Origin: Pseudomonadota bacterium
GTDB lineage: Bacteria > Pseudomonadota > Gammaproteobacteria > Burkholderiales > Rhodocyclaceae
Length of the DNA: 64,000 nt
Assembly: GCA_018241725.1 (NCBI GenBank)
Contig: JAFEDI010000097.1
Location: 46,205-110,204, forward strand
Direction: 5' to 3'
The notes beneath the pieces were generated by a model, which ran no database searches, had not been told where the DNA came from, and saw only the letters and a program-made list of their open reading frames with translations. Shown here one piece after another: positions 1 through 64,000 of this stretch. Every line of letters begins with the position of its first letter. The stretch's first letter is position 1. The translations under genes and the position numbers were made by a program.

Positions 1-330
1 GGCAAGCAAGGCCTGGCCGCTATCGCTGAGTACGGCCAGATACTGGGGCAGGGTGGTTCCCAATGCGCCGGTTGGTGCGCTGTGAGGCGATGGCCAGGCT
101 TCCAGGCTGGCGTCGTCCTGCAGGGACAGGAGGGTTTCCAGCGCTTTCTCCGGTGATGCTTCCCCGCTCCACATGGTGGCCATCTCCAAGTTCAGCAGCG
201 GACTTTCAGCCTCCTGCAGGATGCTGCGCAGGACTCGCCGCCTGGGACAGCCGTCGTCGGCACGGGCAACGGCCTGCCAGGCACCGTAGGGCGTGACGGC
301 GAGATGGGAGCCGGGGACGATTTCAAGCAT
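1..330 (-). CDS. Hypothetical protein, 3' part outside window
   Basis: Only the first 110 codons are in the window; the frame stays open to the left edge. The ATG lies inside the last codons of the upstream GTPase gene (8-base overlap), which suggests translational coupling and fixes the start. The visible part is soluble-looking, without a signal peptide or membrane segment, and I recognise no family. It is the last visible gene of the roadblock/GTPase operon, so a role in the same signalling module is an inference from position only. Confidence 0.6.
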   Translation of the reverse strand, partial: MLEIVPGSHLAVTPYGAWQAVARADDGCPRRRVLRSILQEAESPLLNLEMATMWSGEASPEKALETLLSLQDDASLEAWPSPHSAPTGALGTTLPQYLAVLSDSGQALLA

Positions 331-883
331 CGCTCAGTCCAGGATTGAGAGTGAAGAGAAGTGCCTTCACCAGCATTGCCACGTCATCGCGGCTACGGGC
401 GTCGACGCGGAAGACGGCGGGTGTGGGGGTATGCCCGAGTTCGGCCAGACGAGCCCGGTACGCATCCAGACCTGGAGCCGGTGCGCGGTCCATATGGGTG
501 ACACCGATGGTGACGGCAGTGCCGGCGATGAAGTTCGAGAAGGCGCCCAGGTAGTTCTCCAGGTCGGTCAGAGGTTCAGGCTGGGCGTTGTTGATCAGCA
601 GGATCAGGCCAATCCCGCCGTTGCTGAGAATCTCCCACATGAAGCTGAAGCGTTCCTGGCCCGGAGTGCCGTAGAGCATGACCTTCTCTCCGCCGGGCAG
701 GTTGAGTACGCCGTAGTCCATGGCGACGGTGGTGGTTTTCTTCATGCCGGCGATCTCGTCGGTGGCCAGCGCTTCGGTGCTGACCGGCAGGATGTCGCTC
801 AAGGCATTGATGGCAGTGCTTTTGCCGGCACCCACTGTGCCGGAGAAGATGATCTTATTGTGACGGACGCGTTCAGACAGCAT
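323..883 (-). CDS. Small Ras-like GTPase (COG2229/MglA-like)
   Basis: A 186-residue single-domain GTP-binding protein. The P-loop GTVGAGKST is at residues 15-23, a threonine-rich switch I (KTTTVAMDYG) at about 49-58, GTPGQERF at 72-79 in the switch II position, and THMD at 129-132 as the base-recognition motif. The G3 motif lacks the usual DxxG aspartate, which is typical of the bacterial COG2229 group that pairs with roadblock/LC7 proteins. A roadblock gene is encoded five genes upstream in the same operon. The start overlaps the end of the preceding gene by 11 bases. The likely role is a nucleotide-dependent switch controlled by the roadblock partner; the output is unknown. Confidence 0.88.
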   Translation of the reverse strand: MLSERVRHNKIIFSGTVGAGKSTAINALSDILPVSTEALATDEIAGMKKTTTVAMDYGVLNLPGGEKVMLYGTPGQERFSFMWEILSNGGIGLILLINNAQPEPLTDLENYLGAFSNFIAGTAVTIGVTHMDRAPAPGLDAYRARLAELGHTPTPAVFRVDARSRDDVAMLVKALLFTLNPGLSDA

Positions 884-2006
884 TGAGAAGTTTCCTCAGA
901 ATGCGGGAAAGGATGGAGGGACGTTGGGGTGGAATGAGGGGCGCGACATCGTTGGCCGGTTGTGCAGGGGGCGAGATCGCCGCAAGGGGCTCGGGCTGGA
1001 ACAGTCCGGCAAAGTGAGCGGATGTATACGCCGAGAATACGTAGCGTTGCGGAATCTCGAGCCGTCTCGCGATCTCCACCGGGCTGGCCCACTCGCGGGT
1101 CCATAGCGCAACGATCCTCAGCGCATGCGGTGCGGCCCAGGTCCGCGTGAAGTTGGGCCAGGCACGCAGGCGAACGGGACGATAGGGATCGACCCCGGCC
1201 GGGAGGCGGCCGCGGGCCGCCCATGCTGCAATGTTCCACAGGAAGTCTTCGGCAGTGTGGAGCGTGTCCGTGCTGCCTGGACCGCTGAAGGTCAGGGCAT
1301 TGACAACGCGCGCTGTGGCATCCGGCAACTGGGCCATGGAGAAAGGACGCAATTGCGTGTCACGGAAGCTGGTTACGCAGACGGGCTGAGGCAAGGGGGG
1401 GACGCCGATCAGGCGGGGTAGGCCCGACACGACGTGGGGGCGGCCGGTCTTGATCGCTTCATCCAGGGCCTGGGCCAGATGCCCGATCAGGTATTGGGTG
1501 GGTTCGAAAAACAGCTTGGCGGGCAGAGGGGCGCCGGGCGAGGGCGGTATATCGTCGAGTGAGCCGCACAGATCCGGTTCCTCGTCACTGACCCATGGGC
1601 GGGGCTCGCTGCTCTCCTGGATCGCCATGTTGGTCAGGGCGACCGGCTGCAGAGGGCGTCCGAGGAGGGCGGCCCGGTTCAGTACGCCGGGCAGTGCATC
1701 CAGATTGAGAGGCTTGCTGACCGTGAGATGGTGCGGAAAGCGGGTTTGCAGGCTCTCGGGTCGGAACGCATAGCCGACAACACCGATCCCGGGGTGGCGG
1801 GCCAATTGGTTCAGGGCTTCGTCGACACCGGGGCGGTCATGATCCACGAGGACAACGTCGGCTTCATCAAGGGACTGTGCCAGGCGGATGCTCTGCTTCC
1901 AGTGCCGTTCGATGGAGAGTCCGATCAAGCGGTTATCCATGCTTCCGATGTGCAGCAGGAAGACGGCGGTCGGGGCCGGGGCGAGGACGGGTGAAGGGCG
2001 GCTCAT
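873..2006 (-). CDS. Unknown protein with receiver-like N-terminus and possible C-terminal winged helix
   Basis: This 377-residue protein matches no family I can name with confidence. Residues 12-115 have the pattern of a response-regulator receiver fold: VVLVDHDRPG around Asp55 resembles the phosphoacceptor strand and SKP at 97-99 resembles the conserved lysine-proline. The acidic pair normally found after strand 1 is absent, so it may be a pseudo-receiver. Residues 303-337 (SPVEIARRLEIPQRYVFSAY and following) look like a helix-turn-helix. That suggests an analogy to DUF742, the winged-helix partner in actinobacterial roadblock/GTPase conservons; this analogy is inference. No membrane segment is seen. 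It sits between the unknown gene at 2042 and the GTPase, overlapping the GTPase start. Confidence 0.75.
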   Translation of the reverse strand: MSRPSPVLAPAPTAVFLLHIGSMDNRLIGLSIERHWKQSIRLAQSLDEADVVLVDHDRPGVDEALNQLARHPGIGVVGYAFRPESLQTRFPHHLTVSKPLNLDALPGVLNRAALLGRPLQPVALTNMAIQESSEPRPWVSDEEPDLCGSLDDIPPSPGAPLPAKLFFEPTQYLIGHLAQALDEAIKTGRPHVVSGLPRLIGVPPLPQPVCVTSFRDTQLRPFSMAQLPDATARVVNALTFSGPGSTDTLHTAEDFLWNIAAWAARGRLPAGVDPYRPVRLRAWPNFTRTWAAPHALRIVALWTREWASPVEIARRLEIPQRYVFSAYTSAHFAGLFQPEPLAAISPPAQPANDVAPLIPPQRPSILSRILRKLLNAV

Positions 2007-2041
2007 GGTGTTGAGGCGGGGCAGGTATCCACAGAAAGGAC

Positions 2042-2533
2042 TCAGGGGGTACGGGACATGCTGGCAGGTGAGGCGTGGATCGGTGCAGACCGGAGGAAGG
2101 CACGGTTTCCTTCCACCGGTCTGGCGAGCACAACGCCGCGCAGGGCGAGCTGGGGATCGTGGCGATCAACGCCGCGGTGCAGGCGGGCGTGCAGATAGAT
2201 ATCCAGATTGTGCTGCTCCAGCGCCCCGTGATGCTGGCGGAGCATGCGAGTCCGCAGATCGAGTCCGCATGCTCCGAGGGCGATCCACAGGTCTACGACC
2301 GCTGCTGCGGTCTGGGCAGGATTGCCGAGTGCGTGCCAGACTGAGATCCGTTGCATGTGGGCATGGAGGTTTCCCGGGTGACGTCCGATCTCACCGGCCA
2401 GCAGCGTGGCGGTTGCCGGTGAGCGCCAGACCGCCGCGATGTCCAGCGTTCGGACCGGGAGGCCGAAATCCGCCGGTGGGGCAGGTTCCTGCAGCCGCTC
2501 AGGGGCGTCGGGGATCGTGATGAAGATGTTCAC
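2042..2533 (-). CDS. Hypothetical protein of the roadblock/GTPase operon
   Basis: A 163-residue protein with no signal peptide or membrane helix and no motif I recognise. It is rich in Leu, Ala, His and Arg. Its ATG overlaps the stop codon of the PhnD-like gene by four bases (ATGA), so it is almost certainly co-translated with it. It is followed 35 bases later by the receiver-like protein. A role as an adaptor in the module is only a guess from position. Confidence 0.7.
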   Translation of the reverse strand: MNIFITIPDAPERLQEPAPPADFGLPVRTLDIAAVWRSPATATLLAGEIGRHPGNLHAHMQRISVWHALGNPAQTAAAVVDLWIALGACGLDLRTRMLRQHHGALEQHNLDIYLHARLHRGVDRHDPQLALRGVVLARPVEGNRAFLRSAPIHASPASMSRTP

Positions 2534-3276
2534 TGGGTCAGAGTGGAAATGATGTCGATCATGAACTCCACGTCTTCCTGCTGGATGGGTTGCCAGCGGG
2601 TGGCGCCGAGTGCCGACAGCAGATCCTGCCCCTTTTCCGTTTCGTGCATGGACAGCAGGATGCGTACGAAATCGTCGGCCCGGGAATGTAGGTCGCGGCC
2701 GATCAGGAAGACATGATGGATGACCTGAATGTCACTGGTGACCAGGACCTTGAGCTCCCGCCGGACGATGGAGGACAGGCCCCGATAGGCGCCCACCGGC
2801 ATGAAGCCCACATCGACCTGGCCGCGCAGGACGTCCTTGGCGACCTGGATGTAAGTGCCGCGTTGTTGTTCGACGGTGTTGTCCGCATTCAGATTGGCGG
2901 GTTCGAGCAGGATCCGGCCGATTGTATTGACGCACGGATCATTGGCGCAGGCGATACGGGTTCCGGGTTGAAGATCGCCGATGGCCTGAGCAGGGTGGCC
3001 GAGTGCCGTGACGACAACCATTTCGTCGGGAGCGCCATCCGGCTGCGCGATGGCGCGAAAGCCCTTCTCCCTGACCAGAAGGGAGGCGTCGAAGGGGTTG
3101 GCATGAATCAGGTCCACCTGTCCCGCTGCGATCGCAGCCCGTTGCGCGTCGAAACCGTCGTGGAGTTCCAGGTGGATGGGGATCGACAGGGAACGCTGCA
3201 ACCAGGTGTTGAAGATGTACCAGTCGGAAATGCGCTCGGCTGGAAAGCTGGGGCTGACGGTGAAGTTGAAGCTCAT
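2530..3276 (-). CDS. PhnD-like phosphate/phosphonate-type substrate-binding protein, apparently cytoplasmic
   Basis: The protein has the layout of the PhnD/SsuA-like periplasmic-binding fold (type II). It begins with FNFTVSPSFP, has AGQVDLIHANPFDASLL in lobe 1 and RGQVDVGFMPVGAYRGL in lobe 2. I chose the ATG at 3276 because it overlaps the stop of the PAS gene as ATGA; a start 12 bases upstream is also open. Neither start gives a signal peptide, and there is no ABC permease or ATPase nearby. The domain therefore probably works as a cytoplasmic ligand sensor rather than a transporter subunit (inference). Its length of 248 residues equals a bare binding domain. Confidence 0.8.
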   Translation of the reverse strand: MSFNFTVSPSFPAERISDWYIFNTWLQRSLSIPIHLELHDGFDAQRAAIAAGQVDLIHANPFDASLLVREKGFRAIAQPDGAPDEMVVVTALGHPAQAIGDLQPGTRIACANDPCVNTIGRILLEPANLNADNTVEQQRGTYIQVAKDVLRGQVDVGFMPVGAYRGLSSIVRRELKVLVTSDIQVIHHVFLIGRDLHSRADDFVRILLSMHETEKGQDLLSALGATRWQPIQQEDVEFMIDIISTLTQ

Positions 3277-3752
3277 GACCGGATCCACTCCCTGTAAGTC
3301 GCTTCTGCCTGGGCCACTTTCTCACGGGAGGGTTCCCGCCGGACCGAGGTATACCCGACGATGCGTTCGTCCCGAACGTTGGGGACCACTGTGGCGAACA
3401 CCCAGTAGTGGCCCCCATCCTTGCGGAGGTTCTTCACGTAACCGTGCCATTGGCGCCCGGCCTGGACTGTTTCCCACAGATCGCGGAAGGCGGCGGCAGG
3501 CATGTCTGGATGACGCAGCAGGCAGTGGGGCTGGCCGATCAACTCGCTGCGCTCGTAACCCGACATGTCCACGAAGGACTGGTTGCATTGGGTGATGATG
3601 CCGCGTGTGTCGGTACGTGAAACGATCAGCCGGCCCTGCGGGTAAGGCGTTTCGACATGAGTCACGAAAACCCGGCGGCTGCTGCCGTCGGCATAGTCCA
3701 GGCGATGCTCGATGGCGCCGCCTGCGTTGGAGAGAGGAGGCATGTCGAGCAT
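3273..3752 (-). CDS. Aer-like single PAS-domain protein
   Basis: The ATG at 3752 gives a 159-residue protein and lies just after the roadblock stop; the longer open frame upstream overlaps that gene and is unlikely to be used. Residues about 42-140 form a PAS domain very like that of the aerotaxis receptor Aer: RHPDMP at 80-85, then GRQWHGYVKNLRKDGGHYWV at 99-118. In Aer this domain binds FAD and senses redox or oxygen. There is no HAMP, methyl-accepting, kinase or GGDEF domain, so the signal must be passed by protein contact, plausibly to the roadblock/GTPase pair. Flavin binding is inferred from similarity. Confidence 0.85.
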   Translation of the reverse strand: MLDMPPLSNAGGAIEHRLDYADGSSRRVFVTHVETPYPQGRLIVSRTDTRGIITQCNQSFVDMSGYERSELIGQPHCLLRHPDMPAAAFRDLWETVQAGRQWHGYVKNLRKDGGHYWVFATVVPNVRDERIVGYTSVRREPSREKVAQAEATYREWIRS

Positions 3753-3765
3753 CGTGAACTCCTTG

Positions 3766-4137
3766 TCAGCCGAGAATGCCGCCGATCGCGTCAGCCGCGC
3801 GGCGTACGTCGAGAAATACCAAGCCCAGCTTGGCCGTAGGCTTGGCCATGACGGTGAGTACTGCATCGGTGCCTGCCTGAACCATCAGCACGTAGCCCTT
3901 GGCGCCCTTGATCAGAACCTGTTCGAGGTTGCCGCGGGCCAGTTCCCGGGCGGTGCGGTCCCCCAGGGACAGCATGGCGGCGCTCATCGCGCCGACCCGG
4001 TCTTCGTCCACGGTATTGGGCAGCAGGGCCGCCATCATCAGCCCGTCGGAGGAAATGATGGCCGAGGCCTCTATATCCGCTGAGCTTCCGTTCAGGTCGT
4101 TGAGTACGGTTTGAAGCATGTCGGATCGCATTTGCAT
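3766..4137 (-). CDS. Roadblock/LC7 domain protein
   Basis: A roadblock/longin-fold protein of about 123 residues. It shows IEASAIISSDGLMMAALLPN, a central VLIKGAKGYVLMVQAG strand region and LGLVFLDVRRAADAI at the end, all typical of bacterial MglB-like or CvnB-like proteins that act on small GTPases. The start is uncertain: ATGs at 4137 and 4131 and a longer one at 4209 are all in frame, and none has a strong ribosome-binding site. It is the first gene of the seven-gene minus-strand operon ending beyond the left edge. Its expected partner is the GTPase at 323-883. Confidence 0.87.
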   Translation of the reverse strand: MQMRSDMLQTVLNDLNGSSADIEASAIISSDGLMMAALLPNTVDEDRVGAMSAAMLSLGDRTARELARGNLEQVLIKGAKGYVLMVQAGTDAVLTVMAKPTAKLGLVFLDVRRAADAIGGILG

Positions 4138-4363
4138 CACTTTCAAGGTCGATTTTCTGTAGAGATCTGCCTGAGCCGGTGAGGCGGAAAGCAGGTCCGG
4201 GAATCCCATTCGTTTAGGTGTTTTGAATTGTTTCTGAATGTCATTATTCCATATGTTTTGAGGGTGTATAAGGGTGTCGTCGGGGGATTGTCGATGTCCG
4301 GCTCGATAATGGGGCCTCGCGTTAGAATCGCGGTTTGATTGCCTCAGCGCGAGATGGAGCTAG

Positions 4364-4597
4364 ATGATGGATTTCGACAAGGAAGTGGACGCCCGGGGGC
4401 TCAATTGCCCGTTGCCGATCCTGCGGGCCAAGAAGGGCTTGGCCGAACTGCAGGCCGGGCAGGTGATGCGCGTGCTGGCGACGGATCCGGGGTCGGTGAA
4501 GGACTTCGCGGCCTTTGCCCGTCAGACGGGCAATGATCTGATCGGGCAGCAGGAGTTGCCGGACGGCGCCTACGAGTTCTTCCTGCGGCGCAAGTAA
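4364..4597 (+). CDS. tusA: TusA/SirA-family sulfur carrier protein
   Basis: A 77-residue protein with the family signature DARGLNCPLPILRAKKGL; the conserved cysteine in CPLPIL at residue 15 would carry the persulfide. Length matches the family. TusA relays sulfur from cysteine desulfurase to tRNA thiolation and other sulfur-transfer pathways in the cytoplasm. It stands alone, divergent from the roadblock operon and convergent with valS. A shared bidirectional terminator separates it from valS. Other members of the family serve different sulfur routes, so the exact acceptor is not shown here. Confidence 0.9.
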   Translation: MMDFDKEVDARGLNCPLPILRAKKGLAELQAGQVMRVLATDPGSVKDFAAFARQTGNDLIGQQELPDGAYEFFLRRK

Positions 4598-4608
4598 AGA
4601 CAGATGGG

Positions 4609-4647
4609 CAAAAAAAAGCCACGCATCATGCGTGGCTTTTTTTTTGA
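4609..4647. terminator. Bidirectional intrinsic terminator between tusA and valS
   Basis: A 10-bp perfect stem (AAGCCACGCA / TGCGTGGCTT, three-base loop) is flanked by an A-run on the left and a T-run on the right. It can therefore terminate both the plus-strand tusA and the minus-strand valS transcripts. Confidence 0.9.
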
Positions 4648-4674
4648 GCGTGGCGCCCTCAGGGCGCCACGGCG

Positions 4675-7521
4675 TCAGAGCCCGGACAGCTTCGCCAGCT
4701 GGGGCTTGAGCTTGTCGACGGTGGCCGAGAAGTTGGCCAGGCGTTCTTTCTCCTGGGCGACCACCGCTGCCGGGGCGCGGGCCACGAAGCTCTCGTTGGA
4801 AAGCTTGGCGTTGGCCTTGACGATTTCCCCTTCGAGGCGGGCGATCTCCTTCGAGATGCGCTCGCGCTCGGCGGCAATGTCGATTTCCACCTTCAACATC
4901 AGGCGCTGCTCGCCGACGATGGCGACGGGCGCGAGCTCCTCGCTGCCGATCTCGTCCACCACCTGGACTTCGGACAGCTTGGCCAGGCCCGCGATGTAGG
5001 GCGCGAACTTGCTCAGGCGTTCGGCATTGCCGGTTGCCACCAACGGCATGCGCTGGGCCGGCGAAATGTTCATCTCGCCACGCAGGTTGCGGCAGGCGTA
5101 GATCAGGCCTTTGAGCTCGGCGACATCGGCTTCGCTCTTCTCGTCGAGCTTGCCCAGGTCGGCTTCCGGATAGCGGGCCAGGCACAGGCTGTCCACATCC
5201 TTGCGGCCGGCCAGCGGGGCGACGGTCTGCCACAATTCTTCGGTGACGAAGGGGATCAGCGGGTGGGCCAGGCGCAGCACGGTCTCCAGCACGCGGATCA
5301 GCGTGCGGCGGGTGCCGCGCTGGGTGGCCTCGTCGCCGGTCTGGATTTGCACCTTGGCGAGTTCCAGGTACCAGTCGCAGTACTCGTCCCAGATAAATTC
5401 GTAGACGGATTTGGAAACCTGGTCGAAGCGGTATTCGCCAAAGTGGTTGGCGATTTCCTGCTCCAGGCGCTGCAGGCGGCTGACGATCCAGCGGTCCACG
5501 AAGGAGAAGGCCAGCGGGGCGCTGCCGCCGCAGCTGGGGCCGTCCTGCGTGTGCTCGAGGCCCAGGTCGTGGCCCTGGACGTTCATCAGCACGAAGCGGG
5601 TGGCGTTCCACAGCTTGTTGCAGAAGTTGCGGTAACCTTCGCAACGGCTCATGTCGAACTTGATGTCGCGGCCGGGGCTGGCGAGGCTGGCGAAGGTGAA
5701 GCGCAGCGCGTCGGTGCCGAAGGCCGGGATGCCCTCCGGGAACTCCTTGCGGGTCTTCTTCTCGATGCTGGCGGCCTGCTTGGGGTTCATCAGGCCGGTG
5801 GTGCGCTTGGCGACCAGCGCATCGATGCCGATGCCGTCGATCAGGTCGATCGGGTCGAGCACGTTGCCCTTCGACTTGGACATCTTCTGGCCTTCGCCGT
5901 CGCGGATCAGGCCGTGCACATACACGTGCTTGAACGGGATCTTGCCGGTGATGTGCTTGGTCATCATGACCATGCGGGCGACCCAGAAGAAGATGATGTC
6001 GAAGCCGGTGACCAGCACCGTGGACGGCAGGTAGAGGTCCAGCGCGTCGTTGGACTTGGCGGGCCACTCCGGCGTCCAGTCGAGGGTCGAGAAGGGCCAC
6101 AGGGCGGACGAGTACCAGGTGTCGAGCACGTCCGGGTCGCGGGTCAGCGGGCCGGGATAGCCAGCCTTGTCGGCCAGAGCGCGGGCTTCTTCCTCGTTAT
6201 GAGCGACGAAGCACTCGCCGTCGATGCCGTACCAGGCCGGAATCTGGTGGCCCCACCACAGCTGGCGGGAGATGCACCAGTCCTGAATGTTGTTGAGCCA
6301 CTGGTTGTAGGTGTTGACCCAGTTGCCGGGGACGAACTCGATTTCACCTGAGCTGACGACTTCCAGCGCCTTCTCGGTGATCGACTTGCCGTCCTCGCCC
6401 GGCTTGGACATGGCGACGAACCACTGGTCCGTGAGCATCGGCTCGATGACCACGCCGGTACGGTCGCCACGGGGAACCTGCAGCTTGTGGGGCTTGGTGT
6501 CCACCAGCACACCGGCGGCTTCCAGGTCGGCGACGATGGCCTTGCGGGCATCGAAGCGGTCGAGGCCCTGGTACTTTGCCGGGGCGTGTTCGTTGATCTT
6601 GGCGTCCAGCGTGAGGATGCTGATCTGGGCGAGCTTGTGGCGCTGGCCGACGGCGTAGTCGTTGAAGTCGTGGGCCGGGGTAACCTTGACCACGCCAGTG
6701 CCGAACTCACGGTCCACGTAGTCGTCGGCGATGATCGGGATGTCGCGGTCGCACAGCGGCAGGCGGACGGTCTTGCCGATCAGGTGGGCGTAGCGCTCGT
6801 CTTCCGGATGGACCATCACGGCCACGTCACCGAGCATGGTCTCGGGGCGGGTAGTGGCAACGGTCAGGCCGCTCAGTTCGCCGATCTGGCCTTCGCTGAA
6901 CGGGTAGTGGATGTGCCACATGAAGCCGTCTTCTTCTTCCTGGACTACTTCCAGGTCGGAGACGGCGGTGTGCAGCTTGGGATCCCAGTTGACCAGACGC
7001 TTGCCGCGGTAGATCAGGCCTTCGTTGTAGAGGCGCACGAAGGTTTCGGTGACGACCTTGTTGAGGCCGGCGTCCATCGTGAAGCGCTCGCGGCTCCAGT
7101 CCGGGCTGGTGCCCAGGCGGCGCATCTGCTTGGTGATGGTGCCGCCGGAGTATTCCTTCCACTCCCAAACCTTTTCGAGGAACTTCTCGCGGCCGAGGTC
7201 GTGGCGGGAGACGCCCTGGGCGTCCAGCTGGCGTTCGACGACGATCTGCGTGGCGATGCCAGCGTGGTCGGTGCCCGGCTGCCACAGCGTGTTCCAGCCG
7301 CGCATGCGGTGGTAGCGCGTCAGCGCGTCCATGATGGTCTGGTTGAAGCCGTGACCCATGTGCAGGGTACCGGTGACGTTGGGCGGCGGCAGCAGGATGC
7401 AGAAGGATTGTTCGGCAGGCTTGCTGCGATCGAGGCCGGCGGCGAAGTAGCCGCTGGCTTCCCAGTGTTCATACCAGCGGCGTTCAATTTCCGCCGGCTC
7501 GAAACTCTTGGCCAGTTCCAT
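4675..7521 (-). CDS. valS: Valyl-tRNA synthetase
   Basis: A class I aminoacyl-tRNA synthetase of 948 residues, the usual ValS length. The HIGH motif appears as HMGH at residues 54-57 after PPPNVTG, and KMSKSKGN lies near residue 545. An editing domain lies between them. The C-terminus has the coiled-coil tRNA-binding arm typical of ValS ([20 protein letters not shown]). The start at [12 protein letters not shown] is chosen because the longer upstream frame runs through the neighbouring gene and has no homologous character. The gene is last in a pepA-holC-unknown-valS minus-strand run. Confidence 0.97.
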
Positions 7522-7601
7522 GGGGTCTGTCTTTAAGGCAAAACGCGGATTATAGCGGATGCGCCGGGCTCGACTGCCGGCGACCATCGATGGGGGACGG
7601 A

Positions 7602-8051
7602 TCAGCCGATCTGGCTGTCGTCGTCCAGTTTGTCGGCGATCTCGGCCGACAGGAGAGGGAGGAGAGTGGCGCGAAGGTGGGCGCCGGCGGCTTCGCGCAG
7701 TCGTTCGGCGAGATCGTCCAGTTCGCGGGAAACCAGCTGGGGCAGCTCGTTGTTGACCCATTCCTCGATATGGCGGCTGATGGCCGTGTCGAGGGCGACG
7801 AGGCGCTCTGCGAGATGATCGGTGGCTTGTCCGACGGCCAGCCGCGATGCCGGCTCACCTTCGGGGGCGGGCGCTTCGTTGATCGGCTCCAGGATGATCG
7901 GGTTCGAGCTCTCGCCGATGTAGGGCTCGATGCGTTCATCCACGACGTCTGTAAGGACGGGTAGATCGTCGCCTTCGTCGGGCTCGTCGAGTGACGCAGC
8001 GACCTCCTCGTCATCGAGGGAGATTTCAAATTCCGGCTTGGTTTGTGTCAT
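7602..8051 (-). CDS. Acidic conserved-looking hypothetical protein between holC and valS
   Basis: A 149-residue protein with no recognised family. The first 70 residues are strongly acidic and low in complexity ([20 protein letters not shown]). The last 75 are predicted helical (amphipathic, [20 protein letters not shown] and following), which suggests a disordered tail plus a helical interaction domain. Its ATG overlaps the holC stop as ATGA, so it is translationally coupled to a DNA polymerase III subunit. It is soluble, with no signal peptide. Confidence 0.78.
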
Positions 8052-8482
8052 TCGCCGCTCCGTTGGGCGAGGTCGTGGGCACTGAGGGTGTATCCCCGCT
8101 CCTTGTAGCTGCGGTAACGGCGGCGAGCAGCCTGGCGCTCTGCTTCGCTGGGACCGACGATCTCGAGCACCAGCTGGAAGCGGTCAAAGGCGGCAGGCAG
8201 TTCGTCCCCGAGATTGACCAGTACTTCATCGTGCGGCAGCACGTCCAGCGAGTTGCCGATGACGACCGGGGTTTCCGCAGCGAGCGGCGAGCCCGCCGCC
8301 ACGTGGGGAACGAAGGCGAGGGGCTGTAAGCCCCACAGCATCTGGTCGAAGTGGCGGGCGATGCCGTTGTCTGGTGCGAAGACCGAGATATTGTGCCCGC
8401 GGGAGCGGGCCTTGGTCGTCAGCACGCAGGCTACCCGCAGCCGATCGGGGGCGTTGTGGTAGAAGCGGATCTCGTTTGTCAC
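8048..8482 (-). CDS. holC: DNA polymerase III chi subunit
   Basis: HolC family protein of about 144 residues: it starts VTNEIRFYHNAPDRL and contains the conserved ARHFDQMLWG and FVPHV stretches and the LVNLGDELP core. Chi links the clamp loader (through psi) to single-strand DNA binding protein. I prefer the GTG at 8482 because family members begin two or three residues before the first beta strand; an ATG at 8518 that would overlap pepA is the alternative. holC next to pepA and valS is the common proteobacterial order. Confidence 0.88.
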   Translation of the reverse strand: MTNEIRFYHNAPDRLRVACVLTTKARSRGHNISVFAPDNGIARHFDQMLWGLQPLAFVPHVAAGSPLAAETPVVIGNSLDVLPHDEVLVNLGDELPAAFDRFQLVLEIVGPSEAERQAARRRYRSYKERGYTLSAHDLAQRSGE

Positions 8483-8501
8483 GCCGGGCTCACGGGCCGG
8501 T

Positions 8502-9989
8502 TCAGCGACCGCCGGCACGGCCGATCAGGAACTCGGTCAGCAGCGGTACGGGACGGCCAGTGGCGCCCTTGTCTGCGCCGGACTTCCATGCGGTGCCGGC
8601 GATGTCCAGGTGCGCCCATTTGTAAGCTTTGGTGAAGCGCGACAGGAAGCAGGCTGCCGTGATGGTGCCGGCGCCCTTGCTGCCGATGTTGGGGATGTCG
8701 GCAAAATTGCTCTTGAGCATGTCCTGGTATTCGTCCCACAGGGGCAGCTGCCAGGCCTTGTCGCCGGCGGCCTGGCCAGAGGCCAGCAGTTCGGCAGCGA
8801 GTTCGTCGTCGTTGGCGAGCAGGCCCGAGGTGGCGTTGCCCAGCGCGATGATGCAGGCGCCCGTCAGCGTGGCGATGTCCACTACAGCGGCCGGCTCGTA
8901 ACGCTCGGCGTAGGTGAGGGCGTCGCACAGGATCAGGCGGCCTTCGGCATCGGTGTTGAGGATCTCGATGGTTTGGCCGGACATGGAGGTGACGATGTCG
9001 CCGGGCTTGATGGCCGAGCCGCCAGGCATGTTCTCGGTGGTGGGAATCAGGCCGACTACGTTGATCGGCAGCTCCATGCGGGCGATGGCCTTGAAGGTGC
9101 CCAGCACGCTGGCGGCACCGCACATGTCGTACTTCATCTCGTCCATGCCCTCGCCGGGCTTGAGGGAAATGCCGCCGGTGTCGAAGGTGATGCCCTTGCC
9201 GACCAGCACGACTGGCTTGTCCTTGGCCTTGCCGCCCTTGTAGTTGAGGGTGATGAACTTGGGGGGTTCGTGGGAGCCGCGGGCCACAGACAGCAGGGAG
9301 CCCATGCCGAGCTTTTCCATGTCGGCGCGCTCGAGCACCTCGACCTTGATCTTGTGGTCCTTGGCGAGCTTGCGAGCGGTGGTCGCCAGGTAGCCCGGCG
9401 TGCACACGTTGCCCGGCAGGTTGCCGAGGTTCTTCGCCAGGGCCATGCCCTCGGCCACGGCTTCGCCACGCAGAAGGGCAGCCTGGAGCTCGTCGCCGGC
9501 TTTGCCGTGGACGATGAAGGCGAGTTTCTTGACGCCCTTCTTCGATTCGTCCTTCTTGGACTTCAGGGTGTCGCTGCGATAGGTGCTGTCCAGCAGGATC
9601 TGCGCCGCCTGGCTGAGTCGCCACGGCAGGTCGCGCGGCGCGTCGATGTCGGCAAGAAGGAAGGCCGCATCGTCGGCGGCGAGGCCGCCCAGCTGTTTGG
9701 CGGCCGCGGTGATGGCGTCGCGGTAGGTCTTGTCGGACAACTCGGCTGCCTTCCCGAGGCCGACCAGCAGGACGCGCGGGGCGGCAACGCCGGGCAGGCT
9801 GTGGAGCAGGAGGGTGGCGCCGGCCTTGTCGTCGAGATCGCCGCGCGCGACGATAGCAGCCAAGGCGCCGTCGCTGGCCTTGTCGAGGGCTTGGGCTGCA
9901 GCGCTGAGTTCGCCGCCCGCATACACGCCTACCACCACGCAGCCGTTCTTGAGTTTCTCCGGCGATCCGGCCTTTATGGTAAATTCCAC
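8502..9989 (-). CDS. pepA: Leucyl aminopeptidase (M17 family)
   Basis: A 495-residue M17 cytosolic aminopeptidase. The family signature NTDAEGRLIL is present in the C-terminal catalytic half, together with VGKGITFDTGGISLKP (metal and active-site lysine region) and the KYDMCGAASV segment. The start is a GTG at 9989 with a good ribosome-binding site (AAGGAG about six bases upstream); the longer frame to 10061 is not needed. It releases N-terminal residues from peptides; in some bacteria PepA also binds DNA. The gene is divergent from lptF. Confidence 0.95.
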   Translation of the reverse strand: MEFTIKAGSPEKLKNGCVVVGVYAGGELSAAAQALDKASDGALAAIVARGDLDDKAGATLLLHSLPGVAAPRVLLVGLGKAAELSDKTYRDAITAAAKQLGGLAADDAAFLLADIDAPRDLPWRLSQAAQILLDSTYRSDTLKSKKDESKKGVKKLAFIVHGKAGDELQAALLRGEAVAEGMALAKNLGNLPGNVCTPGYLATTARKLAKDHKIKVEVLERADMEKLGMGSLLSVARGSHEPPKFITLNYKGGKAKDKPVVLVGKGITFDTGGISLKPGEGMDEMKYDMCGAASVLGTFKAIARMELPINVVGLIPTTENMPGGSAIKPGDIVTSMSGQTIEILNTDAEGRLILCDALTYAERYEPAAVVDIATLTGACIIALGNATSGLLANDDELAAELLASGQAAGDKAWQLPLWDEYQDMLKSNFADIPNIGSKGAGTITAACFLSRFTKAYKWAHLDIAGTAWKSGADKGATGRPVPLLTEFLIGRAGGR

Positions 9990-10095
9990 CCGCTTCTCCT
10001 TGGAAATACGCGTCAATCGGACATTGCGCCACATTATGGCTGCCACCCCGACCCACGTCAAAACGGCCCGCAGTCGCCGCTAATATTTTTCCCGC

Positions 10096-11172
10096 ATGAT
10101 TTTTCTTCGAGCTGCCCAGCGCGAATTTACGCAGAACGCCGTGGCGGTCTTCGTGGCGCTGTTCGCCATCCTGATTTCTACGGTTCTGATCCGCCTGCTG
10201 GGTCAGGCGGCGGGCGGCCGGGTGCCGGCCGACGCGGTGCTGGCCCTGATCGGCTTTGGCGCCATTGCGCAGATGCCAGTGGTGCTGTCCCTCACTGTAT
10301 TCATCGCCATCCTGATGTCCCTGTCCCGCTGTTATCGGGACTCCGAAATGGTGGTCTGGTTTTCCAGTGGTTTGCCGCTCACCGCCTGGGTGCGGCCGGT
10401 GCTGCGTTTTACATTGCCGGTCGTGCTGCTGATTGCCTGTCTGTCCCTGTTCGTCGCGCCTTGGGCGCAGAAGAAGAGCGTGGAGTATAAGGAGCAGTTG
10501 AACAACCGGGACGATGTCTCCCGCGTGGCGCCAGGTTTGTTCCGCGAATCTTCGGGTGGAGAGCGGGTATTCTTCGTCGAGGCCTTGTCCGGCGAGGAGG
10601 GGCGGGTCCGTAACGTCTTTGCCAGCAGCATGCAGCATGGGCGGCTTGGCGTGATGGTGGCCGCCCAAGGGCATGTGGAGAACGATGCCTCCGGCAATCG
10701 CTTCGTCGTGCTTGAGCATGGGCGGCGCTACGAGGGTACTCCGGGAACGCCGAGCTATCGGGTGATGGAGTTTGGGACGTACTCCATCCGGATGGAGTCC
10801 AAGGAGGCCAATACGGCCGAGCGACAGCCGAAGACGCTTGCATTGCCCGCCTTGTTGAAGAATCCTAACGCCCGAAACCAGGGTGAACTGCTTGCGCGGA
10901 TCAGCACCCCGTTGCTGGCGACGATGCTGGCCCTGTTAGCTATCCCCTTGTCGTTTGTGAACCCGCGTGCCGGGCGTACCAACAACTTGGTGCTGGCGAT
11001 ACTGGTCTACCTGATCTATAGCAACACCCTCAGCGTCTGCCAGGCCTGGGTAGGCCAGGGGCGGCTGCGTTTCGACGTGGGCTTGTGGGCACCGCACCTG
11101 ATCATGCTGGTCGCGTTGGCTGCTTTGTTTTATCGACGTCTCAGCGTTTTTGCGCGCTGGCGGAAACGCTGA
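10096..11172 (+). CDS. lptF: LPS export ABC transporter permease LptF
   Basis: A 358-residue inner-membrane protein of the LptF/LptG family. Three transmembrane helices are near the N-terminus (first at about residues 12-35), followed by a periplasmic beta-jellyroll region, then three helices at the C-terminus. LptF and LptG form the permease of the LptB2FG complex that extracts lipopolysaccharide from the inner membrane. It overlaps lptG by one base (TGATG), indicating coupled translation, and is divergent from pepA as in many proteobacteria. Confidence 0.94.
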   Translation: MIFLRAAQREFTQNAVAVFVALFAILISTVLIRLLGQAAGGRVPADAVLALIGFGAIAQMPVVLSLTVFIAILMSLSRCYRDSEMVVWFSSGLPLTAWVRPVLRFTLPVVLLIACLSLFVAPWAQKKSVEYKEQLNNRDDVSRVAPGLFRESSGGERVFFVEALSGEEGRVRNVFASSMQHGRLGVMVAAQGHVENDASGNRFVVLEHGRRYEGTPGTPSYRVMEFGTYSIRMESKEANTAERQPKTLALPALLKNPNARNQGELLARISTPLLATMLALLAIPLSFVNPRAGRTNNLVLAILVYLIYSNTLSVCQAWVGQGRLRFDVGLWAPHLIMLVALAALFYRRLSVFARWRKR

Positions 11173-12248
11173 TGATCCCCGTTTATATCCGTTATCTCAG
11201 CCGCGAGATCTACGCGGCGGTTGCGCTGGTGTTGCTGGCCTTTCTAGGCTTGTTCGCTTTTTTCGATCTGGTGAATGAACTGGACGATATCGGCAAGGGG
11301 GGCTACATGCTCCATCACGCGGCGATCTACGTCGCGATGATCATGCCGGGGCGGGTGTATGAGCTGATGCCCATAGCGGTGCTGATCGGGACGCTGTATG
11401 CGCTGACCACCCTGGCACGTCATTCCGAAATCACGGTGTTGCGCGCGTCGGGCTTGTCGACCCGGCGTCTGTTGTCGGGCCTGCTGGCGATCGGAAGTGT
11501 TTTCGTGGCCTTGACCTTCGTTTTTGGCGAATACTTGGCGCCGCCGGCGGAGCGGGCGGCGCAGCAATGGAGGCTGGCAGCAACGCGCTCGATGGTGTCC
11601 CAGGAATTGCGTACGGGGCTCTGGGTCCGCGATGGCCGGCGCTTTGTCAATGTCAGTAGTGTGCTGCCGGATACCAGTCTGCAAGGCATCCGTATCTATG
11701 AGTTCGACGAGCGCGCAGTTCTGGTGTCGATCAGCGAAGCGGAGTCGGGCGCGTACAACGGCAATAATGGTTGGCGTTTGCGCAAGGTGGCCCAAACGCG
11801 CTTCTCCGATAGCGGGACATCAACTGTTGCCCTGCCGGAAATGGTCTGGGATTCCGAGCTGACGCCAGAGGTCTTGTCGGTGCTGATGGTGGTTCCGGAG
11901 CGCATGTCCGTGTCCACGCTGTACTCCTACATCCATCATCTGCGGGAAAACAACCAGAAGACTACTCGCTACGAGATCGCCTTGTGGAAGAAGTTGGCGT
12001 ACCCGTTTGCCGCATTTGTCATGATGGGATTGGCGCTGCCCTTTGGCTATATGCAGACGAGGGCGGGCGGAGTTAGCCTGAGGGTCTTCTCCGGGATCAT
12101 GCTGGGTGTGGGCTTCCACCTGCTCAACGGGCTGTTCTCCAACCTCGGTGTTATCAATGGGTGGGTGCCGGCCGTGGCAGCCCTGACGCCCAGTATCACC
12201 TTTTTCCTGGCGGCGGCTTTTATGATGTGGTGGGTTGAGCGCCGCTGA
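11172..12248 (+). CDS. lptG: LPS export ABC transporter permease LptG
   Basis: Second LptFG permease subunit, 358 residues, with the same layout as LptF: N-terminal helices (IYAAVALVLLAFLGLFAFFD), a periplasmic domain, and C-terminal helices after WKKLAYPFAAFVMMGLALPF. The start at 11172 is chosen because it overlaps the lptF stop by one base and begins directly before the first helix; longer in-frame starts fall inside lptF. It works with LptF and an LptB ATPase encoded elsewhere. Confidence 0.94.
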   Translation: MIPVYIRYLSREIYAAVALVLLAFLGLFAFFDLVNELDDIGKGGYMLHHAAIYVAMIMPGRVYELMPIAVLIGTLYALTTLARHSEITVLRASGLSTRRLLSGLLAIGSVFVALTFVFGEYLAPPAERAAQQWRLAATRSMVSQELRTGLWVRDGRRFVNVSSVLPDTSLQGIRIYEFDERAVLVSISEAESGAYNGNNGWRLRKVAQTRFSDSGTSTVALPEMVWDSELTPEVLSVLMVVPERMSVSTLYSYIHHLRENNQKTTRYEIALWKKLAYPFAAFVMMGLALPFGYMQTRAGGVSLRVFSGIMLGVGFHLLNGLFSNLGVINGWVPAVAALTPSITFFLAAAFMMWWVERR

Positions 12249-12258
12249 GGTTGATGCT

Positions 12259-12735
12259 TCAGTTTTTTGGACTGTTGAGCAACAGCACGATACGGGTGCC
12301 GGCCAGCCGGTCATGCAGGAACTGATGTTCCTTGTCGAGAAGGGCCCACACGATTCCGATTCCAAATAGCAGCACGGAAGGCCACGCCAGCGCGTAGCGG
12401 ATGCATGCCTGGCGTACGGAAATCGGCCCTCCCTCGAAGTTCACAATACGCAGCTTCCAGGTCTGCATGGCCAGCGTCTGTCCGCCAGTTCGCCAGTACC
12501 ACAGGAAATAGCCGCCCAGGACGAGGAAGACGTAAGCCCAAAGCACACCGCCGGGTGGCGTGTAGTTCAATGTGGCGCCCACAATCAGCAGCGGGACCAT
12601 GAAGGCGAGGGCGAGCACGCCGAGTAGTAGCAGGATCTCGTAAAGCATGCTTGCCAGACGGCGGCGTAGACCGGCGAGTTCGACGGCCTGCCGGGCCGGC
12701 GCAGGGCTGCCGGCGGCAGGGGGGTGTTGGGGCAT
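12259..12735 (-). CDS. RDD family membrane protein
   Basis: A 158-residue protein with the RDD family layout: the arginine-rich start LRRRLASMLYE in front of the first helix, a second helix ending in FLWYWRTGGQTLAMQTWKLR, and the C-terminal LHDRLAGTRIV signature. The short proline-rich N-terminus is cytoplasmic. The start at 12735 lies just after the DUF3106 stop; the longer frame overlaps that gene. The family function is poorly known (some members are ion antiporters). It closes the sigma factor-DUF3619-DUF3106-RDD operon. Confidence 0.85.
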   Translation of the reverse strand: MPQHPPAAGSPAPARQAVELAGLRRRLASMLYEILLLLGVLALAFMVPLLIVGATLNYTPPGGVLWAYVFLVLGGYFLWYWRTGGQTLAMQTWKLRIVNFEGGPISVRQACIRYALAWPSVLLFGIGIVWALLDKEHQFLHDRLAGTRIVLLLNSPKN

Positions 12736-12742
12736 GGCGTGC

Positions 12743-13402
12743 CTAGGGCTTGGTGGGGGAGGTCTGGGAGGGAGCCGCTTCCGTGGTGACGGCAACCGCA
12801 GGAGGGGCTGGAGTCGGAGATTGCGGCGTGGTGCTGCCGCCGGCCTGAGCCGACGCCGCTGCTGGTTGTTCGGCAGCGGGAGGCGCGAGCTTGATCTTCG
12901 GGTAGCTGGGCCGAGGCGGCGGCGGGGCCGTCAAGGGCTTGATGGGCGGTGCGCCAATCTTGGGAATGGTCGGTTTGACGGGCTGCTTGGCGGCGGCTTC
13001 GGTGAAGCGTTTCTTCTCGTCACTCGGCAGCTCTTGGTAGGCGTTCCACTTCTCCCTAAGGGTTTCCCGCTTTTCGGGGGCGATGCGCTGGAGGTTGCGG
13101 TATTGATCCCGCGCAATCATGCGTTGTTCTGGAGTCAGCGAAATCCATGTCTGCATGCGGTGCTGCAGACGCTCCTGTTCCTCTGGTGTATAGCCCGGAA
13201 AACGGTCGGCGATGCCGACCCACTTCCGGCGGCGTTCGTCGGGCAGGTCGCGCCATTCCTTGGCAAGCGGGGCAAGGGTGCGTTGCTGCGACGGCGTCAG
13301 ATCACTCCAGGCCGGGGCACTGATGGGGGGCGCGGGCAGGGCGGAAACCGACCAGCCCAGCATGAGCGCAAGGCTCACTCGGGAGAGTCGTTTTGAACCC
13401 AT
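12743..13402 (-). CDS. DUF3106 family exported protein
   Basis: A 219-residue protein with an N-terminal signal peptide (KRLSRVSLALMLGWSVSALP). Residues 30-135 carry repeated short Trp-rich helical units (WSDLTPSQQRTL, WRDLPDERRRKW, YTPEEQERL, SLTPEQRMIA), the hallmark of DUF3106. The C-terminal third is Pro/Ala/Thr-rich and probably disordered. The repeats resemble those of Spy/CpxP-like helical periplasmic proteins in spirit, but the function is unknown. It overlaps the DUF3619 gene by 28 bases, in an operon headed by an ECF-type sigma factor. Confidence 0.85.
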   Translation of the reverse strand: MGSKRLSRVSLALMLGWSVSALPAPPISAPAWSDLTPSQQRTLAPLAKEWRDLPDERRRKWVGIADRFPGYTPEEQERLQHRMQTWISLTPEQRMIARDQYRNLQRIAPEKRETLREKWNAYQELPSDEKKRFTEAAAKQPVKPTIPKIGAPPIKPLTAPPPPRPSYPKIKLAPPAAEQPAAASAQAGGSTTPQSPTPAPPAVAVTTEAAPSQTSPTKP

Positions 13403-13749
13403 GCGTCGAATCCGCGGTCAAGGTAGGCGTCGATCGGCAGGTCGTCGGCGAGCAGGGCGCTATCGACTTCCTCCAGATCGGCGGTATGTTGAAACTGTCC
13501 GAGCAGGACGCTGCCGAGAGCGGCAGCAATGACCAGAACCATCGCGATGGTGGTTTTGCCCCGCGGCAGTACATGCTCTGTGAGCATCTGGCCGACCCCG
13601 GCCAAGCTCAGTCCTCGGACGGCAGCCTTCTGGCGGCCTAATGCCTTTTGGCGCGCCTCGTGCAGGCGTGAAGATGCGCTCGGCGGAATGTTCCACGCCG
13701 ATGCGTTCAGGTGTTGCCGGATCCGGCGCTGAAATTCCTGCTCGTTCAT
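13375..13749 (-). CDS. DUF3619 family membrane protein, possible anti-sigma factor
   Basis: A 124-residue protein beginning MNEQEFQRRIRQHLN, the usual start of DUF3619 proteins. It has one transmembrane segment at about residues 66-86 and an acidic C-terminal tail (DLEEVDSALLADDLPIDAYL) typical of the family. Its ATG overlaps the sigma factor stop as ATGA. A short cytoplasmic helical N-terminus, one membrane pass and coupling to a sigma factor fit an anti-sigma factor; that role is inferred from context and not proven by sequence. Confidence 0.87.
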   Translation of the reverse strand: MNEQEFQRRIRQHLNASAWNIPPSASSRLHEARQKALGRQKAAVRGLSLAGVGQMLTEHVLPRGKTTIAMVLVIAAALGSVLLGQFQHTADLEEVDSALLADDLPIDAYLDRGFDAWVQNDSPE

Positions 13750-14327
13750 AGTGTGATGCCCTTTGCTGCAAGAGCTGCAGCCAATGTATGCGTCGCCCGG
13801 GAGCAGTGTGTCTTCACGCTTCCCTCGGAGCACCCCATTGCCGCAGCCGTTTCGGCGATATCCATCTCTTCCCAGTAACGCATGAGGAAGGCTTCGCGTT
13901 GACGGGCTGGCAGCTTTTCGATTTCCCTTTCTATGACCGACAAGGTCTGGTGTTGTTCTAGCTGGGCCTGGGGGGATTCGCTCTTGTGCTCGCTGTCGGC
14001 GGATTCGAGCGTTTCCAGGGGGTCATAATCTTCCTCGTCCGAGCTTGGCGAAAAGGCGGATAGCAGCGTCGTCCACATGCTGCGCACCTTCTGGCGGCGA
14101 AAATGGTCGCGGATCACGTTCTGCAGGATGCGCTGGAAGAGCATCGGCAGTTCTTCCAGCGGCTTGTCGCCGTATTTCTCGGCTAGCTTGAGCATTGCGT
14201 CCTGCACGATGTCGAGGGCCGACTCATCGTTGCGGACCGCAAATAAAGCCTGCTTGAAGGCCCTTTTTTCGACGCTGGCGAGGAAGTCCGATAGTTCAAG
14301 GCGGGAAGGCAGGGGAGGGATCCTCAA
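13746..14327 (-). CDS. RNA polymerase sigma factor, ECF/RpoE type
   Basis: A 193-residue sigma-70 family protein lacking region 1 and most of region 3. Region 2 is residues 20-85 (ESALDIVQDAMLKLAEKYGD, then FQRILQNVIRDHFRRQKVR). An acidic linker follows (SPSSDEEDYDPLE), and region 4 is residues 127-185 with a helix-turn-helix (DIAETAAAMGCSEGSVKTH). It is first in an operon with DUF3619, DUF3106 and RDD genes, which are plausible regulators or targets. Targets and inducing signal cannot be read here. Confidence 0.92.
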   Translation of the reverse strand: MRIPPLPSRLELSDFLASVEKRAFKQALFAVRNDESALDIVQDAMLKLAEKYGDKPLEELPMLFQRILQNVIRDHFRRQKVRSMWTTLLSAFSPSSDEEDYDPLETLESADSEHKSESPQAQLEQHQTLSVIEREIEKLPARQREAFLMRYWEEMDIAETAAAMGCSEGSVKTHCSRATHTLAAALAAKGITL

Positions 14328-14489
14328 CTGGAGCGTGGCACCCCTCTTTTTTCATGGGCGGGGGTTGCGCCAATTAAAACGATGCGCCTGGCGTCCGGAC
14401 TGCAATGCCGCTAGCGGCGCCTTGACCAATCGTCTGGGCGGCGGTATGGTTCAACGTTTCACATTGCCGAAACAGCTTCGGGTGCAGCG

Positions 14490-16199
14490 ATGGTAATTAC
14501 CGGTGCGGAAATTGTAATCAGGAGTCTCCAGGAAGAAAAGGTCGATTATCTCTTCGGCTATCCCGGCGGCGCGGTACTTTACATCTACGACGAGCTGTTC
14601 AAGCAGGACAAGGTTCGCCACGTGCTCGTGCGTCACGAGCAGGCCGCCATCCATGCGGCCGACGGCTATGCGCGGTCCACCGAGAAGGTCGGCGTTGCGC
14701 TGGTGACTTCCGGTCCCGGCGCGACCAATGCGGTGACCGGGATCGCCACGGCCTACTGCGACTCGATCCCTATGGTCATCATTTCCGGCCAAGTGCCGTC
14801 CTCGGCCATCGGTCAGGACGCCTTCCAGGAAGTGGATACTGTCGGCATCACCCGTCCCTGTGTGAAGCACAATTTCCTCGTGCGCGATGTGCGTGATATC
14901 GCGCCGACCATCAAGAAGGCTTTCTACCTCGCCAAGAGCGGCCGTCCCGGCCCGGTGCTGGTCGATATTCCGAAGGACATCACCGCCCAGAAGTGCGAGT
15001 TCGAATACCCGCAGACGGTGGCGATGCGTTCCTACAGCCCAGTCGTCAAGGGGCATCATGGCCAGATCAAGAAGGCATTGCAGCTCCTGCTCGAGGCCAA
15101 GCGTCCGATGGTGTACGCCGGTGGTGGCGTGGTGCTCGGCGACGCAGCCGACAAGCTGACCGCGCTAGTGCGCAAGCTGGGCTTTCCCTGCACCAACACC
15201 CTCATGGGCCTCGGCGGCTATCCGGCGACCGATCGCCAGTTCGTCGGCATGCTGGGCATGCACGGCAACTACGAGGCCAACATGGGGATGCATTATTGTG
15301 ACGTGCTGCTCGCCGTTGGTGCCCGCTTCGACGACCGCGTGATCGGTAGTCCGGCTCATTTTGCCTCCGAGCCGCGAAAGATCATCCATATCGATATCGA
15401 CCCCTCGTCCATTTCCAAGCGCGTGAAGGTGGACGTACCCATCGTCGGCGACGTGGGTGAAGTCCTCGGCGAGTTGCTGGCGCTGCTCGATAGCACCTCC
15501 GATCGCCCAGACCAGGAAGCTCTCGGTGGCTGGTGGAAGCAGGTCGAGGAGTGGCGCCGCCGCGACTGCCTGAAGTTCAATCAGGGTACGGATGTCATCA
15601 AGCCGCAGTACGTGGTGCAGAAACTCTGGGAAGTGACTGGCGGTGATGCCTTTGTGACTTCCGACGTGGGGCAGCACCAGATGTGGGCGGCCCAATACTA
15701 CAAGTTTGATAAGCCGCGCCGCTGGGTGAATTCCGGCGGCCTGGGCACGATGGGTTTCGGCCTGCCAGCCGCAATGGGTGTTCAACTCGCGCATCCCGGT
15801 TCTCCGGTGGCCTGTATCACCGGCGAGGGGTCGGTGCAGATGAACATTCAGGAGCTGTCCACCTGCAAGCAGTTCCGTCTGCCGATCAAGGTGATCCTGC
15901 TCAACAACGGTTATCTCGGTATGGTCCGCCAGTGGCAGGAACTGTTCCACGGCAACCGCTACTCCGAGTCCTACATGGATGCCCTGCCCGACTTCGCGAA
16001 GCTCGCCGAGGCCTATGGCCACGTGGCGCTGCGCGTGCAGAAGCCGGGTGACGTGGAGGATGCGCTGCGTGAGGCATTCAAGCGCAAGAACGATCTGGTC
16101 TTCCTGGACTTCCAGGTCGATCCGACCGAGAACGTGTACCCGATGGTCCAGGGTGGCAAGGGCCTGACCGATATGATCCTGTCCGCTGAGGATCTCTGA
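14490..16199 (+). CDS. ilvB: Acetolactate synthase, large (catalytic) subunit
   Basis: A 569-residue thiamine diphosphate enzyme (AHAS large subunit, ilvB/ilvI type). The catalytic glutamate lies in VRHEQAAIHAADGYAR near residue 50. The cofactor-binding motif GEGSVQMNIQELSTCKQ is in the C-terminal domain. It condenses pyruvate (or pyruvate and 2-ketobutyrate), the first common step of valine, leucine and isoleucine synthesis. The ilvH regulatory subunit and ilvC follow on the same strand. The start at 14490 fits family N-termini (VITGAEIVIRSLQEE). Confidence 0.96.
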   Translation: MVITGAEIVIRSLQEEKVDYLFGYPGGAVLYIYDELFKQDKVRHVLVRHEQAAIHAADGYARSTEKVGVALVTSGPGATNAVTGIATAYCDSIPMVIISGQVPSSAIGQDAFQEVDTVGITRPCVKHNFLVRDVRDIAPTIKKAFYLAKSGRPGPVLVDIPKDITAQKCEFEYPQTVAMRSYSPVVKGHHGQIKKALQLLLEAKRPMVYAGGGVVLGDAADKLTALVRKLGFPCTNTLMGLGGYPATDRQFVGMLGMHGNYEANMGMHYCDVLLAVGARFDDRVIGSPAHFASEPRKIIHIDIDPSSISKRVKVDVPIVGDVGEVLGELLALLDSTSDRPDQEALGGWWKQVEEWRRRDCLKFNQGTDVIKPQYVVQKLWEVTGGDAFVTSDVGQHQMWAAQYYKFDKPRRWVNSGGLGTMGFGLPAAMGVQLAHPGSPVACITGEGSVQMNIQELSTCKQFRLPIKVILLNNGYLGMVRQWQELFHGNRYSESYMDALPDFAKLAEAYGHVALRVQKPGDVEDALREAFKRKNDLVFLDFQVDPTENVYPMVQGGKGLTDMILSAEDL

Positions 16200-16309
16200 T
16201 TCGCCGGGGGCATGCCGTGGATGATTTGTCGCGGCCCGCTCCCGAATCGTTACCGATGCTCGACGCCCATTGGCTGCGCGGGTTGATGGTCAGCAAGCAG
16301 AAAATACAT

Positions 16310-16801
16310 ATGAGACACGTCATCTCCCTTCTCATCGAGAATGAATCCGGCGCGCTGTCGCGCGTCTCCGGGCTGTTTTCCGCCCGTGGTTACAACATCG
16401 AATCCTTGACGGTGGCGCCGACCGAGGATGCCTCCCTGTCACGCATGACGATCGTGACGTCCGGTTCGGACGACATCGTCGAGCAGATCACCAAGCAGCT
16501 CAACAAGCTGGTTGAAGTGGTGAAAGTGGTCGATCTCTCCGAGTCGGCCCACATCGAGCGCGAACTGATGCTCGTGAAGGTGCGTGCAACCGGCAAGGAT
16601 CGCGAGGAAATGAAGCGCATGGCGGACATATTCCGCGGGCGCATCATCGACGTGACCGATACCAGTTACATCATCGAGTTGACCGGCACCCAAGCCAAGC
16701 TCGATTCCTTTGTCGGCGCCATCGACGCCGGCCTCATCCTCGAAACAGTGCGCTCCGGCATCTGCGGCGTTGGTCGTGGTGATCGGGTATTGAAAGTGTG
16801 A
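16310..16801 (+). CDS. ilvH: Acetolactate synthase, small (regulatory) subunit
   Basis: A 163-residue protein starting MRHVISLLIENESGALSRV, the conserved ACT-domain beginning of IlvH/IlvN proteins. GLFSARGYNIESLTVAPTED follows, and the second domain ends in SGICGVGRGDRVLKV. It binds the large subunit and mediates feedback inhibition by valine. The start at 16310 was preferred over in-frame starts from 16217, because the extra residues do not resemble the family. It lies 110 bases after ilvB and 72 before ilvC. Confidence 0.95.
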   Translation: MRHVISLLIENESGALSRVSGLFSARGYNIESLTVAPTEDASLSRMTIVTSGSDDIVEQITKQLNKLVEVVKVVDLSESAHIERELMLVKVRATGKDREEMKRMADIFRGRIIDVTDTSYIIELTGTQAKLDSFVGAIDAGLILETVRSGICGVGRGDRVLKV

Positions 16802-17890
<1,089 letters not shown>

Positions 17891-17912
17891 GCGGGACTGG
17901 CAGGTAGCAAGA

Positions 17913-17943
17913 TCGGGGGACGCAAGTCCCCCGAGTCGTTTCT
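17913..17943 (+). terminator. Probable terminator after ilvC
   Basis: A 9-bp perfect stem TCGGGGGAC / GTCCCCCGA with a GCAA loop lies 22 bases after the ilvC stop. Only a short T-rich stretch follows, so efficiency is uncertain. Confidence 0.6.
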
Positions 17944-18001
17944 GGGCCTGTCGTATTGACCTGCGTTACAATCCTATTCGACTCCACATATCGTCCCCTC
18001 C

Positions 18002-18805
18002 ATGGCCGATCTGCAATCTCATAAGCCTCTGCTCAACCCCGAACGGCGCCGCAGGGGGATCTACATTCTTCCCAACCTTTTCACGACTGCTGCACTCTTT
18101 GCCGGTTTCTATGCCATCGTGCAGGCGATGAACGGACTGTTCGAGCAGGCGGCTGTGGCCATCTTCATCGCGATGGTGCTCGACGGGCTCGATGGTCGTG
18201 TGGCGCGCCTGACCCGGACCCAGAGCGCTTTCGGTGCCGAGTACGATTCACTGTCTGACATGGTGTCCTTCGGAGCTGCACCAGCGCTGATCGTGTACGA
18301 ATGGGCGCTGAAGGGCATGGGCAAGCTCGGCTGGATGGCGGCTTTCATCTATTGTGCGGGTGCAGCCTTGCGGCTGGCGCGTTTCAATACCAACATCGAC
18401 GTCATCGACAAGCGCTATTTTCAGGGGCTGCCCAGTCCGGCGGCGGCGGCGCTGGTGAGCGGCCTGGTGTGGGTGATGCTCGACAACGGCATCGCTGGGC
18501 CGGATGTGCGCTGGTATGCCTGCGTGCTGACGATCTTTGCCGGCATCTCGATGGTCAGCAACGTGTTGTTCTACAGCGGCAAGGAGATCAATCTGCGCCG
18601 TAGCGTGCCCTTCATCGTCATCATCGCGTTTGTGCTGGGCTTCCTGCTGGTGTCCAGCTATCCGCCAGGGGTCCTTTTCGGTCTGTTCCTGTGCTACGCC
18701 GTTTCCGGTTATGTGACGAGTGCCTGGGCCTGGGTCAAGGGGGCGCGTCGCAGCGCCGCGAAGTCGTCCGGTGAGAGTGCTCCCGCCGAGAACGCGGATT
18801 CCTGA
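18002..18805 (+). CDS. pssA: CDP-diacylglycerol-serine O-phosphatidyltransferase
   Basis: A 267-residue integral membrane enzyme with about seven to eight helices. The CDP-alcohol phosphotransferase signature D-G-x2-A-R-x8-G-x3-D-x3-D is visible as LDGLDGRVARLTRTQSAFGA followed by EYDSLSD (residues about 60-85). It makes phosphatidylserine, the precursor of phosphatidylethanolamine. The gene sits between ilvC and leuA, an order seen in several betaproteobacteria. No decarboxylase gene is adjacent in this window. Confidence 0.93.
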   Translation: MADLQSHKPLLNPERRRRGIYILPNLFTTAALFAGFYAIVQAMNGLFEQAAVAIFIAMVLDGLDGRVARLTRTQSAFGAEYDSLSDMVSFGAAPALIVYEWALKGMGKLGWMAAFIYCAGAALRLARFNTNIDVIDKRYFQGLPSPAAAALVSGLVWVMLDNGIAGPDVRWYACVLTIFAGISMVSNVLFYSGKEINLRRSVPFIVIIAFVLGFLLVSSYPPGVLFGLFLCYAVSGYVTSAWAWVKGARRSAAKSSGESAPAENADS

Positions 18806-18817
18806 ATCGTGCCGCTG

Positions 18818-18842
18818 CGGCCTTGGCTGAGCGCCAAGGCCG
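18818..18842 (+). terminator. Stem-loop between pssA and leuA
   Basis: A perfect 9-bp stem CGGCCTTGG / CCAAGGCCG with a seven-base loop lies just after pssA. No T-run follows, so it may be a weak terminator or part of the leuA leader. Confidence 0.4.
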
Positions 18843-18929
18843 GGCAGGTGTGCTTGCCTGTTGTGGTACGGAACGGTACCTGAGCCGTTCGATCAAAACA
18901 TCAATAAAATAATCTTGCAGGAGCCAATC

Positions 18930-20462
18930 ATGAACGACCAGTTGATCATTTTCGACACCACCTTGCGTGACGGGGAGCAGAGCCCGGGGGCTTCGATGAC
19001 GCGGGACGAAAAGCTGCGCATCGCTCGGCAATTGGAACGGATGAAGGTCAATGTGATCGAGGCTGGCTTCGCGGCGGCGTCCAACGGCGACTTCGAGGCT
19101 GTCCACGCAGTGGCGGAGGCGATAAAGGATTCGACCGTCTGTTCGCTGGCCCGCGCCAACGAAAATGACATCCGGCGGGCCGGCGAGGCCATCCGCCCGG
19201 CGGCTTCCGGGCGTATCCACACCTTCATCGCGACCAGTCCGATCCACATGGAGAAAAAGCTGCGCATGAGCCCCGACCAGGTGGTCGAGCAGGCGGTGCG
19301 GGCAATCGGCTGGGCGCGGGAATATACCGGTGACGTCGAGTTTTCCGCCGAGGACGCGGGCCGTTCCGAGATCGATTTCCTGTGCCGCATTTTCGAGGCA
19401 GTCATCAATGCCGGCGCCACGACTATCAATGTGCCGGATACTGTCGGCTACAACGTGCCGGAGCAATTCGCGGAAACGATCCGTACGCTGATCGAGCGTG
19501 TGCCGAATTCCGACAAGGTTGTGTGGTCGGTGCATTGTCATAACGATCTGGGCTTGGCGGTGGCCAATTCGCTGGCTGCGGTACGTGCCGGTGCGCGCCA
19601 GGTTGAGTGCACAGTCAATGGTCTTGGCGAACGGGCCGGTAACGCGTCGCTAGAAGAGATTGTGATGGCGGTGCGCACGCGCAAGGATGTCTTCCAGTGC
19701 GATACGCGCATCGACACGACGCAGATTGTGCCGGCCTCCAAGTTGGTGTCGGGCATCACCGGCTTTCCGGTGCAGCCGAACAAAGCGATTGTTGGTGCGA
19801 ATGCCTTTGCGCATGAGTCCGGCATCCATCAGGATGGGGTGCTCAAGCACCGCGAGACCTACGAGATCATGCGTGCCGAGGATGTGGGCTGGACCACCAA
19901 CAAGCTGGTGATGGGTAAGCACTCAGGGCGCAATGCGTTCCGTTCGAGGCTCATCGAGTTGGGTGTCGAGATCAAGTCTGAAGAGCAACTGAATCACGCC
20001 TTTGCGCGCTTCAAGGAGCTGGCGGACAAGAAGCACGAGATCTTCGACGAGGATCTGCAGGCATTGATGAGCGATGAGAGCTCGGAGCCGCAGGAGCATT
20101 TCCGCCTCGTCGCGTCGTCCTTCCACTCCGAGACCGGCGAGACGCCCAACGCGCGCCTGACTCTGTCCGTCGGTGGTAAGGAGGCCAAGGTCGAGTCCAA
20201 TGGTTCGGGGCCGGTGGATGCGGCGTTCAAGGCCATCGAGGCTGTTGCCGAGAGTGGTGCCCAACTGCTCCTGTACTCGGTGAATGCGATCACCACTGGC
20301 ACCGACGCCCAGGGCGAGGTGACTGTCCGCCTCTCCAAGGAGGATAGGGTTGTCAACGGGCAGGGGGCGGACACTGACATCATCGTCGCGTCCGCCAAGG
20401 CTTATCTCAATGCGCTCAACAAACTGCACTCAAAGCTGGAACGTTTGAATCCCCAGGTCTGA
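18930..20462 (+). CDS. leuA: 2-isopropylmalate synthase
   Basis: A 510-residue LeuA type 1 enzyme. The catalytic TIM barrel begins with [17 protein letters not shown] (metal and substrate site). [17 protein letters not shown] carries the metal-binding histidines, and the C-terminal regulatory LeuA dimer domain starts around residue 390. It commits 2-ketoisovalerate to leucine synthesis using acetyl-CoA. The ATG at 18930 follows a good ribosome-binding site (CAGGAG). It completes the ilvBHC-leuA cluster. Confidence 0.96.
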
Positions 20463-20476
20463 GACGTGTCGCAGGC

Positions 20477-22713
<2,237 letters not shown>

Positions 22714-22720
22714 TGTCCTT

Positions 22721-24199
22721 TTAAAGAGGATAAGGGTCAATTTCGTATTGGAACAGTTCGATGGAGGATGTCTGCATGTCGAGGCTCAGTAGCCGCCCTT
22801 GAGCCACATAGAGTCGATTGGTGTCTGATACCAGCATGAAGCGCCGCGCAGAATAAGTTCCGGCGGGGGCCAGTATGGCTTGTTGGCGCCCCAGTGCGGC
22901 AATGGGGGGGAGGACTAGCGCAGGACGCATGGGGCGCGTTTGGGTGCCGCTGCGGAAACCGACTGTTACGGGCTTGGCGGTATTGGCTATGACCTGTAGC
23001 CCAAGTTCAATCTGCTCGGGGGTTTCCGTGCGGATCCAGCGCACAACGCACAGGGTCCAAGGGTCGTCCTCGTTACGGCGGAGCGCCAGTGCCATGCCGG
23101 CTGCGAGTTCCGACGCCGTTCCGGTGACCTGCATGATTGCATAGCCTGTCGGACTCTCGTTGACGACCATCCATTCCGACGTGTGCGGCTCTTGCCGCGC
23201 CGCGCCCGTCTCGCGGAGCATCTTCCAGATTCCCTCTAGGCCAGTGCAGACCCGAACGGCGTACTGGTTCCGGCGCCGGGAGTGTTCCCGGCATGGCGGC
23301 GTGGCCCAGTATTCCCTTACTCTGCGTAACAGGGTCGCGGCTTCTGTCGTGGGAAGCCCCGCGGGAAGTCCGTTGAGATCGGGAGGGCTGGCCTCCAGAG
23401 CTTCTATCCATGCGGTCGCCTTGCGAGCGAGCTCTTCCGCAGAAAAGTAGATTAGCCCCTCGACCGGAGGCGGTGGGCGCCGGTTGTCCGAAATCGGAGG
23501 GGTATCCTGATCCGGATCGATCCAGAACCAGCCTAGGTCATCCTCGCCAGGTGGCGTGTAGCTGATGTTTGTGTCGCCAGCGACAGAACTCAGCAGCGCA
23601 GCCAGCCAGCAAGTCTCGGCACCTGTGAGGCCTTCAGGTTGGGTTGCCGAGAATGTTAGAAGGAACTTGTAGGCAGCCTCCGCGTCGGCGCAGTTGTTGC
23701 CGTTGCCGGTCGTCTGACATCCCAGAAAAAGGGTGTGTGCCCGCAGCCAGAAGCCGTAGGGGGCGCTATTACCAGCCAGGTGGGCAACAGTAAACTGTTC
23801 GCCGAGAATCTCGAGCCCCTTGGCGCAAATGGCCTGTGGCGATTGGTGGATGTTTTTGGCGGTTCGGTGGCGTATGTCGTTCAGACTGTCTTCATACCCC
23901 GTGGCGAGCTTGCCTAAGGCTGATACTAGACGCGTCGCCGAGCGATGGAAGCTGGTGTTCAGAGGTAGGGCGGTCGAGGCTAGCTTCTCCCGGAACATTC
24001 GGCTGATCTGCATGCCTCGCGCCTGCAGTAGGTCCATGCAACGCTGCAATTGCCCCTTGCCGACTTCGGGGCGGGTCAGATCCTCGATGTGGCGTACGAA
24101 GGCCGCCAGCTCAAGCTCTGCGTCCGGAGAAAGCTCGACAGCGAGCCAGTCGAGGACGGGAGCGGTGCGGTCTGAAAGGGGGGAGTCGGCGGCGCTCAT
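22721..24199 (-). CDS. Large protein with C-terminal PilZ-like domain
   Basis: A 492-residue soluble protein. The first 290 residues are mainly helical and unrecognised, with a Pro-rich linker near 240. From about residue 303 a PilZ-like domain can be read: an arginine cluster (SRRRNQYAVRV, 307-317) and NESPTG at 347-352, which fits the N/D-x-S-x-x-G motif of c-di-GMP-binding PilZ domains, then LALRRNEDDPWTLCVVRW and ELGLQVI. c-di-GMP binding is inferred from these motifs. The start at 24199 was preferred to 24250 because MSAADSP begins the acidic N-terminal region and has a nearby AGG. Confidence 0.75.
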   Translation of the reverse strand: MSAADSPLSDRTAPVLDWLAVELSPDAELELAAFVRHIEDLTRPEVGKGQLQRCMDLLQARGMQISRMFREKLASTALPLNTSFHRSATRLVSALGKLATGYEDSLNDIRHRTAKNIHQSPQAICAKGLEILGEQFTVAHLAGNSAPYGFWLRAHTLFLGCQTTGNGNNCADAEAAYKFLLTFSATQPEGLTGAETCWLAALLSSVAGDTNISYTPPGEDDLGWFWIDPDQDTPPISDNRRPPPPVEGLIYFSAEELARKATAWIEALEASPPDLNGLPAGLPTTEAATLLRRVREYWATPPCREHSRRRNQYAVRVCTGLEGIWKMLRETGAARQEPHTSEWMVVNESPTGYAIMQVTGTASELAAGMALALRRNEDDPWTLCVVRWIRTETPEQIELGLQVIANTAKPVTVGFRSGTQTRPMRPALVLPPIAALGRQQAILAPAGTYSARRFMLVSDTNRLYVAQGRLLSLDMQTSSIELFQYEIDPYPL

Positions 24200-24412
24200 T
24201 GCCTGTTGTGTGTTTTGGCCAAGTGCATATTGTAAATAACTTCCCTGCAAACAGGTGCTGATATGGTCTCGCGCCAGCCTGATAGGGCTGCATGAGGGAT
24301 TCGGCGGATACTCCTGGGGCAGGGTCGGAATTTAGTCGCCTGTTTTCTTGCGGTTTCCTTCACTGTGATTTAACATCTAACGTTTTTCCATTCCATCGGA
24401 TCAAGCACAGTC

Positions 24413-24664
24413 ATGGTTGTCATTCGTCTCGCCCGTAGCGGCTCCAAGAAGCGTCCTTTCTACAACATCGTTGCCGCCGATTCCCGCAATCGTCGCGATG
24501 GCCGTTTCATCGAGCGCATCGGCTACTACAACCCGGTTGCTTCCGGCAGTGCCGTCGGTCTCGTCGTGAACGCCGAGCGTCTGGCTCACTGGCAAGGTAA
24601 CGGCGCTCAGCTGTCCGAGACCGTCTCCCGTCTGGTCAAGCAAGCCTCCAAGGTTGCAGCCTGA
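24413..24664 (+). CDS. rpsP: 30S ribosomal protein S16
   Basis: An 83-residue protein with the complete S16 signature: [19 protein letters not shown] at the start and [13 protein letters not shown] in the middle. It is a small-subunit assembly protein. It leads the rpsP-rimM-trmD-rplS operon, an order conserved across bacteria. Confidence 0.98.
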
Positions 24665-24704
24665 GTTGGCTGAGCAGCATCCTGGTCTTCCGGCTGCCGT
24701 GCAG

Positions 24705-25211
24705 ATGATCGTGCTGGGGCGGATCATCGCCCCGTTTGGCGTGGGAGGCTGGGTAAAGGTTCATCCTTTCGGGGATGATCCTTTGTCATGGAAAAAAATG
24801 CCGCAATGGTGGATCGGTTCCGATCCCGAAGGCGACAACTGGACCCCGTACACGCTGAAGGGCTGCAAGGCCCACGGCAAGGCGGGCGGTCTGGTGGCCG
24901 CTTTTGGAGAGGTCCCGGACCGCGATTCGGCTGAGGCCATTGACGGTTTGTATATCGCCGTACCGCGGGAAGCGTTGCCGAAGCCTGACAAAGATGAATA
25001 CTACTGGGCTGATTTGATTGGCCTGGAAGTATTCAACGCCTCTGAAGTGTGCCTGGGTATCGTGAAGGGGCTGCTGTCTACCGGAGCTCATGATGTGCTT
25101 CAGGTGCAGGATGGCGATCTTGAACGGCTGATCCCCTTCGTCGCCAGTTACGTGACTGAAGTGGATGCGGAAGGGCGCCGTATCCGAGTTGATTGGGAGG
25201 CGGACTGGTGA
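24705..25211 (+). CDS. rimM: Ribosome maturation factor RimM
   Basis: About 168 residues. The N-terminal RimM domain starts [20 protein letters not shown] and the C-terminal PRC-barrel begins at [14 protein letters not shown]. RimM helps 30S head assembly, in keeping with its place after rpsP. The start is uncertain: the ATG at 24705 suits family N-termini, but in-frame TTG codons at 24654 and 24666 and a GTG at 24699 are alternatives. The stop overlaps the trmD start by one base. Confidence 0.93.
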
Positions 25212-25990
25212 TGGTGTTCGGCGGCCGCAAGGCCTACGACGTCGTAAGCCTGTTTCCTCAGATGTTTTCCGCGTTGTCGGAGTTCGGCATTACAGGGCGT
25301 GCGCGGGAGCGCGGGCTTTACGAGCTGAATTGCTGGAATCCACGGGATTTCGCCGACGATCGCTACCGTACCGTGGACGACCGCCCCTACGGCGGTGGGC
25401 CCGGGATGGTGATGCTGCCGGGGCCTCTGGAGAAATCCATCAGGGCTGCTCAGGCGCGTCAGGTGGAGAGTGCGGGCGTCGCGGGGCGGGTGATCTACCT
25501 GTCTCCGCAGGGACGTCCGCTGGATCACCAGCGTGTGTTGGAGCTGGTTGCCGAACCCGCGCTCGTGCTGCTCTGTGGTCGCTACGAAGGGGTCGATCAG
25601 CGTTTGATCGATCGTTGCGTGGATGAAGAGATTTCGCTGGGTGACTTTGTCCTTTCGGGGGGGGAGTTACCGGCGATGGTTTTGCTCGATTCGATGATCA
25701 GGCAATTGCCGGGGGCATTGAACGATCAAGACTCCGCCATCGAGGATTCCTTCGTCGATGGTTTGCTTGATTGCCCGCACTACACGCGGCCGGTTGAATA
25801 TGAGGGGGTGTCCGTGCCCGGGGTCCTCATGTCCGGCAACCATGCCGAGATCCGGCGCTGGCGCTTGCAGCAGTCATTGGGGCGTACGGAGTTGCGCCGA
25901 CCGGATTTGCTGAGCGATCGCAAGTTAAGCAAGGAAGAGATTCGTTTGCTGGATGCATTCCGGCAGGCTGAAGGGAAGCTGGAGGGTTGA
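25211..25990 (+). CDS. trmD: tRNA (guanine37-N1)-methyltransferase
   Basis: A 259-residue SPOUT methyltransferase. [20 protein letters not shown] at the N-terminus, the [12 protein letters not shown] loop, and [12 protein letters not shown] with [18 protein letters not shown] form the knotted SAM site. It methylates G37 next to the anticodon and prevents frameshifting. The ATG at 25211 overlaps the rimM stop by one base (TGATG), indicating coupled translation. Confidence 0.97.
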
Positions 25991-26078
25991 TTTCCGGCTT
26001 CCATAACAAAGCCGTGTATCAGGTGGCGACCTGCTCTGCACGAAAGGCCACTGGCCCATATTTTTTCAGGAGTTACGC

Positions 26079-26474
26079 ATGAACCTCATTCAGCAGCTCG
26101 AACAGGAAGAAATCACCCGCCTGACCCAAGGCAAGACGATTCCGGAATTCGCTCCCGGCGACACCGTTATCGTGCAGGTCAAGGTTAAGGAAGGTAACCG
26201 TGAGCGTCTGCAGGCTTACGAAGGCGTCGTGATCGCCAAGCGCAATCGCGGCCTCAACTCCGCCTTCATCGTTCGCAAGATCTCTTCCGGCGAAGGCGTG
26301 GAGCGTACGTTCCAGACCTACTCCCCGCTGGTTGCCAGCATCGAAGTGAAGCGTCGTGGTGATGTGCGTCGCGCCAAGCTGTACTACCTGCGCAGCCGCT
26401 CCGGCAAGTCTGCCCGTATCAAGGAAAAGCTGGACTACAAGTCCTTCGCTGCCAAGGCTGCCGCCAAGGCCTAA
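26079..26474 (+). CDS. rplS: 50S ribosomal protein L19
   Basis: A 131-residue protein with the L19 signature ([20 protein letters not shown]-like start and [19 protein letters not shown] at the end of the core). It lies at the intersubunit bridge. It is the last gene of the operon and is followed by a strong terminator. Confidence 0.97.
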
Positions 26475-26486
26475 GTTCCCGCGGTA

Positions 26487-26520
26487 CAAAAAAACGGAAC
26501 CCTTGGGTTCCGTTTTTTTT
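26487..26520 (+). terminator. Intrinsic terminator of the rpsP-rimM-trmD-rplS operon
   Basis: A perfect 9-bp inverted repeat ACGGAACCC / GGGTTCCGT is preceded by seven A and followed by eight T, so it could also work for the opposing folE2 transcript. Confidence 0.92.
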
Positions 26521-26566
26521 GCCTTTGCTGTCGCTTGTGGGCGTGTATCTGCTGCGAGCCTTTCGT

Positions 26567-27376
26567 TCAGGCGCGCTTGTTCCGTTCGATCAGTGCGTAG
26601 GCCGAATGGTTGTGGATCGACTCGAAGTTCTCGGATTCGACGATGTAGGCGTCGATGCGGCCTTCCCTGTTGAGGGCGCCGGCAACGTCCCGCACCATGT
26701 CCTCGACGAACTTGGGGTTGTCGTAGGCGCGTTCGGTGACGAACTTTTCGTCGGGGCGCTTGAGCAGCCCGTAGAGTTCGCAGGAAGCCTGCTCTTCGAC
26801 GAGCTGGACCAGTTCCTCGATCCACAGGTGGTTGTTGGTGGTGGCGGTCACTGTGACGTGGGAGCGCTGGTTGTGGGCGCCATACTCGGAAATCTTCTTG
26901 GAGCAGGGGCACAGGCTAGTCACGGGGACAACAACCTTCATCGTGAACTCGTAATTACCCCCTTCACTGATTTCTCCGATGAACGTGACTTCATAGTCCA
27001 TCAGGCTTTGCACGCCCGAGACGGGGGCGGCCTTGTTGACGAAATAGGGGAAGGTCATTTCCACGTGGCCAGTTTCGGCCTCGAGCTTCCGGACCATCTC
27101 GCGCAGCATCGGCTCGAAGGATTCGACGGAGATTTCCCTTTCGTGGCTGTTGAGGATCTCCACGAAGCGGGACATGTGCGTCCCCTTGAAATTGTGGGGC
27201 AGGCCCACGTACATGTTGAACATCGCGATGGTGTGCTGGATGCCGCCGCTCTTCTTGTCCTGAACCTTGATGGGGTGGCGGATCGCCTTGATGCCAACCT
27301 TGTTGATGGCCAGTTGGCGTGAGTCGGCGGAATTTTGTACGTCGGGGATGGGGGTTGGGGCTTCGCGGGTGATCAT
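26567..27376 (-). CDS. folE2: GTP cyclohydrolase FolE2 (type IB)
   Basis: A 269-residue enzyme of the FolE2/GCYH-IB family, which opens the GTP ring for folate (and queuosine) synthesis and uses metals other than zinc. Family segments seen are [37 protein letters not shown] and [24 protein letters not shown] (metal-site cysteine). The start at 27376 gives the usual N-terminus; the longer frame is intergenic. Having FolE2 fits with the queuosine genes tgt and queA elsewhere in the window. Confidence 0.95.
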
Positions 27377-27459
27377 GACTGTTCTCGGTAAGTCTCGTTG
27401 GGGAATGGGGGTCTGGCGCCCCTCAATGGATTTGATCCTATCATTCCCGACAAATGCGC

Positions 27460-29349
27460 TCAACTATTCGGCAGGCCGCTGTCTTTTATGCTCTTGAGGA
27501 TGCCTGCGGCGTCCAGGCCGACCTCGGCCATGAGCTGCAGCTGGTCGCCGTGGTCAATGAAGCGGTCCGGGAGGCCCAGTTGTAGCACCTGGATGGCTTT
27601 GCCTGCCTCTTTCAGGACACGGATCACTTCCGATCCGGCGCCGCCGATGGTGGCGTTTTCCTCAAGCGTGACAAGGATGTCGTGGCTGTCGGCCAACTTG
27701 AGGATCAGTTCGCGGTCGATGGGCTTTACGAAGCGCATGTTGGCCACGGTGGCGTCGAGAGTGTCGGCGACCTGCAGCGCGGTGCCGAGCAGGCTACCGA
27801 AGGCAAGCAGGGCGTAGCGGGTGCCGCTTCGACGGATCTCGCCCTTGCCGATGGGGAGGGCGTGCATGAGCTTGGTCGGCTGGATTCCCAGGCCGCTGCC
27901 GCGTGGGTAGCGGACGGCGGTTGGGCCGTCGTGCTGGTAGGCGGTATAAAGCATTTGCCGGCATTCGTTTTCGTCTGCCGGACAGAAGATGGTCAGGTTG
28001 GGGATGCAGGCGAGGTAGGAAATATCGAATGCGCCGTGGTGGGTTGCGCCGTCGGCACCGACCAGTCCGGCACGGTCGATAGCCAGCATGACCGGCAGGT
28101 TCTGCAGGGCGATGTCGTGGATCAGCTGATCGTAGGCACGCTGCAGGAAGGTCGAGTAGATGGCTACTACGGGCTTGAAGCCCTCGCAGGCCAGGCCTGC
28201 CCCGAAAGTCAGGGCGTGTTGCTCGGCGATCCCGACGTCGTAATAACGATCCGGGTATTCATTGGCGAAACGCACCATGCCTGACCCTTCGCGCATGGCG
28301 GGGGTGATTGCCACGAGGCGCTTGTCGATGGCTGCCATATCGCAGAGCCAGTCGCCGAAAACCTGTGTGTAAGTGAGTTTGCCGCTGCTCTTCCCCGTTG
28401 TGATGCCGGCGGCGTGGTCGAACTTGGAGACGCCGTGGTAGAGGATCGGGTCGGCTTCGGCAAGCTTGTATCCTTGCCCTTTGCGGGTGATGACGTGGAG
28501 GAATTGGGGTCCCTTGAGGGTGCGCAGGTTTTGCAGCGTCGGCAGCAGGGCTTCGAGGTCGTGGCCATCGATGGGGCCGATGTAATTGAAGCCGAACTCT
28601 TCGAACATCGTGCCGGGCATCACCATGCCCTTCACGTGTTCTTCTGTACGTTTTGCGAACTCGAAAACCGGCGGCGGCAGGTTTTCGAGGAATCGTTTGC
28701 CAATGGTTCGCGCGCCGTTGTAAAGGCGGCCCGAGAGCAGGCGGGACAAGTGCTTGTTGAGCGCGCCGACAGGCGGCGAAATTGACATCTCGTTGTCGTT
28801 GAGGATGACCAGCAGATTGGTGTCACTGATGTCGCCGGCGTTGTTCAGCGCTTCGAAAGCCATGCCGGCCGACATCGCGCCGTCGCCGATGACTGCAATG
28901 GCGCGTCGGTCTTCGCCGCGCAGGCGGGCTGCTTCGGCCATCCCAAGGGCTGCGGAGATCGAAGTTGACGAATGGGCAGTGCCGAAGGTGTCGTATGGAC
29001 TTTCGCAGCGGCGCGGAAAGCCCGAGATGCCCTGATATTGGCGCAGACCTGCCATGGCTTCGCGACGCCCCGTCAGAACCTTGTGGGCGTAGGTTTGGTG
29101 GCCGACGTCCCAGACGATGCGATCGTCGGGCGTGTTGAACACGTAGTGCAGCGCGACGGTCAGCTCGACGGTGCCAAGATTCGACGATAGGTGGCCGCCG
29201 GTGCGAGAGACCGAGTCGATCAGAAAGTTGCGCAGCTCGTCGGCCAGCTTGGGGAGCTCACCGGGGTCGAGCTGGCGCAGGTCCGCGGGAGAAGTGATGC
29301 TGTCCAACAGGCTGGCGCGAGGTTTGGCGGGCTGCGTTGTGAGGGGCAT
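27460..29349 (-). CDS. dxs: 1-deoxy-D-xylulose-5-phosphate synthase
   Basis: A 629-residue transketolase-like enzyme. The thiamine diphosphate motif [19 protein letters not shown] is in the N-terminal domain, and [18 protein letters not shown] and [10 protein letters not shown] are in the pyrimidine domain. It makes DXP from pyruvate and glyceraldehyde 3-phosphate, the first MEP pathway step. It follows ispA and xseB on the same strand, the common xseB-ispA-dxs order. Confidence 0.97.
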
Positions 29350-29400
29350 TCCGGGATACCGGGTCGTTAATGGGTGTTCTTTGCTGTCGATCTGCTGGCC

Positions 29401-30300
29401 TTAGAACTGGCGACGGACGATGAAGCGCGTCAGTTCCGACAGGCGCTGGGCGTCGGTGCCGAAGGCGGCGAGGCGGTCCAGGGCGCTCTGGCACATTTCT
29501 TCGGCCAGTTCGCGGGCGCGGCTGACGCCGAGCAGGCTGACGTAGGTGGGTTTGTCGTTGGCGGCATCCTTGCCGGCTGTTTTGCCGAGGGTGGCGGTGT
29601 CCGCTTCGGCGTCGAGGATGTCGTCCACGATCTGGAAGAGGAGCCCGATTATCTTGCCGACATGGTCGAGCGTGGCCATGGCTTCTTTCCCCAGTAGGCG
29701 GCCGCATTGGGCACCAAGGGCAATCGATGCGCGGATGAGGGCGCCGGTCTTGTGAATGTGCATGAACTCCAGTTCGGCTAGGCTTAGCTCCATTCCGACG
29801 GATGCCAGGTCGATGGCCTGGCCGCCCGCCATTCCCCGGGAGCCGGAGGCGACGGCGAGCTGGCGAATCATGCCGATCTGTTGGCTCGGGTCATCGCAAA
29901 TGGCGGCATCTGCAATGTGCTGAAAAGCCAGCGTCTGCAGCGCATCGCCGACCAATAGGGCTGTGGCCTCGTCGTATTCCACATGGACGGTCGGTTTGCC
30001 GCGGCGCAATGCGTCGTCGTCCATGCAGGGCATGTCGTCATGTACCAGCGAGTACGCATGGATCAGTTCCAGCGCACAGGCCACCCTGTCGAGGCGGCCC
30101 GTATCTGCCTGCGCGAGTTGGCCGGCTGCGTGGACGAGCAACGGACGAACGCGCTTACCGCCACCAAGGACAGCATAGCGCATTGCCTGATGCAGGCGCT
30201 CGGGGGCGATGTCGGCTGCTGGCAGTGCGTGATCGAGGGCGATCTCGGTCCGCTGCTGGATGTCGCCCATCCACTGGCTGAAATTGCGGGTGCTGCTCAT
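29401..30300 (-). CDS. ispA: Polyprenyl (farnesyl diphosphate) synthase
   Basis: A 299-residue all-helical prenyl transferase. The first aspartate-rich motif is in LVHDDMPCMDDDALRRGKPT (DDxxxxD, the bacterial FPP synthase form). The second is QIVDDILDAEADT. It chains IPP onto DMAPP/GPP to make farnesyl diphosphate. The start codon overlaps the xseB stop (ATGA), and dxs follows 51 bases downstream. Confidence 0.95.
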   Translation of the reverse strand: MSSTRNFSQWMGDIQQRTEIALDHALPAADIAPERLHQAMRYAVLGGGKRVRPLLVHAAGQLAQADTGRLDRVACALELIHAYSLVHDDMPCMDDDALRRGKPTVHVEYDEATALLVGDALQTLAFQHIADAAICDDPSQQIGMIRQLAVASGSRGMAGGQAIDLASVGMELSLAELEFMHIHKTGALIRASIALGAQCGRLLGKEAMATLDHVGKIIGLLFQIVDDILDAEADTATLGKTAGKDAANDKPTYVSLLGVSRARELAEEMCQSALDRLAAFGTDAQRLSELTRFIVRRQF

Positions 30301-30530
30301 GACTGGGGCTGCTCCGGGTTGGTTGCACCGTTTTCCACGGTGCGAATGCTCTGCTCCGCCCTGTTCAATACGTCCTGGCAGTGCCGGAGGAGGGCTGTGC
30401 CGCGCTCGTAGGCTGCGAGTGATTGCTCGAGGGAGAGCGCCCCGTTTTCCATTTCCTGAACAATGGATTCGAGTTCGGAAATGGTCGATTCGAAACTGTT
30501 GGGCGTCTTGGCGGAGGCAGATTTGACCAT
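30297..30530 (-). CDS. xseB: Exodeoxyribonuclease VII small subunit
   Basis: A 77-residue protein with the XseB core NSFESTISELESIVQEMENG followed by LSLEQSLAAYERGTALLRHC. It forms with XseA (not in this window) an exonuclease that degrades single-stranded DNA. The start at 30530 is chosen by family length. It is the first gene of the xseB-ispA-dxs unit and is divergent from the Rieske oxygenase gene. Confidence 0.94.
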   Translation of the reverse strand: MVKSASAKTPNSFESTISELESIVQEMENGALSLEQSLAAYERGTALLRHCQDVLNRAEQSIRTVENGATNPEQPQS

Positions 30531-30656
30531 GGGCGGCCGGCTAGGCAGGAGCAAACCGTAAAAATAGCCTATGGCCGGGCTACAGGTCAAACGCGTAATA
30601 CTATATAATATCGTGCTTTACGTTTCGGGCTTTCGCTTTGAATCAGGGGGTTCGGG

Positions 30657-31760
30657 ATGTCTGACATCGCTTCTCAGGCACAGCTTTCTCCGGCGGTTTC
30701 CCAATTGCCGGTCTCGTGGTATTTCGACGAAAAGGTCTTCGAGTTGGAGAAGCGTCTCCTCTTCGATGCTGGGCCCGGCTATGTCGGCCACGAGTTGATG
30801 GTGCCGGAAGTCAATCAATACCGGTCGCTTGAATGGCTCGACCATTCGAGCCTGCTAATCAATCGGGAAGACGGCTTTTACCAGATGTCCAACGTCTGCC
30901 GTCATCGTCAGGCGATCATGTTGCAGGGCTCCGGTGTCGCCGACAGAAATATTGTTTGCCCGATCCATCGCTGGACCTACAATCCGGAAGGTCTGCTGAT
31001 TGGTGCGCCGCACTTTCCTGAAAACCCTTGCCTCAACCTGCAGCGCCAGAAGCTCGATAACTGGCATGGATTGCTGTTCAAGGGGCCGCGTGCGGCGTCG
31101 GCGGATCTCGCCGGCATGCAGGTAGCCAGTGAACTCGACTTTGCCGGCTACAAGCTCGACAAAGTCGAGATTCACGAGTGCAACTACAACTGGAAGACTT
31201 TCATCGAGGTTTACCTCGAGGATTATCACGTCGAGCCCTATCACCCAGGGCTCGGCCAGTTCGTGACCTGCGACGATCTTACCTGGCAGTTCGGTGAATG
31301 GTATTCCGTACAGCGTGTCGGTATCACGTCGTTGAAGAAGCCCGGTTCGCCCACGTATAAGCGCTGGCATGAGGCTGTGCTCAACTACCATGGCGGCGAA
31401 ATGCCCAAGCACGGTGCGATCTGGTTGACCTATTTCCCCAACATTATGGTTGAGTGGTATCCCCATGTGCTGGTGGTGAGCACGTTGATTCCGACAGATG
31501 TGAACAAGACCACCAATGTGGTCGAATTCTACTATCCGGAAGAGATCCTCGAATTTGAACGCGATTTCGTTGAGGCCGAGCAGGCTGCCTACATGGAAAC
31601 TGCCATCGAGGACGACGATATCGGCGAGCGCATGGACCGCGGCCGCCTTGCGCTGCTGAAAGCGGGGCGTAGCGAGGTGGGCCCCTATCAGTCGCCTTAT
31701 GAGGACGGGATGCAGCACTTCCACGAGTTCTACCGGCGGATCATGCAGCCGCACCTTTGA
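30657..31760 (+). CDS. Rieske-type ring-hydroxylating oxygenase, alpha-subunit-like
   Basis: A 367-residue protein. The Rieske [2Fe-2S] site is C81-x-H83 and C101-x2-H104 (NVCRHRQ and CPIHRW). The catalytic domain has the mononuclear iron region WKTFIEVYLEDYHVEPYHPG with His191 and His196. This is the complete layout of an oxygenase alpha subunit. No beta subunit, ferredoxin or reductase lies next to it, so electrons must come from elsewhere and the substrate is unknown. It sits between isoprenoid genes (ispA-dxs on one side, ispH on the other), which may be chance. Confidence 0.88.
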   Translation: MSDIASQAQLSPAVSQLPVSWYFDEKVFELEKRLLFDAGPGYVGHELMVPEVNQYRSLEWLDHSSLLINREDGFYQMSNVCRHRQAIMLQGSGVADRNIVCPIHRWTYNPEGLLIGAPHFPENPCLNLQRQKLDNWHGLLFKGPRAASADLAGMQVASELDFAGYKLDKVEIHECNYNWKTFIEVYLEDYHVEPYHPGLGQFVTCDDLTWQFGEWYSVQRVGITSLKKPGSPTYKRWHEAVLNYHGGEMPKHGAIWLTYFPNIMVEWYPHVLVVSTLIPTDVNKTTNVVEFYYPEEILEFERDFVEAEQAAYMETAIEDDDIGERMDRGRLALLKAGRSEVGPYQSPYEDGMQHFHEFYRRIMQPHL

Positions 31761-31813
31761 GCCGAGTTGGCGGCTGCGGAGTGTTGATGTGCGCCGTAGC
31801 TCTTCCGGTACTC

Positions 31814-31860
31814 TGAAAAAAACAGAGCCCCCGAGTGTCGTCGGGGGCTTTGTTTTTTGT
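31814..31860. terminator. Bidirectional terminator between the Rieske gene and ispH
   Basis: The stem AGCCCCCGA / TCGGGGGCT with a six-base loop is flanked by an A-rich left side (AAAAAAACAG) and a T-rich right side (TTTGTTTTTT). It serves two converging genes. Confidence 0.9.
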
Positions 31861-31917
31861 GGTTACCGGTGCAAGCGCTGGATTTCAGGATTGGGGGGCT
31901 TGTCCCGGCGGAGCTCC

Positions 31918-32862
31918 TCAAGCTTCTTGTTGGCCAGTGTTGCCCTGGAGTTCCTTCGGTAGCGGGAAGGTCACTTTCTCGGGCACGCCTTCGAGCTGAC
32001 GAACGGAGGCGGCGCCCAGTTCCTTGAGGCGGGCGATTACAGAGTCGACCAGCACCTCCGGTGCTGAAGCGCCGGCGGTTACGCCGACGCGCAGTTTTCC
32101 GGCGATCCACGCAGGGTCGATCGCTGCTGCGTTATCAACGAGATAGGCTGGAACATTCAGCAGTTCGGCTACCTCGCGCAGGCGGTTGGAGTTGGAGCTG
32201 TTCGGTGATCCGACCACCAGCACCAGATCCGACTGCGGTGCCATGAATTTCACGGCATCCTGGCGGTTTTGCGTGGCATAGCAGATGTCGTCCTTCTTGG
32301 GGCCGACAATGCTCGGGAAGCGGGCTCTCAGGGCGGCCACGATGGCGCCGGCATCATCCACGGACAGCGTGGTCTGCGTGACGTAGGCCAGCATGTCGGG
32401 TTTGGTGACCTGAAGGTTCGCCACATCTTCGACAGACTCCACCAGATAGATGCCGTCGCGGACCTGACCCATCGTGCCTTCCACCTCCGGGTGCCCCTTG
32501 TGGCCGATCATGATCAGCTCACGTCCCTGGTCGCGCATGCGGGCGACTTCCAGGTGCACCTTGGTGACGAGCGGGCAGGTGGCGTCGAAAACGCGCAGTC
32601 CGCGGGCTTCGGCTTCAGTGCGCACGGCTTGGGATACACCGTGGGCGCTGAAGATCACCGTATTGCCGGCGGGTACGTCGGCGAGTTCTTCGATGAACAC
32701 TGCGCCCTTGGCGCGCAAGCCTTCCACCACGAAACGGTTATGGACGACCTCATGGCGCACATAGATGGGGGCGCCAAACTGGGTAAGGGCGCGTTCGACG
32801 ATCTCGATGGCGCGTTCGACTCCGGCGCAGAAGCCGCGGGGGGTGGCGAGCAGTACTTCCAT
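31918..32862 (-). CDS. ispH: 4-hydroxy-3-methylbut-2-enyl diphosphate reductase
   Basis: A 314-residue iron-sulfur enzyme, the last MEP pathway step, giving IPP and DMAPP. The three conserved cysteines lie in [26 protein letters not shown] and [12 protein letters not shown]. The substrate motif is [17 protein letters not shown], and the HEVVHN region is intact. It is the last gene of the ribF-ileS-lspA-fkpB-ispH unit. Confidence 0.97.
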
Positions 32863-32880
32863 CGGATACCTCGGTAATGT

Positions 32881-33312
32881 TCAGTTGATGCCGATCACTT
32901 CGACCTCGAAGCGGATCGACTTGCCGGCCAGTGGGTGGTTGAAGTCGATCACCGCATGGGTGTCGAGGACTTCGCGGATCAGGCCTGGGTAGCGGGTGCC
33001 GTCGGGTGCGGTGAATTCCATGATGACCATCGGCGCCACTTCGGCATCGGCGGGAAAGTCCTCCAGGCGGACCTTCTCGATCAGATCTTCACGGTGCGCG
33101 CCAAAGGCGTTTTCCGGCTCGAGCAGGAAGGTGTGGTGCTCGCCGACGGTGATCCCGGCCAGGCAGCGCTCCAATGCCGGTGCGATGTCGCCGTGGCCCA
33201 GCTGCATGGTAGCCGGCTTGGATTCGAAGGTGCTGATGAGGGGCTGCCCGTTATCGAGGGAGATCCGGTAGTGGAGGGTCAGCAGGCTGTCGGGCTGGAC
33301 GATCTGGGTCAT
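32881..33312 (-). CDS. fkpB: FKBP-type peptidyl-prolyl isomerase (SlpA/FkpB type)
   Basis: A 143-residue FKBP domain with the inserted flap typical of SlyD/SlpA proteins: SLLTLHYRISLDNGQPLIST, then PALERCLAGITVGEHHTFLL and ENAFGAHREDLI. There is no histidine-rich tail, so it is SlpA-like rather than SlyD-like. It acts as a cytoplasmic folding helper. It overlaps lspA by four bases and lies 18 bases before ispH, as in many proteobacteria. Confidence 0.92.
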   Translation of the reverse strand: MTQIVQPDSLLTLHYRISLDNGQPLISTFESKPATMQLGHGDIAPALERCLAGITVGEHHTFLLEPENAFGAHREDLIEKVRLEDFPADAEVAPMVIMEFTAPDGTRYPGLIREVLDTHAVIDFNHPLAGKSIRFEVEVIGIN

Positions 33313-33803
33313 GAGAGCTTCTCTTGGGCGGGGGCGTGGCGATGTTCGCGCAACTGCGCAACGATCATCAGGATCACGCCCACGGTAATGGCGGAGTCCG
33401 CCACATTGAAGGCCGGCCAGCCGTAGCGGCCGATATGGAAATACAGGAAGTCGACCACCGCGCCAAAGACGAAGCGGTCGATCACATTGCCGATGGCGCC
33501 ACCGATGATCAGCGAGAACGCCAGCGGCTGCAGCAGCTCGTGCTGGTGGCGCGCCAGAAGGCGCAACAGCCAGCCACAGATGGCGGCTGCCAGGGCTACG
33601 AAGAACCAGCGTTGCCAGCCGGCTTGGTCAGCCAGGAAGCTGAAGGCAGCCCCCGGGTTGAAGGCGAGTACCAGATCGAAGAAGTCGGTGATGCGGATGA
33701 CTTCGCCGTTGCGCAGGGCGCCGCGGACGAGATGCTTGGTCCACTGGTCGGCCAGCACGATGATGGCCGCGAGGCCGATCCAGTTGCCGAGGCGTAATTT
33801 CAA
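33309..33803 (-). CDS. lspA: Lipoprotein signal peptidase (signal peptidase II)
   Basis: A 164-residue inner-membrane aspartic protease with four helices. The catalytic aspartates are in GGAIGNVIDRFVFGAVVDFL and WPAFNVADSAI. The conserved FNPGAAFSFLAD segment follows helix 1. It cleaves prolipoproteins at the lipobox; a candidate substrate in this window is the lipoprotein at 62960. It lies 27 bases after ileS. Confidence 0.96.
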   Translation of the reverse strand: MKLRLGNWIGLAAIIVLADQWTKHLVRGALRNGEVIRITDFFDLVLAFNPGAAFSFLADQAGWQRWFFVALAAAICGWLLRLLARHQHELLQPLAFSLIIGGAIGNVIDRFVFGAVVDFLYFHIGRYGWPAFNVADSAITVGVILMIVAQLREHRHAPAQEKLS

Positions 33804-33830
33804 GGGCGGGCTCCTGCTGTTTTACAAGAT

Positions 33831-36635
33831 TCAGGCGGCCGAGCGTGGTTCGCCGGTGCCGAACAGGTTGGACGTGCAGCGGCCACAAAGTTCCGGATGC
33901 TCCGCATCGTGACCCACGTCTTCCCTGTAGTGCCAGCAGCGCTCGCACTTCTTGTGCTCGGACGGGGTGACGAGGATGCTCTCATTGGCTTCGTTGTCGA
34001 CCCGGATCAGCGTCGTCTTAGAGCAGATCAGCACGAAGCGCAGATCGTCGGCGAGGCTGGCCAGGGTGTCGTACTTGGCGCCGGTTGCGCGAATTTCCAC
34101 CTCGGCCTGTAGCGATGAGCCGACCTTGCCTTCGGTGCGGACCGATTCGATGACCTTCAGCACATCGGCACGGGCGGCGCGGATCGCGTTCCAGCGCTCC
34201 AGCAGCGCCTCTTCGGCGTTCTGGGCGGGTAGCTGGTGGAAGGTGTGCAGCATCACGCTGTCCTCCGCATCCTGGCTCAGTAATTGCCAGATTTCTTCGG
34301 CGGTGAAGGACAGGATCGGCGCCATCAGCTTCACGACAGCCTGCAGGACGTGCCACAGGGCGCTCTGGGCGGAGCGGCGGGCCAGGGAGTCGGGCTTGGT
34401 GGTATAGAGGCGGTCCTTCAGGATGTCAAGCCAGAAACCGCCGAGATCCTCAGAGCAGAAGGTCTGGAGCGCCTGGACCACACGGTGGAACTCGTAGCGA
34501 TCGTAGTCGGCCTGGGCCTGGGCCTGCAGCTGGCGGGTGAAGGCCAAGGCATAGCGGTCGATCTCGAACCATTGCTCCACCGGCAGCATGTCCTTGCCGG
34601 CATCGAAGTCGGCGACGTTGGCCATCAGGAAGCGCAGGGTGTTGCGGATGCGGCGGTAGGATTCCACGACACGGGCCAGGATCTCCTTCGACATGGCCAG
34701 CTCGCCGGAATAATCGGTGGCGGCAACCCACAGGCGCAGGATCTCTGCGCCCATCTTGTCGGTGACTTCCTGGGGCAGGATCGTGTTGCCCAGGGACTTG
34801 CTCATCTTGCGGCCTTGCTGGTCCACGGTGAAGCCGTGGGTGAGCAGGGCCTTGTAGGGCGGGTGGCCGTCGATGGCTGCGCCGGTGAGCAGGGATGAAT
34901 GGAACCAGCCGCGGTGCTGGTCTGAGCCTTCCAGGTAAAGGTCGGCGCGCGGGCCAGTGGCGTGGCCATCGTTGTGAGAGCCACGCAGCACGTGCCAGTG
35001 GGTCGTGCCGGAATCGAACCAGACGTCGAGGGTGTCGCTGATCTTGTCGTACTGGGCGGCTTCGGTGCCGAGCAGCTCTGTAGCGTCAAGCTTGAACCAG
35101 GCTTCGATGCCTTCCTTCTCGACACGCTGGGCAACCTGTTCCATCAACTCGACGGTACGAGGATGCAGTTCGCCGGTCTCCTTGTGCAGGAAGAAGGGGA
35201 TGGGCACGCCCCAGTTGCGCTGGCGGGAGATGCACCAGTCGGGCCGGTTGGCGATCATCGACTGCAGGCGGGGTTTGCCCCAGGCCGGATAGAAGGCGGT
35301 GGCTTCGACACCGGCCAGGGCCTTCTCGCGCAAGGACTTGCCGTCTGTGGGCAGGCGGTCCATGCCGACGAACCACTGGGCGGTAGCCCGGTAGATCACC
35401 GGCGTCTTGTGGCGCCAGCAGTGCATGTAGCTGTGCATGACGCTGCCGTGGGAAAGCAGGTTGCCGACTTCCGTGAGCTTGTCGCAGATGGCCTGGTTGG
35501 CCTTCCAGATCGACATGCCGCCAAAGAGGGGCAGGTCGTCCACGTAAACGCCGTCGCCCTTGACGATGGAGATGATCTCGTCGTTGCCACGGCCGTAGGT
35601 GCGCCAGGCGTTGAAGTCGTCCACGCCATGGGCTGGGGCACAGTGCACGATGCCGGTGCCGGCGTCCAGTCCCACGTAGTCGGCCAGGTAAACCGGGGAG
35701 ACGCGATCGTAGAGGGGGTGGCGGAACTGCAGGCCTTCCAGGGCCTTGCCCTGGGCGGTAGCCAGGATGCTGCCTTCGCGGCCCTGGCGCTTGAGGCTTT
35801 CCTCCACCAGATCCTTGGCGAGGATCAGCAGGCGGTCGCCCGCGTCGACGAGGGCGTATTCGTGCTCGGGATGAATGTTGAGGGCCTGGTTGGCCGGGAT
35901 GGTCCACGGGGTGGTGGTCCAGATTACCGCGTAGGCGGTCTTGGGCAGGCTGGCGAGGCCGAAGGCGGCAGCCAGCCCGGGCGCAGCACTCTCGCTGATG
36001 GGGAAAGCCACATCAACGGTCGGCGATTTCTTGTCGGCGTATTCGACTTCGGCTTCGGCCAGGGCGGAGCCACAGTCAAAACACCAGTTCACCGGCTTGA
36101 GGCCCTTGAACACGTAGTTCTGTTTGACCATCTCGGCCAGGGCACGGATCTCGCCGGCCTCGTTGGCGAAGTTCATGGTCAGGTAGGGATTGTCCCAGTC
36201 GCCCAGCACGCCCAGGCGGATGAATTCCTTCTTCTGCACTTCGACCTGTTCGGCGGCGTAGGCGCGGCACAGCTCGCGGACCTTGTCGGCCGGCAGGTTC
36301 TTGCCGTGGGTGACTTCGATCTTGTGTTCGATCGGCAGACCGTGGCAGTCCCAGCCTGGCACGTAGGGTGCATCGAAGCCGGCCAGGGTCTTGGAGCGGA
36401 CGATGATGTCCTTCAGGATCTTGTTCAGCGCGTGGCCCAGGTGCAGGTTGCCGTTGGCGTACGGGGGACCGTCGTGCAGCACGAACTTGGGGCGGCCGGC
36501 GGATGTCTTGCGGATCTTCTGGTATAGCTTGCGCTGCTGCCAGTCGGCGATCCAGGCGGGTTCGCGCTTGGCGAGGTCGCCGCGCATCGGGAAGGGCGTG
36601 TCGGGCAGATTCAGGGTCTTGCGATTGTCGGACAT
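33831..36635 (-). CDS. ileS: Isoleucyl-tRNA synthetase
   Basis: A 934-residue class I synthetase. The HIGH motif is [13 protein letters not shown] near residue 60 and KMSKSLGN is near residue 610, with the CP1 editing domain between them. The C-terminal zinc finger has the cysteine pairs CERCWHYRE and CGRCTSN. This is the standard short bacterial IleS. It lies 15 bases after ribF. Confidence 0.97.
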
Positions 36636-36650
36636 GGTCGGTGCGTGAAT

Positions 36651-37583
36651 TCAGAGGGGATTCTGGACGAAGTAGGTGCGGGCCTCGTCGGCGTCGCGGG
36701 CGATCTGGGCGGTGAGGGCTTCGAGACTGTCGTAACGCTCCTCATCCCGTTGCTTGCGCAGGAAATTGACCCGCAGATGGGCGTCGTAGCAGTCGGCGCT
36801 CCAGTCGAAAAGATTCACTTCGAGGGTCGCGCGGCCGGCATCGTTGATGGTGGGGCGCACGCCGATGCTCGCCACGCCGGGCCAGGGCTTGTCGGCCAGG
36901 CCGTCGACGCTGACGGTGTAGATACCCATCAGCGGCGGGCTGCGGTGCTTGAGCTGGATGTTGGCGGTCGGAAAGCCGATCGTGCGGCCGATCTTGTCGC
37001 CGTGCATGACGCGACCGCTGATACTGTAAGGGCGGCCGAGCAGGCGGGCAGCGTGGGGCATGTCGCCATCGGAAAGTGCCGCGCGGATTGCCGAGCTGGA
37101 AACGCGCTCGCCTTCGTGAACCAGCGTGTGCATGGCTTCGACGGTGAAGCCTGCTGTCTGGCCGGCGTGCTGCAGCATCGCAAAGTCGCCCTTGCGGCTT
37201 TTGCCGAAGCGGAAGTCGTCGCCGATCATCAGATCGCGTACGCCGAGCCCGCGGATCAGGATGTCCTCGATGAACTGCTCGGCGGTGAGCGATGCGAAAC
37301 GGGCATTGAAGCGGCCGATGTAGAGGCGATCCACGCCTTGTGCCGCGAGGAGCTGGATCTTTTCGCGCAGGGACGTGAGTCGGCGCGGCCGGTTCTCGTG
37401 GGCGAAATACTCGCGCGGATGGGGCTCGAAGGTGAGCACCGACGAGGGCAGGCCGGTGGCTCGCGCCTTTGCGGTGAGTTTCGCCAGCAACGCCTGGTGG
37501 CCGCGGTGCACGCCATCGAAGTTGCCGATGGTGAGCACGCAGCCGTGTTCGGTGCGTTCGGGAATTCCGCGGAAAACCTGCAT
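36651..37583 (-). CDS. ribF: Bifunctional riboflavin kinase / FAD synthetase
   Basis: A 310-residue RibF. The N-terminal adenylyltransferase has VLTIGNFDGVHRGHQALLA and the IGDDFRFGKSRKGD loop. The C-terminal flavokinase has GRVMHGDKIGRTIGFPTANI. It makes FMN and FAD from riboflavin; the window encodes several flavoenzymes (sdhA, lpd, wrbA). The start at 37583 is chosen by family alignment (MQVFRGIPE). It is the first gene of the ribF-ileS-lspA-fkpB-ispH unit. No FMN riboswitch is visible upstream. Confidence 0.95.
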   Translation of the reverse strand: MQVFRGIPERTEHGCVLTIGNFDGVHRGHQALLAKLTAKARATGLPSSVLTFEPHPREYFAHENRPRRLTSLREKIQLLAAQGVDRLYIGRFNARFASLTAEQFIEDILIRGLGVRDLMIGDDFRFGKSRKGDFAMLQHAGQTAGFTVEAMHTLVHEGERVSSSAIRAALSDGDMPHAARLLGRPYSISGRVMHGDKIGRTIGFPTANIQLKHRSPPLMGIYTVSVDGLADKPWPGVASIGVRPTINDAGRATLEVNLFDWSADCYDAHLRVNFLRKQRDEERYDSLEALTAQIARDADEARTYFVQNPL

Positions 37584-37658
37584 GGAGGGATGCTGGTAAA
37601 AGGCGCGATTATAGCGGCAAGGGCCGGGCGGGCGAAGCATCCCCGGCTTACAGGCCGC

Positions 37659-39796
<2,138 letters not shown>

Positions 39797-39842
39797 GGGT
39801 TGATACGGGTAACAGTTTCGTAGATAATGCGCCGCTTCCCGT

Positions 39843-39927
39843 GCCGGGATGGCGGAATCGGTAGACGCAGCGGATTCAAAATCCGCCGCCGCAAGGTGTG
39901 GGGGTTCGAGTCCCCCTCCCGGCACCA
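39843..39927 (+). tRNA. tRNA-Leu (anticodon CAA)
   Basis: A complete 85-base tRNA including an encoded CCA. The acceptor stem GCCGGGA pairs with TCCCGGC, with discriminator A. The anticodon stem GCGGA / TCCGC encloses the loop TTCAAAA, giving anticodon CAA, which reads UUG. A long variable arm and the T arm GGGGG-TTCGAGT-CCCCC are typical of class II tRNA-Leu. It is divergent from queA. Confidence 0.97.
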
Positions 39928-40567
39928 GCAGTACTCTAGCAAGTCCCCCGCTTTTAGTCTATTTTCTTTATTAATCAACGGCTTATCGATCGATAGTCGA
40001 AGATTTCCGGGCAGCCTCTCCTCCCTTTGGCGCGCTTGGTTGGCGGGCGTCAGTCAGCGTTTCTTCTTTTACTTGGTCTCATCTTTGCTTGCCTCCAGGC
40101 TTTAGGCTGGTTTGGCTAGTTGCGGCATATCCGTCGTATGGCCGACATTGCCTCACAAACTCGGAGAGTGGGGATGAGGGTTCTGGCTTTGGGCGGCAGC
40201 ACGACCGGCGTGTCGTGTGCGTACTATTGGGTCAAGTCGGGCGTGCTGGCTAGGGCGGTCAAGTGGCTGCTGATGGAGCATCGCCCCTTGTGTTGCGGCT
40301 GTGGCTCTGGCTGCTCAAGCTCCTCGAGGGTAAGTGCGCTGGCATCAGGTCGGGTTCGTGACAAGTGGGATGGTGGGTTTGAGCGCTATGTCCGGCGTGA
40401 AGTCGGGTAGAATTTATCTCAAAGTGCAAGTCTTTGATTGGTTTGTCTTTGTTCTATCCGATGTGTGTCCGTGACGAAAGTTGCGGCTCGAATTTACCGA
40501 GTGAAGCTTTCGTGGCCCCTTGACGGGGTGGTTCAGCTTTGCGGCTTTTTACCTCGTGCAAACTCCC
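39928..40567. other. Gene-poor stretch downstream of tRNA-Leu
   Basis: About 640 bases without a gene I can support. A 96-codon open frame at 40120-40410 has no ribosome-binding site, odd composition (CCGCGSGCSSSS) and no family resemblance. I found no duplicate of the tRNA 3' end that would mark an integrated element. The last 100 bases presumably hold the promoter of the hydrolase gene. Confidence 0.55.
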
Positions 40568-41521
40568 ATGGCCCTCGATCCTCAAGCCAAAGCCTTACTC
40601 GACATGGTCTACCGTGTCGGCGCGCCGCGCTTCCATGAACTGGATGTGCATCAGGCTCGTCATTCCTTTGAAAAGTTGCAGTTTGCGTTGAGGCCTGAGG
40701 CGCCGGCCGTGGCCTCGATCACCGATGTGCCCATCCCGCGTGCCCACATTTGTGATGGCGTGATCATGGCGCGCATGTATCGCCCCCTTCATGCGAAGGC
40801 GGATGAGAACCTTCCGTTGGTTTTCTATTTTCATGGCGGCGGCTGGTGCGTCGGGAATATTCCGAGTTACGACGTGCTGTGCCGAGAGCTTGCGAATTAC
40901 AGCGAATGCGCCGTGCTCTCGGTGGATTACCGGTTGGCGCCAGAGTACCCGTTCCCCGGTGCAGTGGAGGACGCCCATTGGGCTGTGGTCTGGGTATTGG
41001 CAAATGGCGGGATGCTCGGTATCGATCCGACTCGTTTCGCTCTTGCGGGGGATAGTGCGGGCGGTACGCTGAGTGCCGTCACCGCGCTGCAGTTGCGTAA
41101 TGAGGAGGGGCCGCGGGCGGCACTGCAGTTGTTGATTTATCCGTGTACCGACATTCTCAGCCAGCGCCCTTCCCGTCGGACCTACGCTAGTGGCTATTTC
41201 CTGGATACGGAGAGTCTGGCATGGTTTTTCGAGAAATACCTGCCGTCCGATTCCGATTGGGGCGATTGGCGTGCGTCACCGCTGCTTGCATCGCGCTTCG
41301 ATGACCTTCCTCCTGCAACTTTCATCGCGGCGGGGTGCGACCCTCTCACCGATGATGTGCGTGCTTACGCCGATGCCTTGCGTCAGGCTGGGGGCGTAGT
41401 GAGCTTCCATGAGTTCGAAGGTATGGTCCACGGCTTTTTCACGCTCGGGAAGTTCTTCCCGCAGGCCGGGGAGGCTGTTCAGTTGGCCGGCAGAGCTTTG
41501 GCAGAGGCGCTCCGCGTCTGA
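40568..41521 (+). CDS. Alpha/beta hydrolase, hormone-sensitive-lipase family
   Basis: A 317-residue esterase/lipase of the HSL (family IV) type. The oxyanion motif HGGGW is at residues 89-93. The nucleophile Ser163 is in GDSAGG, and GCDPLTDDV and GMVHGF supply the Asp and His of the triad. There is no signal peptide, so it is cytoplasmic. The substrate is probably a short-chain ester (family knowledge). The start at 40568 (MALDPQAKALLDMVY) suits the family; the extra upstream residues in the longer frame look random. Confidence 0.9.
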   Translation: MALDPQAKALLDMVYRVGAPRFHELDVHQARHSFEKLQFALRPEAPAVASITDVPIPRAHICDGVIMARMYRPLHAKADENLPLVFYFHGGGWCVGNIPSYDVLCRELANYSECAVLSVDYRLAPEYPFPGAVEDAHWAVVWVLANGGMLGIDPTRFALAGDSAGGTLSAVTALQLRNEEGPRAALQLLIYPCTDILSQRPSRRTYASGYFLDTESLAWFFEKYLPSDSDWGDWRASPLLASRFDDLPPATFIAAGCDPLTDDVRAYADALRQAGGVVSFHEFEGMVHGFFTLGKFFPQAGEAVQLAGRALAEALRV

Positions 41522-41522
41522 T

Positions 41523-42416
41523 CTACATGCAGACGAAGCTGATCAACTGAGGGCAGCTGGAGCAGCTGCGGCCCGGTGAGAAATGACCGCGGCCGCGCAG
41601 CACGACCTCTTCGCGGGATAGCTGAAACTCCCGTTCGCCTTCGATCAGCACGAAGGTACCGTTGCTGCTCCGGTCGATCAGCACAAATTTGTCGCCACGC
41701 AGTTCGATTTCCGCATGGCGCCGGGACGATTGGCTGTCACTGATCACAATGTCGGCGGCGGGGTCGCGGCCGATCCTGACGCTTGGACGTGCCGAATTCA
41801 GCACAAGGGAGCTGTTGCCGAAGTACAGGTGAAGCTCAGGCTCGGTTTCCAGCAGAAAATGGTCGGATTGCACGATGGTAAGCTCGCCGACCGCCTCGCA
41901 CATCAGCTCACATAACTCAACCGGGCGGCTCACGCCGCGGATGACCCGGGGAGGCAGGGGGTGCAGCACGGAGCGCCACTCGGGTCCCAGGCGCCGGGCT
42001 GTCTCCGCCGAGATGATTGCCTTGCCGGGGGAGGCTAGTTCGGCGAGGCGAGCTGCAAAATTGACCGTATCCCCAAACACATCTGTCCCGCTGACCACGA
42101 CTGCGCCAAACTGGAAGCCTATACGAACGGCAAGCCGCTGCTCCGGTAGGGAGGGAAGTTCCTTGATGCTCAGGTGGATGGCCAGTGTGGCGTCGGCGGC
42201 GCTGTCTGCGTCACGGAAAACGGCCATCAGGCCGTCGCCGGTGTGCTTTACCACTCGGCCGCCTTTGGTCTCGACCGAAATACGCATTGCGCGGATGCTG
42301 CGGTCAACCACCTCAAAGGCTGACTTGTCGCCGACGCGCTGATACAGCTGCGTGCTGCCGACAAGGTCGGCAAACAGAACAGCGCATTCTTGGGCGGGCG
42401 GCGTGGGGTCCGGCAT
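41523..42416 (-). CDS. Class III adenylate cyclase fused to an FHA domain
   Basis: A 297-residue soluble protein. Residues 10-170 are a class III cyclase domain with metal aspartates D17 (LFADLVGST) and D61 (KHTGDG), base-selecting K57 and D116 (VFGDTVN), and transition-state N119 and R123, so it should be catalytically competent and ATP-specific. Residues 195-270 are an FHA domain (VRIGRDPAADIVISDSQSSRRH, then SSNGTF) that binds phosphothreonine. The tail has three cysteines (C285, C288, C296), with CSSC as a CxxC pair. cAMP production gated by a phosphoprotein is inferred. It is convergent with the hydrolase, two bases apart. Confidence 0.9.
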   Translation of the reverse strand: MPDPTPPAQECAVLFADLVGSTQLYQRVGDKSAFEVVDRSIRAMRISVETKGGRVVKHTGDGLMAVFRDADSAADATLAIHLSIKELPSLPEQRLAVRIGFQFGAVVVSGTDVFGDTVNFAARLAELASPGKAIISAETARRLGPEWRSVLHPLPPRVIRGVSRPVELCELMCEAVGELTIVQSDHFLLETEPELHLYFGNSSLVLNSARPSVRIGRDPAADIVISDSQSSRRHAEIELRGDKFVLIDRSSNGTFVLIEGEREFQLSREEVVLRGRGHFSPGRSCSSCPQLISFVCM

Positions 42417-42672
42417 CTGGGCGTGACTGGCTTAGGAGGCGTGATTCTAGCGGAGTCCGTGACATTTTCCGCATGGGCAAGGTAACAAATTTGCCGCACT
42501 GCGGCGAGCCGTTCGTCGGTGAAAGGTGCTCGCAAGATGAATCTGAGTGACGCAGACACATTTTCCTTGATCTAAGTAGAGGCAAGGAGGCCATGCAGTG
42601 GGATAATGATACGTTTAGCCGCGAACGGAACCATCTCCTCGTGGCGCGTCATGTCTGTCTGGAAGGGGTTTC

Positions 42673-43935
42673 ATGAAACGAGTTGATGATTTCCGTCTGC
42701 GCTTTGGCAAGCAGGAGCTGGTGCCTATCGTGATCGGCGGTATGGGGGTGGACATCTCCACCGCGGATCTGGCGCTGGAGGCTGCACGCCTGGGCGGAAT
42801 CGGTCACATCTCGGATGCAATGATCAAGACGGTTGCCGATCGTCGTTTCAATACCAAGTATGTGAAGGACAAGCTCCGGCAGTACAAGTACAACGTGGCC
42901 AATTCCGACAAGTCGGTCGTCCAGTTCGATCTTGGGCAACTGGCCGAGGCCACGATGCTGCATGTCGGCAAAACCATGGAGGCGAAGCGTGGGCCTGGTC
43001 TGGTCTTCGTGAACTGCATGGAAAAGCTGACAATGAACGCGCCGAAGGAAACCCTGCGCGTGCGTTTGACGGCGGCGCTGGATGCGGGCGCGGATGGCAT
43101 CACCCTTGCCGCGGGCCTGCATCTTGGCTCCTTCGGTCTGATCGAGGATCATCCGCGCTTTCGGGATGCCAAGCTGGGCATCATCGTGTCGTCCCTTCGC
43201 GCCCTGCAGCTCTTTCTGCGCAAGAGCGCTCGTACGAACCGTCTGCCAGATTATGTCGTGGTGGAAGGGCCGCTGGCCGGCGGGCACCTGGGTTTCGGCA
43301 TGGATTGGGCCAAGTACGACCTGGCGTTGATCGTGGCAGAGATTCGCGCGTGGCTGGTCCAGGAGAAACTCGAGATTCCGCTGATTCCTGCAGGTGGCAT
43401 TTTCACGGGGAGCGATGCGGCGGTTTTCCTCGAGAATGGTGCGGGTGCGGTGCAGGTGGCGACGCGCTTTACTGTGACAAAAGAGTGCGGCTTGCCCGAG
43501 GATGTGCAGCAGCATTACTTCAAGGCCAGCGAAGAGGAAATTATCGTCAATCAAATTTCCCCCACCGGCTATCCGATGCGCATGCTGACCGGAAGTCCGG
43601 CCATCGGCTCTGGTATTCGTCCGAACTGCGAGGCCTACGGCTACTTGCTCGACAGCAGTGGCAATTGCTCGTACATCGATGCGTACAACAAGGAAGTGGC
43701 GCTGCATCCGGGGGTCAAGAAGATTTCAGTGATGGACAAGACCTGCTTGTGCACCCACATGCGCAACTTCGATGTCTGGACTTGTGGCCATTACACATAT
43801 CGCTTGAAGGATACGTCGTACAAAAAGGCCGACGGCAATTACGAGATCCTTTCGGCCGAACACGTTTTCCACGATTATCAGTACAGCACTGATAATTCGA
43901 TCCTGTTGCCTGAAAAGATGCTGGGTGCGGAATAA
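42673..43935 (+). CDS. Nitronate monooxygenase-like FMN protein with Cys-rich C-terminus
   Basis: A 420-residue TIM-barrel flavoprotein of the NMO/2-nitropropane dioxygenase family. It has PIVIGGMGVDIST at the start, EGPLAGGHLGFG with the catalytic-type His205, and PAGGIFTGSDAAVFLENGAG and VQVATRF for FMN phosphate binding. The last 100 residues hold five cysteines (C319, C332, C358, C360, C371) in a tail not present in classic NMO enzymes. This could bind a metal or cluster. PfaD-like enoyl reductases belong to the same superfamily, so the true substrate is open. It is the only gene of its unit and is followed by a bidirectional terminator. Confidence 0.85.
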   Translation: MKRVDDFRLRFGKQELVPIVIGGMGVDISTADLALEAARLGGIGHISDAMIKTVADRRFNTKYVKDKLRQYKYNVANSDKSVVQFDLGQLAEATMLHVGKTMEAKRGPGLVFVNCMEKLTMNAPKETLRVRLTAALDAGADGITLAAGLHLGSFGLIEDHPRFRDAKLGIIVSSLRALQLFLRKSARTNRLPDYVVVEGPLAGGHLGFGMDWAKYDLALIVAEIRAWLVQEKLEIPLIPAGGIFTGSDAAVFLENGAGAVQVATRFTVTKECGLPEDVQQHYFKASEEEIIVNQISPTGYPMRMLTGSPAIGSGIRPNCEAYGYLLDSSGNCSYIDAYNKEVALHPGVKKISVMDKTCLCTHMRNFDVWTCGHYTYRLKDTSYKKADGNYEILSAEHVFHDYQYSTDNSILLPEKMLGAE

Positions 43936-43972
43936 GGAATAGGCTGGGCCGATTGGCTGCAGGTCTGGTGAG

Positions 43973-44006
43973 AAAAAATGGGGCGATTTTATCGCCCCAT
44001 TTTTGT
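43973..44006. terminator. Bidirectional terminator between the NMO-like gene and the CitE-like gene
   Basis: ATGGGGCGAT / ATCGCCCCAT form a perfect 10-bp stem around a three-base loop, with six A on the left and five T on the right, between two converging genes. Confidence 0.92.
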
Positions 44007-44009
44007 CTT

Positions 44010-45005
44010 TTATTCCTGGAAGAAGCGGATGGTTGCTTCTGCCGGAATTTTCATGCCGGTTGCGCGTGCGCGCTTCAGCAGCTCCCAGTAATAGCGGTAG
44101 GAGGCGCGATCGTGCAATTTACCGGCATGCTGGATCGGGCCCCAATGCTTGTCCTGGGCGGCGACGAGAATCTGGGATGCGTCCTCGACTTCGGAGAAAT
44201 TCGGACGCATGGCCTCGACAATAGGCACGATCTGGTTGGGGTGAATGCTCCACATTCTCAGGTAGCCGAATTCCTGTCGGGCTCGCTCGGCGTCGCGGCG
44301 GATGTAGTCGAGATCCTTCAGTTCGGTGGTGACGTTGTGGGAAGGGACAACGCCATTGGCGAGTGCGGCGGCAGCAATGTCGCATTTGGCACGGGCCACG
44401 AGGGGGTGGTCGAACTGGCCGGGGCTGCGCATCGCAGCGCCGGGAATCGCGCCGTGGTGACCGCTGACGAAATCCATCAGGCCGAAATCGAGGGATTCGA
44501 CGCGTTCGAGTGCGGCAATCTCCCATGCATCGCGCAGGGCGCCGTGGGTCTCGATCAGTACATGGACCGGGATTTGCCGATTGACGCCGTGGCTGGTTTC
44601 CGCGTCGCGGATTGCGTCGATCTGCCTGGACACATCCGCCACGCTGCGCGGCTTGGGCAGCGTCAGGAATGCCAGGCGCGAACCGGCCTTGCCGACGAGA
44701 ATGTCCACGTCGGCCTCCCAGTGCGGATGCGTGATGTCGTGGATGCGTGCGCCGACACGGCCGAACAGATTTTCGTCGGACATCACGATGCCGGCGGCCA
44801 TGGCGGCATGCTTGGCCTCCGCGCCGGCCTGGGCACCGTCCTCGCAGTCGCAGGTGATGTCGAAGACAGGACCGAGCTCTTGCTGCAGGCTCAATGCCTT
44901 GCGCATCAGCTTCTCGCTGCCGGCGTAATGATCGACTGCGGGCAGGATGGGGAAGGGGGTTTCGCCCTGGAATAGGACGAGATCGGGGTGGGGCAGGGCG
45001 GACAT
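44010..45005 (-). CDS. HpcH/HpaI aldolase family CoA-ester lyase (CitE-like)
   Basis: A 331-residue TIM-barrel lyase of the CitE/malyl-CoA lyase superfamily. The metal-binding segment is FDITCDCEDGAQAG. Other family segments are IPVHVLIETHGALRDAWEI with the conserved Glu, LDFGLMDFVSGHHG, and MWSIHPNQIVPI near the end. Malyl-CoA or citramalyl-CoA cleavage is plausible; the substrate cannot be told from sequence. The start at 45005 is chosen because the extra 18 residues upstream run into the mdh terminator. It lies downstream of mdh on the same strand but behind that terminator. Confidence 0.88.
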   Translation of the reverse strand: MSALPHPDLVLFQGETPFPILPAVDHYAGSEKLMRKALSLQQELGPVFDITCDCEDGAQAGAEAKHAAMAAGIVMSDENLFGRVGARIHDITHPHWEADVDILVGKAGSRLAFLTLPKPRSVADVSRQIDAIRDAETSHGVNRQIPVHVLIETHGALRDAWEIAALERVESLDFGLMDFVSGHHGAIPGAAMRSPGQFDHPLVARAKCDIAAAALANGVVPSHNVTTELKDLDYIRRDAERARQEFGYLRMWSIHPNQIVPIVEAMRPNFSEVEDASQILVAAQDKHWGPIQHAGKLHDRASYRYYWELLKRARATGMKIPAEATIRFFQE

Positions 45006-45056
45006 GACGGATGTGATTGTTTGATTTGATCGGCCGGAGGGTAGCAAAAAAAGCCG

Positions 45057-45097
45057 CATGAAAAAACGCGGGGACGTTTCCGTCCCCGCGTTTTCGT
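45057..45097 (-). terminator. Intrinsic terminator of mdh
   Basis: A perfect stem AACGCGGGGACG / CGTCCCCGCGTT encloses a four-base loop. Read on the minus strand it is followed by six T. It lies 25 bases beyond the mdh stop. Confidence 0.92.
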
Positions 45098-45121
45098 GAA
45101 GCTGAATTGCCGCGGCTTGAA

Positions 45122-46114
45122 TTAGCCCAGCAGATCCTTCACGCCGTCGCGCTCTTCAAGCAGTTCGTTGAGCGTGTTGTTCATGCGGTCGCGGGAGAAT
45201 TCGTCGATTTCCAGGCCTTGGACGATCTTGTATTCGCCGTTCTCGGTGGTGACCGGGAAGCCGTAGATGATGCCTTCGGGGATGCCGTAGGAACCGTCGG
45301 ACGGGATGCCCATGGTGACCCATTCGCCATTGGAGCCGAGCCACCAGTCGCGGATGTGGTCGATGGCCGCGTTGGCGGCTGAGGCGGCGGAGGAGAGGCC
45401 ACGGGCTTCGATGATCGCAGCGCCACGCTTGCCAACGGTCGGCAGGAACACGTCGCGGTTCCAGGCTTCGTCGTTGATCAGATTTTTGACGTTGTCGCCA
45501 TTGGCGGTAACGGCGCGGTAGTCGGCGTACATCGTGGGGGAGTGGTTGCCCCAGACGACTAGGTTCTTCAGGCTGGAAACTTCACGGCCGGACTTGGTGG
45601 CCAGTTGGGACAGGGCGCGGTTGTGATCCAGGCGCAGCATGCCGGTGAAGTTCTTGGCCTGGACGCGACCGTACTTGACGGCAATTTCCTTGGCAATGTA
45701 GGCGTTGGTGTTGCAGGGGTTGCCGACGACCAGCACCTTGACGTCCGGGTCGGCGTACTGGCCGATGGCGGCGCCTTGCACGGTGAAGATCTTGGCGTTT
45801 TCGGTCAGCAGGTCCTTGCGCTCCATGCCGGGGCCGCGCGGGCGGGCGCCGACGAGAAGGGCAACTTGCGCATCCTTGAAGGCGACATTCGGGTCGTCGG
45901 TGGCGATCACGCCGGCCAGCAGGGGGAATGCACAGTCTTCGAGCTCCATGATGACGCCCTTGACGGCTTTCTGGGCTTGCGGGAGGTCAAGCAGCTGGAG
46001 GATGACGGGCTGATCCTTGCCCAGCATTTCGCCACTGGCGATGCGGAACAGGAGGCTGTAGCCGATCTGGCCGGCGGCGCCGGTGACTGCGACACGAACG
46101 GGGGCTTTTGCCAT
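45122..46114 (-). CDS. mdh: Malate dehydrogenase
   Basis: A 330-residue NAD-dependent MDH of the type found in many beta- and gammaproteobacteria and in cytosolic eukaryotic MDH. The Rossmann motif is [13 protein letters not shown], the mobile-loop arginines are in [15 protein letters not shown], the active-site Asp/Arg in MLRLDHNRA and the catalytic His in WGNHSPTMY. It oxidises malate to oxaloacetate for citrate synthase (gltA at 50736). It is divergent from the GntR regulator and has a good ribosome-binding site (AGGGAG). Confidence 0.97.
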
Positions 46115-46269
46115 TTATGAAACTCCCTCTAGTAAGAAGTGATTCGACACCATGCTGCAGACTCGCGCGGCCTCCCACAGGTCGTCGCGATGCGCAATCG
46201 AAGTTGTGATCAATGGGTGATCGCTCAACGTGTTAATCGTAGGTCCATTTGTGAGGACTGTCAATTCAT

Positions 46270-46316
46270 GTCTTATGTCTTATATAAGATAGAAGACTTG
46301 CCGTGGACTGTCTTCT
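46270..46316. promoter_or_regulatory. Palindromic operator region in front of the GntR gene
   Basis: Two symmetric sites lie between mdh and the regulator: a perfect 12-bp palindrome TCTTATATAAGA at 46278-46289 (preceded by a direct repeat GTCTTAT), and an inverted repeat AGAAGAC / GTCTTCT spaced by 12 bases at 46291-46316. GntR-family dimers bind such sites, so autoregulation and control of mdh are plausible. This is inferred from symmetry and position. Confidence 0.55.
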
Positions 46317-46338
46317 AAAAGTGTGCTTCAATAACCCA

Positions 46339-47067
46339 ATGCGACCCGAATCGCCCACCTTCAGCCCTCTGTATCGTCAGATCAAGAATCTGATGATCAA
46401 CGCCTTGCAGTCCGCCGAATGGCGGCCGGGGCAGGCCATTCCCAGCGAGCAGGAACTTGCACTGCGATTTAATGTAAGTCAAGGGACTGTGCGAAAAGCC
46501 ATTGATGAGATGGCTGCAGAGAACCTGCTTGTCCGCAAACAGGGCAAAGGCACGTATGTCGCATCACATAATGATCCGCGCGCGTTGTTCAGGTTTTTGC
46601 GGCTCGTTCCCATGGATGGCGATCTGTCTCATCCGCACAGCATTCCGCTTGATTGCTGGAAGGCAAAGGCCGGGAATGAGGCGGCACGGATGCTCGGGAT
46701 CGAACTTGGTGCGCCCGTCACCATTCTGCGACGTCTTCTGCGCTTTTCAGGAAAGCCGGTGGTTGTAGATGAAATCTATTTGCCCGGCGAGATATTTCAT
46801 GGGCTCACCATGGAGGTGCTTCAGGCTGCTCATGGATCGCTTTATGGTTTGTTTGAGGCGCGCTTTGGCGTGCGGATGATCCGCGCCGAGGAGCGGATCC
46901 GCGCGGTGGCCGCAGACCGGATGACAAGCGAAACGCTGGGTGTTGTTGAAGGCACTCCCTTGCTGTCCGTGGAGCGAGTGACTTACACGTATGGCGACCG
47001 TCCTGTCGAATGGCGGCGTGGGTTGTATTCGACGGCAGAACACTATTATCTGAACGAACTCAGTTAG
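46339..47067 (+). CDS. GntR family transcriptional regulator (HutC/UTRA type)
   Basis: A 242-residue regulator. The N-terminal winged helix runs from SPLYRQIKNLMINALQSAEW to AENLLVRKQGKGTYVASH, with recognition helix SQGTVRKAIDEM. The C-terminal UTRA ligand-binding domain is residues 90-240 (LRRLLRFSGKPVVVDEIYLP, SVERVTYTYGDRPVEWRRG). I chose the ATG at 46339, because a GTG at 46303 would put the palindromic sites inside the gene. It stands between mdh and sdhCDAB, so it may sense a TCA metabolite and control one or both; that is inference. Confidence 0.9.
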   Translation: MRPESPTFSPLYRQIKNLMINALQSAEWRPGQAIPSEQELALRFNVSQGTVRKAIDEMAAENLLVRKQGKGTYVASHNDPRALFRFLRLVPMDGDLSHPHSIPLDCWKAKAGNEAARMLGIELGAPVTILRRLLRFSGKPVVVDEIYLPGEIFHGLTMEVLQAAHGSLYGLFEARFGVRMIRAEERIRAVAADRMTSETLGVVEGTPLLSVERVTYTYGDRPVEWRRGLYSTAEHYYLNELS

Positions 47068-47128
47068 GTTAATCAGGGTGAATTGATGGGCGAGCCCGGC
47101 CTGTCAATGCTGGGTAAGGGTATATACT

Positions 47129-47134
47129 TATAAT
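47129..47134 (+). promoter_or_regulatory. Candidate -10 element of the sdh operon promoter
   Basis: A perfect TATAAT lies 54 bases before the sdhC start in a short AT-rich patch. No clear -35 match is seen at the expected distance, so the promoter may depend on an activator or the match may be chance. Confidence 0.35.
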
Positions 47135-47187
47135 TTTGTGTGGGAAAAGTGCGATTTCGCAATCGCAATAGTTAGAGGGAAAAATCT

Positions 47188-47577
47188 ATGACAGAGGTGA
47201 CTTTGAAAAAGCAGCGCCCGAAGCATCTGGCGTTGAACGAGATCAGGCTGCCCTTGCCTGGCAAGGTCTCGATCCTGCATCGTGTCAGCGGCGCAGGCCT
47301 GTTCCTGATGCTGCCCGTTCTGCTGTCGCTCTTCGGTAGCAGTGTCGGTTCGCCCGAATCCTTTGCTTCCTTCAAGGAAGTCGTGGACAACGTTTTCGTC
47401 AAACTCATTCTGTCTGGCTTGGTCTGGGCTTACCTGCATCATTTCTGTGCCGGTATCCGTTTCCTGCTGCTGGACGTGCATGTTGGTGTCGATAAGCAAT
47501 CCGCCGTGTCCAGCGCCCGCATCGTGCTGATCGTCAGTCTCATCCTCACTGTCATTATGGTGTCCAAGCTATGGTAA
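47188..47577 (+). CDS. sdhC: Succinate dehydrogenase cytochrome b556 subunit
   Basis: A 129-residue protein with three membrane helices. The family start is RPKHLALNEIRLPLPGKVSILHR in meaning (the RP...L and S-HR motif), and the haem-ligand region is LVWAYLHHFCAGIRFLLLD. With SdhD it anchors complex II and binds haem b and ubiquinone. It overlaps sdhD by seven bases and is the first gene of the sdhCDAB-sdhE-gltA unit. Confidence 0.95.
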   Translation: MTEVTLKKQRPKHLALNEIRLPLPGKVSILHRVSGAGLFLMLPVLLSLFGSSVGSPESFASFKEVVDNVFVKLILSGLVWAYLHHFCAGIRFLLLDVHVGVDKQSAVSSARIVLIVSLILTVIMVSKLW

Positions 47578-47918
47578 AGCCCGTCATCGTCGGCGCCCAT
47601 TACGGTTTCCGTGATTGGCTCGCCCAGCGCATCACCGCGGTGGTGATGGCTATTTACACAGTTGTTCTCGCCGTTGTGGTGCTGTCCTCCTTCGATGGCT
47701 CTTATGAGAGCTGGCGTGGCGTGTTCAGTGGCGGTTTCATGCGGTTTGCGACCTTCCTGTTCTTCATGTCCCTGTTCTTCCATGCCTGGATTGGCGTGCG
47801 GGACATCTTCATGGACTACATCAAGCCGACCGGCATTCGTCTGACCCTGCATTCGGTCGTTGCTCTTCTGCTCATCGGCTATGCCGGCTGGGCTGCTCAG
47901 ATTCTCTGGAGGCTGTAA
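47571..47918 (+). CDS. sdhD: Succinate dehydrogenase membrane anchor subunit
   Basis: A 115-residue protein with three membrane helices. GAHYGFRDWLAQRITAVVMA is the usual quinone-site start, and FFHAWIGVRDIFMDYIKP carries the haem-ligand histidine and conserved aspartate-tyrosine region. It is the second anchor of complex II. The sdhA GTG follows its stop without a gap. Confidence 0.95.
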   Translation: MVKPVIVGAHYGFRDWLAQRITAVVMAIYTVVLAVVVLSSFDGSYESWRGVFSGGFMRFATFLFFMSLFFHAWIGVRDIFMDYIKPTGIRLTLHSVVALLLIGYAGWAAQILWRL

Positions 47919-49712
47919 GTGAAAGTCGCAAAGCGTACCTTTGATGCAGTGATCGTCGGCGCTGGTGGCGCCGGTCTGCGCGCCGCCCTGCAGCTCTCCG
48001 AAGCCGGTCTCAAGACCGCCGTTCTGACCAAGGTCTTCCCGACCCGCTCCCACACCGTGGCGGCGCAGGGCGGTGTGGCTGCCTCCCTCGGCAACTCCAC
48101 CGAGGACAACTGGCACTGGCACATGTACGACACCGTCAAGGGGTCGGACTGGCTGGGTGACCAGGATGCCATCGAGTTCATGGTCAAGAAGGCCAACGAA
48201 GTGGTCGTCGAGCTCGAGCACTACGGCATGCCTTTCGACCGTACCGACAACGGCAAGATCTACCAACGTCCGTTCGGCGGTCACTCGCAGAACTACGGTC
48301 AGACTCCGGTGTCCCGTTCCTGTGCGGCGGCTGACCGTACCGGCCACGCGATGCTGCACGCGCTGTACCAGCGCAACGTGCGCGCCAACACCCAGTTCTT
48401 CGTCGAATGGATGGCGATGGACCTGATCCGCAATGCGGATGGCGACGTGCTCGGCGTGACCGCCATGGAAATGGAAACCGGCGAAGTGTCGATCTTCCAT
48501 GCCAAGGCCACTATCTTCGCGACTGGCGGTTCCGGCCGCATCTACTACAGCTCCACCAACGCCTTCATCAACACCGGTGACGGTGTCGGTATGGCGGCCC
48601 GTGCCGGCATTCCGCTGGAAGACATGGAGTTCTGGCAGTTCCACCCGACCGGCGTGGCCGGCGCCGGCGTGCTGATCACCGAAGGTGTGCGCGGTGAAGG
48701 CGGCATCCTGCGTAATGCCTCCGGCGAGCGCTTCATGGAGCGCTACGCGCCGAACCTGAAGGATCTGGCCTCCCGTGACGTGGTGTCCCGCTCGATGGTT
48801 ACCGAGATCAACGAAGGCCGTGGCTGCGGTTCCGAGAAGGACCACGTGCTGCTCGACATCACCCACCTGTCGCCCGAGACGATCAACAAGCGTCTGCCCG
48901 GTATCCGCGAGATCTCGATCCAGTTCGCCGGTGTGGATCCGATCAAGGCTCCGATTCCGGTCGTGCCGACCTGCCACTACCAGATGGGCGGCATTCCGAC
49001 CAACTACAAGGGGCAGGTCGTGGTGCCGAAGGATGGCAACCCGAACGTCCCGGTTGCCGGCTTCTATGCCGCCGGCGAATGCGCATGCGCTTCCGTGCAC
49101 GGCGCCAACCGCCTGGGCACCAACTCGCTGCTGGATCTGCTGGTCTTCGGCAAGGCCGCTGGTGAAACCGTGGTGGCCGACTTCCAGTCCGGTCAGCTGA
49201 CCCTCAAGCCGCTGCCCGAAAACGCCGCCGACGTGTCGTTGGCGCGTATCGCCCGTCTGGAAACTCAGACCAATGGCGAAGAGGTCCATGAAGTTCGCCT
49301 CGCCATGCAGCGCACGATGCAGAAGCACGCCGGTGTGTTCCGTTTCGCCGATATGCTGAAGGAAGGCGTCACCAAGATTCTCGAGGTCGCCGAGCGTGCC
49401 AAGCACACCCAGATCAAGGACAAGTCCAAGGTCTGGAACACCGCCCGTACCGAAGCCCTGGAACTCGACAACCTCATCGAAGTCGCCAAGGCCACGATGG
49501 TTTCCGCCGAAGCCCGCAAGGAATCCCGCGGTGCCCACGTGCGTGATGACGCGATCGATTGCGCCGAGACCCCGAATGGCCGCGACGACAAGAACTGGCT
49601 CAAGCACACGCTGTGGTACAGCGAAGGCAACCGTCTTGATTACAAGCCGGTCACCCTTCAGCCGATGTCGGCCGACGTCGAGCCGATCGCCCTTGCCAAG
49701 CGTACCTACTGA
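47919..49712 (+). CDS. sdhA: Succinate dehydrogenase flavoprotein subunit
   Basis: A 597-residue FAD protein with FAD-binding VIVGAGGAGLRAALQLSEAG near the start. The covalent FAD histidine is in RSHTVAAQGG. The catalytic arginine and histidine lie in FHPTGVAGAGVLITEGVRGE and PVVPTCHYQMGGI. The start is a GTG preceded by GGAGG. It oxidises succinate to fumarate; FAD attachment needs SdhE, encoded three genes downstream of sdhD. Confidence 0.97.
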   Translation: MKVAKRTFDAVIVGAGGAGLRAALQLSEAGLKTAVLTKVFPTRSHTVAAQGGVAASLGNSTEDNWHWHMYDTVKGSDWLGDQDAIEFMVKKANEVVVELEHYGMPFDRTDNGKIYQRPFGGHSQNYGQTPVSRSCAAADRTGHAMLHALYQRNVRANTQFFVEWMAMDLIRNADGDVLGVTAMEMETGEVSIFHAKATIFATGGSGRIYYSSTNAFINTGDGVGMAARAGIPLEDMEFWQFHPTGVAGAGVLITEGVRGEGGILRNASGERFMERYAPNLKDLASRDVVSRSMVTEINEGRGCGSEKDHVLLDITHLSPETINKRLPGIREISIQFAGVDPIKAPIPVVPTCHYQMGGIPTNYKGQVVVPKDGNPNVPVAGFYAAGECACASVHGANRLGTNSLLDLLVFGKAAGETVVADFQSGQLTLKPLPENAADVSLARIARLETQTNGEEVHEVRLAMQRTMQKHAGVFRFADMLKEGVTKILEVAERAKHTQIKDKSKVWNTARTEALELDNLIEVAKATMVSAEARKESRGAHVRDDAIDCAETPNGRDDKNWLKHTLWYSEGNRLDYKPVTLQPMSADVEPIALAKRTY

Positions 49713-49731
49713 GCGTTCCGGAGAATAGAAC

Positions 49732-50445
49732 ATGAGCAGCAAGCGAACCGTACAGTTCAAGATTTACCGCTACGATCCGGACAAGGACGCCGCGCCGTAC
49801 ATGCAGGACATTTCCGTCGAGCTCGAAGAGTCCGACAAGAAGCTGCTGGACGCTCTGGTCCGCCTGAAGGCCAAGGACGACTCCCTGTCCTTCCGTCGTT
49901 CCTGCCGCGAAGGTGTGTGTGGCTCCGACGCCATGAACATCAATGGCAAGAACGGCCTGGCCTGCCTGACCAGCATGGACGACATCGCCCAGCCGATCAC
50001 GCTGCGCCCGCTGCCCGGCCTGCCGGTCATTCGCGACGTGATCGTCGACATGACCCAGTTCTTCAAGCAATACCACTCGATCAAGCCGTACCTGATCAAC
50101 AACGAGCCCGCTCCCGAGCGCGAGCGCCTGCAGTCGCCGGAAGACCGCGATGAACTCAACGGTCTGTACGAGTGCATCCTTTGCGCCTGCTGCTCCACGA
50201 GCTGCCCGTCGTTCTGGTGGAATCCGGACAAGTTCGTCGGTCCCGCCGGTCTGCTAGCGGCCTACCGCTTCCTGGCGGATACCCGTGACCAGGCAACCAG
50301 CGAGCGTCTGGACAACCTGGAAGACCCGTACCGTCTGTTCCGTTGCCATTCCATCATGAACTGCGTCGATGTCTGCCCGAAGCATCTGAACCCGACGAAG
50401 GCGATCGGCAAGATCAAAGACATGATGGTGCGTCGCGCGGTATGA
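49732..50445 (+). CDS. sdhB: Succinate dehydrogenase iron-sulfur subunit
   Basis: A 237-residue protein with all cluster cysteines: CREGVCGSDAMNINGKNGLAC for [2Fe-2S] (spread over residues about 58-79), CILCACCSTSC for [4Fe-4S], and CHSIMNCVDVCPK for [3Fe-4S]. It passes electrons from SdhA to quinone. The stop overlaps the sdhE start as ATGA. Confidence 0.97.
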   Translation: MSSKRTVQFKIYRYDPDKDAAPYMQDISVELEESDKKLLDALVRLKAKDDSLSFRRSCREGVCGSDAMNINGKNGLACLTSMDDIAQPITLRPLPGLPVIRDVIVDMTQFFKQYHSIKPYLINNEPAPERERLQSPEDRDELNGLYECILCACCSTSCPSFWWNPDKFVGPAGLLAAYRFLADTRDQATSERLDNLEDPYRLFRCHSIMNCVDVCPKHLNPTKAIGKIKDMMVRRAV

Positions 50446-50678
50446 CGCTCAACCGGGGGCGTGTGCGCTGGCAGTGCCGTCGGGCTCTCCTTGAGCTCGA
50501 TCTGGTGTTCACGCGCTTCCTTGAAAGGCACTTCGATCGTCTTACCGACGATCAGCTGGCCGATCTGGATGACCTCTTGCTCGTCGAAGACCATGACCTG
50601 TGGGCCATGGTCAACGGCAGCAAGCCGGTCACCAAGGAACGCTGGCAGGAAATGGTGGACCTGCTCCGGGCCCGGTAG
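50442..50678 (+). CDS. sdhE: SdhE/CptB-type FAD assembly factor
   Basis: A 78-residue small helical protein of the SdhE (DUF339) family. VRWQCRRALLELDLVFTRFL corresponds to the RGxxELD motif region (here R-R-A-L-L-E-L-D, so the usual glycine is alanine), and LLLVEDHDLWAMVNGSKP matches the family core. It promotes covalent flavinylation of SdhA. The ATG at 50442 overlaps the sdhB stop, which fixes the start. Confidence 0.9.
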   Translation: MTLNRGRVRWQCRRALLELDLVFTRFLERHFDRLTDDQLADLDDLLLVEDHDLWAMVNGSKPVTKERWQEMVDLLRAR

Positions 50679-50735
50679 CCCGGTGGGTCTAGTCAATAGG
50701 GAGCTGGAGTTTCAACAGGGAAAAGGGATCAAAAT

Positions 50736-52031
50736 ATGACCACGCAACGTACTGCTACTCTGACCGTAGGTGAAAAGGCCGTAGATTTTCCGATCATGTC
50801 GGGAACCCATGGCAATGATGTGATCGACATTCGTACCCTGGGCGGTAAGACTGGGTATTTCACGTATGACTCCGGCTTCCTGTCCACGGCCAGCTGCCAG
50901 TCCAAGGTTACCTATATCGACGGTGACAAGGGCGAGCTGCTGTATCGCGGCTACCCGATCGAGCAACTGGCCGAGAACTGCAACTTCTTGGAAGTCACCT
51001 ACCTGCTGAAGAACGGCGAGCTGCCGAACGCTACGCAAAAGGATGATTTCGAAAAGACCATCAAGGGCCACACGATGGTCCATGAGCAGCTGACCAAGTT
51101 CTATTCTGGCTTCCGCCGTGATGCTCACCCGATGGCCGTCATGACCGGTGTGGTCGGTGCCCTGTCCGCGTTCTACCACGACGCAATGGACTTTTCCGAT
51201 TCCGAGCATCGCAACATCAGCTTCAACCGCCTGGTTGCCAAGATGCCGACCATCGTCGCGATGGCCTACAAGTACAGCACCGGCATGCCGTTCATGTATC
51301 CGGACAACGAGCTGGACTACACCGCCAACTTCATGCGCATGATGTTCGGCAACCCGTGCGAGAAGTACCAGCCGAACCCGGTTCTGGTCCGTGCGCTCGA
51401 CATCATCTTCACGCTGCACGCCGACCACGAGCAGAACGCGTCCACCTCCACCGTCCGCCTGGCCGGTTCCTCCGGTGCCAACCCGTTCGCCTGTATCGCC
51501 GCCGGTATCGCCTGCCTGTGGGGCCCGGCGCACGGTGGCGCGAACGAAGCCTGCCTGCAGATGCTGGAAGAGATCGGCGACGTGTCCCGCGTTGGCGAGT
51601 ACATCAAGCGCGCCAAGGACAAGAACGACTCCTTCAAGCTGATGGGCTTCGGTCACCGCGTCTACAAGAACTTCGACCCGCGCGCCAAGCTGATGGGCAA
51701 GGTCTGTGCCGACGTGCTCGGCGAACTGGGCCTCGAGAACGACCGCCTGTTCAAGCTGGCCAAGGAACTCGAAAAGATCGCCCTCGAAGACGAGTACTTC
51801 GTCGAGAAGAAGCTCTACCCGAACGTGGACTTCTACTCCGGCATCGTCCAGAAGGCGCTCGGCATTCCCACTGAAATGTTCACCTGCATCTTCGCGCTGG
51901 CCCGTACGGTCGGCTGGATGACCCAGTGGGAAGAAATGATTACCGATCCCGAGTACAAGATCGGTCGCCCGCGTCAGCTTTACATCGGCGCCGCTCGCCG
52001 CGACGTCGTCCCGCTGGCCCAGCGCGGCTAA
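50736..52031 (+). CDS. gltA: Citrate synthase
   Basis: A 431-residue type II (hexameric) citrate synthase. The active-site histidines are in [20 protein letters not shown] and [16 protein letters not shown]; the catalytic aspartate is near the end in [19 protein letters not shown]. The N-terminal domain has [12 protein letters not shown]. It joins oxaloacetate from mdh with acetyl-CoA. It lies 57 bases after sdhE and is followed by a terminator. Confidence 0.97.
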
Positions 52032-52069
52032 GTTTGCCCGGAAGGGGAGGGGGAAACAGGGGAGCGAAT

Positions 52070-52109
52070 GCGGGATGGTCGAAGCATCAGGCCATCCCGC
52101 TTCGTTTTT
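52070..52109 (+). terminator. Intrinsic terminator after gltA
   Basis: A 9-bp perfect stem GCGGGATGG / CCATCCCGC with a 13-base loop is followed by TTCGTTTTT, 39 bases after the gltA stop. It separates the sdh-gltA unit from odhA. Confidence 0.8.
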
Positions 52110-52193
52110 CTGAAGAAGTTAATCAAACAGGGATTTCTCCCCACCGAAAGCAAGTACCTTCAAAAAGACAAGATATAAGCCAGGTGGTCGCCC

Positions 52194-55019
52194 ATGATGA
52201 AACAGCTTTTTGAGAGCTCCCAACTGTTCGGCAGCAATGCGCCGTTCGTTGAAGAGCTTTACGAGAACTATCTCGACAATCCGGATTCCGTCTCCGAGGA
52301 ATGGCGGACGTATTTCGACTCGCTGCAGAATGTGCCCGGTAAGGGCCGCGACGTCGCCCACTACCCGATCATCAACGCCTTCGCTGACATGGCGAAGCGC
52401 GGCCCGGTCCGCACCGTCGTCGCGTCCGGCGTCGATCAGAAGCAGGTCAGTGTCCTGCAACTCATCAACGCCCATCGCTTCCTCGGCACCCGCTGGGCCC
52501 AGCTCGATCCGCTTAAGCGCACCGAGCGTCCCGAGATCCATGAACTCGAGCTGTCCCACTACGGCTTCACCGAGGCGGATCTCAACCAGACCTTCAACAC
52601 TGGCTCCTTCCACGGCCTGCCCGGTGATCACGCCACCCTGCGCGAGATTCTCGACGCGGTGCGCCAGACCTACTGCGGCTCCATCGGCGCCGAGTACATG
52701 TACATCACCGACATCGGTGAGAAGCGCTGGATCCAGGCCCGCCTTGAGCCCACCAAGGGCCGTCCCGGTTACCAAGTCGACCAGCAGCGCCGCATCCTCG
52801 AGCGCCTGACCGCCGCCGAGACCCTCGAACGCTACCTGCATACCAAGTACGTTGGTCAGAAGCGCTTCTCCCTCGAAGGTGGTGAGAGCACCATCGTCGC
52901 GATGGACGAGCTGATCCGCGTCGCCGGCGGCAAGGGCGTGCAGGAAATCGTCATCGGCATGGCCCACCGTGGCCGCCTGAACGTGCTGGTGAACACCCTC
53001 GGCAAGTCGCCGAGCATGCTGTTCTCCGAGTTCGAAGGCAAGGCCGCGTCCGACCTGTCCGCAGGCGACGTGAAGTACCACATGGGCTTCTCCAGCGACG
53101 TCATGACTGCCGGTGGTCCGGTGCACCTGACCCTGGCCTTCAACCCGTCCCATCTGGAAATCGTCAATCCGGTGGTCGAGGGCTCCGTGTATGCCCGCCA
53201 GACCCGTCGTGGCGCCAAGGGCAAGGCCGAGGTCATCCCGGTCCTGATCCACGGTGACGCGGCCGTTGCCGGCCAGGGCGTCAACCAGGAAATGCTGAAC
53301 TTCGCGCAGACCCGCGGCTACGGCACGGGCGGCACGATCCATATCGTGGTGAACAACCAGATCGGCTTCACCACCTCCGATCCGCGCGACTACCGTTCTT
53401 CGCTGTACTGCACCGACATCTTCAAGATGGGTGAGGCGCCGATCTTCCACGTCAATGGCGACGATCCGGAAGCCGTGGCCTTCGTGATGGGCCTGGCCGT
53501 CGAATACCGCCAGGAGTTCAAGAAGGACGTCGTCGTCGACATCGTGTGCTACCGGAAGCTGGGCCACAATGAGGCCGACGAGCCGATGGTTACCCAGCCG
53601 CTGATGTACAAGAAGATCGCCAAGCACCCCGGCACCCGCAAGCTCTACGCGGACAAGCTGGCCCAGCTGGGCATCGTCAAGGCCGACGAGCCGGAACAGT
53701 TCATCAAGGACTACCGCGCCGCCCTCGACAAGGGCGAGCTGCTGTCCAACCCCGTGCTGTCCGACTTCAAGCGCCAGTTCGCGCAGGACTGGGCGCCGTA
53801 CGCCGGCAAAGCCTACACCGACCAGTGCGACACCACCGTGCCGACCGCCGAGCTCGAGCGTCTGGCTACCGCACTGACCACCACGCCGGAAGGCTTCGTG
53901 CTGCACCCCCGCGTGCAGAAGATCATCGACGACCGCAAGGCGATGGGCGCCGGCAAGCTGCCCTTCGACTGGGGCATGGCCGAGAACCTGGCCTACGCCA
54001 GCCTGGTGGTACAGGGCTTCGGCATCCGCCTGTCCGGTGAAGACGTCGGCCGTGGCACCTTCTTCCACCGCCACGCCGCGCTGCACGACCAGAACCGCGA
54101 CCAGTGGCACGACGGCACCTTCTATCCGCTGCAGAACATCCGCGAAGGCCAGGGCCCGTTCTACTGCTACGACTCCGTGCTGTCCGAAGAAGCCGTGCTG
54201 GCCTTCGAATACGGTTACGCGTCGGCGGAGCCGAACCAGCTCGTGATCTGGGAAGCCCAGTTCGGCGACTTCGCCAACGGTGCCCAAGTGGTCATGGACC
54301 AGTTCATCAGCTCCGGCGAAGCCAAGTGGGGCCGTCAGTGCGGCCTCGTCATGATGCTGCCGCACGGCTATGAAGGCCAGGGCCCCGAGCACTCTTCCGC
54401 CCGTATCGAGCGCTACATGCAGCTGTGCGCCGAGATGAACATGGAAGTGTGCATCCCGTCCGGCCCGTCGCAGATCTTCCACCTGCTGCGCCGCCAGGCC
54501 CTGCGCAAGCTGCGCAAGCCGCTGGTGATCATCACGCCGAAGTCCCTGCTGCGCCACAAGGATGCGATCTCCTCCCTGGACGATCTGTCCAAGGGCACCT
54601 TCCAGACCGTCATCGGTGAAGTGGACGAGCTCGACGTCAATAAGGTCAAGCGTGTGGTGATCTGCTCCGGCAAGATCTACTACGAACTGCTGGCCCACCG
54701 TCGCGCCAACAACATCGACGACATCGCCCTGGTTCGCCTGGAACAGTTGTATCCGTTCCCGCGCGAAGCCTTCGCGGCCGAAGTGAACAAGTACCCCAAC
54801 GCCAAGGAAGTCGTGTGGTGCCAGGAAGAGCCCCGCAACCAGGGCGTGTGGTACTGGCTGGCGTCCCGTCACCATCTGGACAGCGCCCTCGGCGACGAGC
54901 GCAAGTTCCTGCTGGTGGCCCGTCCGGCTGCCGCCTCGCCGGCCGTCGGTTATTACGCCAAGCACAACGCGCAACAAAAGGCAGTCATCGAAAATGCGTT
55001 TGGCGAAATCAACGCCTGA
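52194..55019 (+). CDS. sucA: 2-oxoglutarate dehydrogenase E1 component
   Basis: A 941-residue thiamine diphosphate enzyme (OdhA/SucA). The N-terminal E2-binding helix has FVEELYENYLDNPDSVSEEW. HRGRLNVLVNTLGKSP and VHLTLAFNPSHLEIVNPVVE are substrate-side segments. The cofactor motif is HGDAAVAGQGVNQEMLNF through VVNNQIGFTTSDP. It decarboxylates 2-oxoglutarate and hands the succinyl group to E2. It leads the odhAB-lpd unit. An AGGTGG ribosome-binding site precedes a double ATG. Confidence 0.97.
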   Translation: MMKQLFESSQLFGSNAPFVEELYENYLDNPDSVSEEWRTYFDSLQNVPGKGRDVAHYPIINAFADMAKRGPVRTVVASGVDQKQVSVLQLINAHRFLGTRWAQLDPLKRTERPEIHELELSHYGFTEADLNQTFNTGSFHGLPGDHATLREILDAVRQTYCGSIGAEYMYITDIGEKRWIQARLEPTKGRPGYQVDQQRRILERLTAAETLERYLHTKYVGQKRFSLEGGESTIVAMDELIRVAGGKGVQEIVIGMAHRGRLNVLVNTLGKSPSMLFSEFEGKAASDLSAGDVKYHMGFSSDVMTAGGPVHLTLAFNPSHLEIVNPVVEGSVYARQTRRGAKGKAEVIPVLIHGDAAVAGQGVNQEMLNFAQTRGYGTGGTIHIVVNNQIGFTTSDPRDYRSSLYCTDIFKMGEAPIFHVNGDDPEAVAFVMGLAVEYRQEFKKDVVVDIVCYRKLGHNEADEPMVTQPLMYKKIAKHPGTRKLYADKLAQLGIVKADEPEQFIKDYRAALDKGELLSNPVLSDFKRQFAQDWAPYAGKAYTDQCDTTVPTAELERLATALTTTPEGFVLHPRVQKIIDDRKAMGAGKLPFDWGMAENLAYASLVVQGFGIRLSGEDVGRGTFFHRHAALHDQNRDQWHDGTFYPLQNIREGQGPFYCYDSVLSEEAVLAFEYGYASAEPNQLVIWEAQFGDFANGAQVVMDQFISSGEAKWGRQCGLVMMLPHGYEGQGPEHSSARIERYMQLCAEMNMEVCIPSGPSQIFHLLRRQALRKLRKPLVIITPKSLLRHKDAISSLDDLSKGTFQTVIGEVDELDVNKVKRVVICSGKIYYELLAHRRANNIDDIALVRLEQLYPFPREAFAAEVNKYPNAKEVVWCQEEPRNQGVWYWLASRHHLDSALGDERKFLLVARPAAASPAVGYYAKHNAQQKAVIENAFGEINA

Positions 55020-55058
55020 TGCAAACGTCCACGCCGAACTGAAAACAAGGGAGAAGAT

Positions 55059-56249
55059 ATGCTGATCGAAGTCAAAGTGCCCCAACTGTCCGAGTCTGTT
55101 TCCGAAGCCACGCTGGTCAGCTGGCACAAGAAGGAAGGCGACGCCGTTTCCCGTGACGAGAACCTGATCGACATCGAGACCGACAAGGTCGTGCTCGAAA
55201 CCCCGGCTCCGGCCGATGGCGTGCTGGTCAAGATCGTCAAGAACGGTGGCGACTCGGTGACTTCCGGCGAAGTGATCGCCACCATCGACACCGAAGCCAA
55301 GGCTGCCGCTGGTGCTCCGGCCGCTGCTGCCGCTCCGGCTGCCGCTGCCCCCGCCGCCGCTCCGGCTGGCGCCGCTGGTGCTGCGAGCCCGTCCGCCCGC
55401 AAGATCCTCGATGAGAAGGGCATCGCTGCCGCTGACGTCGCCGGCTCCGGCCGTGGTGGTCGCGTGATCAAGGAAGACGCCGTCGCTGCCCAGCCGAAGG
55501 CTGCCGCTCCGGCTGCTGCGGCTCCGGCCGTGGCCGTTCCGACCGGTGATCGCATCGAACAGCGCGTTCCGATGACCCGTCTGCGTGCCCGCATCGCCGA
55601 GCGCCTGATCCAGTCCAAGAATGAAAACGCCATCCTGACCACGTTCAACGAAGTGAACATGGCCCCGATCATGGCGCTGCGCAAGCAGTACGGCGACAAG
55701 TTCGAGAAGGCTCACGGTGTGCGTCTGGGCTTCATGGGCTTCTTCGTGAAGGCTGCCGTTGCTGCCCTCAAGAAGTTCCCGATCCTGAACGCCTCCGTCG
55801 ATGGCAACGACATCGTCTACCACGGCTACATCGACATCGGTATCGCTGTCGGTTCGCCCCGTGGCCTGGTGGTGCCCATCCTGCGTGATGTGGACAACAT
55901 GTCCATCGCCGACATCGAGAAGAAGATCGCCGAATTCGGCCAGAAGGCCAAGGACGGCAAGATCTCCCTCGAAGAGCTCACCGGTGGCACGTTCTCCATC
56001 TCCAACGGTGGCGTGTTCGGCTCCATGATGTCCACCCCGATCATCAACCCGCCCCAGTCCGCGATCCTCGGCATCCACGCCACCAAGGACCGCGCCGTGG
56101 TTGAGAACGGTCAGGTCGTCGTGCGCCCGATCAACTACCTCGCCATGTCCTACGACCACCGCATCATCGACGGCCGCGAAGCCGTCCTGGGCCTGGTCAC
56201 CATGAAGGAAGCCCTGGAAGATCCGGCCCGTCTGATCCTGGACGTCTGA
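55059..56249 (+). CDS. sucB: Dihydrolipoyllysine succinyltransferase (2-oxoglutarate dehydrogenase E2)
   Basis: A 396-residue protein. One lipoyl domain (residues 1-77, lipoylated Lys in [11 protein letters not shown]) is followed by a long Ala-Pro linker. A peripheral subunit-binding domain follows ([20 protein letters not shown]), then a second Ala-Pro linker, and the catalytic acyltransferase domain with the active-site motif [13 protein letters not shown] near the end. It transfers succinyl to CoA within the E1-E2-E3 complex. Confidence 0.97.
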
Positions 56250-56329
56250 TCCATCCAACCGTCGGCACGGTCGCGGCCCGCAAGGGCTGCAGCCGTGCCG
56301 CGTTTTTGTCTGCACAAGGAAGAGACTAA

Positions 56330-57751
56330 ATGGCGAAGCAATTTGACGTGCTGGTCATCGGCGGTGGTCCCGGTGGCTACGTGGCAGCGATCCGCGCCGC
56401 ACAACTCGGTTTCAACACGGCCTGCGCCGAATCCAATCCCTACGCCGACCCGAAGGGCGAGCCCCGCCTCGGCGGCACCTGCCTGAACGTCGGCTGCATC
56501 CCGTCCAAGGCGCTGCTGCACACTTCCCACCTGTTCGAGGAAGCCGGCCACGCCTTTGAAGAGCAGGGCATCTCCGTCGGCACGCCGAAGATCGATGTGG
56601 CCAAGATGATCGGCCGCAAGAGCAAGATCGTCGAGCAGCTCACCGCCGGCATCAAGGGCCTGTTCAAGAAGAACAAGGTCACCTTCCTGGCCGGCCATGG
56701 CGCCTTCGTCGGCAAGACCGACGCCGGTTGGCAGGTCAAGGTCGGCGAGGAAGTCGTCGAAGCCAAGCAGGTCATCGTGGCGACCGGCTCCACCGCCCGT
56801 CACCTGCCCGGCATCCCGGTCGACAACAAGCTGGTCTGCGACAACATCGGCGCCCTCGATATCGACGCCGTGCCCAAGCGCCTCGGCCTCATCGGCTCCG
56901 GCGTGATCGGCCTGGAAATGGGCTCCGTGTGGAAGCGCCTCGGCGCCGAAGTCACCATCCTCGAAGCGATGGACAGCTTCCTCGGCGCTGCCGACCAGGA
57001 CGTGGCCAAGGAAGCCCTCAAGCTGTTCACCAAGCAAGGCCTCGACATCAAGCTGTCCGTCAAGGTCGGCACCGTCACTGTCGGCAAGAAGTCTGTCACC
57101 GTCGAGTACGAAACCAAGGACGGCGCCCAGACGGCTGAATTCGACCGCCTGATCGTCTCCGTCGGTCGCGTGCCGAACACCGCCGGCCTCAACGCCGAAG
57201 CGGTCGGCCTCAAGATCGACGAGCGCGGTTTCGTTGAAGTCGATGGCCACAACCGTACCAACCTGGACGGCGTGTGGGCAGTGGGCGACGTGGTGCGTGG
57301 CCCGATGCTGGCCCACAAGGCCATGGAAGAAGGTGTCGCGGTGGCCGAAACCATCGCCGGCCAGAAGGGCCACACCAACTTCGACACCATCCCGTGGGTC
57401 ATCTACACCTCGCCCGAGATCGCCTGGGTCGGCAAGACCGAGCAGCAGCTCAAGGCCGAAGGCGCCGCCTACAAGGTCGGCAAGATCCCGTTCATGGCCA
57501 ATGGCCGTGCGCTGGGTGCCGGCACCCCGGCCGGTTTCGTGAAGATGATCGCCGATGCCAACACCGACCGCATCCTCGGTGTGCACATCATCGGCGCCAA
57601 CGCTTCCGAACTGATCGGCGAGGCCGTGGTGACCATGGAGTTCGCCGGTGCGTCCGAAGATCTGGCGCGCATCTGCCACGCTCACCCGACCCTGTCGGAA
57701 GTGGTGCACGAAGCCGCCCTGGCGGTGGACAAGCGTCCGCTGCACTTCTGA
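56330..57751 (+). CDS. lpdA: Dihydrolipoamide dehydrogenase (E3)
   Basis: A 473-residue FAD disulfide oxidoreductase. FAD motif [19 protein letters not shown], redox-active cysteines in [22 protein letters not shown] motif [20 protein letters not shown] and the C-terminal His-Glu pair in [16 protein letters not shown] are all intact. It reoxidises the lipoyl group of the E2 just upstream. A strong hairpin follows the gene. Confidence 0.97.
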
Positions 57752-57802
57752 TGACGACGGCCGGCGCTGTGTAGTCCTTTGTAGCCGGCTCCGCGCATCA
57801 CC

Positions 57803-57845
57803 CGGGGGTGGTCAGGCAGTAAAATGCCTGACCACCCCCGTTTCC
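57803..57845 (+). terminator. Terminator after the odhAB-lpd unit
   Basis: A 16-bp perfect stem (CGGGGGTGGTCAGGCA / TGCCTGACCACCCCCG) with a six-base loop is followed by a short TTT. It lies 51 bases past the lpd stop. Confidence 0.82.
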
Positions 57846-57891
57846 ATAAGTAGCGCGCCCAGAACGCGCCCAGACAACACCTGCCACGACG

Positions 57892-59010
57892 ATGCCCCAT
57901 CGAATCCTCAAGGTTGCCGAGCACGGCATGCTCGAAGCCTACGACGCCACCCTCAAGGCCCGCGGCTTCAAGTCCGACCCCGCCCAGCGCGCCGCCGCCC
58001 AGCGCCTGCAAGGCCTGTACACCGAACTCGTTGCCTTCAAGGCCGCCCGCAAGGGTACCTTGCGCAAGCTGCTGTCGCGCCCCAAGCAGCCGCGCAGCGT
58101 GTACTTCTGGGGGGGCGTGGGGCGCGGCAAGAGCTTCCTGATGGACTGCTTCTATGATTCGGTCCCGTACCAGCGCAAGCGCCGCGTGCACTTCCACGCC
58201 TTCATGCAGGAAGTGCAGAACGACCTGAAGAACCTCAACAACGAAGCCGATCCGCTGCAGAAGGTCGCCGACCGCATCGCGCGCCAGACCCGCCTGCTGT
58301 GCTTCGACGAGTTCCACGTGTCCGACATCGCCGACGCGATGATCCTCGGCCGCCTGCTCGATGCGCTGTTCGCCCGCGGCACCATCTTCGTGATGACGTC
58401 CAACTACCCGCCGGATGGCCTGTATCCCAACGGCCTGCAGCGCATCAACTTCCTGCCGACCATCGACATGATCAAGCGCCGCTTCGACGTGGTCGAGGTG
58501 GATCACGGCACCGACTACCGGCTGCGCACGCTGGAGCAGATGGACGCCTTCCTGGTGCCCGCCGACGAGGCCGCCGACAAGCACCTTGCGAGTGACTTCG
58601 AGAAGATTGCCCATACCAAGGGCAAGCCCGGCGAGATCGAGGTGCTGGAGCGCAAGCTGAAGGTCCAGCGCATGGCGCCCGGCGTGATCTGGTTCGATTT
58701 CGACACCCTGTGCGGCGGTGCGCGCTCCCAGAACGACTACCTGGAGATCGCCCGCGAATACCACACGCTGATCCTCTCCCGCGTGCCGAAGATGAGTGCC
58801 GCAATGGCCTCCGAGGCGCGCCGCTTCACGTGGCTGATCGACGTGCTCTACGACCACCGGGTCAAGCTGCTGGTCAGCGCCGAGTGCCAGGCCTACGACC
58901 TCTACGTGGAAGGCCGCCAGGCCAACGAGTTCCACCGCACGGTCAGCCGCCTGATCGAGATGCGCTCCCGCGACTACCTCGCCGAAGCCCACCGGACCTC
59001 CTCGGTCTGA
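57892..59010 (+). CDS. zapE: Cell division protein ZapE / AFG1-family ATPase
   Basis: A 372-residue AFG1-like ATPase. Walker A is WGGVGRGKSFLMD (about residues 72-84) and Walker B is LLCFDEFHVSD. The sensor segment is FVMTSNYPPDGLYPNGLQR, and the family arginine-rich end is also present. ZapE binds FtsZ at the constricting ring in Escherichia coli; in mitochondria the homologue acts in protein quality control. It often follows lpd in betaproteobacteria. Confidence 0.94.
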   Translation: MPHRILKVAEHGMLEAYDATLKARGFKSDPAQRAAAQRLQGLYTELVAFKAARKGTLRKLLSRPKQPRSVYFWGGVGRGKSFLMDCFYDSVPYQRKRRVHFHAFMQEVQNDLKNLNNEADPLQKVADRIARQTRLLCFDEFHVSDIADAMILGRLLDALFARGTIFVMTSNYPPDGLYPNGLQRINFLPTIDMIKRRFDVVEVDHGTDYRLRTLEQMDAFLVPADEAADKHLASDFEKIAHTKGKPGEIEVLERKLKVQRMAPGVIWFDFDTLCGGARSQNDYLEIAREYHTLILSRVPKMSAAMASEARRFTWLIDVLYDHRVKLLVSAECQAYDLYVEGRQANEFHRTVSRLIEMRSRDYLAEAHRTSSV

Positions 59011-59017
59011 GCGCGGC

Positions 59018-59806
59018 ATGAAGCGCCGCCAGGCCTGCCTCGCCCTTGCCATGCTGGCCGTGTTCGCCACGGCCAGGGCGGAGCCGCGCCTGGAGATCAT
59101 CACGCTGCGCCACCGGCCCGCCGAGCAGATCCTGTCGGCGCTGCGGCCGCTGCTGGAGCCCGGCGGGGCCTTGTCCAATATGGGCGACAAGCTGCTGCTG
59201 CGTGTGTCGCCGGCCAACCTGGCCGAACTGCGCGTCGCCATCGACGCGCTGGATACGCCGCTGCGCCGCCTCGTGGTGTCCGTGCGCCAGGACCAGGATG
59301 TGGCAGGGCAGGGCGGGGGCGCCGGCGTCAACGCCCGCCTGTCGCCCAGCAACAGCCGCGTGATCGTCGAGGCCGGCGCCGGCAGCGCCAGCCGCAGCGG
59401 GCAGCTCAGTCAGCAGGTCCAGGTGGTGGAGGGCGGACGCGCGCTGATCCGTGTCGGCCAGTCCCTGCCCATCGCCATGCGCGAGTGGCGCGCCGGCCCA
59501 ACCGGCTGGCAGGCCGTGGACAGCGTGCGCTTCCTGGACGTGGGGAGCGGCTTCATGGCTGCGCCGCAGCTGATCGGCGAGCAGGTCAGCATCGACATCA
59601 CGCCGGCCGTCGAACAGCTCCGCCCCGACGGCAGCATCGAATCCTCCCGCCTGTCCACCCAGGTCCGCGGCCGCGTCGGGGAGTGGATCCCCCTCGGCGG
59701 CAGTCAGATCGACAGCCGCCGGTCCGACTATGGCACCGGCGGCGTCCGCCAGGGCGACAGCCAGAGCCGCGGCCAGGTCTGGCTGCGGATCGACGCCCTC
59801 GACTGA
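59018..59806 (+). CDS. Exported secretin-domain-like protein
   Basis: A 262-residue protein with a signal peptide (about residues 1-21, ending ATARA). Residues 22-90 form a secretin N1-type domain (IITLRHRPAEQILSALRPLL, LAELRVAIDALD). The rest resembles the secretin C-terminal beta domain (VDSVRFLDVGSGFMAAPQLI, VSIDITPAVEQL), but it is far too short to form a full gated channel. It has no type II, III or IV pilus genes around it. It lies seven bases after zapE and 26 before the helicase. Function unknown. Confidence 0.78.
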   Translation: MKRRQACLALAMLAVFATARAEPRLEIITLRHRPAEQILSALRPLLEPGGALSNMGDKLLLRVSPANLAELRVAIDALDTPLRRLVVSVRQDQDVAGQGGGAGVNARLSPSNSRVIVEAGAGSASRSGQLSQQVQVVEGGRALIRVGQSLPIAMREWRAGPTGWQAVDSVRFLDVGSGFMAAPQLIGEQVSIDITPAVEQLRPDGSIESSRLSTQVRGRVGEWIPLGGSQIDSRRSDYGTGGVRQGDSQSRGQVWLRIDALD

Positions 59807-59832
59807 GCCGCCCCTTGCTTTTCAGTACCAGC

Positions 59833-61788
<1,956 letters not shown>

Positions 61789-61800
61789 AGTTTCATCAGG

Positions 61801-61823
61801 GCGTCCGCTGCAATGGCGGACGC
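61801..61823 (+). terminator. Stem-loop after the helicase gene
   Basis: A perfect 8-bp stem GCGTCCGC / GCGGACGC with a seven-base loop lies 12 bases past the helicase stop. No T-run follows, so termination is uncertain. Confidence 0.45.
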
Positions 61824-61997
61824 AGAACGGCCCCGATGCTGCGCCCACGCGGCACCACCGCCTGTCATCGGGCTGCTGTCCTCCGGTTTTCTCCCTACTC
61901 TCCGTCCACCCGGCGCGCACCCTTGCAGCGCCGTTCGCCGCAGGAGCGTTTTTCGATGAAATTTGCCGAAAAACGGAATTCAATCATCCGTTGATGG

Positions 61998-62315
61998 ATG
62001 GAATCCTTCCTGTCTCGCAACCGGAAAACCGAAATTTCCATGATTTTCATCGAATCTTCGGCCGAATTCATCGAATCGCGGATGGGCGGGCTCGAAGTTT
62101 CGGTGATTGAGCTCGAACTTTCGGTGTTTGAGTCCGAATGTTCGAGCTCCGAGTCCGAAGTTTCGGACTCAATCATTGAAACTTCGGACTCGGAGCTCGA
62201 AAAGTGGAAGGTAACTGTCCGCTCTTGCATGGCGCGACGGCGAGCACGCTTCGCTGCCGCCAAGGCATCCTCCGCGACACGCACCTCGCCGGCGGCATTT
62301 TCGCGTCCCCGGTAG
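61998..62315 (+). CDS. Doubtful ORF with seven-residue repeats
   Basis: A 105-codon open frame lies over a 21-bp repeat array. Its middle reads as seven-residue units with Glu and Ser in fixed places (GLEVSVI, ELELSVF, ESECSSS, ESEVSDS), preceded by FIESSAE and FIESRMG. The C-terminal 35 residues are basic. There is no good ribosome-binding site. The opposite strand is also open over the same stretch (61895-62332), so coding on either strand is unproven; the periodicity of 21 may reflect DNA repeats only. Confidence 0.3.
   Translation: MESFLSRNRKTEISMIFIESSAEFIESRMGGLEVSVIELELSVFESECSSSESEVSDSIIETSDSELEKWKVTVRSCMARRRARFAAAKASSATRTSPAAFSRPR
62088..62201. repeat. 21-bp degenerate repeats ending in a 24-bp perfect inverted repeat
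   Basis: Units starting at 62088, 62109 and 62130 share the pattern GAGCTCGAA-TTTCGGTG-TT with a 21-base period. The array ends in a perfect inverted repeat: arms at 62141-62164 and 62178-62201 (24 bases each, containing GAGCTCCGAGTCCGAA), loop of 13 bases. No T-run follows. An RNA from this stretch would fold into a long hairpin, and the DNA could form a cruciform. Confidence 0.85.
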
Positions 62316-62495
62316 CTGTCCGGATGATTCACTTGGCATTATCATTCGAACGAATGCCATTGTTCTTATGTGGCCGGACGAGTTCCTGAGTGCGTTGGTG
62401 TCGCAACGGTTCCGTCGGGAGGCTGCGCTGCGCTTTGGTCCAGTCGAAGAGTGGTGCCAAGAGGGGGAGTCCTTATTCTTGCAAGGAGACAGGCT

Positions 62496-62912
62496 ATGGC
62501 TTTTGTGAATGAGTATCTAAGTGAAGATGACTGCAAGAAATACGAAATTCATCTCATCGACGAGAGGTTTGTTGTTGGTGGTACCTCGTCAAATAGTTGG
62601 ACGATCGATCGAGATCGAAATATCTATTTGAGGACTGTTGCGAGGGGACGTGAAGAATTTTCTCATCTGTCTACCTGGACTTTATATTGGCACGAAGATT
62701 TGATCGTTCTGGAGTTGGAAAATCTGAGCACAAGTGGGCCTACGGGAGGGGTGTGTCACGGCCACAAGAGAGTTCGCAGTATCGAAATTCCTCCACACCT
62801 TGAGGACAAGCGAGCCGATATTCTTTCGGACTTGAAGGATGCGCTTACGGCCTATAAGGATGGAGGAGTCTATGCGAGGGCAACGGAGTACACGTTGACC
62901 CTGGATGTATAG
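62496..62912 (+). CDS. Hypothetical protein in AT-richer accessory region
   Basis: A 138-residue soluble protein preceded by a strong ribosome-binding site (AAGGAG, seven bases before ATG), which fixes the start against the longer frame. I recognise no family. The sequence alternates strands and turns with several tryptophans (SNSWTIDRDRNIYLR, STWTLYWHEDLIVLELEN) and ends in an acidic helix. Base composition is clearly more AT-rich than the housekeeping genes, suggesting transfer. Together with the lipoprotein gene 47 bases downstream it could form a toxin-immunity type pair, but nothing in the sequence proves it. Confidence 0.75.
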   Translation: MAFVNEYLSEDDCKKYEIHLIDERFVVGGTSSNSWTIDRDRNIYLRTVARGREEFSHLSTWTLYWHEDLIVLELENLSTSGPTGGVCHGHKRVRSIEIPPHLEDKRADILSDLKDALTAYKDGGVYARATEYTLTLDV

Positions 62913-62959
62913 ACAAGGTGTGTTCTGCAGTTTCTTCTCTCTCTTGAGGTTGCCGTGTA

Positions 62960-63775
62960 ATGCTTGATCCGATTGGTTTCGACGCTATGAAAGCGAGAAC
63001 TGCGCGGGCTTTGCTGGCTTGCTGCAAGGTGCTGATGGCGGTCGGTCTTCTTGCCGGCTGCAAGGGGGCCGATAATCCCAGCCCGGTGGAAAGTAAGAAC
63101 GGATACTCATATATCCCGATCGACGGCACGGCCTTCCTGATTCCGGAGAAGAGCTGGCTGAAGGGATATGCGAACAATGCAACGGATGGCTCCATCTGCT
63201 GCATCATGCTCCATGCGACGATTCCCGATGTGCAGCCCTGGAGTCCGGAAAGAAATGAGGAAATGTACCCAAAGGAAGGTATTCAGAGAAATTTGAGTAT
63301 AACGATATGGGGAAATAGAAAATCGTGGCAGGCCTATTATAAAAAGTCGCATGAAGAGAGGTGGAAAGGTTATGTCGAGGAGCCGTCTGATCAGGCCGGG
63401 ATTGGATTGAGGAGATATCGTGAGTTGTGGTCTGTGTACAATGAAAAAAATGCGGAAAAGGATACTGGAAAGTATGGGGCGGATTTTGTGAAAAGTATGA
63501 GGGAGGACAACGGAAAGCCTCATATGGATACGGTTTACTATGAATATGTGAAAGATAGTCGTATGATTTTCTTGATTCGTTGCAGTGATCAACGTGGTGG
63601 TTTGTATGATGATTGCTATCTCACACTCCCCTTTTCAGAAAGCCTTGAAGTAGAGGTTTATTTCATTCGAGACTACCTGAAAGACGCTGTTCAAATGGTG
63701 GAGAAGCTCACCGTGAAACTGGAGGGGTTTGAGGCTGCCGGCCGCGCGCACGGGTATGGCGTTAAGGGGCACTGA
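62960..63775 (+). CDS. Hypothetical lipoprotein
   Basis: A 271-residue protein with a lipoprotein signal: hydrophobic stretch CCKVLMAVGL, then lipobox LAGC with Cys34. The start is 62960 (GAGG ten bases upstream) or the internal ATG at 62987. The mature part has no membrane helix, contains two adjacent cysteines (SICCIML) and aromatic-rich beta segments (NGYSYIPIDGTAFLIPEKSW), and is AT-rich. The general look is that of periplasmic lipoproteins that act as immunity proteins for secreted effectors, but no named family is recognised. Confidence 0.78.
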   Translation: MLDPIGFDAMKARTARALLACCKVLMAVGLLAGCKGADNPSPVESKNGYSYIPIDGTAFLIPEKSWLKGYANNATDGSICCIMLHATIPDVQPWSPERNEEMYPKEGIQRNLSITIWGNRKSWQAYYKKSHEERWKGYVEEPSDQAGIGLRRYRELWSVYNEKNAEKDTGKYGADFVKSMREDNGKPHMDTVYYEYVKDSRMIFLIRCSDQRGGLYDDCYLTLPFSESLEVEVYFIRDYLKDAVQMVEKLTVKLEGFEAAGRAHGYGVKGH

Positions 63776-63943
63776 TTTACCCCTTTGGTCTTCACGTCCG
63801 GCTGTCGGCGCATTCACCTATCGGAAATATCTTCGGCGACCCTGACCCAGACAACCTTGGTCCCCGCGATGAGGTCCCCCCGCGTCAGAATAGTTGTCGC
63901 CTCGATAGAATCCTAAATTCGGGGGCGATGATGAGAGAACGAC
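63776..63943. other. Intergenic stretch before the transposase, probably including the IS left end
   Basis: 168 bases without a gene. The GC-rich character returns, and the insertion sequence must begin here because its first gene starts at 63944. The terminal inverted repeat cannot be fixed, since the other end is outside the window. Confidence 0.4.
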
Positions 63944-64000
63944 GTGGCGCGATACGGACAGGAATTCAAGGATAGGGCGGTGGCGAGATTGCTGCCGCCG
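63944..64000 (+). mobile_element. 5' end of an IS3-type transposase gene
   Basis: From a GTG at 63944 the frame reads MARYGQEFKDRAVARLLPP to the window edge. This is the typical beginning of IS3-family OrfA or related helix-turn-helix transposase N-terminal domains (xRYxxEFKxxxVARLLPP). Only 19 codons are visible, so group and completeness are unknown. It marks the right edge as mobile DNA. Confidence 0.7.

Follow-up and report, generated by a model that had tools for sequence, protein, structure and literature searches.

The left end of a Rhodocyclaceae contig stretch carries a seven-gene operon in which a conserved PAS-PhnD sensor pair, together with a TPR-family gene, is attached to a Group 3 MglA GTPase core. 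The stretch of 64,000 nucleotides that we analysed is called the window throughout. The original prediction had suggested that the operon may be an undescribed cytoplasmic switch. Novelty is left for the attached genes but not for the core, whose class of GTPase was named in 2014 by Wuichet and Sogaard-Andersen (PMC4316618). A search of the open-licence literature found no description of PAS, PhnD and roadblock/MglA genes together. We give about an even chance to the reading that the operon encodes a Group 3 MglA switch with a built-in cytoplasmic redox or energy input, with a coupling and an output that we infer.

The operon and its GTPase core

Reading of the ORFs placed all seven genes on the minus strand, densely packed, with the first beginning at position 4137. 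This is a roadblock/LC7 gene of the MglB type (G1, 3766-4137, 123 aa), followed by a stand-alone Aer-type PAS protein (G2, 3273-3752, 159 aa), a cytosolic PhnD-fold substrate-binding-like protein (G3, 2530-3276, 248 aa), a protein assigned to a TPR family by its longer relatives (G4, 2042-2533, 163 aa), a REC-like protein with a variable linker and a C-terminal helical, HTH-like domain (G5, 873-2006, 377 aa), a Ras-like GTPase of the Group 3 MglA type (G6, 323-883, 186 aa) and, last, a second, divergent roadblock protein with an N-terminal helical domain (G7, 1-330, cut by the window edge). The window copies of G4 and G5 have no Pfam match. Junctions run from -11 to +35 bp, as expected from the prediction of mostly overlapping, tightly coupled genes: G1/G2 and G4/G5 are separated by 13 and 35 bp, G2/G3 and G3/G4 overlap by 4 bp each, G5/G6 by 11 bp and G6/G7 by 8 bp. 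Looking left of the window, as had been suggested, completed the seventh gene, which encodes 212 aa (L002:11692-12330, minus strand) and extends 309 bases beyond the edge. Since a convergent ORF, M48-protease-like by eye, comes after it, we take the operon to have exactly seven genes. Neither a kinase nor a DUF742 gene (DUF742 is the domain of conservon CvnC) was found among the seven by Pfam and family profile comparisons, and the operon holds no transporter gene. A promoter scan gave one promoter-like site ahead of G1 where 0.9 would be expected by chance, thus no excess. In the same genome, the GTPase search gave one match at 1e-15 and the Pfam roadblock search one match, G1; G7 has diverged too far to be picked up by the latter.

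The GTPase motifs of G6, read in the sequence, are a P-loop GTVGAGKS, a G3 motif GTPGQ (YGTPGQERF), a G4 motif THMD without lysine and a G5 motif DAR (VDARSRDD), and the stretch KKTTTVAMDYG has Thr where Group 1 has its Arg finger. As described in the main text of PMC4316618, Group 3 MglA proteins occur in beta- and gammaproteobacteria, have GTPGQ, a G4 motif without lysine and DAR, and are standardly accompanied by a REC/winged-helix protein and one or two MglB proteins, with no kinase. The operon shares the three motif features, the REC-like partner with its variable linker and the one or two coupled MglB, and to judge from these features the GTPase, G5 and the two roadblocks fit the Group 3 system already described. 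The idea that two sensors had replaced a kinase did not survive: Group 3 systems as described have none, so no kinase was replaced, and the genes that define a conservon are absent.

The roadblock protein and Ras-like GTPase of the original prediction were both recovered. G1 matches Pfam Robl_LC7 at 5.5e-16, its profile matches roadblocks of known structure (archaeal ones, CvnB and MglB), and mean column identity is 80% in a 24-sequence alignment that includes the window copy. Among relatives of G7, Robl_LC7 was found in 20 of 24 when matches up to E 1 are taken in (best 1.9e-5); it scored 0.014 in L021, gave nothing to 0.1 in L025 and had no match up to E 1 in the near-identical L066 copy. 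The AlphaFold2 (AF2) model of that copy has a pLDDT of 92, and its listed fold matches are roadblock-type proteins (best 8e-4). Sequence and model together thus indicate that the operon carries two MglB-type roadblocks, G1 and G7.

G5 is the protein that had been proposed to be receiver-like and possibly to contain a winged helix, and its AF2 model (pLDDT 83, pTM 0.54) shows a receiver-like domain. Receiver folds were matched at E 1.3e-3 and weaker (Foldseek probability 1.00), D57, K98 and P99 are invariant in 20/20 aligned sequences, and linker length varies among relatives. The C-terminus forms a three-helix arrangement (295-333) with no separate fold match. A transcription switch, in which the GTPase controls G5 as a DNA-binding protein and the PAS-PhnD pair tunes it, would be in keeping with this model and with the 2014 proposal for Group 3, which rests on a Phyre2 prediction and makes the REC/winged-helix partner a DNA-binding regulator (PMC4316618, main text). 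However, the putative recognition helix averages only 0.8 basic residues with a net charge of +0.6 (20 sequences), and in G7 residues 25-80, which belong to its helical N-terminus, are acidic, at net -2.9 over 24 sequences; both are poor for DNA binding. The C-terminal domain also lacks independent support from the fold search, because nearly every one of the 50 matches listed is a receiver domain or a protein that contains one. We therefore consider a transcription switch unlikely.

The relatives of G4 are in many cases longer, with a C-terminal TPR region missing from the window copy; TPR_14 was found in 10 of 21 aligned members (E up to 1). A FimV C-terminal match was also seen in 3/21, at best 0.0013, which is too weak, and a FimV/HubP-like assignment was rejected.

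The PAS-PhnD pair and its linkage

The assignment of G2 as an Aer-like PAS was borne out by matches to PAS_3 (8.5e-16) and, at the profile level, to the PAS domain of E. coli Aer (8dik, 3.3e-44). Residues H76, R80, W93, N108 and R138 are invariant in 26/26 aligned sequences and correspond to Aer H53, R57, W70, N85 and R115, the positions of its FAD contacts. Compared with Aer as presented in PMC9668731, G2 has the same PAS, the same residues at the FAD-contact positions and an N-terminal cap, itself conserved, but it is a stand-alone protein: its 159 aa are the PAS alone, and no HAMP, methyl-accepting output or other signalling domain was found in it. G2 is very probably a flavin redox sensor that would bind FAD as Aer does.

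The predicted PhnD-like ligand-binding fold of G3 was likewise confirmed (PF12974, 2.8e-37), and places the protein in the family of the periplasmic binding proteins PhnD and PtxB. Unlike these, G3 is cytosolic, with no transporter genes alongside. No signal peptide was apparent by eye in the window copy or the N-termini of 24 relatives, and the start of G3 overlaps G2. It also lacks the STS-H ligand motif: no S[TS]S occurs in the aligned loop of the window copy or any of the 79 PAS-linked copies, and in these 80 sequences, aligned to PtxB, the column of the motif histidine holds Y in 78 sequences and F in the other 2. Sensing of phosphonate or phosphite in the known manner is therefore not supported. 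PhnD-family genes without a PAS gene do stand beside Group 3 genes at five loci (L150, L151, L153, L155 and L171), as they might if the PhnD protein were the main sensor, responding to a metabolite or nutrient, with the PAS as its partner for dimerisation or structure. With the known ligand motif missing and the PAS flavin site fully conserved in the 26 aligned sequences, however, we find this division of labour doubtful.

We also asked for the same genes in relatives, and found them linked. Our PAS-anchored set comprised the best 80 of 500 PAS relatives, many of them from Zoogloea. PhnD lies directly downstream of PAS on the same strand at 79 of these 80 loci (the remaining contig ends 10 bp after PAS), and G1, PAS and PhnD are contiguous at 68. 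All seven families occur together at 44/80 loci from many genera, which puts the linkage far beyond chance. The commonest orders, G4-G5-G6-G7-G1-G2-G3 (23 loci) and G1 through G7 (16 loci), are circular permutations that both preserve the blocks G5-G6-G7 and G1-G2-G3.

The converse view, anchored on the GTPase, drew on 116 loci: the family sample supplied 16 (its 17 matches minus the window), 40 came from 45 further matches and 60 from the 95 listed in the class sample, mostly the strongest of them. Here a PAS cut-off of 1e-40 was used, excluding chemoreceptor PAS matches. PAS was present at 19/63 loci with G7 and 0/53 without, and PhnD accompanied 19/19 PAS genes and occurred at 4/97 loci lacking PAS; Fisher tests on such counts treat related loci as independent, and eight of the 19 PAS-bearing loci duplicate DNA already present in the PAS-anchored set. 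Supported branches of the GTPase tree, which includes some loci twice, gave four independent pairs differing in PAS; PhnD goes along with it, in too few pairs for significance. Since many Group 3 loci show no nearby PAS (44/63 with G7 and 53/53 without), the PAS-PhnD pair is an accessory. Across 369 genomes of the class, the stand-alone PAS turned up in 15, at E values of 1.2e-79 or lower, against 4.8e-53 for the next match. In 13 of these genomes a Group 3 GTPase lies no more than about 3 kb away; the GTPase is absent at 1e-20 from the other two.

At nine PAS-anchored loci no roadblock or GTPase of the operon's families lies within 6.5 kb, several of these loci being short or near contig ends. 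Two of them, L106 and L108, have long flanks, yet PAS and PhnD stand by themselves there, overlapping by 4 bp, with none of these families within 6.5 kb; both are Chloroflexi, labelled Anaerolineales and Anaerolineae, respectively (from labels and neighbouring genes, by eye). The pair can therefore exist without the GTPase switch. Five further loci (L102, L123, L126, L128 and L130) have PAS-PhnD, G5 and both roadblocks but no adjacent GTPase; it is found elsewhere in four of these genomes and not in that of L102 at 1e-8. Loci such as L106 and L108, with no family roadblock nearby, are what would be seen if PAS-PhnD were an autonomous two-protein cytoplasmic sensor that acts on something other than the GTPase, the two merely sharing an operon and regulation. 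Against this, the pair lies directly behind G1 at 68 of the 80 PAS loci and a Group 3 GTPase accompanies PAS in 13 of the 15 genomes of the class sample, and we hold it to be rather improbable.

Possible input and output of the switch

For the redox-input reading that we prefer, G2 would bind FAD in the manner of Aer and report on redox conditions in the cytoplasm or the respiratory chain. G3 would be its partner, either sensing a small ligand or relaying the PAS signal through domain closure. Through G1, by itself or in a heterodimer with G7, the pair may then influence which nucleotide G6 carries, and GTP-loaded G6 would act via G5 and via G4, the protein of the TPR family. The most likely output, in our inference, is the activity of type IV pili, in the sense of energy taxis across surfaces, with transcription less likely. 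In M. xanthus, MglA-GTP is described as binding the TPR protein SgmX and promoting pili, and in Snodgrassella, which has a Group 3 system, an orphan mglB allele located away from the operon is reported to alter motility dependent on type IV pili (PMC11112851). PilT scored over the cut-off in 65/65 GTPase-positive genomes versus 244/304 others of the 369 (309 in all, 84%; none of the 60 below it is GTPase-positive). This association, with a p of 3.8e-6 that ignores phylogeny and genome size, lends weak support to a pilus output.

The redox-input reading is also favoured by protoglobin genes that adjoin the roadblock gene at 11 loci (two from one genome), with the histidine invariant in the ten aligned copies, and by a known fusion of globin and roadblock. 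More tentatively, MglB-type roadblocks of beta- and gammaproteobacteria might be docking hubs for interchangeable cytoplasmic redox and gas sensors (haem protoglobin, or FAD-PAS together with a PhnD protein put to new use). Ras-like GTPases would in this way respond directly, with no kinase between, to the energy state of a cell; PAS-PhnD might be a widespread two-protein sensor, absent from the open-licence literature searched, that also works alone outside the proteobacteria.

Finally, it is highly improbable that the operon is just a standard MglAB polarity module of Group 1, or a conservon of the actinobacterial type, occurring in a new host, and both assignments were rejected: the MglA/MglB core is common to all, but neither the histidine kinase CvnA nor a DUF742 gene (CvnC) is among the seven, and G6 lacks both the Arg next to the G2-motif threonine and TVPGQ.

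Relation to known systems

The signal inputs of prokaryotic Ras-like GTPases are largely open, and a 2026 paper describes those of the actinobacterial systems as largely unexplored (PMC13343842). The sensor pair offers a pointer to how the little-understood Group 3 switch is turned on and off. Because the pair is conserved, soluble and has a recognisable flavin site, the input to such a GTPase is now directly testable with purified proteins. If the redox-input reading is true, aerotaxis-type sensing would be tied to a GTPase switch rather than to chemotaxis kinases.

The operon differs from the Group 3 systems as described in PMC4316618 in its PAS, PhnD and TPR partners; "pas" and "phnd" have no occurrence in the main text of that paper. 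With actinobacterial conservons, as outlined in PMC13343842, it shares the combination of roadblock and MglA-family GTPase in one operon, and some of those also have accessory sensor-type proteins, but CvnA and CvnC are absent here. The mgl operon of Snodgrassella is likewise Group 3, with one mglA, two coupled mglB and a link to motility by type IV pili; the portions of PMC11112851 consulted mention no sensor pair, and the phenotype there comes from the orphan mglB allele. A sensor associated with a roadblock is already known from Methylacidiphilum, in HGbRL (according to PMC4476040). There the association takes the form of a fusion with a globin, whereas here it takes the form of an operon with a PAS.

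Operon layout and recurrence

The first 4.1 kb of the window holds seven genes, all on the minus strand: a roadblock/LC7 gene (G1, 3766-4137), a stand-alone PAS gene (G2, 3273-3752), a PhnD-fold gene (G3, 2530-3276), a TPR-family gene (G4, 2042-2533), a gene for a REC-like partner (G5, 873-2006), a Ras-like GTPase gene (G6, 323-883) and a second roadblock gene (G7, 1-330). Their junctions overlap by 4, 4, 11 and 8 bp or leave gaps of 13 and 35 bp. G7 is truncated by the window edge; reading the contig to the left restored its full length (212 aa) and revealed a convergent gene beyond it, and we therefore take the operon to comprise seven genes. A divergent TusA sulfurtransferase gene (4364-4597) lies immediately upstream. 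Among the PAS relatives listed, the closest named records are mostly from Zoogloea.

The original prediction of a coupled operon was borne out in the best 80 of 500 listed PAS relatives, in named genomes: the operon is real and conserved, and the linkage sought in relatives was found, with all seven families together in 44 of these loci. The commonest orders were G4-G5-G6-G7-G1-G2-G3 (23 loci) and G1-G2-G3-G4-G5-G6-G7 (16 loci). PhnD adjoins PAS in 79 of the 80, the remaining locus stopping at a contig edge, and G1-PAS-PhnD is uninterrupted in 68. When all ORFs were compared all-against-all, the seven largest clusters were the seven operon families (44 to 77 loci each), and every other cluster reached at most 14 of the 80 loci. 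Nine of the 80 loci showed the PAS-PhnD pair by itself, some of these on short contigs; in L106 (labelled Anaerolineales) and L108 (labelled Anaerolineae) the two genes overlap by 4 bp as a unit of their own, and Group 3 genes were not found nearby in either locus.

Several loci depart from this arrangement. L083 carries tandem systems: all seven genes come first, and a further set, G1-G5-G6, comes after them. Five loci (L102, L123, L126, L128, L130) keep G4, G5, G7, G1, PAS and PhnD and lack an adjacent GTPase; a related GTPase is encoded elsewhere in four of these genomes, and none was found at 1e-8 in that of L102. Seven others (L104, L112, L116, L122, L124, L134, L135) have a divergent G4 and, at the place of G5, another protein family with no clear Pfam match (L104 copy scanned, 316 aa).

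Of 116 fetched GTPase-anchored loci, a set that leans to strong matches and includes related, non-independent loci, G7 was present in 63 and absent from 53. PAS occurred in 19 of the 63 vs. none of the 53 (8 of the 19 also belong to the PAS-anchored set), PhnD in 22 vs. 1, and G4 in 31 vs. 0. A quick tree of the GTPases (139 rows) requires 17 changes of the PAS label, at least 4 of them forced by supported branches; therefore, the PAS gene was gained or lost repeatedly. PhnD tracked PAS in the 4 independent supported pairs (with some choices of pairing, in 3/4), a number too small to test. PhnD-family genes also adjoin Group 3 roadblock genes in five loci where no PAS gene was found (L150, L151, L153, L155, L171), and two PhnD genes are present in each of L153, L026 and L027. 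Two GTPases of about 320 aa (L032:7451-8422 and L033:8198-9160) are extended at the C-terminus by a stretch that, judged by eye, resembles a roadblock domain (Robl_LC7 only at 0.043 in L033, none in L032) and are possible MglA-MglB fusions.

The PAS and PhnD-fold proteins and other putative sensors beside the roadblock gene

G2 consists of one PAS domain whose profile matches the E. coli Aer PAS (8dik, 3.3e-44). Aer residues H53, R57, W70, N85 and R115 are described as contacting or facing FAD, with H53 and R115 somewhat uncommon in flavin PAS domains and common to Aer and MmoS (PMC9668731). The aligned G2 residues, H76, R80, W93, N108 and R138, are invariant in 26/26 sequences; flavin binding, like the protein interactions and the output of the operon, is a prediction. 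The stand-alone PAS was found in 15 of 369 genomes sampled from the class (E 1.2e-79 or better; next match 4.8e-53), where it is sharply set apart from Aer-type receptors, and a Group 3 GTPase lies within about 3 kb in 13 of the 15.

G3 matches PF12974 (2.8e-37), and no signal peptide was visible by eye at its start in the window copy or in 24 printed relatives. PtxB and PhnD are reported to carry an STS-H motif (PMC5700983), whereas STS was found at the aligned site in 0/79 PAS-linked copies of G3, in which Y or F takes the place of the histidine. G3 is probably a binding-protein fold that has been repurposed in the cytosol.

Other putative sensors occupy similar positions. A family of about 190-220 aa adjoins a roadblock gene in 11 loci; ten of its copies were scanned, and all matched Pfam Protoglobin. 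Nine of the 11 loci hold Group 3 genes (L098, L109, L231, L118, L129, L136, L202, L212, L216; L231, outside the ten, is the same DNA as L109), and the usual place is between G7 and G1; in L034 and L035 the gene adjoins a roadblock gene that accompanies a more distant MglA-like GTPase. Alignment of the ten copies showed one invariant histidine, as expected of a putative haem ligand. PilJ-type N-terminal domains were identified by Pfam scan in L086 and L139, with the same family in L081, L084 and L088; in all five loci these proteins are encoded near PAS-PhnD, as tandem pairs in L084, L086 and L088 and on the opposite strand in L139. Together with the globin-roadblock fusion protein reported in Methylacidiphilum (PMC4476040), these neighbors support an input role for the genes next to G1 and a redox or oxygen theme.

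Candidate outputs

Type IV pili are suggested as the output because the Snodgrassella mgl operon is Group 3 and mutation of its orphan mglB is reported to alter T4P-dependent motility (PMC11112851), and because M. xanthus MglA-GTP is described as working via the TPR protein SgmX (PMC7519303). TPRs were found in 10 of 21 members among the relatives of G4, and a domain search showed none in the window copy. PilT scored over the cut-off in 65/65 GTPase-positive genomes vs. 244/304 others (369 genomes; p 3.8e-6, uncorrected). Transcription via G5 is a possible alternative: it is the helix placement in the G5 model that hints at a winged helix, but the putative recognition helix carries little positive charge.

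The Group 3 MglA core

G6 has a P-loop, GTPGQ, THMD (lysine absent) and DAR motifs. Modeling and a fold search gave G5 a receiver-like fold and a helical C-terminus, joined by a linker that comparison showed to vary in length. G7 by itself has no clear Pfam match; with a cut-off of E 1, Robl_LC7 matched 20 of 24 relatives (best 1.9e-5), while roadblock and MglB proteins are the top fold matches of its model. Wuichet and Sogaard-Andersen describe Group 3 MglA of beta- and gamma-proteobacteria as a REC-like/winged-helix protein with MglA and one or two MglB, and the marks that they give match those of G6 and G5 (PMC4316618). With the roadblock evidence for G7, the core of the operon is therefore a 1:2 Group 3 system. 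The proposal of an undescribed cytoplasmic sensing switch must be divided accordingly: the switch is of a kind already known, and its PAS-PhnD input is, within the literature searched, a widespread and undescribed addition to it.
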